NCBI RefSeq assembly: GCF_900454025.1
Contig: NZ_UGQM01000001.1
Location: 4,092,001-4,156,000, forward strand
DNA length: 64,000 nt
Source: Mycolicibacterium gilvum
GTDB lineage: Bacteria; Actinomycetota; Actinomycetes; Mycobacteriales; Mycobacteriaceae
Direction of reading: 5' to 3'
Positions 1 through 64,000 of this stretch are shown in pieces; positions within the stretch are counted from its first letter, which is position 1, and each line of letters starts with the position of its first letter. The position numbers and the translations under genes were made by a program. The notes beneath the pieces were generated by a model. That model ran no database searches and was not told the DNA's origin. It saw nothing but the letters and a program-made list of their open reading frames with translations.

Positions 1-276
1 CATCCGCATCCGCACCTGACCGACGGGCAGCAGCGGCGGTAACGGCCATTCGGTGAACGAACCGTACAGACCGAGGTGGACGTGGACGACCCGGCCGCCG
101 TCGTAGTGGTGGAACAGGTGCTTACCCCACGCGGTCGCCTTCTTCAGCACACGGCCGTTGACGGCGGTCGCTCCGTCGACGAAGCGGCCCTGCGGGCTCG
201 ACACGATCACCGGCGCGCGGCCGAATCGACGCTGGTGTTGCCGCGCCAACCGGTGCAGCGTGTGTCCCTCGGGCAT
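1..276 (-). CDS. Fpg/Nei-family DNA glycosylase (3' part outside window)
   Basis: This is the N-terminal 92 codons of a formamidopyrimidine/endonuclease VIII-type base-excision glycosylase; the rest lies beyond position 1. The protein opens MPEGHTLHRLA. In this family the initiator Met is removed and the following Pro (P2) and Glu (E3) are the Schiff-base nucleophile and catalytic acid, so the ATG at 276 is well fixed. A conserved Lys within KKATAWGKHL matches the beta-hairpin that contacts DNA phosphate. It resembles the M. tuberculosis Nei-like protein encoded next to rpiB (Rv2464c by my memory). It lies upstream of nothing else on this strand; rpiB is 43 bp away and co-directional. The C-terminal zinc finger cannot be seen, so Fpg and Nei subtypes are not separated here. 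Confidence 0.85.
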   Translation of the reverse strand, partial: MPEGHTLHRLARQHQRRFGRAPVIVSSPQGRFVDGATAVNGRVLKKATAWGKHLFHHYDGGRVVHVHLGLYGSFTEWPLPPLLPVGQVRMRM

Positions 277-319
277 GGGTCCAGTTTCCCTGGCCGGGCG
301 GCGTGCTCAGCCCCGAGGG

Positions 320-793
320 TCAGGCCCCGGGAACGGCCGGAGCGACGTGCGTCTTCTCGAACTCGGCGAGGATGTCGATGCGCCGCTGATGCCGCGGTGC
401 CTCCGACCACTTCGCCGCCAGGAACGCGTCCACGATCGCCAGCGCCTCGTCGGTCGAATGCATCCGGCCGCCGATGCCGACGAGCTGAGCGTTGTTGTGC
501 TCGCGCGCCAGCGTCGCCGTCTCGGTGCTCCATGCCAGCGCGCAGCGCGCACCGGGCACCTTGTTCGCCGCGATCTGCTCACCGTTGCCGGAGCCGCCGA
601 GCACGATGCCCAGGCTGCCCGGGTCCGCGACGGTCTTCTCGGCGGCGGCGATGCAGAACGCCGGGTAGTCGTCCTCGGCGTCGTAGGCGAACGCACCGCA
701 GTCGACTGGCTCGTGCCCGGTCGCGGCGAGATGCTCGACGATGGCCTGCTTGAGCTCGTATCCGGCGTGGTCGGCTCCGACGTAGACGCGCAT
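320..793 (-). CDS. rpiB: ribose-5-phosphate isomerase B
   Basis: The 157-residue protein interconverts ribose 5-phosphate and ribulose 5-phosphate in the non-oxidative pentose phosphate pathway (cytosol). It is a LacA/RpiB fold: MRVYVGADHAGYEL at the N-terminus with the D8-H9 phosphate/substrate pair, GGSGNGE at 66-72 whose Glu is the expected catalytic base in actinobacterial RpiB, and EHNN near 98-101. The actinobacterial subgroup uses Glu where E. coli RpiB uses Cys, and that is what is seen. Upstream in-frame codons exist, but the ATG at 793 matches the family start and sits 7 nt after a -10 hexamer, so the mRNA is probably leaderless. Length and context match Rv2465c. Confidence 0.95.
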   Translation of the reverse strand: MRVYVGADHAGYELKQAIVEHLAATGHEPVDCGAFAYDAEDDYPAFCIAAAEKTVADPGSLGIVLGGSGNGEQIAANKVPGARCALAWSTETATLAREHNNAQLVGIGGRMHSTDEALAIVDAFLAAKWSEAPRHQRRIDILAEFEKTHVAPAVPGA

Positions 794-800
794 GGCGGTC

Positions 801-806
801 ACCCTA
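801..806 (-). promoter_or_regulatory. -10 box for leaderless rpiB transcript
   Basis: The minus-strand hexamer TAGGGT is followed by exactly 7 nt and then the rpiB ATG. This is the spacing expected if transcription starts on the A of the start codon. No Shine-Dalgarno is present in between. The upstream dioxygenase gene ends 17 bp further, so rpiB has its own start even if read-through also occurs. Confidence 0.6.
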
Positions 807-822
807 ATACGTCGCCACGCCG

Positions 823-1782
823 TCAGGACACGGTGATCGCGTCCAGGCGCTGCTTGATGAAGTCGGCGGACAGGACCGGCTCCAGACCCTCGGCCCGTCC
901 GATCGGCGGGCTCAGAGGCGTGACGAGCGCATCGTGGTTGGCCTCGTAGAAATAGATCAGCGACACCAGATCCTCTTCGGGCGCATCGGGCTGCGGCGGC
1001 AGGACCCGATGGCGGCCCGACGGCCAGCGACGTCCGCTCCAGTACTCCAACAAGTCGCCGATGTTGACCGTCAGCGCGGCCGGGTCGTACGGCGCGTTCT
1101 CCCACCCGGCTTGCTCCGAATACACCTGCAACCCCCCGGCGCCGGGCTCGCGGTCCAGGATGGTGACGGTGCCGAAGTCGGTGTGCGGGCCGATGCGGAA
1201 CTGCCCCGGCTCGGGTTCACCGACGACGCTGACCGGCGGATAGTGGTTGATGTTCATCGTCCAGGTCGGGGCGCTCGCCAGCGCCGCGAACGGGTTCACG
1301 GACAGCCCCAGCGCGTGGGCGCACAGCGCGAGAAGGTCGTCGGCCACCCGGCGCATCTGGGCGGTGTACTCCTCGACCAGGGGCGCCAGTTCGGGAACCT
1401 CACGCGGCCAGACGTTGGGCGCGAACCAGATCCGGTCGACCTCGGCGTCCCCGGTCGCGGTCTCGGCGCCGAGGCTGAAGCTCTCCTTCAGATCCGGCGG
1501 CGTCGCGGTGCCCTCGGCATAACCGTTGGCCTCCGCACCCGGCCCGATCCATCCGCGCCCGCCGACGGGCACCGAATAGCCGGCTTTGACCGTCGGGTCG
1601 AGCGCGAAGAACTCGCGGGCGGCCGCGCGGACGTCGCGCGTCAGATCCGGGTCGACGCCGTGGCCGGTGACGAGGATGAAGCCCGCGCGCTGCAGACCGG
1701 CATCCACCTGCGCGGCGACGTCCTCGGCCGCGGGACCACCCTCGCGCCACCGTGAAAGGTCAACTGTCGCAATCACGCTCAC
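823..1782 (-). CDS. isopenicillin N synthase-family non-haem iron dioxygenase
   Basis: The 319-residue protein has the DIOX_N plus 2OG-Fe(II) oxygenase layout of the IPNS family. The N-terminal RAGFILVTGHGV segment (about 32-43) is typical, and the iron ligands read H200-x-D202 (GPHTDFGT) and H258 (GRHRV). The 2-oxoglutarate-anchoring Arg of the usual R-x-S motif is not obvious: the equivalent segment reads DLVSLIYF, so the cosubstrate is uncertain. The GTG at 1782 overlaps the stop of the upstream deaminase gene (GTGA), which implies translational coupling. The partner suggests a role in pyrimidine or related base metabolism; fungal thymine 7-hydroxylase belongs to this enzyme family. That is inference only. 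Confidence 0.85.
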   Translation of the reverse strand: MSVIATVDLSRWREGGPAAEDVAAQVDAGLQRAGFILVTGHGVDPDLTRDVRAAAREFFALDPTVKAGYSVPVGGRGWIGPGAEANGYAEGTATPPDLKESFSLGAETATGDAEVDRIWFAPNVWPREVPELAPLVEEYTAQMRRVADDLLALCAHALGLSVNPFAALASAPTWTMNINHYPPVSVVGEPEPGQFRIGPHTDFGTVTILDREPGAGGLQVYSEQAGWENAPYDPAALTVNIGDLLEYWSGRRWPSGRHRVLPPQPDAPEEDLVSLIYFYEANHDALVTPLSPPIGRAEGLEPVLSADFIKQRLDAITVS

Positions 1783-2219
1783 TCGCCGATGTCCTCCGCC
1801 CACAGCTCCGGGTTGTCCGCGATGAAGTCGCGCATCAACGTCACGCACCGTTCGTCGTCGACCACGGTGACCTTCACGCCGTGTTCGGCCAGCCAGTCGT
1901 GGCCGCCGGTGAAGGTCCGGCTCTCCCCGATCACCACCGCGCCGATGTTGAACTGGCGCACCAGCCCGCTGCAGTACCAGCAGGGTGACAGCGTCGTGAC
2001 CATGGTCGTCGAGCGGTACCCGCGCTGGCGGCCCGCATTGCGGAACGCATCGGTCTCGGCGTGCAGGGACGGATCGTCGAGCTGCACCCGCCGGTTGTGA
2101 CCGCTGCCCAGCAGCGTGCCGTCCGCGGCGAACAGCGCCGCTCCGATCGGAATACCGCCTTCGGCCAATCCCTTTCGGGCCTCCTCGACGGCGACGTCGA
2201 GCATCTGGGACGCGGTCAT
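1779..2219 (-). CDS. cytosine deaminase-like zinc nucleobase deaminase
   Basis: The protein (146 aa from the ATG) is a CDA-fold zinc deaminase. Zinc ligands are H53 in HAE, then C80 and C83 in SPCWYC, with E55 as the proton shuttle. The closest family I recognise is yeast-type cytosine deaminase (FCY1): a TTLSPC stretch, VVDDERC near 120 and a C-terminal W-x-EDIGE ending are all shared. It would convert cytosine, or a related base, to uracil. The tRNA adenosine deaminase TadA is a related alternative but lacks this tail. A GTG at 2225 is possible; the ATG at 2219 has GGGA 8 nt upstream and is preferred. It overlaps the dioxygenase start by 4 nt. Confidence 0.85.
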   Translation of the reverse strand: MTASQMLDVAVEEARKGLAEGGIPIGAALFAADGTLLGSGHNRRVQLDDPSLHAETDAFRNAGRQRGYRSTTMVTTLSPCWYCSGLVRQFNIGAVVIGESRTFTGGHDWLAEHGVKVTVVDDERCVTLMRDFIADNPELWAEDIGE

Positions 2220-2283
2220 GCTCACCGTCCCACTCTGGGGCCACCGCCGACGCCGCGCAACCGGAAGCTACGCGGCCTGTCCG

Positions 2284-2904
2284 TCAGTCGAACTCGGGAC
2301 TCTCGGTGCGGGTCCGCTTGAGCTCCCAGAAGTGCGGATAGGACGCGAAGATCACCGACGCGTCCCACAACTTCCCGGCTTCCTCCCCGCGCGGGATACG
2401 TGACAGCACCGGGCCGAAGAAGGCCACGCCGTTGACGTGGATCGTCGGGGTGCCGACGTCGGGACCGACGGGGTCCATACCCTCGTGGTGGCTCTTGCGC
2501 AGCGCCTCGTCGTAGTCGGTCGACGTGGCGGCCGCGGCCAGCTCGGCGGGCAGACCGACCTCGTCGAGGGATTCGGCGATCACCCGGGTGAAGTCGGGAT
2601 CGGTTTCCCGGTAGCCGAGGTTGTGGATGCGGGTGCCGAACGCGGTGTACAGCGGCCCGAGGACCTCCGGGCCCTTGGCCTGCTCGGCGGCGATCGCGAC
2701 GCGGACCGGACCCCACGCCGTCTTCATCATCTCCAGGTACTCCTCGGGGAGGTCGCGCCCCTCGTTGAGCACGGCCAGACTCATCACGTGGAAGTTGACC
2801 TCGATGTCGCGCACCTTCTCCGCCTCCAGCACCCAGCGTGAGGTGATCCAGGCCCAGGGGCACAGCGGGTCGAACCAGAAATCGGCGCGGGACTTCTCGG
2901 ACAT
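2284..2904 (-). CDS. DsbA-like mycothiol-dependent reductase, Rv2466c family
   Basis: The 206-residue protein has a thioredoxin/DsbA fold with helical insertion. The active site is C15-P-W-A18 inside [14 protein letters not shown], and GTPTIHVNG near 150-158 carries the cis-Pro loop. It matches the M. tuberculosis Rv2466c family, a mycothiol/mycoredoxin-linked reductase known for activating nitro prodrugs. In Rv2466c I recall the motif as CPWC; here the second Cys is Ala, so only a monothiol mechanism is possible. The ATG at 2904 has a strong Shine-Dalgarno (GAGGAGA, 5 nt spacing). The gene is divergent from pepN, with about 100 bp between them, and lies 58 bp upstream of the deaminase gene. 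Confidence 0.9.
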
Positions 2905-3005
2905 GGCGGTCTCCTCTTCACATGAGCACGAGCGGGACAGACGACGCCTCAGAACAACGGTCGGCGCCCGTTCTGTCTTCCCGTATCAGGCTAGTGTTGG
3001 CGAGC

Positions 3006-5591
<2,586 letters not shown>

Positions 5592-5693
5592 CTGGCCTCG
5601 CACCGCGAGCGCGCGCGTCTGCTCCGCGACACGCCGCTCGCCCCGGTGCGTCAGCGCGCGCTCGTCGCGCGTGAGCGCACCTATGCTCACGCC

Positions 5694-6086
5694 GTGGCGG
5701 TCAACAACAGCCGGCGGGCACGCGCGGCGCGGCGCCGCAAGCGGCGAGTCGCGGCCGTCGTCAACGATCTCACCGACGCCCAGTGGGCGTCGATCAAGGC
5801 GGCCTGGGAGGGGTGCGCCTACTGCGGGAAGACGACCGGCACGATGCAGCGCGACTGCGTCATGGCGATCTCGCGCGGCGGGCGCTACACCGTCGACAAC
5901 GTGGTACCGGCCTGCGGGGCGTGCAACGCCAGCAAGTGCAACGACGAGGTCACCGGCTGGCTGCGGCGCAAGCGCTACGACGAGCGGCTGTTCCTGGAGC
6001 GCTACGTCCGGATCCGGGCCGAGCTGATGTCCGCGGAACGCGAAACCGCCCTCACGGTAGCTCCCGAGGCCGGGTCACTACCGTAA
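5694..6086 (+). CDS. small HNH endonuclease-like protein
   Basis: The 130-residue protein starts with a very basic Arg/Ala-rich segment, followed by a compact HNH/zinc module: C-x2-C in CAYCGK, a short strand, then DNVVPACGACNASK with the second C-x2-C pair. This is the zinc-knuckle HNH nuclease fold. The expected first His of the beta-beta-alpha motif is replaced in the segment RDCVMAISRGG, so catalysis is uncertain. The GTG at 5694 lies 6 nt after TATGCT, suggesting a leaderless start; a GTG at 5646 would add 16 residues. Its 3' end forms one arm of a long palindrome. Substrate is unknown. Confidence 0.7.
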   Translation: MAVNNSRRARAARRRKRRVAAVVNDLTDAQWASIKAAWEGCAYCGKTTGTMQRDCVMAISRGGRYTVDNVVPACGACNASKCNDEVTGWLRRKRYDERLFLERYVRIRAELMSAERETALTVAPEAGSLP

Positions 6087-6097
6087 GGGCGGTTTCG
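6041..6097. terminator. 20-bp-stem palindrome between convergent genes
   Basis: Arms at 6041-6060 and 6078-6097 are complementary over 20 bp with one mismatch (a G-U pair if transcribed from the minus strand), around a 17-nt loop. The first arm lies inside the last codons of the HNH gene and contributes to its stop. The element sits between two converging genes, so it probably acts as a bidirectional terminator, although no clear U-tract follows on either strand. It could also be a copy of a dispersed intergenic palindrome. Confidence 0.6.
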
Positions 6098-6105
6098 CCA
6101 AAACG

Positions 6106-6582
6106 TCAGCGGGGTGAGACGCCGGCCGACAGCACGCGGATGCCGCTGATCAGGCCGTCGATCAGGTTGCCCTCCTTGAAGGACGCGGCCGCGGCCGAGA
6201 CGCCCAGCGGGGCTGCTTCCTCGATGCCGCGACCCTTGACCCCGGCGCCGTAGACGACCTCGATGGCGCGCTGGTCCGGCGACACCGCCAGCAGCACCGC
6301 GTTGTCGGGTGTCGGCACCTTCGCCAGGATCTCGCGGGCGCCTGCCGCAGTGTCGGCACCGAGGTCGCCGATGTAGACCGCGAAGCGCGCCTTGGCCGCC
6401 CGCGAGCCGTACTTCATCGCGTTGTCGAGGATCACCAGATCCTTGGTCGGGAACGGATACTGCACCGAGAGCACGGTCGGCTCGGTGACAGCCGAGACAC
6501 GTCCGCTCGCGGTGATGGCGGCGCCGTAGGGCAGCTCTGCGACGTCGAGGGCACCTGCCCTGGTCACTTCACCACTTGCCAC
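6106..6582 (-). CDS. DUF5130/TPM-like protein, probable supercomplex association factor
   Basis: The 158-residue protein resembles Rv2468c and the DUF5130 family. The central part (about 45-125) looks like a TPM-type domain, with hydrophobic strands in [10 protein letters not shown] and [10 protein letters not shown]. No signal peptide or clear membrane span is seen. By position and sequence I take it as the equivalent of M. smegmatis PRSAF1 (MSMEG_4692 by memory), found bound to the cytochrome bcc-aa3 supercomplex. The GTG at 6582 has GGAGGAGG 6 nt upstream, inside the end of the ctaJ-like gene, which it overlaps by 14 nt; the two are therefore translationally linked. Function beyond association is not shown by the sequence. 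Confidence 0.75.
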
Positions 6583-6802
6583 TTGCGCCTCCTCCGATGG
6601 TCAGGTGCGAGCCGTGGCCGCCATGGCCATGGTCTGCAGGTTCGTCCGCTGCCCACAGGATGGGCTCGTGCGTCCACTTCTCCGACATGTCGAAGGTCGC
6701 CGGATGCGGGCCCTTCTTGGTGAAGATGAACAGCGACAGGAGACCCGCCAGCGCCAGCGGAACCAACAAGAAGCTTGCATGCACAAGAGCTGTTGTTGTC
6801 AC
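6569..6802 (-). CDS. ctaJ: small membrane protein, cytochrome aa3 subunit CtaJ-like
   Basis: The 77-residue protein has one strong transmembrane segment (about 5-30, [18 protein letters not shown]) and a soluble tail ending in a His/Gly-rich stretch ([10 protein letters not shown]). Size, layout and neighbours match the actinobacterial cytochrome c oxidase accessory subunit CtaJ (MSMEG_4693 by memory) of the bcc-aa3 respiratory supercomplex. The GTG at 6802 follows TACGGT by 6 nt, suggesting a leaderless start; upstream in-frame codons to 6844 would add an arginine-rich stretch unlike a membrane-protein N-terminus. The next gene starts within its 3' end. The role of the His-rich tail is unknown; metal contact is possible but unproven. 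Confidence 0.7.
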
Positions 6803-6827
6803 GCGCAAACCGTATCCCACGGCCCGA

Positions 6828-7490
6828 TCAGGCCGCGCCCTCACCCAGATATCTGACCCAGGCCGGATCGAGTTCCTTGACGCTGGAGAGCAGGCGCCAG
6901 TGCTGACCCTTCGGCGGCAACGGGGTGGTGTGCAGAGACCAGCCGAGCTCGCTGAGCAGTTTGTCGGCCTTGCGGTGGTTGCACGCCGAGCAGGCCGCGA
7001 CGCAGTTCTCCCAGGTGTGGGCGCCGCCGCGGCTGCGCGGGATGACGTGGTCGACGGTGTCGGCCTTCGATCCGCAGTACGCGCAGCGGAACCTGTCGCG
7101 ATGCATCAGGGCTGCCCTCGTCATCGGGATCCGCGCCCGGTAGGGCACCCGCACGAAGGTGCGCAGCCGGATCACGGTCGGCACCCGGATGGACCGCGTC
7201 GCCGAGTGGATGACCGGCCCTACCGGGTCGTCGTGCACGACGTCGGCCTTCCCGCACATCAGCATGATCACCGCGCGTCGCAGCGGCAGCGCCGTGAGCG
7301 GTTCGTAGGTGGAGTTCAGCAGCAACACCCGGCGGCGCCCCCACACCGAGGACTCCGCAACGACCGGGTGGGCATCGACAGTGGGAGCGACGCTGTGCAG
7401 CGCGCGCGAGGCAGTAGGAGACGATGATCCGGGTAGGGCCACCGCGGTCCGGTGATTCCGGTGGCCGCGTCCGTTCTTGCGCTGCGCCAT
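6828..7490 (-). CDS. HNH endonuclease-domain protein, Rv2469c-like
   Basis: The 220-residue protein has an N-terminal conserved mycobacterial segment ([11 protein letters not shown], about 58-68, and [13 protein letters not shown]) and a C-terminal HNH domain: C-x2-C in RCAYCG, the HNH core [18 protein letters not shown] and C-x2-C in ACSACN. The complete D-H...N...H residues suggest an active nuclease fold. The family is widespread in actinobacteria, next to glbO, with no settled role. The ATG at 7490 has GGAGG 6 nt upstream; the in-frame extension to 7535 lacks such a signal. It is divergent from glbO across 167 bp that contain no other gene. Confidence 0.85.
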
Positions 7491-7657
7491 AGATCCTCCG
7501 TCGGACAGTCCACCACGGATTTCCTCGGATCGCACGGCAATTCTCGACGTGTTCGCTGGTCAGTCCGATGAACAACCGGTGACGGCCCCCTGATGCCGCC
7601 CGGCCGCACCCCGATGCGCGCCGAGCGCGGGACCGGCGATGGCCCACAATGGAGACG

Positions 7658-8059
7658 ATGGACGCGCACAGCAAGCAGCAGTCGTTCTATGACGCCGTCG
7701 GCGGGCACGCCACGTTCCACACCCTCGTGGCGCGGTTCTACGAACTCGTCCGCGACGACGAGATCCTTCGCCCGCTCTACCCCGAGGACGACCTCGTCGG
7801 GGCCGAGGAGCGTCTCCGGATGTTCCTCGAGCAGTACTGGGGCGGGCCGCGGACCTACTCCGATCAGCGTGGCCACCCCCGGCTGCGGATGCGTCACGCA
7901 CCGTTCCGCATCGGCTACCTGGAGCGCGACGCGTGGCTGCGGTGCATGCACACCGCGGTGGCCGAGATCGACTCCGCGACCCTCGACGACGCGCACCGCC
8001 GCGAGCTGATCACCTACCTGGAGATGGCCGCCGAGTCGATGGTCAACTCTCCGTTCTAG
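7658..8059 (+). CDS. glbO: truncated haemoglobin O
   Basis: The 133-residue group II (trHbO) 2-on-2 haemoglobin binds haem and reversibly binds oxygen, and in mycobacteria it is linked to respiration and to nitric oxide or peroxide chemistry. Family marks are visible: [10 protein letters not shown] at the N-terminus, FYELV, the block [11 protein letters not shown] with the trHbO Tyr/Trp, RHAPFRI containing the proximal-side His region, and the ending [13 protein letters not shown]. The ATG at 7658 lies 7 nt after CACAAT and is taken as a leaderless start; an ATG at 7649 would add three residues. Adjacent aglA-like genes known from M. tuberculosis are absent here. Confidence 0.93.
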
Positions 8060-8062
8060 GTC

Positions 8063-8734
8063 TCAGCGCAGCACCACCGCGGGATCGCCGCGGCGCAGGT
8101 ACACCGTGCCGAAGCGGGCGTCGACGCGAAGCCAGTTCGGCAGCGCGCGCACCCGCACCACCTCGTCGGTGTCGCCGGCCCCCCGGTCCTCGGCCGTCGG
8201 CTGCGGCAGGAAACCCATCGCCGTCAGCGTCAGCACGCACCGCATCGGGATCCCGACGGTGTCGTGTTGCGAGGCCACGGTGAGCACTTCCTGATCGAGC
8301 AGCGAGGTCGGCGGGCCGAACGCACTGGAGTGTTCCTTGGCCAGGCTCATGCCGCGCTCGGCCAGGTCGAGCACCGCGGCCGCGGGGACGTCGTCGAGGT
8401 AGACGAATCCCTTCTCCGGGGGCAGCACGCCCCGCCACGCCGAATCCATCGAGAACCCGGGGTCGACGTGTCCCGCCGACGTCGCCGCCCGCAGTCCGGC
8501 CAGCAGCACATCGGCTCCCACGGACAGGTCGGACGGGACGATTCTGCCCGCCACCACCCGGCTGGCGAGCACATCGAATCCTGTTGCCACCCAGGCGACG
8601 ATCATTCCGCCCTCGCGCTCGCGCAGCCTCACCACCGCCGCGTCGTCGAGGCGCAGCGCGCGTTCGGTGAACGTCGCGAGGTCGTCGCGGTCGGCCGCGC
8701 GCGCCGGCCAGAGGCCGCGCTCGCCGCCGCTCAT
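8063..8734 (-). CDS. conserved mycobacterial protein, Rv2474c-like
   Basis: The 223-residue protein is the third gene of the gdh-thioesterase operon and overlaps the thioesterase stop by 4 nt (ATGA). I do not recognise an enzymatic domain. The sequence is soluble, mixed alpha/beta and without a signal peptide or membrane span; conserved-looking stretches are LWPARAADRDDLATF, FVYLDDVPAAAVLDLAERG and VGIPMRCVLTLTAMGFL. Length and position match Rv2474c (217 aa by memory). Coupling to NAD-glutamate dehydrogenase suggests shared expression, not a known function. Its 3' end is 3 bp from the convergent end of glbO. Confidence 0.8.
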   Translation of the reverse strand: MSGGERGLWPARAADRDDLATFTERALRLDDAAVVRLREREGGMIVAWVATGFDVLASRVVAGRIVPSDLSVGADVLLAGLRAATSAGHVDPGFSMDSAWRGVLPPEKGFVYLDDVPAAAVLDLAERGMSLAKEHSSAFGPPTSLLDQEVLTVASQHDTVGIPMRCVLTLTAMGFLPQPTAEDRGAGDTDEVVRVRALPNWLRVDARFGTVYLRRGDPAVVLR

Positions 8735-9150
8735 CGCGTCCAGCGCTGCAGGTATTCGCGCTGAGCGACCGAGAGGCGTTGCAGCCGTTGCTCGTCGATG
8801 TGGACCGCGGCGAGTTGGGTGTCGGCGACGACCGCCGGCCTCGAGTCGGGCGCAGCCCCGACCGAGCGCACCTCGTAGCCCACCGTGAAGTCGACCGCCC
8901 GCACCCGCTTCGACCACATGGTGACCTGCAGCGGCGAATCGACCAGACGCAGCTGGGCCTTGTAGGAGATGTTGACCTCGGCGATCAGCAACCCGATCGT
9001 GGTGATCGTCTCCCCGAAAGGCTCACGCAGGAACGGGATCCGGGCCTCCTCGAGAATCGTGACCATCGTGGCGTGGTTGATGTGCTGATACATGTCGATG
9101 TCCGACCACCGCACATGCACCGGCGCCGTGAAGCCACGCTGCTCGGTCAT
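8731..9150 (-). CDS. hotdog-fold acyl-CoA thioesterase
   Basis: The 139-residue protein has the 4-hydroxybenzoyl-CoA thioesterase/YbgC-type single hotdog fold. The signature [18 protein letters not shown] (about 13-30) carries the catalytic Asp (in SDID) and the HINHA turn. It should hydrolyse acyl-CoA thioesters in the cytosol; chain length cannot be read from sequence. The ATG at 9150 overlaps the gdh stop codon (ATGA), and its own stop overlaps the next gene, so all three proteins are translationally coupled. It corresponds to Rv2475c (138 aa by memory). Confidence 0.9.
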
Positions 9151-12100
9151 CCGGACGACCCCGTTCCGCTTGTTCTGGTCATGCTGCGGATCTGACGCGC
9201 CGCCACCGACAGCGTCGCCAGGTCGTGCTCGCCACTCTCGTAGAGCTCGGTCAGGGTGCGACGCGCCCGGCTGATCCGCGAGCGGTTCGTCATCTCCCAC
9301 TCGGCGATCTTCTCGACACCGTTCTCGTCCGGTTCACCGACGGCCAGCACGTCGAAGCACAGTGCCCGCAGGGACCCGTAGATGTCATCGCGAATCGCCA
9401 AGCGCGCCAACGAATGCCAGCGGTCGTTGCGCGACAGCCGCGACACGGCGGTCAGCAGCCCGTCGGTGCCGAGATGATCCATCAACGCGAAGTAGGCGTC
9501 TGCGACCTCGGCGGGGTCCCGGTCGATGATGTCGGCGATGTCGATCACGTCGAGCAGGCTGAACTGATACAGCCCGGTGGCGACCGTGTACGCGACGTCC
9601 TCGGCCACCCCGTGGGCACTGAACTCCCCCGCCTCCTTCTCGACGATCGCCTTGTCGTCACCGCGCAGCCAGTCCGGCATCGACGGCATCAGCGCCGCGA
9701 CCTTGTCGGCGAACCGGTTGATCTCGGCGCCGACGGCCAGCGGTAGTGGCCGGTAGTTGAGCAGCCAGCGGGTCGCGCGGTCGATGAGGCGCCGAAGATC
9801 GAGGGTCATCCTGTCGGTCACCGCCACCGACACACCGTTGGCGCCCGCCTCGCGGATCTGACGCCATACCCGCCCGAAACCGAAGATCGCGTCTCCGGCG
9901 GCGAAGCTGCGCACCGCGTCGATCGGGGCGACGCCGACATCCTCGGCGACGCGGTAGGCATAGGAGATGCCGGCGGTGTCGACGACGTCGTTGACCAGCA
10001 TGGTGGTGACGATCTCGCGACGCAGTTGGTGGGACCGGATGTCCGGGCCGAACCGCTCCCGCAGCGTCGTCGGGAAGTAGGACGGCAGCCGTGACGCGAA
10101 AACCTCCTGGTCCGGAAGCTCCCCGGCGAGAAGATCGTCCTTGAGCGCCAGTTTGACGTGTGCCATCAGCGTCGCCAATTCCGGTGATGTCAGACCGAGT
10201 CCGGCTTCGGTGCGCCGCAGGATCTCCTTCTCCGACGGCAGCGCCTCGAGCACCCGGTTGAGTCCGCGACGCTCGACGAAGTCCTTGATCATGCGGGCGT
10301 GCACGTTGAGCAGACTGGCCGCGTTGGCCCGGCTGGTGCCCATCAGATCGTTCTGACTTTCGTTGTCGGCCAACACGAGTCGGCCGACCTCATCGGTCAT
10401 CGACAACAGCAGATCGGTGCGGTCCGCCTCGGCGACCTTGCCGGCGGTCACCAGCGAGTCGATCAGGATCTTGATGTTCACCTCATGGTCCGAACAGTCC
10501 ACGCCGGCGGAGTTGTCCATCGCGTCGGTGTTGATCCGGCCGCCGCACAGGTCGAACTCGGTGCGTCCCAACGACGTCACCCCGAGGTTGCCGCCTTCGC
10601 CGACCACCTTGGCCCGTACCTGATTTCCGTTGACCCGGACCGGGTCGTTGGCACGGTCGCCGACGTCGGCGTCGGCCTCCGTCTCCGCCTTGATGTAGGT
10701 GCCGATGCCGCCGTTCCACAGCAGATCGGCCGGGGCCTTCAGGATCGCCTTCATCAGGGCGGGCGGGGTCATCTCGGTGGCGTCGCCTTCGATGCCCAGC
10801 GCCGCGCGGGCCTCGTCGCTGATCGGGATCGACTTCTGCTCGCGACTGTAAACCCCGCCGCCGGCGCTGATCAGCGACGTGTCGTAGTCGTCCCAACTCG
10901 ATCGCGGCAGATCGAACAGACGTCGTCGCTCGGCGTACGAAGACGCGGCATCCGGTGTCGGGTCGATGAAGATGTGGCGGTGATCGAAGGCCGCGAGCAG
11001 CCGGATGTGTTCGGAGAGCAGCATTCCGTTGCCGAACACGTCACCGCTCATGTCGCCGACGCCCACGACGGTGAAGTCCTCGGACTGGGTGTCGATGCCC
11101 ATCTCCCGGAAGTGGCGTTTCACCGACTCCCACGCGCCCTTGGCGGTGATGCCCATCGCTTTGTGGTCATAGCCGACCGACCCGCCCGAGGCGAACGCGT
11201 CGCCCAGCCAGAAGCCGTAGGACTTCGCGACATCGTTGGCGATGTCGGAGAACGTCGCGGTGCCCTTGTCGGCCGCGACCACCAGGTACGCGTCGTCGCC
11301 GTCCCGGCGCACGACCTCGGCCGGGGTGACGACATCGCCGCTGATCTTGTCGACGTTGTCGGTGATGTCGAGCAGGCCGGCGATGAACAGCCGGTAGCAG
11401 GCCACTCCCTCTTCGCGGGTGGCGTCCCGATCCGCGGCGGCGTCGCCCGTCGGGGCCGGCGGCTTCTTCACCACGAAGCCACCCTTGGCGCCGACCGGGA
11501 CGATGACGGCGTTCTTGACGGCCTGCGCCTTGACCAGACCGAGGATCTCGGTGCGGAAGTCCTCGCGCCGGTCCGACCACCGAAGACCGCCCCTGGCCAC
11601 GAAGCCGAACCGCAGGTGCACGCCCTCGACCCGGGGCGAGTAGACGAAGATCTCGAACTTCGGCCTCGGGAGCGGCAATTCGTCGATCAGCTCGGGGTTC
11701 AGCTTGAACGACAACACATTCCGCGCACGCGCCGAGTCCGCGGCAGTGACGAAGTAGTTGGTGCGCAGCGTGGCCTGGATCATCGACGCGAACGCGCGCA
11801 ACACCCGGTCGGTGTCGAGGCTGACCAGCGCGTCGATGTCGGCGGCCACCGCGGCCGCGGCGGACTGGGCATCCCGGTTGGCCCCTCCTGGATTGCCGTC
11901 GACCGGGCTGTAGAGGGCTTCGAACAGCTCGACGAGCGACCGCGCGGTGCCGGCGTTGTCGTTGAGCACCGATGCGATGTGGGACTGGCTGTACGGGAAG
12001 CCGGCCTGCTTGAGGTACTTGGCGTAGGCGCGCAGCACCGCGACCTGCTGCCACGTCAGCCCGGCCCTCAGCACCAGCTCGTTGAACCGGTCGATCTCGG

Positions 12101-14018
12101 CGTTGCCGTGCCAGATCGCGGTGACGGTGTCGGCGAACCGCTCCGCTGTCGCGGCGCGTTCGGGACCCGGCGGCGCCTGCGGAATCCCGCGGTGCGGCGA
12201 AACCTTGAACTGGTAGATCCACACCGGCAGGCCGTCCGGCCGCGTCACGGTGAAGGGCCGCTCCTCCAGCACCACGACGCCCATCGACTGCAGCATCGGG
12301 AGCAGACGGCTCAGCGACGCGGACTGTCCACCCAGGTACCAGTTCAGATCGGAGACGCCGGACGTTTCCGTGTCGTCGCTGTCGGCGAGCACCAACTTCA
12401 CCGTGTTGTCGTGCAGCTCTTCGATGATCGCGATGTCATCGAGCGCGCGGGCGGGCGTGTTCGCCTGCTTGTAGACCTCGGGGAACGCCGACGCGTAGTG
12501 GTCGGCGGTGCCGTGGTCGACGGGGCCGCCCGCCGGCAGTGCGCCCATCAGCCTGTCACCCCACGTACGGGCGGCCTCGGTGAGCAGATCCTGGATGCGC
12601 GCCTCGTTGTCGTCGGAGACGTCGACCTCGTGCTGACGCAGCCCGGCCGGCAACCGGACGGTGAAATGAACCACCGCCCAGGGTGATTCGCTGACCCGCG
12701 CGGCATAGTCGATGCTCACGCCGCCGAGCTCGCGAACCAGGATGTCCTGCATTTCGAGCCGAACCACGGTGGTGTAGCGGTCGCGCGGCAGGTAAACCAG
12801 ACACGAGACGAAATGCGCGAGCGGATCGGCGCGCATGAACAGCAGGGTGCGCCGGCGCGCCCCGAGGTCCACCACGGCCATCGCCATGTCGAGCAGACCG
12901 CGCGCGCTGAGCGCGAACAACTCCGAGCGCGGGATCGTCTGGATGATGTCGAGCAGCAGCTGTCCGGGGTGGCTCGGATCCCGGTGCGCCATGGCGAGCG
13001 CATCGTTGACCCGTCGCGACACCAGCGGGATCTCGAGCACGTTGGCGTTCATCGCCGCGACGGTGAACAGCCCGACGAATCGGTGCTCGATCGCGTCGGC
13101 GTCCCGCTCCGCGGATTGCTCCCGCACCACGACGATCTGCGGGTACGCGCCGTAACGCAGGAAGCTCGGAATCGTCGCCTGGGCCAGGGTGAGCAGTTCG
13201 TCCTTCTGGGTCAGCTGCGGCAGCACATCCTGACGCAGCCGCAGCACGCCCAGCCGACTGGAGGTGTCGACCGTGGCCTCGCCGTCGCGGACCGGGCAGC
13301 GCTGGTAGCCCAGCAGCACGAAATGACCGTCGGCGAGCCAGCGCAGCAGTGCCGCGACGTCCTTGCGGTCCGGACTGGGGAACCGTCGCCCGGTGTCACC
13401 GTCGAGTTCGGCGGCCAGGATCCGCAGTGCCGCAGCCATGTCGGTGGAGTCCAGCGCCACCTGCCGCGCGTCGGCGAGCACCTTGGGCAGCAGTTCCTCG
13501 GCTTCGGCCAGGGCGTGGCGGTCCACCGACCCTGCCAGTTGCACGTGCACCCACGTCTCGTCGACGCCGTCGCTGAACGACGCATCCGAGACGGGGGCGA
13601 CGTCGAGCAGCTCCCCCGCTCCACCTCGCCGGACGCGGAAGCCGGGGTTCATGATCGCGGTGTAGGCCACGCCGATGCGGTGCAGCAGCACCGTCACCGA
13701 ATCCATCAGCAACGACGCGTTGTCGGTGACGATCTGCAGGGCGGGACCGAACCCGGTCGCCTCGTCGCCGGGATACACCGCGACGTTCGTCGCGCCCGGC
13801 AGACGCGTGCCGGCCAACCGGCACTGCGCCTCGACCAGGGCGGTGGTGTCGAGTCCGTCGTCGTGGCGGCGCAGCGGCCCGGTGACCGCGGCGTCCGCCC
13901 CGGGCGCCCCGCCGTGCGGCCCCCGATAGGTCGCGAGGTAGGCCGGGATCAGCCGCTCGACCATCTCGGCGCCGACTGCGCCCGTCGCACCGTTCACGGC
14001 GCCCGGATTCAACGACAT
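9147..14018 (-). CDS. gdh: NAD-specific glutamate dehydrogenase, large type
   Basis: The 1623-residue protein is the 180-kDa class of NAD-dependent glutamate dehydrogenase, converting glutamate to 2-oxoglutarate and ammonium. It has a long N-terminal regulatory half with ACT-like segments, then the catalytic domain. Catalytic-core marks are [15 protein letters not shown] and PVGAKGGFV with the substrate Lys, followed by the dinucleotide-binding region [15 protein letters not shown]. The start at 14018 has AGGAG with 7 nt spacing and gives a length equal to the M. tuberculosis enzyme (1624 aa by memory). Activity in mycobacteria is controlled by the FHA protein GarA, encoded elsewhere. It heads a coupled three-gene operon. 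Confidence 0.95.
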
Positions 14019-14124
14019 TCGCCGCTCCTGACTCACGCGTGCGGACCCGCCGTCGTTGGCTGCAACCGGCGCCCGACCCACGGGTGTCATGGGCGGCGCC
14101 GGTTACCTGGTCCGCACGACGAGA

Positions 14125-15798
<1,674 letters not shown>

Positions 15799-15909
15799 AG
15801 CCTCGATGTCGCCTTTCTCGATCCCTGTTACTTGTCTCCCGGGATCACGTCGGACCTCCGCGATGGTTGGGGCCCATCCTAGGCGCGGCGATATCGGAGG
15901 CGATGGCCC

Positions 15910-16398
15910 CTACGCGCTCAGGGACAGCGCCTCGTCGTCACGCTCTGCGCTCGGGGTCTCGACGGCGTCCTCGGCGTCCTCGGCATCCGCGGTGTCCCGC
16001 CCGTCCGCCTCGTCGCGGGGCTCGGCCACCGCGGGCCTGGAATGCCTGCGGCTCTCCATGCGCACGATGCACCGCGCCAGATCGGGCCCCACGGAGGTCG
16101 CCCTGATCTCCAGCGAGGACCGGCGGTTGCCGTCGCGATCCTCGTATTCGTTGGTGTACACGTTTCCAACGACGATCACCGGGTCTCCCTTCCCGAGGCC
16201 CGCGCCCACGCCGGTGATCAGGTTTCCCCAGCAGTTCACGGTCGCGTAGAGCGAGTTGCCCGGCTCCCAGGTGCCCTCCGCGGTGCGCCGCCGCGAGTTG
16301 CTGGCAACCCGGAACTTGATCAGTTCCTGGTCGCCGACCCAGCGGCGGTCGGGTGCGGTGATGATGTTGCCGACGATCGTGATCGGTGTCTCGAACAT
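15910..16398 (-). CDS. ssbB: single-stranded DNA-binding protein paralogue
   Basis: The 162-residue protein has an OB-fold (about 1-110): MFETPITIVGNIITAP, the strand KFRVASNSRRR, NCWGN and GDPVIVVGNVYTNEYEDRDG. The C-terminal tail is acidic (Asp/Glu/Ala-rich) but lacks the DIPF-type tip that primary SSBs use to bind partners; it ends ALSLSA. This fits the mycobacterial second SSB (Rv2478c, MSMEG_4701), thought to act under stress or in recombination rather than bulk replication. The ATG at 16398 has GGAAGG about 8 nt upstream. The 281 bp upstream to the next gene hold no evident gene. Confidence 0.88.
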   Translation of the reverse strand: MFETPITIVGNIITAPDRRWVGDQELIKFRVASNSRRRTAEGTWEPGNSLYATVNCWGNLITGVGAGLGKGDPVIVVGNVYTNEYEDRDGNRRSSLEIRATSVGPDLARCIVRMESRRHSRPAVAEPRDEADGRDTADAEDAEDAVETPSAERDDEALSLSA

Positions 16399-16679
16399 GG
16401 CGGTGCCTTCCTGTTTTCGGCTACCGGCCGGACGACGTGTCCGGCCCGTGTTGACACCGCCATTGAGCGCCTCGTCACCGACACCGAATGCCACGACGAC
16501 CGCAACAGGGCCGCGACTGTGGATGAACTCGGGTTTGGGGATGAACTCCGGGTTGAGGACGACATGCGGGCCGGCCATCGCGTCGATGTGCTGCATCGGG
16601 TTGCGAGGCCGGCCCGTGCCCCGACGCTAACACAACGTCTGAATATGTGAACAGCTGAAAATATGACCGCCCCGGACGG

Positions 16680-18710
16680 TCAGCCCCTTTCCCGTTCCCG
16701 GCGTGCGAGTTCGGCGAGCATGTTGTTGTAGGCGGCCAGATCGGCGTCGTCGTCGCGGTCGGCGGCGCGGTCGAGGCGCCTGGCGGTGCGGTCGTCGGTG
16801 CGACGCCACTGGATGAACAACGCGATCAGCACCACGACGAGCGGGACCTCGCCTGCCGCCCAGGCGATCCCACCGCCCACCCGCTGATCGGCGAGCAGGT
16901 CGGTGTGCCAGGGCAGCTGCAGTGAGCGATAGAAGCTCTCGGCGAGAACCGACTGCGTCCCCATCAGCACCACCCCGAAGAAGGCGTGCAGCGGCAGCGA
17001 GGCGAAGACCATCCCGAGCTTCGCCAGATGCGGTATCGGCCGGGGCGTCGGGTCGACCCCGATGACGACCCAGTAGAACAGGTATCCGCTCAGCAGGAAG
17101 TGGACGTTCATCGCGACGTGGGCGGCGTGACTGCCCGCCGCCGCGTCGAACAGGCCGCTGAAGTACAGGCCGTAGAACCCGACGACGAACAGCCCCGTCG
17201 CGACGAACGGGTTGGTCAGGAACTGGGAGACCCGCGAGTGCAGCGCGGCGAGAAGCCACTCGCGCGGCCCGGGTGCGCCGGTGCGCCCCGCCACCGGCAA
17301 CGCCCTCAGCGCCAGGGTCACCGGCGCGCCGAGCACCAGCAGGATCGGCGCCAGCATCGACAGCATCATGTGCGCGATCATGTGGATGCTGAACATCGCC
17401 GGCATGTAGCGGCCGAAGCCCGACGACGTGGCCAGCAGCAGCACGAGGCAGCCGAGCAGCCACGCCACCACCCGTCCGGTCGGCCACGCGTCGCCGCGGC
17501 GCCGCAGGCGGCGCACCCCGGCCAGATACACGAGCGCCAGAACGATCGCCGCAGTGCCCAGCACCAGGTCGAAACGCCAGTCGGACAGCAGCCTGCCCAG
17601 TGTCGGCGGTCCGTCGAGGTCGTACCCGATCTCGACGGCGGGTATGGACAGGTTCGGGTTCAGCGGAGGCGGCGGCGGGGTGCGGCCCAGCGCGACGGCG
17701 ACGCCGAACGTGAGACCGAAGACCGCCGCCTCGACGAGCGCGAGACGGATCAGCGGGCCGCGCGCCCGCGGATCGGCCTGCAGCGCCGCCACACCCCGGC
17801 GCCGCTGCTGCCAGCCGAGGACGCCCAGCGCGACAAGGGCCGCGATCTTGGCCAGCAGCAGCGTGCCGTAGGTCGTGGTCACCAGGTCGGAGGGGCGGAC
17901 CCGGACCAGCGCGTTGATGGTGCCGCTGAGCGCCATCGCCACGAAACACCACAGCGCGACCGCCGAGAACCGACGGGCGGCCAGCGCGGCATGGTCGTCG
18001 CCGTCGTCTGAGCCGCGCTGGGCGTGCACCAGAAGGGCGAGCAGGCCGCCGGCCCACAGCGCGCCGGCGAGCATGTGCGCGGTCAGGCTGTTCGTCGCGA
18101 TGTCGTGCGCGCCGCCCGACGACGAATGCCCGCTCAGCGCGATCGGCAGCAGCGTGATCAGCGAGCCGGCGAGCAGCACCGGCGTCCAGGACCACCGCAG
18201 CACCGGGATGCTCACCACGGTGACCAGCGCCGCGAACAGCGCCGTCCACCGCCACGCCCCGGCGATGTCGATCAGGTCGGCCACCGACCAGATGTCGGCG
18301 GGGCTCATGCGCGTCGACAGCGGTTGGCCGCTGACGTCGGACACCGTCAGCGGCACCATCAGCACCGCACACACCGTCCAGATCCCCGACGCGGCGGTGC
18401 CCATCCGCAGCGCCCGGTAGCCCGCGGCGTCGAGCACCTGGTTGTGCTGCGGCGGCACCATGAACGCCGCGAAGAGGAAACCCCCGACGGCGACGACGGC
18501 TGCGATCTCGCCGGCTGCCCGCACGAACGGCAACCCGTAGCTCGTCACCGGTCCCGGATCGGGCAGACCGGTCGCGGTCAGCGCGTCCGCCAGCGACAGT
18601 GCCGCCAGTGCCACGGCGGTGACACCGGCGAGCGCGGCGACCCCGTAGAGCACCGCCCACGCCGGGGCGCGGCGGACACCGCTGCGCACGTGCGGGGCCG
18701 TGGACGTCAT
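16680..18710 (-). CDS. CopD-CtaG fusion: copper uptake / cytochrome oxidase assembly membrane protein
   Basis: The 676-residue polytopic membrane protein has about 16 hydrophobic spans. The N-terminal half (about 1-340) is CopD-like, with GHSSSGGAHD and further membrane His residues; the C-terminal half (about 375-630) is a caa3-type CtaG domain with a MFSIHMIAHMML helix and HAAHVAMNVHFLLSGYLFYW. In this family the His residues are expected to handle copper for delivery to cytochrome oxidase. It resembles the actinobacterial bifunctional CopD/CtaG proteins. The ATG at 18710 follows TACCCT by 7 nt (leaderless). Its presence near the CtaJ-like gene is compatible with oxidase biogenesis, but direct cooperation is inference. 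Confidence 0.9.
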   Translation of the reverse strand: MTSTAPHVRSGVRRAPAWAVLYGVAALAGVTAVALAALSLADALTATGLPDPGPVTSYGLPFVRAAGEIAAVVAVGGFLFAAFMVPPQHNQVLDAAGYRALRMGTAASGIWTVCAVLMVPLTVSDVSGQPLSTRMSPADIWSVADLIDIAGAWRWTALFAALVTVVSIPVLRWSWTPVLLAGSLITLLPIALSGHSSSGGAHDIATNSLTAHMLAGALWAGGLLALLVHAQRGSDDGDDHAALAARRFSAVALWCFVAMALSGTINALVRVRPSDLVTTTYGTLLLAKIAALVALGVLGWQQRRRGVAALQADPRARGPLIRLALVEAAVFGLTFGVAVALGRTPPPPPLNPNLSIPAVEIGYDLDGPPTLGRLLSDWRFDLVLGTAAIVLALVYLAGVRRLRRRGDAWPTGRVVAWLLGCLVLLLATSSGFGRYMPAMFSIHMIAHMMLSMLAPILLVLGAPVTLALRALPVAGRTGAPGPREWLLAALHSRVSQFLTNPFVATGLFVVGFYGLYFSGLFDAAAGSHAAHVAMNVHFLLSGYLFYWVVIGVDPTPRPIPHLAKLGMVFASLPLHAFFGVVLMGTQSVLAESFYRSLQLPWHTDLLADQRVGGGIAWAAGEVPLVVVLIALFIQWRRTDDRTARRLDRAADRDDDADLAAYNNMLAELARRERERG

Positions 18711-18717
18711 GTCCCCC

Positions 18718-18723
18718 AGGGTA
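18718..18723 (-). promoter_or_regulatory. -10 box for leaderless CopD-CtaG transcript
   Basis: Minus-strand TACCCT lies exactly 7 nt upstream of the ATG at 18710, with no Shine-Dalgarno between. The gene therefore starts its own message although plsB2 ends only 32 bp upstream on the same strand. Confidence 0.6.
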
Positions 18724-18742
18724 TGACCTCGGCGAAGGCGAT

Positions 18743-21094
18743 CTACGACACAGGGTCGTTGCGCAGTTCCCGCCTGCTGCGTTCACGAGCGAAGAACTGC
18801 CTGCGCGCGCACCGGTCGACGGTGTTCATGTCTCTGAGGATGCCGCGCAACTCGGCGCGGAAAGCCTTTCGGCGCTCGGGCAGGTCGGCGGCGGGTTCGA
18901 GCAGATGCTGGTCGGCCGCCACCTGGCGGGCGGTGACGAAGAGCAACGCCGACACCGACTCGGTGCTCTGCACCCGTCCCTGCGCGACGTACTGCTGCCC
19001 GAGCCCTAGCGCTTTGGCCGTCAGATCCTTCTCCGAGATCTCGGCGGGCGCATCGATCAGAGCGTCGGCGACGATCTGGTACGCCTCGAAGAACGGCCGC
19101 AGCAACGGTCCGGCGATCGCGGGGCGCTTCTCCCTCAGCAGGGCGTCTAGCTGGTCACCGCCCGCCGCGACGTCACTCTCCCACTGCGGGTGCCACGACA
19201 TCTCCTCGCGGACGTGCTCGCGGTAGGCCGCCGAATCGGCGAAATAGAACTCGAACTTCAGCAGATCGCGCAGCCGCATCACCTGACTCCAGAACGCATC
19301 CACCCGGTCGGTGTCGGTCCGCGCCGCGTAGGCGAGCGCCAGCTCGACCAGGGACGTCTCCAGGAACGCGTCGATCAACGAGTTCCGGTAGAAGGCCGCC
19401 TGCAGCTCGTCCTGCGGCGCGATATTCCACACTGGGACGCGGCCGCTGTCGGTGCGCGTCACGGGAAGACCTCCGGACAGGGCGTCGAGCGCAGCCCGCA
19501 CCCCGTCGGGGGTGCGCAACCGCAACGCACTGTTGGTCATCGGAACCTGCTTGCGCTCAAGGTAATCCAATGAATCCTGCAGCGTGTGGTGCAGCTGGTC
19601 GAGAGTGAGCGCGATCCCGCGAGTGCTGAGCAGCAGTCCCGACACCAGCGCCGTGGCGTTGACCGGGGTGACCTGGAGGATGCGCCACGCGACCTCGAAG
19701 GCCATCTTCTGCATCGCCAGGCGTTTCGCCGGCTCGTTCGTGGTCATCTCCCCGTGCGGCTCGCCGAGGTACTCACGCATCGACACGGCGTCGGGAAAAC
19801 GGACGTAGATCTTGCCGTAGTTACGCTCGCCCTGCGCCCTGATGTAATTCACCAACCAGGACAGCCCCTCGGGAGTCTTCTCCCCACCTCTGGCGTAGCG
19901 GGCGTACTCGGCGGTCTCGTGCAACTGGTCGAAGCTGATGGACACCGGCTGAAGCAGGATGTCGTCACTGCGCCCGTCCAGGTAGGCGTCGGCGACGTAG
20001 GAGAGCAGGCCGAGCTTGGGCGGCAACATCTTTCCGGTACGCGACCGCGTTCCCTCGATCGCCCAGGACAGATTGAACCGCTTTTCCACGATGTAGCCGA
20101 CGAACTGGCGCAGCACGAACTTGTACAGCGGATCGTCGAGTTTGCGACGCAGGAAGATGACACCGGAGCGTCGCATCAGCGGGCCCATGAACCCGAACGA
20201 CAGATTCACCCCGGCGAAGGTGTGCACAGGCGGTAAACGATTCTCCTGCATCGCGACCGGGACGATCACACCGTCGAGATACGACCTGTGGGAGAACAGC
20301 AGCACCGCCGGGTGCGCCTCCAGCGCATGCCGCATCTGTTCGATCTCGGCGCGGTCGTAGTCGATGTTCGGGTCGAACCCGCGACTGAAGATGGCGCGCC
20401 CCAACGACGGGATCAGGTCCACCGAGAACCGGCTCCAGCCGGTGCCGAGTTCGTCGAGCATCTCACCGGCCTGCTCCATCGTCGCGCCGGGGATGTTCTT
20501 CAGACCTTCCCGGAACCGCGCCGACGCCAGGACCTCGGGCTTGATCAGCTGGGGCGACTTGTACTCGGGCCCGAGCAGCCGCAGCTCCACGCGCTCGATG
20601 GCCAGGATCGCCCGGCGGATCACGAATCGGGCGAATTCCCGGGGGTTTTCGGCCACCGTGGTCTCGCGCCACCGCTCGCGCAGTTCGAAGACCGTCGCCG
20701 GATCGCCGGCGACGACGCGCGCGCGGGAGGGGTCGCGCTTGAGGATGCTGTGCTGCAGAGCCTTGGGGGGACGGTAGGTGTCGCGACCGGACAGCAGCGC
20801 GACGACCTTGGACCGGGTCGGCAGCCCGCCGGGCACCCAGAACACGCGGACCGGGACGACGGAACGGGTTTCGTCGGCCTCCAGGAGTTCGACCAGCCGC
20901 GCGAGCACCGCCGGTGTGGGGTCGTCGTCGGCGGGCAGTTTGAGGACTTCGATCCTCGACTCGGGATGTGCCCGCCGCTGCGTCGCGAGCCAGTCGCTGA
21001 GCATCTCCTCCTCGGCGGGCGAGGAGACCGACGCCAGCACCAGCGTGTCGTCGACGGCGGTGTAGGCGGCGATGTCGTCGGCGCGGATCTTCAC
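18743..21094 (-). CDS. plsB2: glycerol-3-phosphate 1-O-acyltransferase
   Basis: The 783-residue protein acylates glycerol 3-phosphate at sn-1 with acyl-CoA, the first step of phospholipid and triacylglycerol synthesis, at the inner face of the membrane. The acyltransferase motif I HX4D is seen in FSHRSYLDG (about 280), motif II in GVIFLRRKL, motif III in [11 protein letters not shown] and motif IV further on in VSISFDQL. The GTG at 21094 overlaps the plsC stop (GTGA), so translation is coupled to plsC. It corresponds to Rv2482c (789 aa by memory). The gene is complete. Confidence 0.95.
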
Positions 21095-22815
21095 GACGTC
21101 CCCTCGCGGCTGTCGGCCGGTTTCTCCGCCGGCTCAGGCGGATCCGCGTCGGGCCTGTCGGACACCTTCGACGACGCCCGTGTCGCTTTCGTCTTCGGTT
21201 GCGCCTTTTTGGCGGTCTTCGGTTGCGCCTTCTTGGCGGTCTTCGTCGCGGTCTTCGTCGCGGTCTTCGTCGGGGTCTTCTTCGCAGCGGCTTTGCGCGG
21301 GGTCCGCTTCTTCGCGGGCCGGGACCGCGTGTACAGGTCGGGCAGCTTCAGCTCGTCGTGCGGCCAGTCGGCGAGGGTGTCGAGGTAGAGCTGCCGGATC
21401 TCCTCGATGCGGGACGGGAGATCCTCCTGCGTCCAGTCGTCCACCGGAATCGGCGGGTAGACCACGACATCGACCAGGCCGGGGTTGAACGTACTGGAGT
21501 CGCGGGCCGCGATCACCTCGGCGTTGCGGATGACGATCGGCACGATCGGAATGTTCACCGACATCGCGATCCGGAACGGCCCCTTCTTGAACTCCCCGAC
21601 CTCGGTGGTGTCGAGGCGGGTGCCCTCCGGTGCGATGAGGATCGAAAGACCTTTGCGTGCAAGCTCTTCAACCTTTTTGAGACCTTCCACCGCCTTCTTC
21701 GGATCGTCGCGGTCGATGAACGCGGCATCGAGGATCTTGCCGATCGTGCCGACGATCGGGTCGTTCTCGAGCTCCTTCTTGCCCACCGTGGTGAAGTCTT
21801 CGTTGATCAACCGGCCCGCGATCAGCGGATCGGCCTGGTTGCGGTGGTTGAAGATGAACACGGCGGGCCGCTGCGCGGTCAGGTTCTCCCGACCCAGCAC
21901 CTGCAGGTTGATCCCGATCGTGTCCAGCAGGGTCCGACCGAACATCGAGGTGAAAAAGTTCACCCCGGTGCGCTTGTTGCGTGTCAACAAGCCGAGGCCC
22001 AACGCCCCCGCGGCGATCGGCACCATCGACGCGATACCGACCGCGGTGCGCACCTGCGACGCGGGGCTGGCACCGCTGCGGCTGCTGAACTTCAGGATCG
22101 GCCAACCACGCTTGGCCGCGACCGCGGCCATCTTGCCCGCCGGATTGGTGGGCCGCGGGTTGCCGACGAGATACATCAGGGCGACATCCTCGTCGCCGTC
22201 GGCGTAGAAATAGCTCCTCGACAGGTCGATGCCGTTGACGGACGCGAATTCCTGTACCGCACGGGCTTTTCCGGGTCCCCAGATGATTGGGCGCTGCACC
22301 TCGCCGGTGATGAGGCCGTCGTCGTCGATCTCGAACTTGTTGCTCAGCACGTTGTCGATGCCCAGGAATCGGGCGACGGGCTCGACCTGGACCGTCAGCG
22401 CCGACGAACTGAGGACGACGGTGTGGCCGCGGTTCATGTGCGCGCGGACGATCTCGCGCATCTCCGGATAGATCCTGCCGACGATCTTCTGCACGAACAG
22501 CCTCTCGGCGAGTTCGTCGACGTCGTCGAGCGAGTTGCCGCGCAGCATCCGCGCGCCCTTGCCGATGAGGTCCTCGAACTCGGAACGGCCGAGTTGGTGG
22601 TTCAGCCCGGCCTGCACCATGCCGATGAACTCGCCCACCGACATCTGTCTGCGCCGCAACCGATCCTGCGTCATCACCACGCCGGTGAACCCCGCCACCA
22701 GGGTTCCGTCGAGGTCGAAGAACGCGCCGATTTGCGCCCCCGCCGGGCTCGCCTGTATCTCGGCGACCGAGCCGGGAAGACGCATCTGCCGGTTGACCGG
22801 AATCTCCGATGTCAC
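21091..22815 (-). CDS. plsC: HAD hydrolase / 1-acylglycerol-3-phosphate acyltransferase fusion
   Basis: The 574-residue protein joins an N-terminal HAD-IB phosphatase-like domain (FFDLDGTLV at about 32-40, [16 protein letters not shown]) to a PlsC acyltransferase domain (NHRNQADPL for HX4D, PEGTR for motif III). It should make phosphatidic acid, and the HAD half may process phosphomonoesters. The C-terminal 90 residues are a Lys/Ala/Thr/Pro-rich tail built from short tandem repeats, like a histone H1 tail, probably disordered and basic. The start is GTG at 22815. It lies between the WS/DGAT gene (31 bp upstream) and plsB2 (4-nt overlap), forming a glycerolipid operon. It corresponds to Rv2483c. 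Confidence 0.93.
21197..21280 (-). repeat. in-frame tandem repeats in the plsC tail
   Basis: Two 24-bp copies (21197-21220 and 21221-21244, one mismatch) are followed by three 12-bp copies (21245-21280, one variant). Being multiples of 3, they change only tail length. They encode [12 protein letters not shown] and TATK-type units of the basic C-terminal tail. Such arrays can expand or contract by slippage between strains. Confidence 0.85.
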
Positions 22816-22846
22816 TGCGGGCCACTCCCGTTCCGTTCGATACTGC

Positions 22847-24301
22847 TCATTTTTCCTGTGCTCCGACCCGGCTGAACGTCGCCGGCACCGCGCGACCGTC
22901 CCCGCCGAGAGCGAGGACTTCGTCGAAGCCGTCCAACAGGCATTGCGCGAGAAGACCGGGATCGGTGATCGAGGCCCGGTCGTAGCGGGTACTGATGGTG
23001 CAATACCCCGAGCGCGAGATCAGGACGACCATCATCGCGACACCGGGCAGGGGCCCGAGACCGTACTGGCGCAACACCTTCGCACCGGCGATGAAGGTAT
23101 CGCCGGCGTAGACGGGCACATTGCTGGCCTGCACATCGGAGTTGACGATCGATCCCGCCATCGTCTCCAGCACGCTGTCGGGAAGCAGGCTGACGAGCGG
23201 GGCGATCGCACCGACCACGTCGAGGGCCCGCTCGTCGCGCTTGCTCCTCATCTGCGCGCGAATCTCCTTGATACGCATCGCGGGGTCCGACAGTCCGACG
23301 GGTGCGGCGAGGTTGACCCCCACGAAGCGGTTGCCCCCCGCAGGGTCGGCATCCGACCTGAGATTGACCGGGACGGCCATCGGCAGCGTGTCGACGGGCA
23401 CCCCCATGGACTCGTGGTAGAGCCGCAGCGCACCGCAGAGCCCGGCCAGGTAGGCGTCGTTGATCGAGCCTTCGGCGGCCTTCGACGCGCGGTGCAGGTC
23501 ACTGAATTCGATGTCGATGGCCTCGCTGCGCGACGACAGGCTTCGCCGCCGCAGGATCGGCGACGGGTCGGCGACCGGACCGACCACGCGCACACCGGAC
23601 CTCGCGTAATCGAAGACGCTGCCGAGCCGCTCGACCGGGTCGCGAACGACGTGGCCCACGGCCTGCGCGGCACCGGCGACCGCCCCGACCACCCCGCCGA
23701 CGATCGTGCCGGGCAGGCGGTTGAGCCCACTGCGCATCAGGTCGTTGGGCGACAGGTCGGTCGGCACCGGCATCGGCGGCACGGGTTGCGGCGGCGGCTC
23801 CCGCTCGAAGTCGTACAAATTGGCGAACATCTCGACGCCGCCGACCCCGTCGGTGACGGCATGGCTGAGATGCACCATCAGTGCTGCCCGGCCGTCCTGC
23901 ACACCCTCGATCAGGGTCGCGGTCCACAGCGGCCGGGAGATGTCGAGCGGTGACTGCGCGGCGATCTCGGCGAAATCCATCACCTGACGCAGCGTCCCCG
24001 GCTCGGGAACGCGGACCCGGCGCAAATGGAAATCGAGGTTGAAATCCGGATCGACGACCCAGCGGGGTGCGGCGGTGGGCAGCGTCGGCGTGACGACCTT
24101 CTGGCGCAGCCGGAGCACCTTGCGCGACGCATGTTCGAAGCGGGTGCGAAACGTGTCCCAGTCGGGCGTGGTGTCGAGCAGTTCGATGGTCATGATGCCC
24201 GAGCGGGTGCGGGGGTTGGCCTCGCCGCGATGCAGGATCTGATCCAGTGGACTGAGTTCCTCCGGGAGTCCGGCGGCGTCCAGACCCGACGAGCTGCTCA
24301 T
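22847..24301 (-). CDS. WS/DGAT-type acyltransferase, Rv2484c-like
   Basis: The 484-residue protein is a wax ester synthase/acyl-CoA:diacylglycerol acyltransferase family member that would transfer acyl-CoA to an alcohol or diacylglycerol. The N-terminal LSPLDQIL is typical. The active-site HHxxxDG motif is altered to SHAVTDG (about 143-149): the second, catalytic His is present but the first is Ser, as in several mycobacterial paralogues. The C-terminal domain has the expected NVPVYAGDTF and G-x-LPGV features. The ATG at 24301 lies 7 nt after TAGCGT (leaderless); a GTG at 24310 would add three residues. It leads the operon with plsC and plsB2, supporting a role in glycerolipid or storage lipid synthesis. 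Confidence 0.88.
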   Translation of the reverse strand: MSSSSGLDAAGLPEELSPLDQILHRGEANPRTRSGIMTIELLDTTPDWDTFRTRFEHASRKVLRLRQKVVTPTLPTAAPRWVVDPDFNLDFHLRRVRVPEPGTLRQVMDFAEIAAQSPLDISRPLWTATLIEGVQDGRAALMVHLSHAVTDGVGGVEMFANLYDFEREPPPQPVPPMPVPTDLSPNDLMRSGLNRLPGTIVGGVVGAVAGAAQAVGHVVRDPVERLGSVFDYARSGVRVVGPVADPSPILRRRSLSSRSEAIDIEFSDLHRASKAAEGSINDAYLAGLCGALRLYHESMGVPVDTLPMAVPVNLRSDADPAGGNRFVGVNLAAPVGLSDPAMRIKEIRAQMRSKRDERALDVVGAIAPLVSLLPDSVLETMAGSIVNSDVQASNVPVYAGDTFIAGAKVLRQYGLGPLPGVAMMVVLISRSGYCTISTRYDRASITDPGLLAQCLLDGFDEVLALGGDGRAVPATFSRVGAQEK

Positions 24302-24308
24302 CCACCAC

Positions 24309-24314
24309 ACGCTA
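24309..24314 (-). promoter_or_regulatory. -10 box for the WS/DGAT-plsC-plsB2 operon
   Basis: Minus-strand TAGCGT is followed by 7 nt and the ATG at 24301, the leaderless arrangement seen repeatedly in this window. It would drive the whole glycerolipid operon. Confidence 0.55.
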
Positions 24315-24398
24315 GTCGGCGGTTGCGGGACAGGGAGTGGCTTTACGCGCCGTCACCGGCCCGGCTCCGACACCTCGGGCGATACACTCCTAGCCGTT

Positions 24399-24471
<73 letters not shown>

Positions 24472-24482
24472 CTTTTTCGTGG

Positions 24483-26189
24483 TCAGGCGACCGTCACCAG
24501 GTCGCCGGCCACAGTGGGACGGTAGCTCTGCGGTGCGGCCCCGTCGGCGGTGATCGTCTCGAAGGCGTCGGGCGCCCACGCCCACATGAACGCGCCGAGT
24601 GGCACTGCCAGTCCCCTGCCGCCCGACACCCCCGGATCGTTGATGTAGACCCTGCCGTTGTGGGTGTCCACCGCGATCACCACCACGCCGTGATTGGCAT
24701 TGACGCGATCGGCTCCGGGGCTGCCCTCTTTTTCGGTAGCGTCCCAGATGGTTTGGTTGTTCACGCCGGTGATGACGCCGTGTCCCTCGAAGAGCAGCTT
24801 GCTCACGACATCGAGGGCGTCCAGACCGTCGTAATAGGTGGCGTCCTCGTCGTCGCTGGGGAAGTACCGCAGATCGGCGGCATTGCCCCGCAGCTTCAGC
24901 AGGGCCGCGGCATCTGCGGGCAGGACACCGTCTTCGCTACCTTCGCCGAGGTACATCATCTTCGATGGATCGACGACGCTCGGGGTACGTTTGGCCTGCT
25001 CGACGATCGCCTCTTCGAGCGCGCGGGTCGGTATCTGCCCCGTGAACTGTCCCTCGATCATCAGGATCGACATCAGCAGGCAGTTGTCGGCGTGGTTCTG
25101 CTCGGCCCAGTACTTCTTGTTGGAGAGATTGCCGTAGAAGCCGGTTCCGCGGATGCTGACCTTGAGCTCCTCGTTCTCGGAGTCGTCGGAGTCGTCGGAG
25201 TCGCCGGAGTCGGCATCCACCATTCGCGCGGTGACGCTGAACACCGAGTCGACGGTGTCGCGCTGGGACAGGCCGAGGCCGATCGCGATGTTGTGCATCA
25301 CGAGCTGGATCACTCCGAACAGCCCCGGCCGGCGGGCCTCGGCACCGTTGTCGGCGACGATCACGAACGAATCCCTGGTGTCCTTGTCGAACTCCGAAGG
25401 ATCGAACGTGTACGTGTAGGTGCCGGCCTCCGGGTCGATGGTCAGCGTGCCCATGGTCGGCGCCTGCTTGATGAGATAGTTCAGCGTGAGCCCGTTGTTG
25501 CTCTGGCCGTTGAGTTTTCCGGTGAAGACGCCGGGGGCCACCTCGATGTTGTCGGTGGGCGACAAGGTCGGCGCCTTGTTGAAGAAGGTGTACCTGACGT
25601 CGCGGACGAGCGTGTCCCACCACGATTCGGTGGGTTCGGACGCCGTGGCGGTGGCCGCCGACTCCCGATCGGTCGCGGCCGGCCCTGCGCGCGGCGTCGC
25701 TTCGCCTGTTTCGACCGATGGGGTCGGAGCGTCGGGTTCCTCGACGACCTCGGGGGCTTCGGGAGCCTCGGCGGGTGTGCTGGACCTGTCCTCGACGACC
25801 GTGATCGGTTCGGTCGCTCCGTCGGTCTCGCCGGCCTGCTCCTCCGGTGCCGCGTCGTCAACGGGCACGCTGGATTCGTTGTCCTCCGACCCGGGATCGG
25901 ACGCGTCGGCGTCCCCGCCGACAGACGTCGGCCTCGACGACGACTTCTCGGACGGCTTACCGGAGGTGCGCGTGTCGGACGTACTGGCGCCGGCCGACTG
26001 ATCCGCACCCGCGGCGCCGGTATCGGCAGCGGCTACGGATGCGCCGCTCAGCAACGCGATGGCGAGACCGAGGGTCAGCGCCCACGCCGTCAGCAAAGTG
26101 GAGACATCGCGGTGGTGTCGTCGTTGCGGTGCCCTACCGGGTGCCAATTCGACTGCCGCGCTGCGCAGGTTGAACGACGCTCTGTCCAC
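24483..26189 (-). CDS. secreted multidomain protein with C39-like cysteine peptidase domain
   Basis: The 568-residue protein has a long N-terminal signal region (hydrophobic core about 30-55, LLTAWALTLGLAIALLSG, then an Ala-rich cleavage site) and an acidic Ser/Thr/Pro/Glu linker (about 55-190). A beta domain (about 205-320) with GTLTIDPEAGTYTYTFDP resembles cadherin/VCBS-type repeats. The C-terminal domain resembles C39-type papain-like peptidases: Gln-x5-Cys with C370 (EQNHADNC), H500 (NANHGVVV) and an Asp in INDPG about 16 residues on. A DSDDSDDSE run precedes it. It is probably exported and surface-located. The GTG at 26189 is the only start that keeps the signal region. I know no characterised homologue. 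Confidence 0.7.
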   Translation of the reverse strand: MDRASFNLRSAAVELAPGRAPQRRHHRDVSTLLTAWALTLGLAIALLSGASVAAADTGAAGADQSAGASTSDTRTSGKPSEKSSSRPTSVGGDADASDPGSEDNESSVPVDDAAPEEQAGETDGATEPITVVEDRSSTPAEAPEAPEVVEEPDAPTPSVETGEATPRAGPAATDRESAATATASEPTESWWDTLVRDVRYTFFNKAPTLSPTDNIEVAPGVFTGKLNGQSNNGLTLNYLIKQAPTMGTLTIDPEAGTYTYTFDPSEFDKDTRDSFVIVADNGAEARRPGLFGVIQLVMHNIAIGLGLSQRDTVDSVFSVTARMVDADSGDSDDSDDSENEELKVSIRGTGFYGNLSNKKYWAEQNHADNCLLMSILMIEGQFTGQIPTRALEEAIVEQAKRTPSVVDPSKMMYLGEGSEDGVLPADAAALLKLRGNAADLRYFPSDDEDATYYDGLDALDVVSKLLFEGHGVITGVNNQTIWDATEKEGSPGADRVNANHGVVVIAVDTHNGRVYINDPGVSGGRGLAVPLGAFMWAWAPDAFETITADGAAPQSYRPTVAGDLVTVA

Positions 26190-26297
26190 TCTGACCCCCG
26201 ACGTCCCGTTCGGCAGCGGTGCCGACCCGTGTCAGGGACAAATTAACTCAGCTGCAGCAAAGCAGCCGCGGTTTCCCGCGAAATTCTCTTGCGGGCG

Positions 26298-27158
26298 TCA
26301 GCGCCCGCGACCGTCGGCGAAATCCTGCTCGAGAAATTCCAGAAGCACCGCGTTGAATTCGTCGGCGTGACTCATCGGGATGCCGTGCGGACCACCGGCG
26401 ATGACGTGCAGCCGTCCGTCCGGGAGCAGTTCGTAGGTCCGCTTGCCCGACCCTTCGAACGGCACGGTGGCGTCGCTGTCACCGTGGATGACCAGGCTGG
26501 GAACGGTGACCTTCGGCAGGTCCTCGCGGAAATCGGTGCCGCCGAACGCGGCCATGCATGCCAGCGTTGCGGGCTTGTCTGCGTCACCGCACATCGAAAG
26601 CGCCTCCTGACGCTCCTGCTCGGTCACCTGCAGCTCACCATCGGCCGAGAACACATCGGTCATGAACTGCTCGAAGAACGCGTCCTGGTCGGTGGTGAGC
26701 GACGCCGCCATCCTGGCCGCTTCGAGCTTGCCCAGCGGCCCTTCGGGGTTGTCCTTGCGCGCCGACATGAACGGCGTGACCGACGAGGCGAACACGACGC
26801 TGCGGATCCGTTCGACGCCCTTGCGCGCGCAGTACGCGGCCACTTCGCCCCCGCCCATCGAGAACCCCACCAGGGTCACGTCGGTGAGGTCCAGTTCTTC
26901 GAGAACCGCGGACAGGTCATCGGACAGGCTCTCGTAGGTGTAACCGATCAACGGCTTGTCGCTGCGACCGAATCCGCGTCGGTCGTAGGTGATCACCCGG
27001 TATCCGGCATCTCGCAGCGCGTCGACCTGGTGAGCCCAGGAATCGCTGTGCAACGGCCAACCGTGGATCAGAACGACGGGCCGAGCGTCCCCGCCGGAGT
27101 CGTCGACGTGCAGATCGGTGCTGCGCAGTGGTCCTCGGTAGGCGGTGATCATGGTCAT
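26298..27158 (-). CDS. alpha/beta hydrolase, non-haem haloperoxidase-like
   Basis: The 286-residue cytosolic protein has the alpha/beta hydrolase fold. The oxyanion region is LIHGWPLHSDSW (about 29-40), the nucleophile elbow is GFSMGGGE (Ser near 97), the acid lies in HGDSDATVP and the His in GGPHGI. The pattern is that of bacterial non-haem chloroperoxidase/arylesterase enzymes. The true substrate is unknown. The start at 27158 is preceded by an AAAGGAA sequence; a second ATG lies two codons later. It is downstream of and co-directional with the TetR gene, separated by 58 bp, so co-transcription is possible. Confidence 0.85.
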   Translation of the reverse strand: MTMITAYRGPLRSTDLHVDDSGGDARPVVLIHGWPLHSDSWAHQVDALRDAGYRVITYDRRGFGRSDKPLIGYTYESLSDDLSAVLEELDLTDVTLVGFSMGGGEVAAYCARKGVERIRSVVFASSVTPFMSARKDNPEGPLGKLEAARMAASLTTDQDAFFEQFMTDVFSADGELQVTEQERQEALSMCGDADKPATLACMAAFGGTDFREDLPKVTVPSLVIHGDSDATVPFEGSGKRTYELLPDGRLHVIAGGPHGIPMSHADEFNAVLLEFLEQDFADGRGR

Positions 27159-27216
27159 GGACGTCGTTTTCCTTTCGGCCTGACGTCCGTTTCTGTACCC
27201 ACCCTGTGAACGATCA

Positions 27217-28002
27217 CTACCTGGCTGTGCGGTTGATCACGGGTTCCAGTCCGTCGAGCACTCGCGCCAGGCCGAAGCGGTAGGCGTGGTCCGCGTCGTA
27301 GGCAGAGCCGAACGCCTGGCCGGCTGCCGCCCCGATACGCGCTGCGAGCGGGAACTTTTCGTCGTCGAAGACCTCGGCCAGCAGCGGCCCGGCGCGATCC
27401 CACCACGCCTGGTCGCTGACGCCGCTGTCGCGTCGCGCCTCGCGGGCATCGCCGGCGATACGCGCCACCGAGGTCACGAACCCGAGAACGTAGGTCAGCG
27501 CCGAGTCCATATCCAGATCGCTGAGGCCAAGCCCATCGAAGGCGCGCAGTTCGTGGTCGTATTTGGCGGCTGTGCCCGGCCCCAGGGGCGGACGCGTGGT
27601 GGCGAGCTGGGTCACCCACGGGTGCTCGTCGAGCAGCGCGCGGTTCTCGTCGGCGATCGCCGTGACCCGGTGCCGCCACGGGAGCCCGGACAGGTCGCCG
27701 CGGGACATCTGCCCGTAGACGTTGTCGAGCATCAGGTCGAGCAGCTCGGCTTTGCCGGGCACATAGGTGTAGATCGCCATCGGCGCGAGGCCCAGGACGC
27801 CCGCGACCGCGCGGATCGTGACTGCCGACAAACCCTGGGTGTCGGCGATGCCGACCGCGGCGGCCACGACGGCGTCGACGGAGGTGCGCTGCTTGGGACC
27901 CCGACCGGAGCGGGCCTCTGCCGGAACGCGCCACAACAGTTCGAGAGTGCGCACCGGATCGCCCGCGCTGCTGCGCGCGGATCCCGAACCAGGATTGTCC
28001 AT
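27217..28002 (-). CDS. TetR-family repressor with TetR_C_1-like domain
   Basis: The 261-residue protein has a DNA-binding helix-turn-helix at about 45-90 (TIRAVAGVLGLAPMAIYTYVPGK) after a basic leader, and a long helical C-terminal ligand domain of the TetR_C_1 type seen in efflux and catabolic regulators. The ATG at 28002 sits 7 nt after TACGAT (leaderless); an ATG at 28035 would add 11 residues. It is divergent from the SnoaL-like gene, and an 18-bp palindrome between them is the likely operator, so autoregulation and control of the neighbour are expected. The ligand is unknown. Confidence 0.87.
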   Translation of the reverse strand: MDNPGSGSARSSAGDPVRTLELLWRVPAEARSGRGPKQRTSVDAVVAAAVGIADTQGLSAVTIRAVAGVLGLAPMAIYTYVPGKAELLDLMLDNVYGQMSRGDLSGLPWRHRVTAIADENRALLDEHPWVTQLATTRPPLGPGTAAKYDHELRAFDGLGLSDLDMDSALTYVLGFVTSVARIAGDAREARRDSGVSDQAWWDRAGPLLAEVFDDEKFPLAARIGAAAGQAFGSAYDADHAYRFGLARVLDGLEPVINRTAR

Positions 28003-28009
28003 CCGACCG

Positions 28010-28015
28010 ATCGTA
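28010..28015 (-). promoter_or_regulatory. -10 box for the TetR gene
   Basis: Minus-strand TACGAT, then 7 nt, then the ATG at 28002. The palindromic operator at 28042-28059 lies about 40-57 bp upstream of this start, covering or abutting the -35 region. Confidence 0.55.
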
Positions 28016-28041
28016 GCTGGTGGAAGGCTCGTCATAATCGC

Positions 28042-28059
28042 GTACACTGTACGGTGTAC
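28042..28059. promoter_or_regulatory. TetR operator palindrome
   Basis: The 18-bp sequence GTACACTGTACGGTGTAC matches its reverse complement at 16 positions, with perfect GTACAC/GTGTAC ends and a central GTAC. It lies between the divergent TetR and SnoaL-like genes, 27 bp upstream of the latter's start and over its core promoter. Position and symmetry fit a dimeric TetR repressor. Confidence 0.75.
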
Positions 28060-28086
28060 GCAGTACGTAGATAAAGGAGATGCGCA

Positions 28087-28494
28087 GTGACCCCACCCAC
28101 CCACGACGGGTTCGAGCCGTCGAGCAGCGACGTCGCGGCGGTCTTGGCCTGGTTCGAGCACTACGACGCGCTCGCGGTCGCCAAGGACGTCGACGCAATG
28201 GCAGACCAGGCGATGTTCCCGCTGAACGAGGTCACCGACGGATACGCCGCGTCGTGCGACCGGGAGAAGTTCGTCGCACAGATGACCGAACAACTCGGCC
28301 AGCCAGGCGACGTCTCGATGGACTCGGTGCGCACGCCACACTTCGTCAACGAGAACCTGGTCTTCGTGATCACCGATGCGACCATCACGGCGGCCGGGCA
28401 GAGCCACCGGGTCCGCTACGGCGACCTGCTGGTCAAGACCGGCGGGGAATGGCGCTTCCAGACCATGGTCCAGGGCGGCTGGGGCGAGTTCTGA
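28087..28494 (+). CDS. SnoaL/NTF2-like protein under TetR control
   Basis: The 135-residue protein has a cone-shaped NTF2-like fold of the SnoaL/DUF4440 type: an N-terminal helix VLAWFEHYDALAVAKD, then strands ending in HRVRYGDLLVKTGGEWRFQTMVQGG. These domains form ligand-binding pockets, and some are isomerases or hydrolases; no catalytic residues can be assigned. The GTG at 28087 has AAAGGAGA 6 nt upstream. It is the direct divergent neighbour of the TetR gene and probably its main target. Confidence 0.75.
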   Translation: MTPPTHDGFEPSSSDVAAVLAWFEHYDALAVAKDVDAMADQAMFPLNEVTDGYAASCDREKFVAQMTEQLGQPGDVSMDSVRTPHFVNENLVFVITDATITAAGQSHRVRYGDLLVKTGGEWRFQTMVQGGWGEF

Positions 28495-28510
28495 GCCCGT
28501 CCCTCGGCGA

Positions 28511-28554
28511 TTCGGGTGTCGTTGGTCAACGCAGTGTTGACCAACGACACCGAA
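28511..28554. promoter_or_regulatory. perfect 15-bp inverted repeat upstream of the FatA-type gene
   Basis: Arms 28516-28530 and 28536-28550 (GTGTCGTTGGTCAAC and its complement) pair perfectly around a 5-nt centre; a further TTCG/CGAA extends the stem with one bulged base. It starts 17 bp after the SnoaL-like stop, and its right arm ends 10 bp before the -10 box of the next gene. It may be a terminator or, more likely from its position, a regulator-binding palindrome with TTGACC in the right arm near the -35 position. Confidence 0.6.
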
Positions 28555-28563
28555 GTCCCGCCG

Positions 28564-28569
28564 TAGTCT
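28564..28569 (+). promoter_or_regulatory. -10 box for the FatA-type thioesterase gene
   Basis: TAGTCT is followed by 7 nt and the ATG at 28577, the leaderless pattern. Confidence 0.6.
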
Positions 28570-28576
28570 GGCCGGG

Positions 28577-29353
28577 ATGGCCATCGACGACGACGATCCG
28601 GTCCAGCGACGCCTGGCCGTGCGACCCGATTCCGGGTACGTCTACCGCACCGCGTGGCGGGTCGCGACCGGTGACATCGGCAGCGATCTGAACCTGCGCC
28701 TCGACGGCGTCGCCCGCTATATCCAGGAGGTCGGCGCCGAGAACCTCGTCGACGCCGGTGAGGCCGAGGCACATCCGCACTGGCTGGTGCAGCGCACGGT
28801 GATCGACGTGATCGAACCGATCGAGTTCCCCAACGAGGTCGCGTTCAGCCGCTGGTGCTCGGGTCTGTCGACCCGCTGGTGCACGATGCGCGTCGACCTC
28901 GTCGGCAGCGACGGCGGGCGCATCGAGACGGAGGGGTTCTGGATCGCGATGAATGCGAAAACCCTGACGCCGCAACGGGCCACCGACTCCCTCATCGAGC
29001 GGTTCTCCACCACGACCACCGAGCATCGCCTGAAATGGCGTCCGTGGCTGAAGAATCCGGCCGACGCCACCGAGTCGATGCCGTTCGCGCTGCGCCGCAC
29101 CGACATCGACCTTTTCGAGCACGTCACCAACACCGCCTACTGGCACGCGATCCACGAGGTGATCGCCCGCGTTCCCGATGTCTGCGCGCCGCCCTACCGG
29201 GCGGTCATCGAGTACCGCAAGCCGATCAAGTTCGGCGAGGACGTCGTCATCACCTGGCGCCGCGACGGCGACGCACCGCATGTCGACATCGCGCTGACCG
29301 TGGACGGCGAGGTGCGGGCCGCGGCCCTGCTGCGCACCCTCTCGCTAGGCTGA
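28577..29353 (+). CDS. acyl-ACP thioesterase (FatA/FatB type)
   Basis: The 258-residue protein has tandem hotdog domains of the plant/bacterial acyl-ACP thioesterase family. The first hotdog (about 18-140) holds [17 protein letters not shown]. The second (about 155-258) carries [22 protein letters not shown], with the Asp/Asn/His region expected at the active site. It should release fatty acids from acyl-ACP or acyl-CoA. The ATG at 28577 is leaderless by promoter position. The crotonase gene begins 5 bp after its stop but has its own -10 box. A similar paralogue occurs in M. tuberculosis (Rv2001 by memory). Confidence 0.88.
29346..29351 (+). promoter_or_regulatory. -10 box for the crotonase gene
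   Basis: TAGGCT overlaps the last codons of the thioesterase gene and is followed by 7 nt and the GTG at 29359. This places an internal, leaderless promoter within what looks like a tight operon. Confidence 0.55.
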
Positions 29354-29358
29354 GCCCC

Positions 29359-30111
29359 GTGTCCGAACTGGTACTGATGCAGGTCACCGACCGCGTCGCA
29401 CTCATCACGATCAACGATCCCGACCGGCGCAACGCCGTGACCGCGGAGATCTCGGCGGCGCTGCGGGCGGCGGTGAGCGCGGCCGAGGCCGACCCCGACG
29501 TGCACGCGGTGATCGTCACGGGGGCGGGAAAGGCTTTCTGCGCAGGAGCCGATCTCACCGCGCTCGGCGCGGCGACCGAAGACGGGCTGCGGGTGATCTA
29601 CGACGGGTTCCTCGCCGTCGCACAGTGCAGCCTGCCGACGATCGCGGCGGTCAACGGTGCTGCCGTCGGCGCCGGCCTGAACTTGGCGCTGGCGGCCGAC
29701 GTGCGCATCGCCGGACCGCACGCGATGTTCGATCCGCGCTTCCAGAAGTTGGGCATCCATCCCGGCGGCGGCGCGACCTGGATGCTGCAGCGGATCACCG
29801 GCCCGCAGGCCGCCCGCGCCGCCCTGCTGTTCGGGATGCGATTCGACGCCGACGCCGCCGTACGCCACGGACTCGCCCTCGAGGTGGCCGACGATCCGGT
29901 CGCACGGGCACGCGAACTGGCCGCCGGCCCCGCCGGCGCACCCCGTGACGTCGTGGTGGCCACCAAGGCGTCGATGCGTGCCACCGCCCATCCGGGCACC
30001 GACGACCTCGAGCAACACCGCCTCGCGGTCGACATCGAGATCGTGCCCCAGGCCACCTCGATCGAGTCACCCGAGTTCGCGGCCCGGCTGGCCGCCGCCA
30101 AGCGCAGGTGA
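29359..30111 (+). CDS. echA14: enoyl-CoA hydratase/isomerase family protein
   Basis: The 250-residue crotonase-fold protein has the N-terminal [15 protein letters not shown], the oxyanion strand [11 protein letters not shown] (about 58-68) and the second oxyanion/active region [21 protein letters not shown] (about 100-120). In that segment and the following [14 protein letters not shown] the two Glu residues of true hydratases are not both evident (G-I-H-P replaces the Glu-containing loop), so another crotonase reaction is possible. GTG at 29359 is the leaderless start. Position between Rv2484c-like and citE genes suggests the echA14 orthologue; that name is tentative. Confidence 0.8.
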
Positions 30112-30112
30112 C

Positions 30113-30916
30113 CTAGGGCGCCAGCGCGACGATCCGCTCGGCACGCCGCAGCACCGGCATGTCGACCATCTGGCCTTCGTACTGGAAAACCCCGCGCTCG
30201 GCCTGCGCCGCGGCCAGCACCCGGCGGGCCCAGTCGGCCTGCGCCTCGGTCGGTGTGTAGCCGTCCCGGATCACCGGCAACTGCGTCGGGTGGATCGCGA
30301 CCTTGCCGTCGAAGCCGACCGCGACCGCGTCGTCGACCTCACCCCGCAGCCCGTCGAGATTCTTGATGTCGAGGAACACCGAGTCCAGCGCGACCCGTCC
30401 GTATGCCTTGGCGGCCAGCAGTGTCTGGGAGCGGACGTGGCGGGCGACCTCGCGGTAGGAGCCGTCGGGGTAGCGGTTGGCCGTCCCGCCGAGTTCGGCG
30501 AACAGGTCCTCGGCACCCCACATCAGCGCGTACGCGTTGTCCACCCGCGCCAGGTCGACCACGTTCAGCGCGCCCAGCGGCGTCTCGATCAGCACGATCA
30601 CGTCCAACGGCGCCAACGCGCGGACCTGTTCGGGCGCTTCGGTCTTGGCGAGCATCACCGTGGTGTATGCGGTGCGCGCGACGGCCTCCAGGTCGGGTCC
30701 GTGATCAGCGGTGCCGGTCGGGTTGACTCGCACCACGGTGCGCGCCGGATCCAGCGGGGTGTTCACCAGCGCTTCCCGGGCCGCAGCGCGGTCCTTGGCC
30801 GCGACGCCGTCTTCGAGATCGACGATCACGATATCGGCTGCGGCCGCGGCCTTTTCGAACCGTTCCGGTCGGTCCGCGGGGCAGAACAACCATGCCGTCC
30901 CGGGTGCCAGTGTCAC
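30113..30916 (-). CDS. citE: CitE-like beta-hydroxyacyl-CoA lyase
   Basis: The 267-residue TIM-barrel protein belongs to the HpcH/HpaI citrate lyase beta superfamily: LFCPADRPERFEKA, VDLEDGVA (metal/Arg region, about 34-41), VRVNPTGT, VLIETPLGALN and MWGAEDLFAELGG. M. tuberculosis CitE (Rv2498c) acts as a beta-malyl/citramalyl-CoA-type lyase rather than part of a citrate lyase complex; no CitD or CitF is present here. It is the last gene of the acyl-CoA operon. The GTG at 30916 overlaps the maoC-like stop (GTGA). Confidence 0.9.
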   Translation of the reverse strand: MTLAPGTAWLFCPADRPERFEKAAAAADIVIVDLEDGVAAKDRAAAREALVNTPLDPARTVVRVNPTGTADHGPDLEAVARTAYTTVMLAKTEAPEQVRALAPLDVIVLIETPLGALNVVDLARVDNAYALMWGAEDLFAELGGTANRYPDGSYREVARHVRSQTLLAAKAYGRVALDSVFLDIKNLDGLRGEVDDAVAVGFDGKVAIHPTQLPVIRDGYTPTEAQADWARRVLAAAQAERGVFQYEGQMVDMPVLRRAERIVALAP

Positions 30917-31434
30917 TGCGCCTCTCCTTCGGGTCGCTTGCGCACCATCGTCTTGCGCGATGCGGTCGCCACGATATCGCCGTGCTGATTGCGCCCGACG
31001 TGGCTGAAGGTGACGATCCCCTCCCCCGGCCGGCTCTTGGACTCCCGCTTGTCGGTGACCTCGGTCTCGGCGTACAGCGTGTCGCCGTGGAACAGCGGCT
31101 TCGGAAAGGCCACCTCGCCGAAGCCGAGATTGCCGACGATCGTGCCCTGGGTCAGCTGCGCGACCGACAGACCGACCAGCGTGGACAGCGTGAACATCGA
31201 ATTGACCAACCGCTGGTTGAACGGCGGCAACGCATCCGAGAACGCGGCGTCCAGGTGCAGCGCCTGGGTGTTCATCGTCAACGTCGTGAACAGGACGTTG
31301 TCGGCCTCGGTGATGGTGCGGCCGGGCCGGTGCTGGTAGAGCACGCCGGTTTCGAACTCCTCGAACCACAACCCGCGCTGGACGACGATCTTCGTGTACC
31401 CGCTCACTTCGGTCCGATCGTTCGCTCCGCTCAC
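30913..31434 (-). CDS. MaoC-like enoyl-CoA dehydratase
   Basis: The 173-residue hotdog protein has MaoC features: WFEEFETGVLYQHRPGRTITEADNVLFT (about 23-50) with the Asp/His-type hydratase region partly altered, and LGFGEVAFPKPLFHGDTLYAETEV. It should hydrate an unsaturated branched acyl-CoA. GTG at 31434 overlaps the fadE19 stop; its own stop overlaps citE. It corresponds to Rv2499c. Confidence 0.88.
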   Translation of the reverse strand: MSGANDRTEVSGYTKIVVQRGLWFEEFETGVLYQHRPGRTITEADNVLFTTLTMNTQALHLDAAFSDALPPFNQRLVNSMFTLSTLVGLSVAQLTQGTIVGNLGFGEVAFPKPLFHGDTLYAETEVTDKRESKSRPGEGIVTFSHVGRNQHGDIVATASRKTMVRKRPEGEAQ

Positions 31435-32591
31435 AGTCCCAGCTCCCGCCCGATCAGCATCAGCTGCACTTCGGTTGTGCCCTCGCCGATCTCGAGGATC
31501 TTCGAGTCCCGGTAGTGTCGCGCCACCGAGTACTCGTTCATGAAGCCGTAGCCACCGAAGATCTGGGTGGCGTCACGGGCGTTGTCCATCGCGGCTTCGC
31601 TGGCGACCATCTTGGCCACCGAGGCGGCCTTCTTGAACGGCTTCCCGGACAGCATCAGCGCGGCGGCGTCGTAATAGGCGGCACGCGCGGTGTGGGCCCT
31701 GGCCTCCATCCGGGCGATCTTGAAGGCGATGGCCTGGTAGGTCCCGATCGCCGCGCCGAAGGCCTGACGCTCCTTGGCGTACTTGACGCTTTCGTCGACG
31801 CAACCCTGTGCGGCGCCGACCGACAGCGCCGCGATCGCGATCCGGCCTTCATCGAGGATCCGAAGGAAATTGGCGTAACCACGGCCGCGTTCACCGAGCA
31901 GGTTCTCCTGCGGCACGCGGACGTCGTCGAAGCTCAACGGGTGGGTGTCGGAGGCGTTCCAGCCGACCTTGTTGTACGCGGGTTCGGCGGTGAAACCCTC
32001 GGTGGGCACCGGCACCAGGATCGACGAGATCTCCTTCTTACCGTTGTTCTCACCGGTGACCGCGGTGACGGTGACGAGCTTGGTGATGTCGGTACCCGAG
32101 TTGGTGATGAACTGCTTGGTGCCATTGATGACCCAGCTCGCCCCGTCCGATTTCGCCGTGGTCTTCGTCGCGCCCGCGTCACTTCCCCCGCCGGCTTCGG
32201 TCAAACCGAACGCGCCCAGCGCCTTTCCGCTCGCCAGCAGCGGCAGCCACTCCTGCTTCTGGGACTCGTTGCCGAATCGGTACACCGGCATCGCACCCAG
32301 CGACACGCCTGCCTCGAGGGTGATCGCGACACTCTGGTCGACCTTCCCGAGTTCTTCGAGCGCCAGGCACAACGCGAAGTAGTCACCGCCCATGCCGCCG
32401 TACTCCTCGGGGAACGGCAGCCCGAACAGTCCCATGTCGGCCATGCCCGACACGACCTCGTACGGGAACGAGTGCTCCTCGTCGTGTTTGGCCGCCACCG
32501 GCGCGACGACGCTCTGGGCGAAGTCGCGCACGGTCTTGGCCAGTTGCGCGTAGTGGTCCGGAAGTGTCCCGGTGGACAGGAAATCACTCAT
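31431..32591 (-). CDS. fadE19: acyl-CoA dehydrogenase
   Basis: The 386-residue FAD enzyme dehydrogenates acyl-CoA at the alpha-beta bond. Seen are the FAD/substrate segment [21 protein letters not shown] (about 132-152), KQFITNSG, the flavin-contact [10 protein letters not shown] region and the C-terminal [29 protein letters not shown], whose Glu (in EGT) is the catalytic base position of short/branched-chain enzymes. With AccA1/AccD1 it points to isovaleryl-CoA-type (leucine) catabolism. The start overlaps the accA1 stop by 4 nt (ATGA). It corresponds to Rv2500c. Confidence 0.93.
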
Positions 32592-34570
32592 GCCTTCGGC
32601 TCCTCGCTTGCCGTTATCCGGGCCAGCACCTGGCCCACTTTCACCTGTTCGCCCGCGTCGACCAGCAACTCGACAACGCCGTCGACCGGCGCGGACAACG
32701 CGTGTTCCATCTTCATCGCCTCGACGGTGACCACGACAGTGCCCGCCGTCACCGCCGCGCCGTCCTCGACGCCGACCGCGACGACGGTTCCCGGCATCGG
32801 GCTGGTCAGTTCGGCGTCGCCGCTGTGTTCGTCGTCGGGACGCACCGGCGCCTCACGGACCTCCTCGACCATGGTCACCCGGCCCGCACCCGCCAGCCAG
32901 ACCTGACCCGGCGCCTCGGCCACGAGGTATTCGGTGCGCAGCCCGTCGATCGTGACGGCGAGCAGGTCACCGTCCAACGACGCTCGCAGCGTGCGCGTTT
33001 CACCGCCCTCGACCGTCGCCGTCGCGTCCCCGGGGGCTCCCGTCAGCCACACATGATCGGTGCGTTCACCGGCGTGCAGGCGGATGGACGTCGGCGCGCG
33101 ACCGGCGATGCGCCATCCCGACGGTACGTCCCACGGGTCTGCCGGCGCGGTGGGCCATGATCGCAACCAGCGGTAGGCCGCGCCCGCGATGAGGTCGTCG
33201 TCGGTCGGCGGGGCGGGCGCGAAGTCGGGCAGGCGCCGGTCGAGCAGGCCGGTGTCGAGGTCGCCGGCGGCCACGTCGGGGTCGGCGAGCAGAAAGCGCA
33301 GGAACTCCACGTTGGTGGTCAGACCCAGCACCGCGGTGTCGGCCAGCGCGGCGTCCAGCGCGCGCAGCGCGGCCGGCCTGTCCTGTGCGTGGGTGATCAC
33401 CTTGGCGAGCATCGGGTCGTAGTCACTGCCGACCACGGTGCCGCGCACCAATCCGGAGTCGACGCGCACGCCCGGCCCGGCCGGCTCACGAAGCCCGAGA
33501 ACGTGACCGCCGGTGGGCAGGAAGCCGCGGGCGGGATCCTCGGCGTACACCCGCGCCTCGATCGCATGGCCGTCGAGGTGGATGTCGTCCTGCGCGATCG
33601 GCAGCGTCTCCCCTGCCGCGATCCTCACCTGCAGTTCGACCAGATCCAGGCCGGTGACCATCTCGGTGACCGGATGTTCCACCTGCAGTCGCGTGTTCAT
33701 CTCCATGAAGAAGAACTCGTCGGGCCGGTCGGCGGAGACGATGAACTCGACGGTGCCGGCGCCGGTGTAGTCGACGCTGCGGGCGGTGTCGCACGCCGCA
33801 GCGCCGATCCGGGCCCGGGTGGCGGGATCCAGCAGCGGTGACGGTGCTTCCTCGATCACCTTCTGGTGGCGGCGCTGCAGGCTGCACTCACGCTCGCCGA
33901 GATGCACGACGTTGCCGTGGGAATCGGCGAGGACCTGCACCTCGATGTGGCGCGGATTCAGGACGAACCGCTCCAAGAACAGCGTGTCGTCGCCGAATGC
34001 CGACGCCGCCTCGCGCCGCGCACTGGCAAGGGCCGCAGCAAGATCGGCGGCGTCGTGGACGACGCGCATGCCCTTGCCGCCACCGCCCGCCGACGGCTTC
34101 ACCAGCACCGGGAACCCCACATCGGGCGCCCCCGCGATCAGGTCGTCGTCGGTCAGCCCGGGCCGCGAGATACCCGGAACCACCGGGACACCGAACTCGG
34201 ACACCGCGGCCTTCGCCGAGATCTTGTCGCCCATGGTCTGGATCGCGGCGACCGGAGGGCCGATGAACACCACACCGGCCGACCGCAGCGCATCGGCGAA
34301 TTGCGAGTTCTCCGAGAGGAATCCGTAGCCCGGGTGCACAGCTTGGGCACCGGTGCGTGTGATCGCGGCCAGCAATGCGTCGATCGACAGATAGCTCTGC
34401 CGAGCCGGGGCGGGCCCGATGTTGATCGCGACGTCGGCCTCGCGGACGTGACGGGCGCCGGCGTCGGCGTCGCTGAACACCGCGACCGAGCGGATACCCA
34501 TCGCCCGCAGCGTGCGGATGACCCGGACCGCGATCTCGCCGCGGTTGGCCACCAGAACCGTATCGAACAT
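32588..34570 (-). CDS. accA1: acyl-CoA carboxylase alpha subunit (biotin carboxylase + BCCP)
   Basis: The 660-residue protein contains biotin carboxylase (N-terminal [18 protein letters not shown]-grasp GGGGKGMR at about 165, catalytic [13 protein letters not shown]), a BT-like linker and a C-terminal biotinyl domain with [10 protein letters not shown] (Lys biotinylated, near 624). It carboxylates biotin and passes CO2 to the AccD1 subunit; the A1/D1 pair in M. tuberculosis is a 3-methylcrotonyl-CoA carboxylase. The ATG at 34570 begins just before the accD1 stop region (2-nt gap), so the two are tightly coupled. Confidence 0.95.
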
Positions 34571-34572
34571 GT

Positions 34573-36156
<1,584 letters not shown>

Positions 36157-36166
36157 CGAGTGGTAT

Positions 36167-36182
36167 GTTAATCAGCATTAAC
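36167..36182. promoter_or_regulatory. BkaR-type operator, site 2
   Basis: GTTAATCAGCATTAAC is a palindrome with perfect 6-bp arms and a 4-bp centre, placed between accD1 and the divergent TetR gene. The start-to-start distance from site 1 is 26 bp. Two such sites could bind two repressor dimers and control both directions. Confidence 0.78.
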
Positions 36183-36216
36183 TGACGATGTCCACTACCG
36201 GCCGGAGGTTCATGTC

Positions 36217-36837
36217 ATGGCCCCGACGGAGATCAGCTCGCCCCGCAGCAGGGCCAAATCCGACCGCCGGGACCAACTGGTCGCCGCGGCCGAGCGGTTG
36301 TTCGCCGAACACGGCTACCTCGCGGTCCGGCTCGAGGACATCGGCTCCGCTGCCGGCATCAGCGGCCCAGCCGTCTACCGGCACTTCCCCAACAAAGAGG
36401 CGCTGCTGGTGGAACTCCTGGTCGGCATCAGTACCCGGCTGCTGGCCGGCGCCACCGACGTGGTCGGCGCCGACGACGACGCGGCCTCGACGTTGGAGAA
36501 CCTGATCGACTTCCACCTCGACTTCGCGCTCGACGAGTCCGACCTGATCCGTATCCAGGATCGGGACCTGGGCAACCTGCCGCCCGCCGCGAAGCGCCAG
36601 GTCCGGCGCAAGCAGCGGCAGTACGTCGAGATCTGGGTCGACGTCCTACGTCGGTGCACCCCCGGACTGTCCGAAGCAGACGCGCGGCTGATGGCCCACG
36701 GCACGTTCGGTCTGCTCAACTCGACGGCGCACAGCATGAAGCCGGGAACGACGAAAACGGCCGAGGCCGGCTCGCGGACCGTCCTGCGGGAGATGACGGT
36801 CGCGGCGCTGACCTCGGCCGAACGACGACGCGGTTGA
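36217..36837 (+). CDS. bkaR: TetR-family repressor of the accD1 operon
   Basis: The 206-residue regulator has an N-terminal HTH (about 18-65: RDQLVAAAERLFAEHGY, RLEDIGSAAGISGPAVYRHFPNKEALL) and a TetR_C_33/SACE_7040-like helical ligand domain. Position divergent from accD1 matches M. tuberculosis Rv2506, reported as BkaR, repressor of branched-chain keto-acid metabolism. The ATG at 36217 has GGAGG upstream. The two palindromes between the genes imply autorepression plus operon control by a branched acyl-CoA-related signal; the ligand is not visible in sequence. Confidence 0.9.
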   Translation: MAPTEISSPRSRAKSDRRDQLVAAAERLFAEHGYLAVRLEDIGSAAGISGPAVYRHFPNKEALLVELLVGISTRLLAGATDVVGADDDAASTLENLIDFHLDFALDESDLIRIQDRDLGNLPPAAKRQVRRKQRQYVEIWVDVLRRCTPGLSEADARLMAHGTFGLLNSTAHSMKPGTTKTAEAGSRTVLREMTVAALTSAERRRG

Positions 36838-36844
36838 GTGCCGG

Positions 36845-37000
36845 CTAATACCAGGCTCGACGCCCGCCGACCGGGCGGCCGACGGATCCGAGGACCCAGA
36901 ACACGGCGCCGATCACGAGCAGCACGATGCCGATGTAAAACAGTATCGACATGTTGAAGACGAGTCCCAGAATGAGCAGAATCGCTCCGAAGACGATCAT
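36845..37000 (-). CDS. DUF6131-like small membrane protein
   Basis: The 51-residue ORF reads MIVFGAILLILGLVF, then a second hydrophobic stretch (ILFYIGIVLLVIGAVFWVLG) and a conserved GRPVGGRRAWY tail. Two membrane segments joined by a short turn and a Gly/Arg ending are typical of the actinobacterial DUF6131 family. The ATG at 37000 has GGAGAAA about 11 nt upstream. It runs convergent to bkaR, whose stop is 8 bp away. Function unknown; it is easily missed because of its length. Confidence 0.8.
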   Translation of the reverse strand: MIVFGAILLILGLVFNMSILFYIGIVLLVIGAVFWVLGSVGRPVGGRRAWY

Positions 37001-37036
37001 GTCCAGTCCATTTCTCCAGAATTGCCGGTCAGCTGT

Positions 37037-37240
37037 TTACTGACTCGGTTGCGGGACGTTGCAATCCGTGACCTTGGGATTCACACCCGCATAATTCAGC
37101 GGACCCGCGACCACCGTCAGCGCGATGCTTCCCGCTGTGGCGCAGTTGGTTTCGCCGCCGCTGAAGTAATCGCGTTGATACGCGGCGAAGACGCCGATCA
37201 ACAACCAGACGAGCACTATGACCCCGAGAATTCCTCGCAT
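37037..37240 (-). CDS. small exported or membrane-anchored protein, unknown
   Basis: The 67-residue ORF begins with one hydrophobic helix (MRGILGVIVLVWLLIGVFAAY) followed by a polar part with two Cys (NCATAG and TDCNVP) that could form a disulfide outside the membrane. AAGGAGG lies 6-7 nt before the ATG at 37240. I recognise it as a conserved mycobacterial hypothetical type but not by name. It is 36 bp upstream of, and co-directional with, the DUF6131-like gene. Confidence 0.75.
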   Translation of the reverse strand: MRGILGVIVLVWLLIGVFAAYQRDYFSGGETNCATAGSIALTVVAGPLNYAGVNPKVTDCNVPQPSQ

Positions 37241-37328
37241 GCCGTGCCTCCTTGGTATACGCGCCCGTAGTGGCGTGCAGCAGAGTTTTACCCCGCTGAA
37301 AATTCAGATAAACCTCGGTGCTGTCAGG

Positions 37329-39191
37329 TCACTCGGCGAAAGCAGCGGTGAGCCACTCGCACATCGTCTTGCGCAACACGGCACGGTTCTCCCGCTTGTC
37401 GATCTCATGACCGTCGTCCTCGAAGGTCAGTAGCTCGACCTCACGGCCCAGCGCCGTCAACGCCTCCCACATCTGCTCGGACTCGCCGGGCGGCACGTTG
37501 GTGTCGTTGAGTCCGTGGACCAGAAGCAGCGGCGCGCTGATCGCGTCGGCGCGCGGCAGCGGCGAGAGCTGCTCGAGCAACGACTGATCGCTGACCGGAT
37601 GACCGTATTTGGGATAGGCCGCCGCGGCGATCCATTGCTCGGTGCTGCGGTACCAGGAATTGAGATCGCTCATGCCGCAGATACTGATGCCCGCCGCGAA
37701 CTCGTCGGGATGGAATGCCAGCGCCGCCTGCGTCAGATAGCCGCCGTAGGACCACCCGCAGCAGGCCACCTTGCCGTCGGGGGCGTGACCGTTGTCGACC
37801 AGGAACCGGACGCAGTCGGCGACGTCGTCGATCGCGGCGAACCGCCGCTCGCGATCATCGGCGTGCATGAAGGACCGGCCGAAGCCGCCGGACCCGCGCA
37901 CGTTGGGCAGGAAGACGCAGATGCCCTCGTCGAGCAGCGCGGGGAAGAACTCGTTGTAGCCGGGCCGACCCTGGCCTTCGGGGCCGCCGTGCAGGAACAG
38001 CATCGCGCCGATCGTCTCGACGCCCTCGCGCGGGCGGAACAACCAGCCGGTGAAGCTGAGCCCGTCGCGGGCGGTCACGGTCTCCAACGTCGGGTCCGCC
38101 GAGACGGGACCACTGCTGGGCTCGCGGTCGACCAGCTCCCACTCCCGGGTCCGCGGGTCCACCAGTTCGACCGTCGGCGGTTTCGACGGGCCTTCGACCG
38201 TCAGCGCCAGCATCGACCCGCCCGCGCTGATGCTCAGCTCGCCGGCCACCATGCCGGGCAACGGGATCGGGTCGTACAGCGTGCCGTCGGCATACTCAAG
38301 GATCTGTAATTCGCTGGCGCCGTGGATGTTCCACAGTATCGCGACGGTGGACAGATCGTCGCTGACCGTGAATTCGTCGAGTTCGCAGCCGGGCCGTTCG
38401 GCCACCACCTGATAGGTGACGCCCTCGGCGGAGACGGTCACCTCCAGGAGCCGGGCGTGCTCGGCGCCGTTCTCGCTGCGGATCAGCGCCCGCACGTAAC
38501 CCTCGGTGCTGTTGACGCCGTAGATCTTCGCCGGGTGGTACAGCTCGCTGAGTTCACCGTCGGGACCGGTGCGCAACCGCCGGGGGTGGTGGTCGTCGAG
38601 GATCACACCGGTGTCGGTGGTGGAGCCCGGGTCATACGGCAGCAGCCCGGTCTCGGTCAGACCGCGCAACATGATCAGGTCGCGGTAGCCGCGGGGACCG
38701 ACCCGCACCAGGGAGGCACCCGCCCACGAGTCGACCAGCCTGCCCCCGGAGCGGCGGTCCAGCACCGTGGTGGTGCCACCCGAGGGATCGATCAGACACG
38801 AGCTGCCGACCCCGTCCTCCCCGGTCAGAATCGCCGCGACCCACGTGCCGTCCCAGCCGATCAGCTCGGCGGTCCCGTCCACGCCCGAGGGCCAGTGGTC
38901 GATCCGTCGAGCCGCACGGTCGTCGGGATCGGTTGTCACAACCCAGATCTGGCTGCGGGTACCGCCCTCGGGGGCGACCTGGCAGGCCAGCCAGTGGCCG
39001 TCGGCCGAATGCAACACGCGGGTGACCGGACCTTCGACCGGCAACTCGACGTCACGCGACGAGCTCGCCCGCCACCCGCGCAGGAACCGCTGGACCGCCC
39101 GGGGATACCCGCCGTCGTCGACGAGGTGGGCGAACGCGGTGGCGTCAGGAGACATCGACGCGCCGTAGATTCGACGGACCTGTTCTGCCAC
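37329..39191 (-). CDS. S9-family prolyl oligopeptidase-like serine peptidase
   Basis: The 620-residue protein has an N-terminal beta-propeller-like region (about 30-370) and a C-terminal alpha/beta hydrolase. The nucleophile is in GWSYGGYLTQ, the acid in VHGLNDTNVPP and the His in EDDGHEIDKREN. It resembles acylaminoacyl peptidase/dipeptidyl peptidase of family S9 and should act on short peptides. No signal peptide is seen from the GTG at 39191, which follows CACAAT by about 8 nt; a downstream ATG at 39155 is also possible. It is divergent from the proline-rich membrane protein gene. Confidence 0.85.
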   Translation of the reverse strand: MAEQVRRIYGASMSPDATAFAHLVDDGGYPRAVQRFLRGWRASSSRDVELPVEGPVTRVLHSADGHWLACQVAPEGGTRSQIWVVTTDPDDRAARRIDHWPSGVDGTAELIGWDGTWVAAILTGEDGVGSSCLIDPSGGTTTVLDRRSGGRLVDSWAGASLVRVGPRGYRDLIMLRGLTETGLLPYDPGSTTDTGVILDDHHPRRLRTGPDGELSELYHPAKIYGVNSTEGYVRALIRSENGAEHARLLEVTVSAEGVTYQVVAERPGCELDEFTVSDDLSTVAILWNIHGASELQILEYADGTLYDPIPLPGMVAGELSISAGGSMLALTVEGPSKPPTVELVDPRTREWELVDREPSSGPVSADPTLETVTARDGLSFTGWLFRPREGVETIGAMLFLHGGPEGQGRPGYNEFFPALLDEGICVFLPNVRGSGGFGRSFMHADDRERRFAAIDDVADCVRFLVDNGHAPDGKVACCGWSYGGYLTQAALAFHPDEFAAGISICGMSDLNSWYRSTEQWIAAAAYPKYGHPVSDQSLLEQLSPLPRADAISAPLLLVHGLNDTNVPPGESEQMWEALTALGREVELLTFEDDGHEIDKRENRAVLRKTMCEWLTAAFAE

Positions 39192-39278
39192 GGTTCCCGA
39201 TTGTGCACGGTCGGCGCCCGTGATGACCGGTGGGCCGGTGGCAGACGCACTGAGCGCTCGCACAGGTACCCTGCAGCC

Positions 39279-39293
39279 ATGAGGTGGGCATGA
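39279..39293 (+). other. four-codon leaderless upstream ORF
   Basis: TACCCT (39267-39272) is followed by 6 nt and ATG AGG TGG GCA TGA. The TGA overlaps the ATG of the next gene (39290) as ATGA. If transcription begins at this first ATG, ribosomes would translate M-R-W-A and reinitiate at the real start. This is read from sequence; function is inference. Confidence 0.4.
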
Positions 39294-40063
39294 AAGATTC
39301 ACCCGGTCACGGACGCAACGAGTGGGGTGAGCGCGACTCCGGAAATTCCGGATACTCCGATCCTGCCTACGCCAGCCAGACCCCTTACGGTCCGCCCTAC
39401 CAGCCCACCGAACGCCTCCCGGCCTACCCGCCGTATGGCTACAACCCCACCGCGGACCCCAACGCGACGGGACAGTATCCACCCCAGTACCCGCCGCACG
39501 GCCCCGGCCCGGAGCCCCCGCAGGATCCCAAGTCCCCGCGGTGGTTGTGGATCGTGGCCGGCGTCGCGGTGGTCATGGTCATCGGACTGGTCATCGCGCT
39601 GGTGATCGTCAACAGCTCGCGTCAGGAGACGGTGGTGGCGCCGCTGCCGGCGGCTCCGGAGCCGTCGATGACCACATCCTCGCCACGCTCACCGACCACG
39701 ACGTCCCGCGCACCGAGGACCACCACCCGACCGACGACGCCGCTGCTGCCGCTGCCCACGCTGCCGTCCACGACGCCCGATCCGACGACGCCGGGAGCCA
39801 CCGACTCCGTCATCTACACCGTCGAGGGCCTCGGCCGCGCCATCAACCTCACCTACGTCGACACCGGCGGGCTGCTGCAGACGGAGTTCAACGTGATGCT
39901 GCCGTGGACCAAGGAGGTCGCGCTGCCGCGGCCGGGCGAGAGCTCGGCCAGCATCACGATCATCAACGTCGGTCGCGAGGTGACCTGCTCGATCACCGTC
40001 AACGGCACGCAGCGGGAATCGCGCACCGGGGCCGGGCTCACGATCTGCGCGCCGACGCGCTGA
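39290..40063 (+). CDS. proline-rich membrane-anchored protein with MmpS-like outer domain
   Basis: The 257-residue protein has a cytosolic Pro/Tyr/Gly-rich N-terminus (PPYQPTERLPAYPPYGY), one transmembrane helix (about 87-110, WLWIVAGVAVVMVIGLVIALVIV), a Thr/Pro-rich spacer (about 125-175) and a C-terminal beta domain with SVIYTVEGLGRAINLTYVDTGG and TCSITVNGTQ, which resembles the MmpS/transport accessory fold. It matches Rv2507. A GTG at 39284 is possible; ATG 39290 is preferred for its coupling to the short leaderless ORF. It converges with the MFS gene, overlapping it by 26 bp. Confidence 0.85.
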   Translation: MKDSPGHGRNEWGERDSGNSGYSDPAYASQTPYGPPYQPTERLPAYPPYGYNPTADPNATGQYPPQYPPHGPGPEPPQDPKSPRWLWIVAGVAVVMVIGLVIALVIVNSSRQETVVAPLPAAPEPSMTTSSPRSPTTTSRAPRTTTRPTTPLLPLPTLPSTTPDPTTPGATDSVIYTVEGLGRAINLTYVDTGGLLQTEFNVMLPWTKEVALPRPGESSASITIINVGREVTCSITVNGTQRESRTGAGLTICAPTR

Positions 40064-41387
40064 CAGCCGCACCGTGCCGGCGCGGGACACGCACCGGCAG
40101 GAACAGCAGCAGACCCAGCGCGAGCACGAAGACCAGTCCGCCCATACCCGCGCGGTAGCTGTCGAAGACGTCGATGAACACCGAGAACAACCACGGCGCC
40201 AGGAAAGTCGCGGCGCGACCCGCTGTCGTGTAGAGCCCGAAGGTGACACCTTCCTTGCCGTGGGCCGACATCCGCATCATCAGCGTGCGCGCCGAGGACA
40301 GCGTGGGACCGATGAACAGGCACAGCAGTAGTCCGCACGCCCAAAACGCCATCGGACCCGACAGCACCATCAACGTCAGTCCCACCGCGATCAGCGCGAC
40401 GAGCGACGCCACGATCACCGGTTTGGAGCCCACCCGGTCGTCCACACGTCCGCCGGCCACCGACCCGAGCGCGGCCACCACGCAGGCGGCCACCCCGAAC
40501 AACAACACGTCCGCCTGCGAGACACCGTAGACATTCACCCCCAGCACCGCCCCGAAGGTGAACACCCCCGTCAGGCCGTCCCGGAACACCGCGCTCGCGC
40601 CGAGGTAATAGACGAAATTGCGGTCGCGGCGCCACTCTCTGCCGATCTCCTGCCAGAGCCGCCGGTAGGCGCCGAGGAAACCCACCGCGGGCGTGGTCTC
40701 CGGCCCGGTGTGCCTGGGCGCCGAGATCAACAGCGGCAACGCGAACAGGGCGAACCACGCAGCGACGAGCAGCATCGCCGCGCGGACGTTCTGTCCGTCG
40801 GCGGCGGGCAGGGCGAGCAGTCCGCGGGTGTCACCGTCCCCCGAGATGAAGCCCAGATACACCACCAGCAGGGCCAGCACACTGCCGAAATAGCCGAGCG
40901 CCAAACCGAATCCAGAGATCCTCCCGGAGGTCCGCGGGGTGGACAGCTCGCGCAGCATCGCGTTGTAGGGCACCGTGGCGAGCTCACTGCACGCGGCGGT
41001 GCACGCCAGCAGCACCAGAGCGGGCAACAGGTAGTGATGGTCGTCGCGGATCAGGCTCAGCGACGCGGTCAGCAGCACCACCATCCCGGTCAGGACGGTC
41101 AGGGCGCGCCTGCGCCGGGCCGGCGCGTCGACCCACACACCGGTCACCGGAGCCAGCAGCGCCACGACGATCCCCGCGGCCGCCAGCGCACGACCGAGCC
41201 AGCTGGCCGGCGTGGTGTCGCCGGGGAGATCGTCTCCGACCACAGCTGTCAGGTACACGGTGAAGACGAAGGTGATGACGATCGCGTTGACCGCCGTCGC
41301 CCCGAAATCCCACATCGCCCAAGCCCACACACGCGCGCGGGGCGCCGCGTCGGTGGGCGGACCGGTCGTGGACGGCACCTGGCTCAT
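40038..41387 (-). CDS. major facilitator protein, ATG22-like
   Basis: The 449-residue protein has 12 predicted membrane spans with the MFS loop motif GVWVDAPARRRR between spans 2 and 3 and a similar GGRVDDRVGSKP after span 8. The AWAMWDFGATAVNAIVITFVF start is typical of the vacuole-effluxer ATG22-like branch in actinobacteria. Substrate unknown. It corresponds to Rv2508c. ATG 41387 is reached 8 nt after TATCGT on the minus strand, in a 25-bp region shared with the divergent cmrA promoter. Confidence 0.87.
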   Translation of the reverse strand: MSQVPSTTGPPTDAAPRARVWAWAMWDFGATAVNAIVITFVFTVYLTAVVGDDLPGDTTPASWLGRALAAAGIVVALLAPVTGVWVDAPARRRRALTVLTGMVVLLTASLSLIRDDHHYLLPALVLLACTAACSELATVPYNAMLRELSTPRTSGRISGFGLALGYFGSVLALLVVYLGFISGDGDTRGLLALPAADGQNVRAAMLLVAAWFALFALPLLISAPRHTGPETTPAVGFLGAYRRLWQEIGREWRRDRNFVYYLGASAVFRDGLTGVFTFGAVLGVNVYGVSQADVLLFGVAACVVAALGSVAGGRVDDRVGSKPVIVASLVALIAVGLTLMVLSGPMAFWACGLLLCLFIGPTLSSARTLMMRMSAHGKEGVTFGLYTTAGRAATFLAPWLFSVFIDVFDSYRAGMGGLVFVLALGLLLFLPVRVPRRHGAAVSASARRS

Positions 41388-41395
41388 GGACGCCC

Positions 41396-41405
41396 ACGAT
41401 ATAGT
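41396..41405. promoter_or_regulatory. overlapping divergent -10 boxes
   Basis: On the plus strand TATAGT (41400-41405) precedes the cmrA ATG by 7 nt. On the minus strand TATCGT (41401-41396) precedes the MFS ATG by 8 nt. The hexamers share two base pairs, so polymerase can occupy only one direction at a time, and each -35 lies inside the other coding region. Confidence 0.65.
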
Positions 41406-41412
41406 CCGGCCC

Positions 41413-42219
41413 ATGCCCGTACCCGCTCCCGGCGCGGACGCTCGCGCCGTCGTCACCGGTGCATCGCAGAACATCGGCGAGGCGCTGGCCGTCGAACTCG
41501 CCCGCCGCGGCCACCACCTGATCATCACCGCGCGCCGCGAAGAGGTCCTCAACGCGCTCGCCGACCGACTGCGGTCGGAGTTCGGCGTCACCGTCGAGGC
41601 GCGGGCCGTCGACCTCGCCGATCCCGCGGCGCGCGACGTGTTCTGCGAAGAGCTCGCCACCCGCACCATCTCGATCCTGTGCGCGAACGCCGGCACCGCG
41701 ACATTCGGTGCCGTCGCCTCCCTCGATCCGGCCGACGAGCGCAAGCAGGTGCAGCTCAACGTTCTCGGCGTCCACGACCTCGTGCTGGCCGTTCTGCCGG
41801 GCATGGTGGCACGCCGCGCAGGCGGCATCCTCATCTCAGGGTCGGCCGCCGGTAACTCCCCGATCCCCAACAACGCCACCTACGCGGCCACGAAAGCCTT
41901 CGCCAACACGTTCGGCGAATCGCTGCGCGGCGAGGTGAAATCCGCCGGGGTGCACGTCACCGTGCTGGCGCCCGGGCCGGTGCGCACCGAACTGCCCGAC
42001 CCCGACGAGCAGTCTCTGGTCGAGAGGCTGATCCCCGACTTCCTGTGGATCGACACCGAGTACACCGCGAAGGTGTCACTGGATGGGTTGGACCGCAACA
42101 AGATGCGCGTCGTGCCCGGGGTCACGTCCAAGGCGATGTCGGCGGCCAGCGGCTATGCGCCGCGGGCGATCGTCGCGCCGATCGTCGGCGCGGTCTACAA
42201 GAAGCTCGGCGGCGACTGA
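41413..42219 (+). CDS. cmrA: short-chain dehydrogenase, mycolate ketone reductase
   Basis: The 268-residue SDR has the NADP-binding motif TGASQNIGEALA (about 15-26), NAG at about 97, catalytic Ser in ISGSAAG and Y-x3-K in TYAATK. It matches Rv2509 (CmrA), which reduces the beta-keto group of the newly condensed mycolate precursor, a late step needed for proper cell envelope. Length is identical to that protein by memory. The ATG at 41413 is leaderless after TATAGT. Confidence 0.92.
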   Translation: MPVPAPGADARAVVTGASQNIGEALAVELARRGHHLIITARREEVLNALADRLRSEFGVTVEARAVDLADPAARDVFCEELATRTISILCANAGTATFGAVASLDPADERKQVQLNVLGVHDLVLAVLPGMVARRAGGILISGSAAGNSPIPNNATYAATKAFANTFGESLRGEVKSAGVHVTVLAPGPVRTELPDPDEQSLVERLIPDFLWIDTEYTAKVSLDGLDRNKMRVVPGVTSKAMSAASGYAPRAIVAPIVGAVYKKLGGD

Positions 42220-42294
42220 CCCCGCCTTCCGCCGAAACTGCATTCCGGCAGCGGAAGTTCGAGTGTCCGTCTGCCTACACGCAATCTCGGCGGG

Positions 42295-43875
42295 TCAGCG
42301 GCGGCGTCTGCGGCGGCCGGTGCCGAAGATGCTGCGGGTGATCTCGCGGCCGATCACGGTGCCCGCCGAGCGCATCGCGCTCTTGAACGCGGGGTTCGCC
42401 ATCATCTGGTCGAGCAACCCCGGCTCCGCCGGCGCCGGCATCGGCGGCATCGGCGGCAGATCCCCGGGTGGCGGCACGTACACCGGTGGCTGCTCGGCGA
42501 CGACCGGCGGTGGCGGAGCCAATCGGGCGGCCAACCGCTCGTACGCCGACTCCCGGTCGACCGCCCGGCCGTACTCGGCCTGCAGTGGGCTGGCGTGGGC
42601 CGCCGCGGTGATCGCGTCGGGACCGATGGTGTCCATCAACGACCGCGGTGCCCGCATCCGCGTCCAGGCCACCGGCGTCGGCGCGCCCCTCTCCGAGAGG
42701 ACCGTGACGATCGCCTCGCCGGTCCCGAGGGACATCAGCGCCGACTCCAGGTCGTACACCGTCGTCTTCGGGTAGGTGCGGACGGTCTTGGTCAGCGCCT
42801 TCTGATCGTCGGGGGTGAAGGCCCGCAGCGCGTGCTGGATCCGGGCGCCGAGCTGACCGAGCACCTCTTTGGGGATGTCGGTGGGCAGCTGGGTGCAGAA
42901 GAGCACGCCGACACCCTTGGATCGGATCAGTTTCACGGTCTGCTCGACCTGGTCGAGGAAAGCCTTCGACGCGTCGGCGAACAACAGGTGTGCCTCGTCG
43001 AAGACGAACACCAATTTGGGCCGATCGAGGTCCCCGACCTCGGGCAGCGTCGTGAACAGATCGGCGAGCACCCACATCAGGAATGTCGAGAACAGCACCG
43101 GACGCGCGGCCTGCGGACCCAGTTCCAGCAGCGTGATGATCCCTCGGCCGGAGGCGTCGACCCGCATCAGATCCTCGGGTTCGAGTTCGGGCTCACCGAA
43201 GAACGTGTCCGCGCCCTCGGCCTCCAGATTGACCAGGGCGCGCAGGATCACCCCCGCGGTCGTCGAGGACACCGCGCCCAACGCCTTCAGCTGCGGCTTG
43301 CCCTCATCGCTGGTCAGGTACTGGATGACCGACCGCAGGTCCTTCAGATCCAGCAACGCCAGCCCCTGCTGATCGGCCCAGTGGAAGATCAGCCCCAGGG
43401 TGGACTCCTGAGTCTGGTTGAGTCCCAACACCTTCGACAGCAGCACGGGCCCGAAGCTGGTGATCGTCGCACGCACCGGCACGCCCAGACCCGCCGAACC
43501 GAGCGACAGGAATTCCACCGGGTAGGCCGTGGGGGCCCACTCGTCGCCGGTGTCGGCTGCGCGCTGAGCGACCTTGTCATGGGGTTCTCCGGGCCGCGAC
43601 AGCCCCGACAGGTCACCCTTGACGTCGGCCATCACCACGGGCACGCCGGCTGCCGACAACTGTTCGGCCACCACCTGCAGCGACTTCGTCTTCCCGGTAC
43701 CCGTCGCGCCGGCGACCAGGCCGTGCCGGTTGAGCGTGGACAGCGGAATGCGCACCCGGGCAGCGGGATCACAGACGCCGTCGACGACGACGGCGCCGAG
43801 TTCCAGCGCGGCGCCCTCGACGGCGTAACCAGCGGCGATCTGCTGCGCCGGCGTTCCGGACGGGTCGGTGGTCAT
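42295..43875 (-). CDS. HerA/DUF853-type ATPase
   Basis: The 526-residue protein has a P-loop ATPase of the HerA-FtsK class: Walker [11 protein letters not shown] (about 56-65), [11 protein letters not shown], Walker [13 protein letters not shown] (about 293-304) and an Arg-finger-like region. The C-terminus has a Pro-rich stretch (about 455-490) and ends in a run of Arg. This bacterial DUF853 group lacks the NurA partner, and its role in DNA processing is not established. It corresponds to Rv2510c. ATG 43875 lies 7 nt after TAGGGT (leaderless). Confidence 0.87.
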
Positions 43876-43882
43876 GCCTCGA

Positions 43883-43888
43883 ACCCTA
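43883..43888 (-). promoter_or_regulatory. -10 box for leaderless HerA-like gene
   Basis: Minus-strand TAGGGT, 7 nt, then ATG 43875; divergent from orn, whose -10-like TACTGT is at 43942-43947. Confidence 0.55.
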
Positions 43889-43955
43889 CTGGCGAGCTGT
43901 CTATCAGGCGGGTCCCGGAAGCCGGTTCGCGGCGCGGGGCTTACTGTTGAGCGCT

Positions 43956-44591
43956 GTGCGAGACGAACTGGTGTGGATCGACTGCGAGATGACGGGGCTG
44001 GACCTCAAGACCGACCTGCTGATCGAGATTGCGGTGCTGGTGACCGATTCGGAGCTCAACATCCTGGGCGACGGCCTCGACGTGGTGATCCACGCCGAGG
44101 ACTCGGCGCTGGACTCGATGATCGACGTCGTCACCCAGATGCACACCAAATCCGGGCTGATCGAGGAGGTCCGCGCGTCGACCGTCGACGTGGCCACCGC
44201 GGAGGACATGGTCATGACCTACATCCGCGAGCACGTCCGGCAGGCCAAGACCGCCCCGCTGGCCGGCAACTCGATCGCCACCGACCGCGGCTTCCTCGCC
44301 CGCGACATGCCCAAACTCGACGATTACCTGCACTACCGGATGATCGACGTCAGCTCGATCAAGGAACTCTGCAGACGCTGGTATCCGCGGATCTACTTCG
44401 GCCAGCCGGAGAAGGGCCTCGCGCACCGTGCGCTGGCCGACATCCACGAATCGATCCGGGAACTGCGCTACTACCGGCAGACCGCCTTCGTCGCGCCTCC
44501 CGGTCCGTCGACCAGCGACATCGCGGCCGTAGCCGCCGAACTCGGCCCGAACGGGCCCACCGATTCGGCTCCGGGGGACTCGAGCGGCTAG
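43956..44591 (+). CDS. orn: oligoribonuclease
   Basis: The 211-residue DEDDh 3'-5' exoribonuclease degrades 2-5-nt RNAs (nanoRNA, pGpG) and is usually essential. Exo I motif VWIDCEMTG is at about 6-14, Exo II includes NSIATDRGF, and Exo III is [17 protein letters not shown] 43956 matches the M. tuberculosis Orn N-terminus and lies 8 nt after TACTGT. tRNA-His follows 30 bp downstream. Confidence 0.95.
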
Positions 44592-44621
44592 TATTGCCAA
44601 GCCGCTTTCACGAGCGGCGAT

Positions 44622-44695
44622 GGTGGCTGTAGTTCAGTTGGTAGAGCACCAGGTTGTGATCCTGGCTGTCGCGGGTTCGAGTCCCGTCAGCCACC
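44622..44695 (+). tRNA. tRNA-His (anticodon GUG)
   Basis: Acceptor arms GTGGCTG/CAGCCAC, anticodon loop TTGTGAT (GTG) and T-arm GGGTTCGAGTCCC. A genomically encoded G precedes the acceptor (44622) and faces discriminator C (44695), the G-1:C73 identity pair of histidine tRNA. CCA is not encoded as such. Confidence 0.97.
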
Positions 44696-44702
44696 CCGAA
44701 CG

Positions 44703-44736
44703 GAAAACGCCGCCTACTCCGGTAGGCGGCGTTTTC
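44703..44736. terminator. bidirectional intrinsic terminator
   Basis: A perfect 15-bp stem (44703-44717 with 44722-44736) closed by a TCCG tetraloop, with AAAA/TTTT at the stem base on either strand. It serves tRNA-His from the left and ldtB, ending at 44756, from the right. Confidence 0.9.
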
Positions 44737-44755
44737 TGTCTCTGCGGACGTCCGG

Positions 44756-45976
44756 TTACAGGTTGGCGTTGCCGGCCTTCCACTGCTCCCACGGGATGTT
44801 CCAGTCCCCGAGCCCATCGGTGCCCGGCAGCGGCGAGCCGACGGTGTTGACGATCTCGACGATGTCACCCCGCTTGGAGTTGTCGTAGAACCACTTGCCG
44901 TTGCTGGTGCTCACGTTGATGCAGCCGTGGCTGACGTTGCTCTCCCCCTGGCTGCCCACCGACCATGGAGCGGCATGGACGTAGATGCCGCTATAGGAGA
45001 TCTGCGTCGCCCAGTCCACCTCGGTGCGATAGCCGTTGGCCGAGTTGACCGGAACGCCGTAGGTCGACGAGTCCATGACCATGTGCGACCGGCGGTCGCC
45101 GACGATGTAGACACCGTTGTTGGTGGGCGTGCTGTTCTTGCCCATCGACACCGGCATGGTCTTGACGACCTCACCGTTGCGGCGCACCGTCAGCGTCTTG
45201 GTGCTGTCGTCGACGGTGGTGACCATCTGGTCGCCGATCGTGAAGCTCGTCGACACGTTGTCCTGACCGAACAGCCCGTCTCCGAGGTCGACGCCGTACG
45301 TGTTGACCTCGACCTCGACGGTGGTCCCGGGCTTCCAGTACTTGGCTGGGCGCCAACGGACTTCGCGGTTGTTGAGCCAGTAGAAGGCTCCCTCGACCTC
45401 CGGGGTGGTCTTCACCGTGATCGCGCGCTGCGCGGCGAGGCGATTGGGGATGTTCTCGTCGAACCGGATGGCCACCGGCTGGCCCACACCGACGACCTCA
45501 CCGTCGTTCGGGAGCACGTACGGCATCGTCAGATTCTCCGGCGAGTGGGTCTCGAAGGTCATCTGCCGGCTGGTCACCCCGCCGAGGCCCAGTGCCTGTG
45601 CGGTCAGCGTGTAACGCTTGTTGTAACCGAGCGGCTCCGCGGTCTCCCACGTCAGCCCGTCCTCGGTCAATTCCCCCTCGACGGCCTTGCCGTTCTCGTT
45701 GACCATCGACACTGCGCCGAGCACGCCGTCCTCGGCGCTCACGGTCACAGGTGACCCTGCGCTGACGCCGACCGCCCCGTCCTGAACGGACGCGTTGAGC
45801 TTCGGGACCAGCAGATCCCCGAACGGGGTTCCCTTGTCCGAGATAACCTGTGGTGTCGGCGCTTCCGTGCTACCACCGCACCCGGTGAGACCGAACACCA
45901 TCGCACCGACCAACGCAGCAGCCACCGCACCGGATGTCCTCCAGCGCGCGCGGCCCGCGGATTCAACCCACCCCAT
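44756..45976 (-). CDS. ldtB: L,D-transpeptidase 2, lipoprotein
   Basis: The 406-residue cell-wall enzyme forms 3-3 cross-links between meso-diaminopimelate residues in peptidoglycan and is the target of carbapenems. It has a signal peptide with lipobox L-T-G-C33, two Ig-like domains (about 45-250) and a YkuD catalytic domain. The active site is H-G-C352 in SHGCINVS, and the C-terminal extension ends [16 protein letters not shown], as in LdtMt2 (Rv2518c). ATG 45976 has GGAG 5 nt upstream; a GTG at 45982 is possible. It is flanked by tRNA-His and tRNA-Lys. Confidence 0.95.
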
Positions 45977-46135
45977 ACTCACTCCACTTCACATCCGGGA
46001 TTTCGCCCATGAACCGTTGGCGACAAGTCTACGGTGAGTTTTCGCCGGGGAGCGTGACCACGATGTCAGCTCCGAAAACCGCGCGGACGTCGGGATTTCT
46101 TCCTTTGAGCGCGGGCCTGTTATTGTCTCACACGC

Positions 46136-46208
<73 letters not shown>

Positions 46209-46216
46209 CCACACAG

Positions 46217-46240
46217 AAACCCTGCTCAGGCGGGGTTTTT
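46217..46240. terminator. terminator after tRNA-Lys, overlapping convergent gene end
   Basis: Arms 46217-46225 and 46230-46238 pair (one G-U) around TCAG, followed by T-run to 46240. The loop contains the stop codon of the convergent WS/DGAT gene. Confidence 0.8.
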
Positions 46241-47650
46241 GTCGTTTGCCGCCTCGGCATTCGGGCGGGCCGGAACGCCGGAGCCCGGCCCGCGTCCCAC
46301 ACCGCAGAGATCGGCCAGGCACTGCACGCCGTTCTCGATCCCGCGGGCGAGCGTGTCCACATCGGGTGCGGTGTCGTAGTCGGCCGTGATGCCGAAGGAG
46401 AATCGACGCGCGTAGCTGAGCATCGCGATTCCGGTCCGCAGGTGAAGCGCAATCTGCGGGATGGGCAGGATCTCCACCACCTTGCGACCCAGCACTCGCT
46501 GCCGGCCGCGGGGACCGGGGACGTTGGTCGCCAGCGCGGTCACCGACTTCTGCGGCAGTCGGGTGAGAAAGCGGATCGTCCACGCCGACAGTGCGAATGG
46601 GATGTTGCCGGCTGCGGCGAAGACGGCGGTGCCACCCTCCCGCTGGCCGCTGCCCTTGGCGCGGAGCAGCCGCCGGTGGACGATGTCGAGTTGCCTGACC
46701 GGATCGGGTTCGTCCACCGGCAGCATCGCCGACACCCGGTTGTCGGTGACGTCGAAGTCGCTTGCCGAGCGCATCGACACCGGCACCAGCGTGCGCAGCG
46801 TGCGGGGTCCGGGTGATTCGCCGCGGGCGAGCAACATGTTCCGGTAGCCGCTGGTGATGGCCGCCAATGCCACGTCGTTGAGCGTCACGCCGAAGTGCCG
46901 GCTCACGTCTTTCATGACGCCGAGGTCCACCGTCGCGGCGCTGAAGCGACGCATCCCGGTGACGGGCCCGTTCAGCGAGGACTCCTGGCCGGGAGCGAGC
47001 ACGCGAGCTGTCAGCTCTGCGGCCCCCACGATGGCGTGCTCGGCAGCGCTACCGACGGTCAGGGTCGCCCGCCACGCACCGCTCATCCAGGCCACCGGGT
47101 TGAGTCGCGGCCGCAACAGGCCCACGATCGACGAGCCCGATTCCCGGGCGGCGCGGATATCGGCGGCGAACGTCTCACCTGCGCCGTCGTCGCTCAGCTT
47201 CGCCAGCATCTGCGCGGTCGCGATGCCGTCTGCGATGCAGTGGTGGATCTTGATCAGGGTCGCCCACCGTCCGGCGGCGAGCCCCTCGATGATCCAGCAC
47301 TCCCACAGCGGTCTGTCACGGTCGAGTCGACGTTCCATGATGGTCGCGATCATCGCGAACAGTTCGGCGTCGGCACCCGGCGCCGGTACCGCCACGCGAT
47401 GCAGGTGATGGCCGATGTCGAAATACGGGTCATCCACCCACTCGGGAGCGGCGAGATCGAAGGGCCGCATGCGCACGATCTGTGTGCAGCGCGGGATTCT
47501 GTGCGCGCGCTCGGCGAAGACCTCGATGAGCTCGTGGTAATCCGGTTGCGGCCCCTCGATGATCGACACGGCGCCCACAGCGAGGCTGACGTGCGGGTCG
47601 GAGTCCTCGGCCTGCAGAAAGCTGGCGTCGAGCGTGGTCAGATGCTGCAT
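46226..47650 (-). CDS. WS/DGAT-type acyltransferase
   Basis: The 474-residue protein has the full family pattern: LTTLDASFLQAED at the N-terminus, HHCIADG (HHxxxDG, about 150-156) with both His residues, PxxxxN-type region LNDVALAAITSGYR, and a C-terminal VTALATNVPGP. It should acylate an alcohol or diacylglycerol with acyl-CoA. It belongs to a block that I do not recall in M. tuberculosis at this locus, and is divergent from a ketosynthase pair across 150 bp. A DosR-like palindrome in that gap could control it, as DosR controls tgs1. ATG 47650. Confidence 0.88.
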   Translation of the reverse strand: MQHLTTLDASFLQAEDSDPHVSLAVGAVSIIEGPQPDYHELIEVFAERAHRIPRCTQIVRMRPFDLAAPEWVDDPYFDIGHHLHRVAVPAPGADAELFAMIATIMERRLDRDRPLWECWIIEGLAAGRWATLIKIHHCIADGIATAQMLAKLSDDGAGETFAADIRAARESGSSIVGLLRPRLNPVAWMSGAWRATLTVGSAAEHAIVGAAELTARVLAPGQESSLNGPVTGMRRFSAATVDLGVMKDVSRHFGVTLNDVALAAITSGYRNMLLARGESPGPRTLRTLVPVSMRSASDFDVTDNRVSAMLPVDEPDPVRQLDIVHRRLLRAKGSGQREGGTAVFAAAGNIPFALSAWTIRFLTRLPQKSVTALATNVPGPRGRQRVLGRKVVEILPIPQIALHLRTGIAMLSYARRFSFGITADYDTAPDVDTLARGIENGVQCLADLCGVGRGPGSGVPARPNAEAANDKNPA

Positions 47651-47736
47651 CTCATGACACTGCGCCTCCGTCCGGCCGTCGCGGCAGGGTCACAAGTCCT
47701 CACCCTCGGGATTGGGCCGTCAGAGCAGAGCCTGGT

Positions 47737-47752
47737 AGGGCCGGAAGGCCCT
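47737..47752. promoter_or_regulatory. DosR-like palindrome between WS/DGAT and ketosynthase genes
   Basis: AGGGCCGGAAGGCCCT has perfect 6-bp arms and 4-bp centre. It fits the loose DosR/DevR box pattern GGG[A/C]C-N4-G[G/T]CCC. It lies 48 bp upstream of the ketosynthase start and 87 bp upstream of the WS/DGAT start. Binding is not shown. Confidence 0.45.
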
Positions 47753-47800
47753 GTTGATCGCCGACGTCCTGCGCTCACCATCGGGTGAGGAGGCATGGCA

Positions 47801-48901
47801 GTGGACAGGCATTGGCTGGTGATGGAGGGCGCCGGGCCGCGCGCCCGGTATCGCTCCCGGTTGGCCGGGGCGGGGCGGCACCTGCCCCCGACACATCTGA
47901 GCACCCGTGACCTGATGGCGAGCACGCGGCACAACACACACATCGACCTGGAGCGGCTGATCGGCATCCGCGACCGACGGGTGTCCACCGGTGACGAGGA
48001 CTCCTGCAGTCTGGCCACGGCGGCGGCCGTGGACTGCCTCGACAGAGCCGGGCAGGACGCCGCGGGGTTGGACGTGGTGATCAACTGCAGCATCACCAAG
48101 TTCCGTGACGGCCTCACCCAGTGGATGGAACCGACGATGAGCGCCGCGGTGGCGCGCGCGATAGGCGCCGAGCACGCCATGACCTTCGACCTGTCCAACG
48201 CATGCGCCGGGATGCTGACCGGCGCCACGGTTCTCAACAACTGGATCCGGCAGGGCACCGTGCAGAGGGGGCTGGTGGTCAGCGGGGAGTACATCTCCCA
48301 ACTCGGCCAGAACGCGGCCCGCCACATCCGCAGCATCATGAGCAAGGAGTTGGCGTGCCTGACGTTGGGCGACGCGGGGGCCGCGCTGTTGTTCGAACGG
48401 GCTCCCGCCGACTCGGCGGCCGGTATCAGCCTGGCGGGATTCACCACGATCGCCGACCACAGCAGGCTCTGCCTGGCCTACCCCAAGGGCGACGACCCCG
48501 GGGCCCGGATGTTCACCGATTCCCGGGGCATCCAGCGGGCGGCGATCGCCGCCACTCCTTACCTGCTGCACGAGGTGCTGGACGCGGCGGGCATTTCGAT
48601 CGGCGACATCGATCACGTGATCACCCATCAGACATCCGCGCGCGCGATCCGCAAAGGCATGGCCGCGCTCACCGAGTCCTTCGGTGGCGGTCCCCGACAC
48701 GATGCGGTGATCACCGTCGATCGCTACGGCAACACGGCGTCGACGACCCACACCGTGGCGCTGGTCGAAGAGCTCGAAGCCGGACGGATCCGTGCCGGCG
48801 AGACCATCGCGCTGATCGCGTTGGCGTCCGGTCTGGAGATCGGCGTCGTGCTGCTCACCCTCGATGAGGAGTTGGTGAACCGCTATGGGCACCGTGATTG
48901 A
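47801..48901 (+). CDS. FabH-like ketosynthase III, catalytic subunit
   Basis: The 366-residue thiolase-fold protein has a complete KASIII triad: Cys135 (SNACAGML), His276 (ITHQTS) and Asn311 (RYGNTAS). It would take an acyl group from CoA onto Cys and condense or transfer it to an acceptor. Unlike housekeeping FabH it has a long N-terminal region (RYRSRLAGAGRHLPPTHL at about 16-33). The GTG at 47801 is chosen because AGGAGG lies 7 nt upstream; the ATG at 47795 is only 1 nt from that element. The next gene, a second ketosynthase homologue, starts 17 nt before its stop. Pathway unknown; a heterodimer with that protein is likely. Confidence 0.8.
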   Translation: MDRHWLVMEGAGPRARYRSRLAGAGRHLPPTHLSTRDLMASTRHNTHIDLERLIGIRDRRVSTGDEDSCSLATAAAVDCLDRAGQDAAGLDVVINCSITKFRDGLTQWMEPTMSAAVARAIGAEHAMTFDLSNACAGMLTGATVLNNWIRQGTVQRGLVVSGEYISQLGQNAARHIRSIMSKELACLTLGDAGAALLFERAPADSAAGISLAGFTTIADHSRLCLAYPKGDDPGARMFTDSRGIQRAAIAATPYLLHEVLDAAGISIGDIDHVITHQTSARAIRKGMAALTESFGGGPRHDAVITVDRYGNTASTTHTVALVEELEAGRIRAGETIALIALASGLEIGVVLLTLDEELVNRYGHRD

Positions 48902-49769
48902 GCGCATCGACCTCGCCCGGGGCGGCTGGCGTTCCCGCCACAGCGCGCTGCACCTGGCCGTCGCCGCGGCCAGGACGTGCCTGCAGCAGGCCAGACGAGA
49001 CGCCGATGACGTCGATCTGTTGATCAACGCGGGAATCTACCGTGACCGCAACCTGGCCGAACCCGCACTCGCGGCGCTCATCCAGCAGGACGTCGGGGCG
49101 AATCCCGAAAACCCGCACAGCGAGGGTCACGGCACGTTCTCGTTCGATGTGGCCAACGGAGCGTGCGGGGTTCTCACCGCCCTACAGATCGTCGACGGCT
49201 TTCTGCGCTCCCGCACCATCGCGTGCGCGCTGGTCGTGGCGAGCGACGCGGACCCGGGTCGCCGACACCGCGAGTCGTTTCCGTTCGCTCCCGCCGGGGC
49301 GGCTCTGCTGTGCAAATGGACCGACGACGTCGGCGGTCTCGGCCCCGTGTCCTGGTTGAACACCACCGATGGCGGCGAAACATTCTGTGCGACAGTCGGA
49401 CTCGAGGATTCACGCAACGTGCTTCGGTTCCAGGTCTCGGCCGGGCTGGACGAACACTTCGCCACCGCGGGAGCGGAGGCGGCGGGTCGATGCCTGGAGG
49501 CGTCCGGTGTAGCGCTCTCTGCAGTCGACGTCATCGTCGCGGCCCCCGCTCGGGCAGGCTTCCGGGCAGCACTGGCAGCGAAGCTGGGGACTGCTGCGGA
49601 GCGCATCACCGTCGCCGACGACGAGCGGACGCACACGGCCGCGCTGCCGACCGCGCTGCACCGCGTGTCCGACGAGATCCCCCCGGGTGGGCGCATCCTC
49701 CTGGTCGCCGTCGGGGCTGGAATCACCGCAGGGGCGGCGCTGTACCGAAAGCCTTTGCCCGCAACATAA
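48885..49769 (+). CDS. degenerate FabH-like ketosynthase, probable partner subunit
   Basis: The 294-residue thiolase-fold protein aligns with its upstream neighbour. It keeps the nucleophile region with Cys94 (NGACGVLTAL), but the catalytic His is Ala219 (VIVAAPAR in place of ITHQTS) and the Asn is Arg248 (DERTHTA in place of RYGNTAS). Decarboxylative condensation by this subunit alone is therefore unlikely; it may hold an acyl group or act structurally, as in paired KASIII enzymes such as PqsB/PqsC. It is shorter than KASIII at the N-terminus. The 17-nt overlap with the first gene implies equal production. It converges on the S15-like gene 17 bp away. Confidence 0.75.
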   Translation: MGTVIERIDLARGGWRSRHSALHLAVAAARTCLQQARRDADDVDLLINAGIYRDRNLAEPALAALIQQDVGANPENPHSEGHGTFSFDVANGACGVLTALQIVDGFLRSRTIACALVVASDADPGRRHRESFPFAPAGAALLCKWTDDVGGLGPVSWLNTTDGGETFCATVGLEDSRNVLRFQVSAGLDEHFATAGAEAAGRCLEASGVALSAVDVIVAAPARAGFRAALAAKLGTAAERITVADDERTHTAALPTALHRVSDEIPPGGRILLVAVGAGITAGAALYRKPLPAT

Positions 49770-49786
49770 TCCGGCAGCGAGTCGGG

Positions 49787-52450
49787 CTACGCGGCGGCCG
49801 ACCCCACCGCCACTCCCGCCTGCGCGGCGCCCGCCCCGGCCCCGACGGCCACCGTCGGCAGGGACAGCGACACACTCTCGACGTCGATGAAGCCGACCTG
49901 GAAGAGATCGAGATACGGGGTCGCAAACCCGGCCAGTTGCAGCGTGAGCGTTCCGCCGGGCACAGCCGTGTAGGCGATCTGTTCCAGATCGATGGTCACG
50001 GTCTGGGTCCGGCCGTTGAGGGTGACCGGGATCGGTGTCACCAGGTTGCCGAGGACAAGCCCGGTGGCGTCGTCGACCAACTGCCCGTAGATGTGGGTGG
50101 CGGTGCCCAGCCCCGAGTAGGTCAGCGTGATATCCGGTGCCCCGACGATCTGGGTGCCCGCGGGTGCGGCGATCTCCAGGTTCAGCGCCAGCGACGCCTC
50201 CGAGGCCAGCGCCGGCGACACGATCAACGGGGTCGGCGACTGGGTCTGCGGGCCCGAACCGCCCAGAATCGGAATGATGGGCAGGAACCCGCCGTCGCTG
50301 TCGGTGACGATGGGATCTCCGTAGAAGTCGGGTTCTGTCGGAAGCAGGTCCGACGAGTGGTAGGCACCGGTCTGGTCGAACCATTCGAACCGGGGACCGG
50401 TCGGAATCAACTCGTTGCCGCGCACGTACCGGTCGAGCCAGTCCAGCGTCGTGTTCACCAGCAGCGGCGTCTGGATCGGGTTCAGCGGATCCAGGCACAC
50501 CCCGTGCCCGCCGCACGCCCAGATCATCTCCACCGGAACGCCGTTCGCGTCGAGCAGCATCGCGTTGGCGACTGCCTGGGCAAGCGTGAACAGGCCGTCG
50601 GCCGTGCCCTGGATCAGCAGGGTCGGCGCCGTGATCGAACTGACCAGCACCGTCGGGCCGCTGCTTTCCAGGATGGCCTCCTGGGTCTCGGTGATGAAAC
50701 CGAGGAGGTCCCCGAGGATGATCGCCGGATAGATCTGGGAGTTGATCCTTGCCCCCGCCTCCAGCAGGTCCAGTCCCAGTAACGTCGCCCATCCGGTCTT
50801 GAACGCCTTGGTCGGATAGAGCGCCCGGGTCAGCGAGTTCCATGCGATCACCGGGACGATGGCATCCACACGGTCGTCGATCCCCGCCGTCACCAGTTGG
50901 ATTCCGCCGCCGTAGGAACCGCCGACCATCCCCATCGTCGGATCCCCGGGTGCGTCCAACTCCGTTTCCGGACGGCCCGCGACCCAGCTGATGATCGCCT
51001 GGACGTCGCGCCCCTCGAAGAAGGGGTTGTCGAGTTGCAGGATGCCGCCGGAGGCGAACTCGCCCCGAGGATCCCAGGTCACGACGTTGTAGCCCCCGTC
51101 GCGCAGCGGCACCAGGCCGGGGACCAGGTCGAAGACCGTCGTCTCGGAGGTCGGATCGATGTCGCCGGCGCTGCCCAGTCCGGGACCGTTGAGCACCGTC
51201 GGCGCGGTCTCGCCGAACTGCAGGCCGCTCGCCGGGAAGAAGTTGGTGCTGATCTGCGTCCCGTCGAACGACGTCACCATCGTGGTGAATGCGACGGGGG
51301 CGCCGACGGGAACCAGCTCGTCGACGTCGACGCCGATCGTCGTGATGACGCGGTAGCCGATGATCGGCTGCAGAAGCGCGCCGAGGACCGGCACCTGCTG
51401 CAGGCCGATCACGAGGGGCTGCACGAAGTCGCCGATGATCGGGATCTGCTCGAGCAGTGCCATCAGCACGCTCGTCTGGCTGACCATCACGGTGAAGTTC
51501 TCGACGCCACGGGAGTCGACCACGGACAGATCCGGCAGGAACGAGAACGTGCCGTCGTCGTTCAGCGTGATCTTGCCGCCCTGATCGGGGCCGTCGAGGA
51601 GTGTGTAGATCAGCGGGCGGCCGTTGGTGTCGGTCGCCCCGACGGAGCCGTAGATCACGCCGTCGAGGAAATCTAGCGTCGGGTCGACCGAGATCGGCCC
51701 GCCGGCGACGAGCGCCTCGCGCCGCGCGGCGGCGGCCATCGCCCACGACAACGGCGACCCCGAGGGCAGCCCGTCCGGGCTGTATCCGGCGAACGGGCTG
51801 AAGAGGTTCTCGACCAGGGTCAGCAGGGGGCTCGCGACGGACGCCGACGCCGTCACCGCCGGCGTCGGCGCGGCCCCGGTGCGCCCCGCGACCGCGGCCG
51901 GGCTGGACAGCCATGTGATCGCCTGCTCCTGCCGCCCCGGCGACGTCGCCGGGGCTGCCGCGCCGGCGTCGTCCGGCGTCTCCGCGGGAGCGTCATCGTC
52001 GGATGTCGGCGAGGTCGCAGAGGCGGGCGAGGTCACCTGCGTCGACGCATCGCCATCGCTCGTGTCAGGCTTTCTCGAACTCGTCGCGGGACGGTCGTCG
52101 GATTCCGCGTCGCCGGCGTCCTCGTTCGCCGCGGGCAGTCCGATGTCACCGTCGGCGTCCTCGCGGTCGGGTTCAGCGGCGCCGTCGGGGTCAGCGGCGT
52201 CGTCATCGCTGTCCGGGGCGTCGTCAGCGGGGATGTCCGAATCCCGGGTATCGGTGTCCGCTGCGGTCGTCGGCTCCGATGTGTCTGCAGCACCTGACGT
52301 CTCCGACGCCTGCGACACGGACGCTCTGGTGTCGGACCCGTCTGCGGCGGGTTTGGCCGAGGCGACGGCGTTGCCCCCGAGGACGGCGGTGCCGACTCCG
52401 AAGGCCACCGCGAGCCCGCCGACGCGACCGATGACACTTGCAGCGTTCAT
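49787..52450 (-). CDS. secreted S15/CocE-type serine hydrolase with acidic linker
   Basis: The 887-residue protein has a signal peptide (about 1-31, hydrophobic GGLAVAFGVGTAVLGG then ASA), a long Asp/Ala/Ser/Thr-rich acidic linker (about 32-175) and a beta module (about 265-310, PLIYTLLDG...GKITLNDDGTFSFLPD) like cadherin/VCBS repeats. An X-prolyl dipeptidyl peptidase/CocE-type hydrolase follows: nucleophile GGSYGGG, acid GTADGLF, His CGGHGVC. A C-terminal jelly-roll-like domain (about 690-860) completes the S15 architecture. It is exported, and its substrate could be peptides or esters. ATG 52450 has GGGGGAA close upstream. Linker and beta module resemble those of the C39-like secreted protein at 24.5-26.2 kb. 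Confidence 0.8.
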   Translation of the reverse strand: MNAASVIGRVGGLAVAFGVGTAVLGGNAVASAKPAADGSDTRASVSQASETSGAADTSEPTTAADTDTRDSDIPADDAPDSDDDAADPDGAAEPDREDADGDIGLPAANEDAGDAESDDRPATSSRKPDTSDGDASTQVTSPASATSPTSDDDAPAETPDDAGAAAPATSPGRQEQAITWLSSPAAVAGRTGAAPTPAVTASASVASPLLTLVENLFSPFAGYSPDGLPSGSPLSWAMAAAARREALVAGGPISVDPTLDFLDGVIYGSVGATDTNGRPLIYTLLDGPDQGGKITLNDDGTFSFLPDLSVVDSRGVENFTVMVSQTSVLMALLEQIPIIGDFVQPLVIGLQQVPVLGALLQPIIGYRVITTIGVDVDELVPVGAPVAFTTMVTSFDGTQISTNFFPASGLQFGETAPTVLNGPGLGSAGDIDPTSETTVFDLVPGLVPLRDGGYNVVTWDPRGEFASGGILQLDNPFFEGRDVQAIISWVAGRPETELDAPGDPTMGMVGGSYGGGIQLVTAGIDDRVDAIVPVIAWNSLTRALYPTKAFKTGWATLLGLDLLEAGARINSQIYPAIILGDLLGFITETQEAILESSGPTVLVSSITAPTLLIQGTADGLFTLAQAVANAMLLDANGVPVEMIWACGGHGVCLDPLNPIQTPLLVNTTLDWLDRYVRGNELIPTGPRFEWFDQTGAYHSSDLLPTEPDFYGDPIVTDSDGGFLPIIPILGGSGPQTQSPTPLIVSPALASEASLALNLEIAAPAGTQIVGAPDITLTYSGLGTATHIYGQLVDDATGLVLGNLVTPIPVTLNGRTQTVTIDLEQIAYTAVPGGTLTLQLAGFATPYLDLFQVGFIDVESVSLSLPTVAVGAGAGAAQAGVAVGSAAA

Positions 52451-52771
52451 AGTTCCCCCGTCGGGACGGCTAGCAACGCAGCAAACTATAGTCCCGGCCC
52501 AGCTTCGCGGTCGTCAAAATTGCGAGAAAAGTTGCGCCGGCATTCGCCCCGCGGCATGCGGATCGGCTGACCGCGGAATACCCTGCCGCACAGCGCTTTT
52601 GGTCAACAGTTGGCGCGGGTAGGCGCCGCAACCCCTCCTCGACGACCCCCGGACACGCTGCGCCGGCCCCGGGACTGCATGGTTCCAGCGACGCTGACGG
52701 GTGACGGGCCGGTACGCGTCCGCGCACGCCCGGTGAGCTGGCGTTTTACTTTGCGGATGCGCGCGGCGGGG
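52451..52771. other. intergenic stretch, no gene seen
   Basis: These 321 bp lie upstream of the S15-like gene and downstream of the 53-kb hypothetical gene. No ORF with a start signal, RNA or repeat stands out. It presumably holds the S15-like gene promoter near 52460-52500. Confidence 0.5.
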
Positions 52772-53137
52772 TCAGCGCCGGGCGCCGGGCTGACCCAGCA
52801 GCGGGTTGCCCTGGGCCGGGCCCTGGGCGTGCTCACGCTGGTGCTGCTGCATCGCCTGCATCAGCGGGTTCTCCCTCATGAGCTGACGCTTGTCCTCTTC
52901 GGACAGTTCGTAGAACGTCCACATACCCCACGCCGCAGGACGGACGTACAGAGTGACCTTCTGCCGTCTGCGCGTGTTCTGCGGCAGCATCGCCGGGACG
53001 GCGACGACCCTGTCGAGGGTGACCGCACTGAGGAGTTCCTGGGCGAGTTTGTCCACGTCGGTGGTGTCCTGCAGCTCGTAGACCGATGCCTGGTGGCTCG
53101 GTTGCGCAGGGCCCTGCAGGGCGAGGAACCACGACAT
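52772..53137 (-). CDS. conserved hypothetical protein, Gln-rich C-terminus
   Basis: The 121-residue soluble protein is not one I recognise. It has an N-terminal globular part (about 1-85) with SVYELQDTTDVDKLAQELL and VTLYVRPAAWGMWTFYELSEEDK, then a short Gln/Gly/Pro-rich tail (QAMQQHQREHAQG). AAGGAGA lies 7 nt before the ATG at 53137, so it looks expressed. No signal peptide or membrane span. Two adjacent Trp/Tyr-rich strands suggest a small beta-containing domain. Confidence 0.7.
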   Translation of the reverse strand: MSWFLALQGPAQPSHQASVYELQDTTDVDKLAQELLSAVTLDRVVAVPAMLPQNTRRRQKVTLYVRPAAWGMWTFYELSEEDKRQLMRENPLMQAMQQHQREHAQGPAQGNPLLGQPGARR

Positions 53138-53322
53138 GCCTCGTCTCCTTCACTAGCTCGTCTGTGACTGCGTCAGCGTAGAGGACTGCGCCGCGTCATC
53201 CCGCGCTACCCGACGGGTGATACCTGTCGGAGGAGGACACTTCTATGCTAGAAGTCACACGCTCGTAACAAGACACGACCGCATCTCGACGACCAACGAG
53301 TAACGGACAAGCTCACCACGGA
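53138..53322. other. intergenic region upstream of hypothetical gene
   Basis: No gene is evident. With the repeats that follow it makes a gap of about 300 bp before the next possible start at 53441. The promoter of the 52.8-kb gene should lie here; no clear hexamers were assigned. Confidence 0.4.
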
Positions 53323-53380
53323 CTTTGAACTGGGCTTTGTACTGGGCAAAGGCAAGTTCCGGTGTTAGTGTTCCGGTTAG
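53323..53380. repeat. two adjacent pairs of short direct repeats
   Basis: CTTTGAACTGGG (53323-53334) and CTTTGTACTGGG (53335-53346) are tandem with one mismatch. GTTCCGGTGTTAG (53356-53368) and GTTCCGGTTAG (53370-53380) follow. They end 13 bp upstream of a TACATT -10-like box (53394-53399) and could be activator or sigma-factor contact sites. Confidence 0.5.
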
Positions 53381-53440
53381 CTGAGCCACGGTGTACATTC
53401 ACCTGGCGAGGCCAACCACCACGAATCGAGGAATTTGCTG

Positions 53441-53611
53441 ATGTCGAGCCAGGGCGATCCGGTGAGGACCGGCACCGACGGGGCGGACTCAGCACGTGGT
53501 GGAGTCGGGCAACATCCGGTGGCGACGCTGAACTGCAGCCGGATCGGACGCGTCGCCAACCCGCCGGGATTCTCGATCTCCGACTGGTTCCGATCCAGCC
53601 GTCGACGCTGA
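53441..53611 (+). CDS. possible small ORF (56 aa), unknown
   Basis: The ATG at 53441 has GAGGAA exactly 7 nt upstream and a TACATT -10-like box 42 bp further up. The 56-codon frame has mostly G/C in third positions, as real genes here do. The product (MSSQGDPVRTGTDGADSARG at its start, ending SISDWFRSSRRR) is hydrophilic, with no recognised domain. It ends 6 bp before the convergent DUF3618 gene. It could be a false ORF; the positioned ribosome-binding site is the main support. Confidence 0.4.
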   Translation: MSSQGDPVRTGTDGADSARGGVGQHPVATLNCSRIGRVANPPGFSISDWFRSSRRR

Positions 53612-53617
53612 CCTTCG

Positions 53618-53842
53618 CTACTGCCGGATCCGGCGGATGGTCAGCACGACCAGCAAAACCCCGACGCCCGCGAGGGAGATGGCGACCGGCGGCTTGGACA
53701 CGAACCGCACGACACCCGACTTCAGGTCGTCGGCGACGCGGCGCGGGTTGGCCCGCTCGGCCAGGGAATCGACCGTCACCGCCAACTGCTCACGTGCCTG
53801 ATCGATCTCGGCCTTGATGGTGTCGGGATCCCGGTCTGCCAC
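53618..53842 (-). CDS. DUF3618-family membrane protein
   Basis: The 74-residue protein has the DUF3618 pattern: DPDTIKAEIDQAREQLAVTVDSLAERANPRR (an amphipathic helix that may coil) and a C-terminal membrane helix (VAISLAGVGVLLVVLTI) ending RRIRQ. It is a small inner-membrane-anchored protein, matching Rv2520c. GTG 53842 has GGAGG about 5 nt upstream; an upstream ATG at 53863 is less well placed. It is divergent from bcp. Function unknown. Confidence 0.85.
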   Translation of the reverse strand: MADRDPDTIKAEIDQAREQLAVTVDSLAERANPRRVADDLKSGVVRFVSKPPVAISLAGVGVLLVVLTIRRIRQ

Positions 53843-53998
53843 AGCTTCCTCCAATGCCCTCACACACCACGCGCGCCGGCCGCGCTCCTACCTTCGGTTC
53901 TTGTCGAACTACCCTAGTTGAGCCGGGACAGCGACGAGCGCCCGGTCGACCGAAGGAACCGCGCCCGATCGCAGACCCCTTGGAGGGATGACATACCC

Positions 53999-54472
53999 AT
54001 GCCGCAAACCCCACGACTCGAGGTCGGCGACAAAGCCCCCGCCTTCAGCCTTCCCGATGCCGACGGCAACACGGTCAGCCTGTCCGACTACACGGGGCGC
54101 AAGGTGATCGTGTACTTCTACCCTGCCGCGTCGACGCCGGGGTGCACCAAGCAGGCGTGCGACTTCCGGGACAGCCTCGCAGAGCTGAACGACGCCGGCC
54201 TCGACATCATCGGCATCTCACCCGACAAGCCGGAGAAGCTGGCGAAGTTCCGCGACGCGGAGAAGCTCACGTTTCCGCTGCTGTCCGATCCCGAGAAGAA
54301 GGTCCTCGAAGCCTGGGGCGCGTTCGGCGAGAAGACCATGTACGGCAAGACGGTGCAGGGCGTCATCCGTTCCACATTCGTGGTCGACGAGAACGGCAAG
54401 ATCGAAGTGGCCCAGTACAACGTCCGCGCCACGGGCCACGTCGCGAAGCTACGGCGCGACCTGTCCGTCTAG
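53999..54472 (+). CDS. bcp: thioredoxin-dependent peroxiredoxin (Bcp/PrxQ)
   Basis: The 157-residue peroxiredoxin reduces peroxides in the cytosol. Peroxidatic Cys is in TPGCTKQAC with a resolving Cys five residues later, the PrxQ-alpha pattern, and GISPDKPEKLAKF and STFVVDENGKI are standard. Length matches M. tuberculosis Bcp (Rv2521). The start is ATG 53999, with TTGGAGGG somewhat far upstream (about 12 nt). Its 3' end overlaps the convergent M20 peptidase gene by 24 bp. Confidence 0.94.
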   Translation: MPQTPRLEVGDKAPAFSLPDADGNTVSLSDYTGRKVIVYFYPAASTPGCTKQACDFRDSLAELNDAGLDIIGISPDKPEKLAKFRDAEKLTFPLLSDPEKKVLEAWGAFGEKTMYGKTVQGVIRSTFVVDENGKIEVAQYNVRATGHVAKLRRDLSV

Positions 54473-55807
54473 ATCTCCGAGGCGGCCGAGCAGCAACGCC
54501 TCGGCTGTCGCCGCCCGTTCCAGTACGCCCAGGTGCAGGCTCTCGTTGATGCTGTGCGCCTGAGTGTCGGGGTCCTCGACGCCGGTGACCAGGATCTTGG
54601 CCTCCGGGAACGCCGCGGCGAACTCCGCGATGAACGGAATCGAGCCGCCCACACCGGTGTCGACGGCGTCGCGACCCCACGCCTGCCGGAAGGCGTCGCG
54701 CACAGCGTCGTAGACCGGCCCAGTCGCGTCGATCGCGTAGGGCTCCCCGAGGTCGCCGGGCGTGACGGTCACCTGGGCTCCCCACGGGGCGCGACTCTCC
54801 AGATGCCGCGTCAGCGCCGCGAGGTGCGCCGCGGCGTCGCCGCCCGGCGCCACCCGCATGCTGACCTTCGCGCGGGCGCGGGGAATCAGCGTGTTGGACG
54901 CCTTGGCGATGGGTGTGGTGTCGATGCCCACCACCGTGATCGCCGGTTTGGCCCAAAGTCGTTGCGCCACAGAGCCGGAACCGATCTCGGTCACACCGTC
55001 GAGGACTCCGGTGTCGGAACGCACCCGCTCCGGTGTGTAGTCGGGGAAGTCGCGGTCGGCGGTATCGGTTTCGTGCAGGCCCTCGACCGCCACGTTGCCG
55101 TCGTCGTCGTGCAGGCCTGCCAGCAGCCGGACCAGAACCGTGAGCGCGTCGGGTACCACCCCGCCCCACATACCGGAGTGCAGGCCGTGGTCGAGGGTTG
55201 CGACCTCGACCACGCAGTCGGCGAGGCCACGCAGGGACACCGTCAGCGACGGGATCTCGGTGCTCCAGTTGTCGGAGTCCGCGATGACGATGACGTCGGC
55301 GGCGAGCAGATCACGATGCTCGGCGAGCAGCCGGGACAGCGACGGTGACCCCGACTCCTCCTCCCCCTCGACGAACACGGTGACCCCGACCGGCGGCTTG
55401 CCGCCGTGTGCCCGGAATGCCGCCAGATGCGTTGCGATACCGGCTTTGTCGTCGGCGGTGCCGCGGCCGTAGAGCCTGCCGCCGCGTTCGGTCGGCTCGA
55501 ACGGAGGCGTGTGCCATTGCGCCGGATCCCCCTCCGGCTGCACATCGTGGTGAGCGTAGAGCAGCACCGTCGGCGCGCCCTCGGGCGCGGGGTGGCGCGC
55601 GATGACCGCGGGTGCGCCGCCCTCGGCAACGATGCGGACATCGCCGAAACCCGCGTCGGACAACAACGTCGACACCGCCTCGGCGCAGCGCTGCACCTCC
55701 GCGCGCCGATCGGGGTCGGCCCACACCGACTGGATGCGCACCAGGTCTTCGAGGTCGGCGCGCACCGACGGCAGCACGTCGCGGACGCGTTGGACGAGAT
55801 CGGTCAT
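54449..55807 (-). CDS. M20-family metallopeptidase (dipeptidase-like)
   Basis: The 452-residue protein has the M20 catalytic domain with metal ligands in LLYAHHDVQP (His), GRGTADDKAG (bridging Asp), VEGEEESGS (catalytic Glu and ligand Glu), IADSDNW (Asp) and a C-terminal AHSINE (His), and an inserted dimerisation domain (about 195-350). It should cleave dipeptides or N-acyl amino acids. It corresponds to Rv2522c. ATG 55807 lies 7 nt after TAACCT (leaderless). Confidence 0.9.
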   Translation of the reverse strand: MTDLVQRVRDVLPSVRADLEDLVRIQSVWADPDRRAEVQRCAEAVSTLLSDAGFGDVRIVAEGGAPAVIARHPAPEGAPTVLLYAHHDVQPEGDPAQWHTPPFEPTERGGRLYGRGTADDKAGIATHLAAFRAHGGKPPVGVTVFVEGEEESGSPSLSRLLAEHRDLLAADVIVIADSDNWSTEIPSLTVSLRGLADCVVEVATLDHGLHSGMWGGVVPDALTVLVRLLAGLHDDDGNVAVEGLHETDTADRDFPDYTPERVRSDTGVLDGVTEIGSGSVAQRLWAKPAITVVGIDTTPIAKASNTLIPRARAKVSMRVAPGGDAAAHLAALTRHLESRAPWGAQVTVTPGDLGEPYAIDATGPVYDAVRDAFRQAWGRDAVDTGVGGSIPFIAEFAAAFPEAKILVTGVEDPDTQAHSINESLHLGVLERAATAEALLLGRLGDLDGQVAP

Positions 55808-55814
55808 GCCGTCG

Positions 55815-55820
55815 AGGTTA
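55815..55820 (-). promoter_or_regulatory. -10 box for leaderless M20 peptidase gene
   Basis: Minus-strand TAACCT, 7 nt, ATG 55807. Confidence 0.55.
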
Positions 55821-55837
55821 GTGCGTTCCGACTCTCG

Positions 55838-55899
55838 GGCGAGCGTGCGAGAAGTTCGCGATCTGCCCGGCGTGTCCGCCGCGAACACGCACGCTCGCC
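55838..55899. repeat. long two-part palindrome between M20 gene and acpS
   Basis: Outer arms GGCGAGCGTGCG (55838-55849) and its complement (55888-55899) pair over 12 bp; inner arms GTTCGCG (55854-55860) and CGCGAAC (55880-55886) add 7 bp, around a 19-nt centre. It lies 11 bp after the acpS stop and upstream of the M20 promoter, so it may terminate acpS transcripts or be a copy of a dispersed mycobacterial palindrome. Confidence 0.6.
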
Positions 55900-55909
55900 G
55901 GGAGGGGGG

Positions 55910-56302
55910 TTAGCGCTCTTCGAGGACCGCGACCGCGGCGGCGGTGTCCGCCTCGTGGGTCAGAGACAGGTGGATCGTCACCTCTTTGAGGTGTTCGGCC
56001 ACCGCCCCCGACAACCGGACCCGCGGACGACCCCACATGTCGGTGATGACCTCGATGTCGCGGTGAATGCCCTCCGGGAGCACGGGCCGCTTCGAGAACC
56101 GGGATCCCGACCAGGCCTTGATCACCGCTTCCTTGGCCGCCCATCGCGCCGCGAGATGGCGCGCCGCCGACGAACTCTTGTCGGCGGCGTCGCGCCGCTC
56201 TCCCGGCGTGAACGTCTCGGCGAACACCGTCCCGGGCCGGTCCACCTGTTCGGCGAAGTCCGGAATGGAAACGAGATCGATGCCTATCCCGACGATGCCC
56301 AC
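55910..56302 (-). CDS. acpS: holo-[acyl-carrier-protein] synthase
   Basis: The 130-residue enzyme transfers 4'-phosphopantetheine from CoA to the ACP serine, here presumably of the adjacent FAS I. The AcpS motifs are GIGIDLVSIPDF (metal-binding Asp) and WAAKEAVIKAW (catalytic Glu/Lys), with SLTHEADTA near the end. GTG 56302 gives the same length and N-terminus (VGIVGIGIDLV) as the M. tuberculosis protein (Rv2523c) and lies 7 nt after TAGCGT. It is 22 bp downstream of fas. Confidence 0.95.
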   Translation of the reverse strand: MGIVGIGIDLVSIPDFAEQVDRPGTVFAETFTPGERRDAADKSSSAARHLAARWAAKEAVIKAWSGSRFSKRPVLPEGIHRDIEVITDMWGRPRVRLSGAVAEHLKEVTIHLSLTHEADTAAAVAVLEER

Positions 56303-56309
56303 GGGCAGC

Positions 56310-56315
56310 ACGCTA
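56310..56315 (-). promoter_or_regulatory. -10 box for acpS
   Basis: Minus-strand TAGCGT, 7 nt, GTG 56302, inside the 22-bp fas-acpS gap. acpS can thus be transcribed apart from fas. Confidence 0.55.
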
Positions 56316-56324
56316 TCTCACCGC

Positions 56325-59300
56325 TCAACGCCGATACACGCCGTTCTCGTCGAGTCGCGACGCCACGTCCAGCAGCATCCCGGCTTCCTGCGTCTTCTCC
56401 GGGTGGTCGCTGTCGAAGCGACGCCCGTCGGGACGCTCGTACATCGGCCGTCCGCCCGCGATCGCCGAGACCAGCCTGCGCTGTCCGGCCAGCGTGCGCT
56501 CCTGGGCCAGCGCGGTGTAATCCGCCCGCTGCTCCGCGGTGAGCGTCGCCAGGAACGCCTGCGGGTGCACCAGCGCGATCAGACCCGACACGTGACCGAA
56601 CCCGAGGCTGGTGATCAGACCCGCCTTCAGCGGATACTTCTCGCCCAGCCGCAGGGTCTCGCGCGGCCACACGAAGTGTGCGGACGTCGCGAGATCCTCG
56701 TCGACGCAGTCCAGGCTGCGGTTGGGCGGGATGACGCCGTCGCGCAGGATCTGGCACAGACCCATCGTCTGGAAGACCGCCGCGCCGCCCTTGGCGTGCC
56801 CGGTGAGGCTCTTCTGGCTGACGACGAACAGCGGCGCACCGTCCGAGCGGCCCAGCGAATCGGCCAGACGCTCGTGCAATTCCTGCTCGTTGGGATCGTT
56901 GGCCAGCGTCGAGGTGTCGTGCTTGGAGATCACCGCGATGTCATCGGCCCCGACGCCCAGCTTGTTCAGCGACCTGGCCAGCACCGACTCCCGGCCACCG
57001 CGGCCGGCACCCAGCGCGCCCAGCCCGGGGGCGGGAATCGAGGTGTGCACGCCGTCGGCGTAGGACTGCGCGTAGGCGACGACCGCCAGCACCGGCAGAC
57101 CCATCCGGAGCGCGAGGTCGCCGCGCGCCAGCAGGATCGTGCCGCCGCCCTGTGCCTCGACGAAGCCCAGGCGACGTCGGTCGTTGGCGCGGGAGAACCG
57201 CGCATCGCTGATTCCCTTGGCGCGCATGACCTCGGTGTCGGCGGTGGCGGCCATGTCGCCGAAGCCGATGACGGCCTCCAGCGTCAGGTCGTCGTATCCG
57301 CCGGTGACGACGAGTTCGGCCTTGCCCAGCCGGATCTTGTCGACACCCTCCTCCAGCGACACCGCCGCGGTGGCGCACGCGCCGACCGGGTGGATCATCG
57401 ATCCGTAACTACCCACATAGCTCTGGATCACGTGTGCGGCAACCACATTCGGCAGGGTCTCCTGCAGGATGTCGTTAGGCTTGTTCTTGTCGAGCAGGTT
57501 GCCGTGGAACATCGTCTGCATCGAGGTGAGCCCACCCATGCCGGTGCCCTGCGTGCTGGCGACCAGGCTGGGGTGTACCCAGCGCATCAGTTCCGTCGGC
57601 GAGAAGCCCGCCGACAGGAACGCGTCCACCGTCGCGACGAGATTCCACAACGCCACGCGGTCGATGGAATTCGCCATGTCCGGTGTGACACCCCAGACCT
57701 GCGGGTCGAACCCGGTCGGGATCTGCGCACCGACAGTGCGGGACAGCTTCGCCTTACGGGGCACGCGGATCTCGGTGCCCGCCTTGCGGGTGACCGTCCA
57801 GTCCGAACTGTCCGGCACGGGGCTGATGACCGTGTGCTCCGGATCGAACTGCACGAACGCCCGCGCGTCGGCCTCCGAGGACACCACGAACGAGAAGTCC
57901 TTGTCCAGGAACACCGAAACCAGCAGCGGCGCAGAGTGATCCGGATCGATGGCGGCGTCGCCGACGAACTCCCGGATGCCGACCCGTTCGACGACCACAT
58001 CGTGGTAGCGCTCGACGAGGTCCGCCTCGTCGACGAGATCACCCGATTCGGTGTCGTACCAACCGGGTTGAGGATCGTCCTCCCACTTGATCAGACCGGT
58101 GGTCCACGCCAGCTCCAGAACGCCGGCGGCCGACAGCTCGTTGTCGACCTCCATCTCGAAGCGCGTGCGCGACGAACCGTACGGACCGAGTTCCGCACCA
58201 CCGACGATGACCACCAGGTCGGATGGGTCGACGTCGAGGTCGGCCCAGTCCGGCACCGGGGCGGGCGCCGGCGGACGCGGCGGGGACGGCAGCGCGGCGA
58301 TCGTGTGATCGGCGGCCTCGTCCTCGACGGTCTCGTCCTCGTCGGCGACCGCGGCGTTCTCCCGGGCCTTGGCGGCCAGCGCCGACAGGTCCAGTTCCAC
58401 CTCGGCCAGCCCACCGGTCAGATCGGCCAGCACCGGCTCGCGGGCGGCGGCGACCTTGTGCTCGACATCGCAGAGATCCAGCAGCATCGCCGCCATCTGC
58501 TCGGTCGAGTACGTGGTGACCCCGGCCTCCTCGACCGCATCGACGATCACATCGTTGTGGCCCATCAGACCGGTGCCGCGGGTCCAGCCGATCAGCGCGT
58601 GCGCCAGGCTGACGCGCTGCGCCCAGGACGTCTCCGCCTTCCAGCGCGAGACGACCGCGTCGAGCGCGGACTTCGACTCGCCGTAGGCGCCGTCACCGCC
58701 GAACATGCCGCGGTTCGGCGAACCGGGCAGCACCACGTGCAGCCGTGCGGCGATGTCGCGGTCGGCGCCGATGTGCGACAGCCCCGCGATGAGCCGCTGC
58801 ACGGCCCACAGCAGAACCTTCATCTCCATCTCGGCGCGCGCTCCGGCCTCGGACAGGTCGCCGCCCACCCGCGGTGCCGCGAACGGGAACAGCAGCGTCG
58901 GGGTCAGCGCGTCCTTGATGTGGATCGATTTGGGTCCGAGGCTCTCGCTCTGCTCGGTGCCGATCCAGTCCACCAACGCGTCGATGTCGTTGTAGGAGGC
59001 CATGTTCGCCGGCAACACCCACAGCTTCGCGCCGAAGCGCGCGTTGTCGCGGTAGAGCTGGCGGTAGAAGCCGAGTCGCGAGTCGTCGAGCCGGGACGTG
59101 GTGGCCACGACGGTCGCGCCGCCGTCGAGCAGCTGCGCCACGACCGATGCCGCGATCGAGCCCTTCGACGCGCCGGTGACCACCGCGACCTCATCGCTGT
59201 AGCGGCCCTTGCCCGGGTTCTCCGCACCGGCGGCGGCCCGTGCGTAGAGCGAGGCGTGCACGTTGCGGCCCACGGCCAGGGCCTTGCCCTGCCAGTAGGT

Positions 59301-62300
59301 CGCCTGGGTGCCGACGACGTGGCCGGCTCCCTCGAAGCGCGACGACAGGCGGGCCCAGTCGGCGTCGATGTCGTCTTCGTCCATCAGCCAGATCTTGACC
59401 AGGTCCTCGCGGGCGCTGGCCCACCGGTCGTCGAGCACGACGGCCTTGCGGCTGTCGAAGACCGGAGCCACCAAACGCGGCCAGTCCGAACCCAATTCGG
59501 CGGTCACCAGGTCGATCAGCTCCGCATCGGCCGTCGACTCCGAGGCGGACGCCACCTGGCTGTGGCCCAGCTGATCGAGGATCAGCCGTGCCGCCGAGGC
59601 GAGCACACCGTTGCGTCCGGTGACCTGCTCGGCGAACTCGCCGAGTGCTGCCGAGTCGACGACCCCACCGCCGCCACCACCGGCGGCAGAGGGCAGCGAC
59701 ACCGGCACGCCGCGCCGTGCGCCGACCGCGGCCACTGCCGCGTCGATCGCCTTGTCCACCGCGGCGGCATCGGCCAGCGCTCCGTCGTGCAGGCCGCCCA
59801 GCGCTCCCCCACGGACACTCGTGCCCTCGCGCGTACCGAGCGCCACCTCGACGGTGACGTGCTTGCCCCAGCCGTCGCCGAGCTCCCAGGTCTTCTTGAC
59901 CCGCTCGACGATGTAGGCCGGTCGCTTGCCCGACGGACCGAGCACCGTGCGCAACTGGTCGTTGATCGCGTCCGAGAGCACCGGACCGAACGGCTTGTAC
60001 GTGCGGGCCAGCTTGGTGACCTGACCCTTCAGGCCGGCCAGATCGGCTTCCGCCGCGCCGTCGATCGCGCCCAGGTTCAGCTCCGAACCGAGGTCGACCA
60101 GCATCTGGTTACGCCGGGAGGACGCACCGTCGGTGATCGACTCGATGGAGTCCAGTGCCTCGATCTGGTCGATGCGGATCTTCGCCGACAGCGCGATGAG
60201 CGCCATGGTCGCGTCGGCCGCGTCGAAGGTCAGATCCTCCGGGCGGGGTCCGCCCGACGGCGCCGCTGCCGGCGCGGGAGCGGCGGGCGCCGCCTCCGCC
60301 GGTGCCGCTTCGGCAGGCGCCGCCGCGGCCGGAGCCTCGGGCGCCGCATCCTCGAAGTCGGGTTCGGGATCGGTGTCGGTCGCGAACAGCACCGCGGCGT
60401 CCCGCTCGGCGTTGAGCACCTCGGTGGTGTTGTGCGAATACTCCGGCAGTTTCAGCGTGTTGGTGGCCAGACCCGCGACCGTCGGCGCATTCTTCACGCC
60501 GATCTCGACGAACCGCTCGACGCCGAGACCGCCGGCGGCCTCCTCGATGAACAGCAGGTCCTGGGTCTCGATCCAGCGCACCGGGCTGGCGAACTGCCAG
60601 GCCAGCAGCTCGATGACGATCTTGCGCATCAGCTCACGCGGACGCTCGTTGCGCCACGTGTCGTAGTCGGCGAGCACCTCGTCGAGGGGCTCGGCGGGCA
60701 CCAGATCGCGGATCTCCTCGATGAAGTCGCGGTCCAGGGTGAAGGGCCGCGGCACCAGGTTCGGGATGTAGCGGCCGATCAGCAGCTCCGGATCGGCGTC
60801 GGTGGGCATGACCCGCTCGAGGGCGCGCCGGAAGTCGGCGACGCCGACCCGCAGCACGCTCGAGTGGAACGGCACGTCGATGCCGGGCACCAGGATGAAA
60901 GACCGCTTGCCGCCGGAGATCTCGCGGCGTCGCTCGACCTCTTCCTCCAGAGCCTCCAGTCCGGCGACCGTACCGGCGATTGCATACTGCGCACCGCGCA
61001 GGTTGAAGTTCACGATCTCAAGAAACTCTCCGGTGCGCTCGGAGACCTCGGCGACGAACGCCGTGACGTCGTCGTCGTCGAGATCGATCTGCGACGGCCG
61101 GATGGCGGCCAGGCGGTAGTTCGACCGGCCCTGCGCGTCGCGCGGGACGATGTCGTGCATCTTCGACCCGCGGTGGAACACGACCTCCAGCAGGGCTTCG
61201 AGCGGGTACACGCCGGAAACGCAGGCCAGCGCGGTGTATTCACCGACCGAGTGCCCGCAGGCGATGGCTCCCTCGACGAACGCACCCTGCTCGCGCATCT
61301 CGGCCACCTGGGCCGCCGCGACGGTCGCCATCGCGACCTGGGTGAACTGCGTCAGATAGAGCACGCCCTCGGGATGGTGATAGTGCACACCGGAGGCGAT
61401 CAGACTGGTCGGGTTGTCGCGCACCACGTGCAGCACCGAGAAGCCCAGGGTCTCGCGGGTGAACTTGTCGGCGGTGTCCCAGACCTTGCGGGCGGCCTTC
61501 GAGCGGGCCCGCACGTCCATCCCCATGCCCTTGGACTGAATGCCCTGACCGGGGAACGCATACACCGTCTTGGGGGCAGCCAGCTGCGCGGTCGCGGCCA
61601 TCACGAGTTCTCCGCCCACCTTGGCAGCGACCTCGACGATCTCGGCGCCGCGGTCGATGCCGACCCGGTCGACCCGGAACTCGATCTCGTCGCCGGGCAG
61701 CACCATCCCGAGGAAGCGGGAGGTCCAGCCCACGAGGCGCGCGGGCGGGGTGGCCCGGCCGTCGGTCGCGGTGACCGCGTGCTGGGCGGCCGCGGACAGC
61801 CACATCCCGTGCACGATGGGCGTTTTCAGCCCTGCCAGCAGTGCGGCGGCACGGTCGGTGTGGATCGGGTTGTGGTCACCGGAGACGACGGCGAAGGCGC
61901 TCATGTCCACCGGCGCGGTGACGACGACGTCGCGACGCCGACGGCGCGGCGTATCGGTCGCGTTGTCGGTGATCGCACCGCCGGCGCGCGGCGGATCGGT
62001 GAGTTCGACGGCGCCGGTGCGGCCCCTGATCGCGAAGCGCTCGGAGAGGGTGGCCAGGACCGTCCCCTCGGAGTCGGCGATCGTCACCTCGACCGGCACG
62101 ACACGGCCGACCTCGGTGTCGGTGGCCGCCGAAGCCGTTGCGGCGACGGTCAATTCGGCCGTGCCGGACGGCAATGCCGCCAACAGGTGCGCGGCATGGT
62201 CGAGATGCACGAGGCTCAGCAGGCCCTCGACGACCGGGAAACCGTCGTCGGTGACCGCCGACCCGATCGCGGAGAACACCGCGGGCCAGCACAGCCCGAC

Positions 62301-64000
62301 CAGCGCGTCGGGCACCAGGGTCAGACCCGGCGCGAGCGGCGCGCCGAAGGTCGCGGTGACGCCGGTGTGGTCGGCCACCTTCTGCGGGTCCCATTCGACG
62401 GTCACCATCGCGGTGTTGTTCTCCACGGCCGGAAGCGAATCCGGCCCGTCGACGCCGGCGGCGATCGCCAGCACCGAACGCATCGCCTTCGACGCGTCCT
62501 CGACCGTGACGATCGGAGCACCGCCGTCGACCGTCGCGGCCGGCAGGGTGAAGCGGATGTCGATCCAGATGTCGGACAGCGGCACGCTCAGCGTGATGCT
62601 TCCGTCGCCCGCCAGCTCAAGACGGGCACCGGTGTTGGGGTGCGTCGCGCTCGGCTTGCCCGGTACGTCGTTGACCTGCCACTCGGACGGAGCGCCGATG
62701 CGGTGCACCGGGTTGATCGCGGTGCGACCGGCCCACAGCACGTCGGGCGAGTCGAGCACCACGGCCAGCGGACCGCTGACGTCGGCGCGGGCCTGACGTC
62801 GTGAGACCACCGGGGTCGGCTCGGCGCCGGCGGCCAGCACCCGGTCGACGATCTCCTGCTCGAAGCGATCGAGGAGCTCACCGACCGGCTCGTCCACGCG
62901 GGTGATGCCCGCGACGGCCTGGGTTCCGGGGATGATGCACACCTGGTCGGCGGTGTAGCGCGCGTCGTGGGCCTGCCACAGGGAGTCACTGCGCCACCAG
63001 CGCCGGACGTCCTTGTCGATGACCGGCACGAAATTCACCGGCTTGCCGGGCTTCTTGCACAGCGTGACGAAGAACGGCACATCCGCGGGGTGCAGCTTCA
63101 CGGTCTCGGCGTCGGGATAGCGGGTCAGCAGCGCGTCGATGGCGACGTCGGGAGTCTCCAGCAGCGCCTTGCCGTCGGCGGCCAGCAGCGATTCGATCGG
63201 TCCCGAGTCCTTCTCGTTGAGGCGTGCCTCGGCGCGGGTGAGCATCTCCTCGAAGCGGTCGCGCCAGGTGTCGGCCAGCCACGGGCTGCCGGGTGCCGCG
63301 GTGTCGGCGGTGCTGTCGCCGTCGCCGATCGCCAGTTCGACGTAGCGCTGCAGCCACTGCAGGTACGTCATGTCGGCGACGTCGCCGAAGTACGGCTTGG
63401 CGGTGTCGGCCATCGCGGCGATGATCTCGTCGCGGCGCTCCGCCACGGCGTCGGCGTCGCCGGCGACCTCGTCGAGCAGGCGGCCGCACCGGGACGCGGT
63501 GTTGTCGATCTCGTGGATGTCGGCGCCGAGCTGGCTGCGACCGCTGGCCATGCCGCTGATCGCCTTGCCCGCGCCGACCCAGGTGTCGGTGCCGGTGGTC
63601 TCGACGAGCATCTGCTTCACCGCCGGCGAGGTGGTGGCCTCCAGTGTCGCCATCGCGGCGGTGCCGACCAGGATGCCGTCGACGGGCATGGCCGGGAAGC
63701 CGTACGCCTGGGCCCACTCGCCGGACAGGTAGTCCGCGGCGCGTTCCGGGGTGCCGATGCCGCCACCGACGCAGATCGTGATGTTGGAGTACTTGCGCAG
63801 CTCGCCGTAGGTGCTAATCAGCAGGTCGTCGAGGTCCTCCCACGAGTGGTGTCCGCCGGCGCGGCCGCCCTCGACGTGGACGATGACGTCACGGTCGGGC
63901 ACCTCGACCGCGATCTTGATGACCGACTTGATCTGGTCGACGGTGCCGGGCTTGAAGACGATGTTGCTGATGCCGACGGTGTGCAGTTCCTCGATCAGCT
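56325..64000 (-). CDS. fas: type I fatty acid synthase (5' part outside window)
   Basis: This is an open frame of more than 2,550 codons, continuing beyond position 64000; about 500 N-terminal residues (acyltransferase and start of enoyl reductase) are missing. Visible in order: end of the FMN enoyl reductase (GGGIGTPERA, near 63.8 kb), hotdog dehydratase (SGDHNPIHTDRA, near 61.9 kb), malonyl/palmitoyl transferase (GHSVGEYTAL, near 61.2 kb), an Ala/Pro linker (60.25-60.35 kb), ACP with candidate phosphopantetheine Ser at 60120-60122 (ITDGASSRR), ketoreductase (VVTGASKGSIA, near 59.2 kb) and ketosynthase (GACATAAVSLEEG near 57.4 kb, then KHDTSTLANDPNE and GHAKGGA). It makes C16-C26 acyl-CoA, feeding phospholipids and mycolate precursors. 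Confidence 0.97.
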   Translation of the reverse strand, partial: LIEELHTVGISNIVFKPGTVDQIKSVIKIAVEVPDRDVIVHVEGGRAGGHHSWEDLDDLLISTYGELRKYSNITICVGGGIGTPERAADYLSGEWAQAYGFPAMPVDGILVGTAAMATLEATTSPAVKQMLVETTGTDTWVGAGKAISGMASGRSQLGADIHEIDNTASRCGRLLDEVAGDADAVAERRDEIIAAMADTAKPYFGDVADMTYLQWLQRYVELAIGDGDSTADTAAPGSPWLADTWRDRFEEMLTRAEARLNEKDSGPIESLLAADGKALLETPDVAIDALLTRYPDAETVKLHPADVPFFVTLCKKPGKPVNFVPVIDKDVRRWWRSDSLWQAHDARYTADQVCIIPGTQAVAGITRVDEPVGELLDRFEQEIVDRVLAAGAEPTPVVSRRQARADVSGPLAVVLDSPDVLWAGRTAINPVHRIGAPSEWQVNDVPGKPSATHPNTGARLELAGDGSITLSVPLSDIWIDIRFTLPAATVDGGAPIVTVEDASKAMRSVLAIAAGVDGPDSLPAVENNTAMVTVEWDPQKVADHTGVTATFGAPLAPGLTLVPDALVGLCWPAVFSAIGSAVTDDGFPVVEGLLSLVHLDHAAHLLAALPSGTAELTVAATASAATDTEVGRVVPVEVTIADSEGTVLATLSERFAIRGRTGAVELTDPPRAGGAITDNATDTPRRRRRDVVVTAPVDMSAFAVVSGDHNPIHTDRAAALLAGLKTPIVHGMWLSAAAQHAVTATDGRATPPARLVGWTSRFLGMVLPGDEIEFRVDRVGIDRGAEIVEVAAKVGGELVMAATAQLAAPKTVYAFPGQGIQSKGMGMDVRARSKAARKVWDTADKFTRETLGFSVLHVVRDNPTSLIASGVHYHHPEGVLYLTQFTQVAMATVAAAQVAEMREQGAFVEGAIACGHSVGEYTALACVSGVYPLEALLEVVFHRGSKMHDIVPRDAQGRSNYRLAAIRPSQIDLDDDDVTAFVAEVSERTGEFLEIVNFNLRGAQYAIAGTVAGLEALEEEVERRREISGGKRSFILVPGIDVPFHSSVLRVGVADFRRALERVMPTDADPELLIGRYIPNLVPRPFTLDRDFIEEIRDLVPAEPLDEVLADYDTWRNERPRELMRKIVIELLAWQFASPVRWIETQDLLFIEEAAGGLGVERFVEIGVKNAPTVAGLATNTLKLPEYSHNTTEVLNAERDAAVLFATDTDPEPDFEDAAPEAPAAAAPAEAAPAEAAPAAPAPAAAPSGGPRPEDLTFDAADATMALIALSAKIRIDQIEALDSIESITDGASSRRNQMLVDLGSELNLGAIDGAAEADLAGLKGQVTKLARTYKPFGPVLSDAINDQLRTVLGPSGKRPAYIVERVKKTWELGDGWGKHVTVEVALGTREGTSVRGGALGGLHDGALADAAAVDKAIDAAVAAVGARRGVPVSLPSAAGGGGGGVVDSAALGEFAEQVTGRNGVLASAARLILDQLGHSQVASASESTADAELIDLVTAELGSDWPRLVAPVFDSRKAVVLDDRWASAREDLVKIWLMDEDDIDADWARLSSRFEGAGHVVGTQATYWQGKALAVGRNVHASLYARAAAGAENPGKGRYSDEVAVVTGASKGSIAASVVAQLLDGGATVVATTSRLDDSRLGFYRQLYRDNARFGAKLWVLPANMASYNDIDALVDWIGTEQSESLGPKSIHIKDALTPTLLFPFAAPRVGGDLSEAGARAEMEMKVLLWAVQRLIAGLSHIGADRDIAARLHVVLPGSPNRGMFGGDGAYGESKSALDAVVSRWKAETSWAQRVSLAHALIGWTRGTGLMGHNDVIVDAVEEAGVTTYSTEQMAAMLLDLCDVEHKVAAAREPVLADLTGGLAEVELDLSALAAKARENAAVADEDETVEDEAADHTIAALPSPPRPPAPAPVPDWADLDVDPSDLVVIVGGAELGPYGSSRTRFEMEVDNELSAAGVLELAWTTGLIKWEDDPQPGWYDTESGDLVDEADLVERYHDVVVERVGIREFVGDAAIDPDHSAPLLVSVFLDKDFSFVVSSEADARAFVQFDPEHTVISPVPDSSDWTVTRKAGTEIRVPRKAKLSRTVGAQIPTGFDPQVWGVTPDMANSIDRVALWNLVATVDAFLSAGFSPTELMRWVHPSLVASTQGTGMGGLTSMQTMFHGNLLDKNKPNDILQETLPNVVAAHVIQSYVGSYGSMIHPVGACATAAVSLEEGVDKIRLGKAELVVTGGYDDLTLEAVIGFGDMAATADTEVMRAKGISDARFSRANDRRRLGFVEAQGGGTILLARGDLALRMGLPVLAVVAYAQSYADGVHTSIPAPGLGALGAGRGGRESVLARSLNKLGVGADDIAVISKHDTSTLANDPNEQELHERLADSLGRSDGAPLFVVSQKSLTGHAKGGAAVFQTMGLCQILRDGVIPPNRSLDCVDEDLATSAHFVWPRETLRLGEKYPLKAGLITSLGFGHVSGLIALVHPQAFLATLTAEQRADYTALAQERTLAGQRRLVSAIAGGRPMYERPDGRRFDSDHPEKTQEAGMLLDVASRLDENGVYRR

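Follow-up and report, generated by a model that had tools for sequence, protein, structure and literature searches.

An overlapping pair of KAS-III-group genes in Mycolicibacterium gilvum that very probably encodes the two halves of one acyl-condensing enzyme

The LstA/LstB pair of Streptomyces toxytricini, known from lipstatin, is a KAS-III heterodimer that condenses two acyl-CoAs to an alpha-branched beta-keto acid, as set out in those parts of the two sources that are drawn on here (PMC12141560; PMC7064751). The same parts of the first source report that C128 and H271 of LstA are required, that N305A LstA yields no soluble complex and that E60 of LstB is required, with LstB counterparts described as widespread and always clustered with LstA genes, and natural fusion chimeras mentioned beside the LstAB work (PMC12141560). 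OleA is a homodimer that carries out the head-to-head condensation of acyl-CoAs, and a Mycobacterium obuense protein with 26% identity to the Xanthomonas enzyme is, in the portion of the text used, reported to be OleA-active (PMC7064751); this protein may belong to the same family as the genes described below. A further FabH-like condensing enzyme that is built of two different subunits is PqsBC of alkylquinolone synthesis.

A pair that can be compared with these systems lies in the window, which is the whole stretch of 64,000 nucleotides of M. gilvum DNA that was analysed. The preliminary description had seen two genes of the KAS-III group sharing 17 nt, with a divergent WS/DGAT gene beside them, and all of this is borne out, the genes being placed as follows:

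46226..47650, minus strand: WS/DGAT acyltransferase gene, 474 aa, divergent from A (TIGR02946 382 bits, cut-off 310)
47795..48901, plus strand: gene A, catalytic KAS-III subunit (LstA-like), 368 aa from ATG
48885..49769, plus strand: gene B, pseudo-KAS-III subunit (LstB-like), 294 aa, ATG start
48885..48901, plus strand: overlap of the A and B reading frames, 17 nt

Both A and B fall into the KAS-III group with Pfam and NCBIfam, with both KAS-III Pfam domains above cut-off in A and the C-terminal one in B, but neither protein scores above the cut-off of any NCBIfam model. The FabH model TIGR00747 scores 119 bits for A and 58 bits for B (cut-off 292), and the OleA equivalog PRK09258/NF006720 scores 135 and 52 bits (cut-off 285). 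B had been said to align along its length, which is true of its end, as the KAS-III models run through to it; they begin at about residue 12-22, thus B is without roughly the first 45-50 residues of the KAS-III fold, and it has no catalytic triad. No ACP, malonyltransferase or reductase was seen among the scanned genes adjoining the pair, as had been stated before. The gene convergent with B (49787-52450, minus strand) encodes a protein of 887 aa, with an S15/CocE-type hydrolase domain and an N-terminal part that is acidic and of low complexity. The adjacency and overlap of A and B is more than chance, given that B lies directly 3' of A with overlapping coding ends in all 41 stand-alone mycobacterial loci (the window and 40 relatives).

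The residues that are expected to matter for catalysis were surveyed in 141 loci (the window, L033-L038 and L045-L178, some contigs being repeated, e.g. L038/L124 and L033/L165), with counts for B out of 140 since the L168 locus ends ahead of B and the sequence in its B row is that of A:

48128-48130, plus strand: A Glu112, kept in 141/141 loci
48203-48205, plus strand: A Cys137, kept in 141/141 loci
48626-48628, plus strand: A His278, kept in 141/141 loci
48731-48733, plus strand: A Asn313, kept in 141/141 loci
49059-49061, plus strand: B Glu59, kept in 140/140 B sequences

The triad of A had been numbered Cys135-His276-Asn311, which is right when counted from the GTG at 47801 (366 aa) and becomes Cys137-His278-Asn313 when counted from the ATG. 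B is without the Cys-His-Asn triad, the nucleophile Cys being found in none of the 140 B sequences and the KAS-III His motif missing from the commonest B variants. In an alignment with the OleA-type chain 3fk5, Glu112 of A falls on residue 97, which stands 26 residues ahead of the 3fk5 Cys, the spacing of E117 ahead of C143 in OleA (residue names from PDB titles), and Glu is missing at this position in four other KAS-III chains that were aligned. Glu59 of B may be the equivalent of LstB E60, the two being matched by place and number only, without alignment to the named LstB.

It is apparent from these features that the pair resembles LstA/LstB in having adjacent KAS-III-like genes, one for a subunit with Cys, His and Asn and the other for a partner with a Glu (E60 in LstB, Glu59 in B), a likeness by description and without alignment, but unlike LstA/LstB loci the pair in the window is without adjoining OleC/OleD-type genes and has relatives in DosR islands. 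The match of A to OleA-type chains has an E of 6e-20, and A shares with them the Cys, His, Asn and E117-type Glu; unlike OleA there are two different subunits, one of them without the triad, and A stays below the NF006720 cut-off. PqsBC shares the FabH-like character and the two different subunits, but has another acceptor chemistry, whereas A has the full triad, and the Ole-type Glu and the Ole context set the A/B family apart. The nearest known relative is LstAB/OleA rather than PqsBC, which had been offered as the example of a paired KAS-III. As LstAB has already been described as a KAS-III heterodimer in the part of the source used (PMC12141560), the A/B kind of enzyme is known and the suggestion of a new condensing system is not supported; what is new is a separate mycobacterial lineage of the LstAB-type pair and a new gene context.

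Homologous pairs are also found at lst/nlt-like loci of Nocardia and Rhodococcus relatives, where nlt is what we take to be the name for such loci. Here the pair is near OleC and OleD homologues (L085, L087, L088, L090, L091, L094), has 33-37% (A) and 33-36% (B) identity with the pair in the window and lies outside its clade. Together with L133, L160 and L176 these make up the nine of 141 loci with both OleC and OleD homologues near the pair, and L175 has an OleD homologue only. With NCBIfam the OleC proteins of L133 and L160 reach 700 and 710 bits and pass the cut-off of 478; the OleD proteins of these two loci, at 416 and 417 bits, stay below the 580 required. OleB-, OleC- and OleD-like genes are all present in the L133 and L160 clusters, and the Bacteroidota loci with a fused pair (L133, L142, L148, L156, L160) have in common, by eye, an acyl-ligase-like ORF (LVDIL... 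start), a P450-like ORF (PPGPK... start) and others. L036 carries a second, divergent A-B pair (7132-9071, minus strand) that is 37% and 32% identical to that of the window, with a DosR-type pair in the same genome.

In the fused A-B proteins, which stand alone or behind NRPS modules, the same two domains with the same residues form one chain, unlike the pair in the window, to which they are 30-35% (A) and 22-28% (B) identical in L033, L034, L133 and L142. A scan of the genome collection with a fused query confirmed 94 loci, and in 71 of the best 80 of these A and B are in one ORF, a share that is biased since the query itself is a fusion; the other nine are L167, L168, L171, L172, L173 and L175-L178. 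Stand-alone fusions of ~670-710 aa are found in Bacteroidota, Lentisphaerota and Gemmatimonadota, and longer fused ORFs, mostly of ~1,690-1,850 aa, in Mycolicibacter, other Mycobacteriaceae, Nocardia, Planctomycetota and Acidobacteriota. In L033 and L034, the two ORFs scanned with Pfam, the KAS pair comes after condensation, adenylation and carrier domains, and the length of the remaining long ORFs suggests an NRPS part there too; in the NRPS-fused form the substrates are likely to be carrier-bound. The NRPS ORFs ending in KAS-III and pseudo-KAS-III are L034:1582-6993 and L033:3648-9059 (+), with longer ORFs among L099-L164, and an HpnA/OleD-like SDR follows directly after the NRPS-fused ORF in L034.

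The natural fusions also allow the two domains to be modelled as one chain. The AlphaFold model of the 671-aa fusion L142 has a pLDDT of 90.5 and a pTM of 0.93 (34 sequences), and a pTM of this size across two domains implies a confident mutual placement of A and B, a predicted placement that is judged from the fused-chain pTM and not from interface distances. Modelled alone with AF2, B gives a pLDDT of 81.1 and a pTM of 0.85 (31 sequences), with five uneven models (54.5-81.1), and has the KAS-III fold, with PqsD and FabH as best PDB matches and OleA chains from rank 13. B was searched by means of this model of its own, as nearly all rows from Foldseek and VIA-align with the fused model concern the first domain and tell little of the second. 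The loop 53-60 that carries Glu59 has a pLDDT below 50 in B alone and a block average of 86 in the L142 fusion, which fits a loop that would need its partner, in models that also differ in alignment and species. The earlier proposal of a heterodimer with one catalytic subunit is thus well supported by the invariant triad of A, the lost triad and invariant Glu of B, the natural fusions and the confident fusion model.

Of the 148 genomes of the genus, 51 carry a homologue of B at 58% identity or more (three partial) and 97 are without the pair; 40 of the 51 loci were retrieved with 15-20 kb each, giving 41 loci with the window. At wider ranges the pair is found in 27 of 397 genomes of the order at E 1e-15, with fused forms included and 20 of the 27 in the same genus, and in 10 of 396 genomes of the phylum at E 1e-12. 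Ten stand-alone mycobacterial-type pairs form one clade in a quick tree of 42 loci (SH-aLRT 100), apart from both the OleC/OleD-linked pairs and the fusions, and the nearest group is two archaeal pairs that join at only 87. No OleC or OleD homologue was found near the pair in any of the 41 mycobacterial loci at the thresholds used, and a beta-lactone cluster at the locus in the window was rejected as OleC and OleD are missing there.

The wider context, which was not visible to the preliminary description, is that of DosR dormancy gene islands, which surround the pair in many relatives. The families that recur around it, clustered with a codon-position filter against shadow ORFs, are USP, DosS (PDB matches DevS and DosT), DosR (DevR 3c3w, 377 bits), nitroreductase, Hsp20 and PPDK, with a phosphoribosyltransferase/erythromycin-esterase protein, a NiFe hydrogenase and a trehalose-phosphatase/GH65 protein as further recurring neighbours. 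Among the matches listed, the pair is within 20 kb of a dosR in at least 23 of the 51 genomes, with 0.43 expected for random places, and within 50 kb in at least 30, with 1.07 expected, although as the genomes are related the tail probabilities for this linkage overstate the case. The nearest dosR among the matches listed is more than 300 kb away in eight of the 51, M. gilvum included, and for 11 the matches listed contain either no dosR or one on another contig. The pair in the window itself is 1.6 Mb from the nearest dosR among the matches listed and outside a Dos island.

Sites upstream of A were scored with what we take to be the core of the DosR box. A box-like site with at least 12 of 14 positions is found upstream of A in 17 of the 41 loci and inside A in none of them, and 2.5% of 1,230 shuffles have one. 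The other 24 upstream regions are without such a site; in several of these A follows a gene on the same strand and the box could lie further up. Two candidates lie upstream of A in the window:

47687..47700, minus strand: candidate DosR-box-like site AGGACTTGTGACCC, 12/14, weak, by eye placed as the sites in L054, L055 and L058
47737..47752, no strand: candidate palindrome AGGGCCGGAAGGCCCT, arms match the published OsdR consensus, weak

Taken alone the former is at chance, with six sites in the window and 5.79 expected, and the AGGGCCGGAAGGCCCT-type pattern is not above chance either, with three places in the genome against four for the reversed control, thus a DosR box in the window was rejected as evidence by itself. 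The sequence GGGACYTTNGNCCC has two sites in the M. gilvum genome, without a Dos-type gene family found nearby, and its dosR region (L200), with matches to DosR, DosS and nitroreductase and a weak one to USP, has no exact GGGACYTTNGNCCC site. GGGACCTTCGGCCC is upstream of A in L076, L078, L079 and L080, and AGGGACCTTCGGCCCC is one of the predicted OsdR sites in the published portion used (PMC5069765). For M. avium, the part of the source drawn on shows no ketosynthase among the DosR-dependent genes (PMC11876180), and the main text of a M. abscessus paper has no match for 3-oxoacyl, ketoacyl or fabH (PMC10034137). Among the papers listed in the literature search, none was seen to join DosR with OleA, LstA or a KAS-III pair, although the dormancy-regulon comparison of Gerasimova 2011 may list the gene. 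Control of the pair by DosR is proposed from the sites and gene neighbourhoods of the relatives.

The WS/DGAT gene, which is separated from A by a 145-bp gap, is a further recurring neighbour. A WS/DGAT homologue lies near the pair in 19 of the 41 loci. It is adjacent (150 bp or less) in seven loci and in three arrangements: in the window, L054, L055 and L058 it is upstream and divergent, in L047 and L056 it is downstream, and in L073 it is upstream on the same strand. The enzyme is a possible partner that may use the product of A and B. Just past the 3' end of the gene is a tRNA-Lys (CTT; 46136-46211, plus strand).

A and B are thus very probably the halves of a single enzyme for the joining of two fatty chains and, as far as can be read from sequence, most likely a two-subunit, OleA-like, non-decarboxylative acyl-condensing enzyme and not FabH. 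One acyl thioester would acylate Cys137 of A with the help of His278 and Asn313, whilst B, as a catalytically dead KAS fold, would complete the dimer and place its Glu59 in the active site of A, where this Glu would be the base that deprotonates a second acyl thioester at its alpha carbon. Head-to-head joining without decarboxylation would give an alpha-alkyl beta-keto acid, which might either lose CO2 to yield a long-chain ketone or be reduced by an enzyme encoded elsewhere, and the neighbouring WS/DGAT may esterify the product. If the mycobacterial pair belongs with the hypoxia (DosR) gene set, as is proposed, the lipid would probably be made at low oxygen, and the product may be an undescribed lipid that serves dormancy. 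What is shown is the structure of the genes, their homology, the conservation of residues, the natural fusions, the fused-chain model and the linkage to dosR, from which we infer the formation of the dimer in M. gilvum, its substrates and its product. That it holds as a whole, with an obligate LstAB-type heterodimer, a Glu59-based head-to-head condensation and a low-oxygen lipid of the DosR set, is considered probable.

Other activities can be proposed for the pair. It could initiate type II fatty acid synthesis as a divergent FabH-like enzyme, perhaps in place of a FabH that was lost, since the best PDB sequence matches of A are FabH chains and the genome has no FabH at E 1e-75. This is very improbable, as A falls far below the 292 bits needed for the FabH model and keeps an OleA-type Glu that the four other aligned KAS-III chains are without. 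FabH is above cut-off in 19 of the 51 genomes with the pair and in 31 of the 97 without it (Fisher p 0.58), and frequencies this alike give no sign of replacement, which was set aside as unsupported by these counts; FabH is above cut-off in only 50 of the 148 genus genomes. A PqsBC-like reaction, in which A would move an acyl group from acyl-CoA to a small non-acyl acceptor to give a signal-like molecule with B as scaffold, has in its favour that A has matches to PqsC chains (E 7e-12 and weaker) and that PqsBC, itself FabH-like, joins octanoyl-CoA to 2-aminobenzoylacetate, going by the part of the source used. It is possible, but fits less well with the complete triad of A, the OleA/LstB-type Glu kept in both subunits and the OleC and OleD genes adjoining homologous pairs; a pqsA-like or aromatic gene was not noticed beside the pair, and we regard this reaction as unlikely. 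About as unlikely is that the pair, as an LstAB enzyme, supplies a full beta-lactone or olefin pathway with OleC and OleD encoded elsewhere in the genome. OleC and OleD homologues do follow homologous pairs in the Nocardia/Rhodococcus family and other loci, and an SDR of the M. gilvum genome reaches 213 bits with the OleD model, but this is below the cut-off of 580, and the best OleC score is 173 bits of the 478 required, among many acyl-CoA ligase matches.

A different doubt concerns the context rather than the enzyme. The enzyme may be as described for the LstAB-type reading, with its linkage to dosR going back to a few ancestral insertions, without DosR regulation or a role in hypoxia. The relatedness of the 51 genomes and the position of the pair in the window outside a Dos island, with weak box candidates, speak for this. 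On the other side the order of neighbours differs between loci, which argues against one inherited block, the neighbour sets and orientations vary, the adjacent WS/DGAT takes up three arrangements, box-like sites are found upstream of A and not inside it, and dosR is present in 50 of the 51 genomes with the pair and 83 of the 97 others (p 0.02). We see ancestral insertion as a plausible account, though one that is somewhat doubtful. Put more boldly, an LstAB-type enzyme would have been drawn into the DosR hypoxia programme in many mycobacteria and would produce a head-to-head lipid that has not been described so far and that the neighbouring WS/DGAT would esterify. Candidates for this lipid are a long-chain ketone, the corresponding secondary alcohol and a short, mycolate-like acid with an alpha-alkyl and a beta-hydroxy group; in this full form the proposal is tentative, and rather unlikely to hold in every part.

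The interest of this well conserved LstAB-type pair lies in its possible link to hypoxia and its predicted lipid product. An anonymous "FabH-like" pair becomes a testable prediction of a two-subunit enzyme that takes two acyl thioesters, receives a Glu from a dead partner and is expressed together with the hypoxia genes. The family map, with split, fused and NRPS-fused forms, broadens a type of condensing chemistry for which few enzymes have been characterised. If recruitment into the DosR programme is true, alpha-branched beta-oxygenated lipids would be made by a further route next to that of Pks13, and the product would be a new dormancy lipid for storage or as a redox sink; finding the product would put a name to a dormancy lipid in mycobacteria other than the model pathogens.
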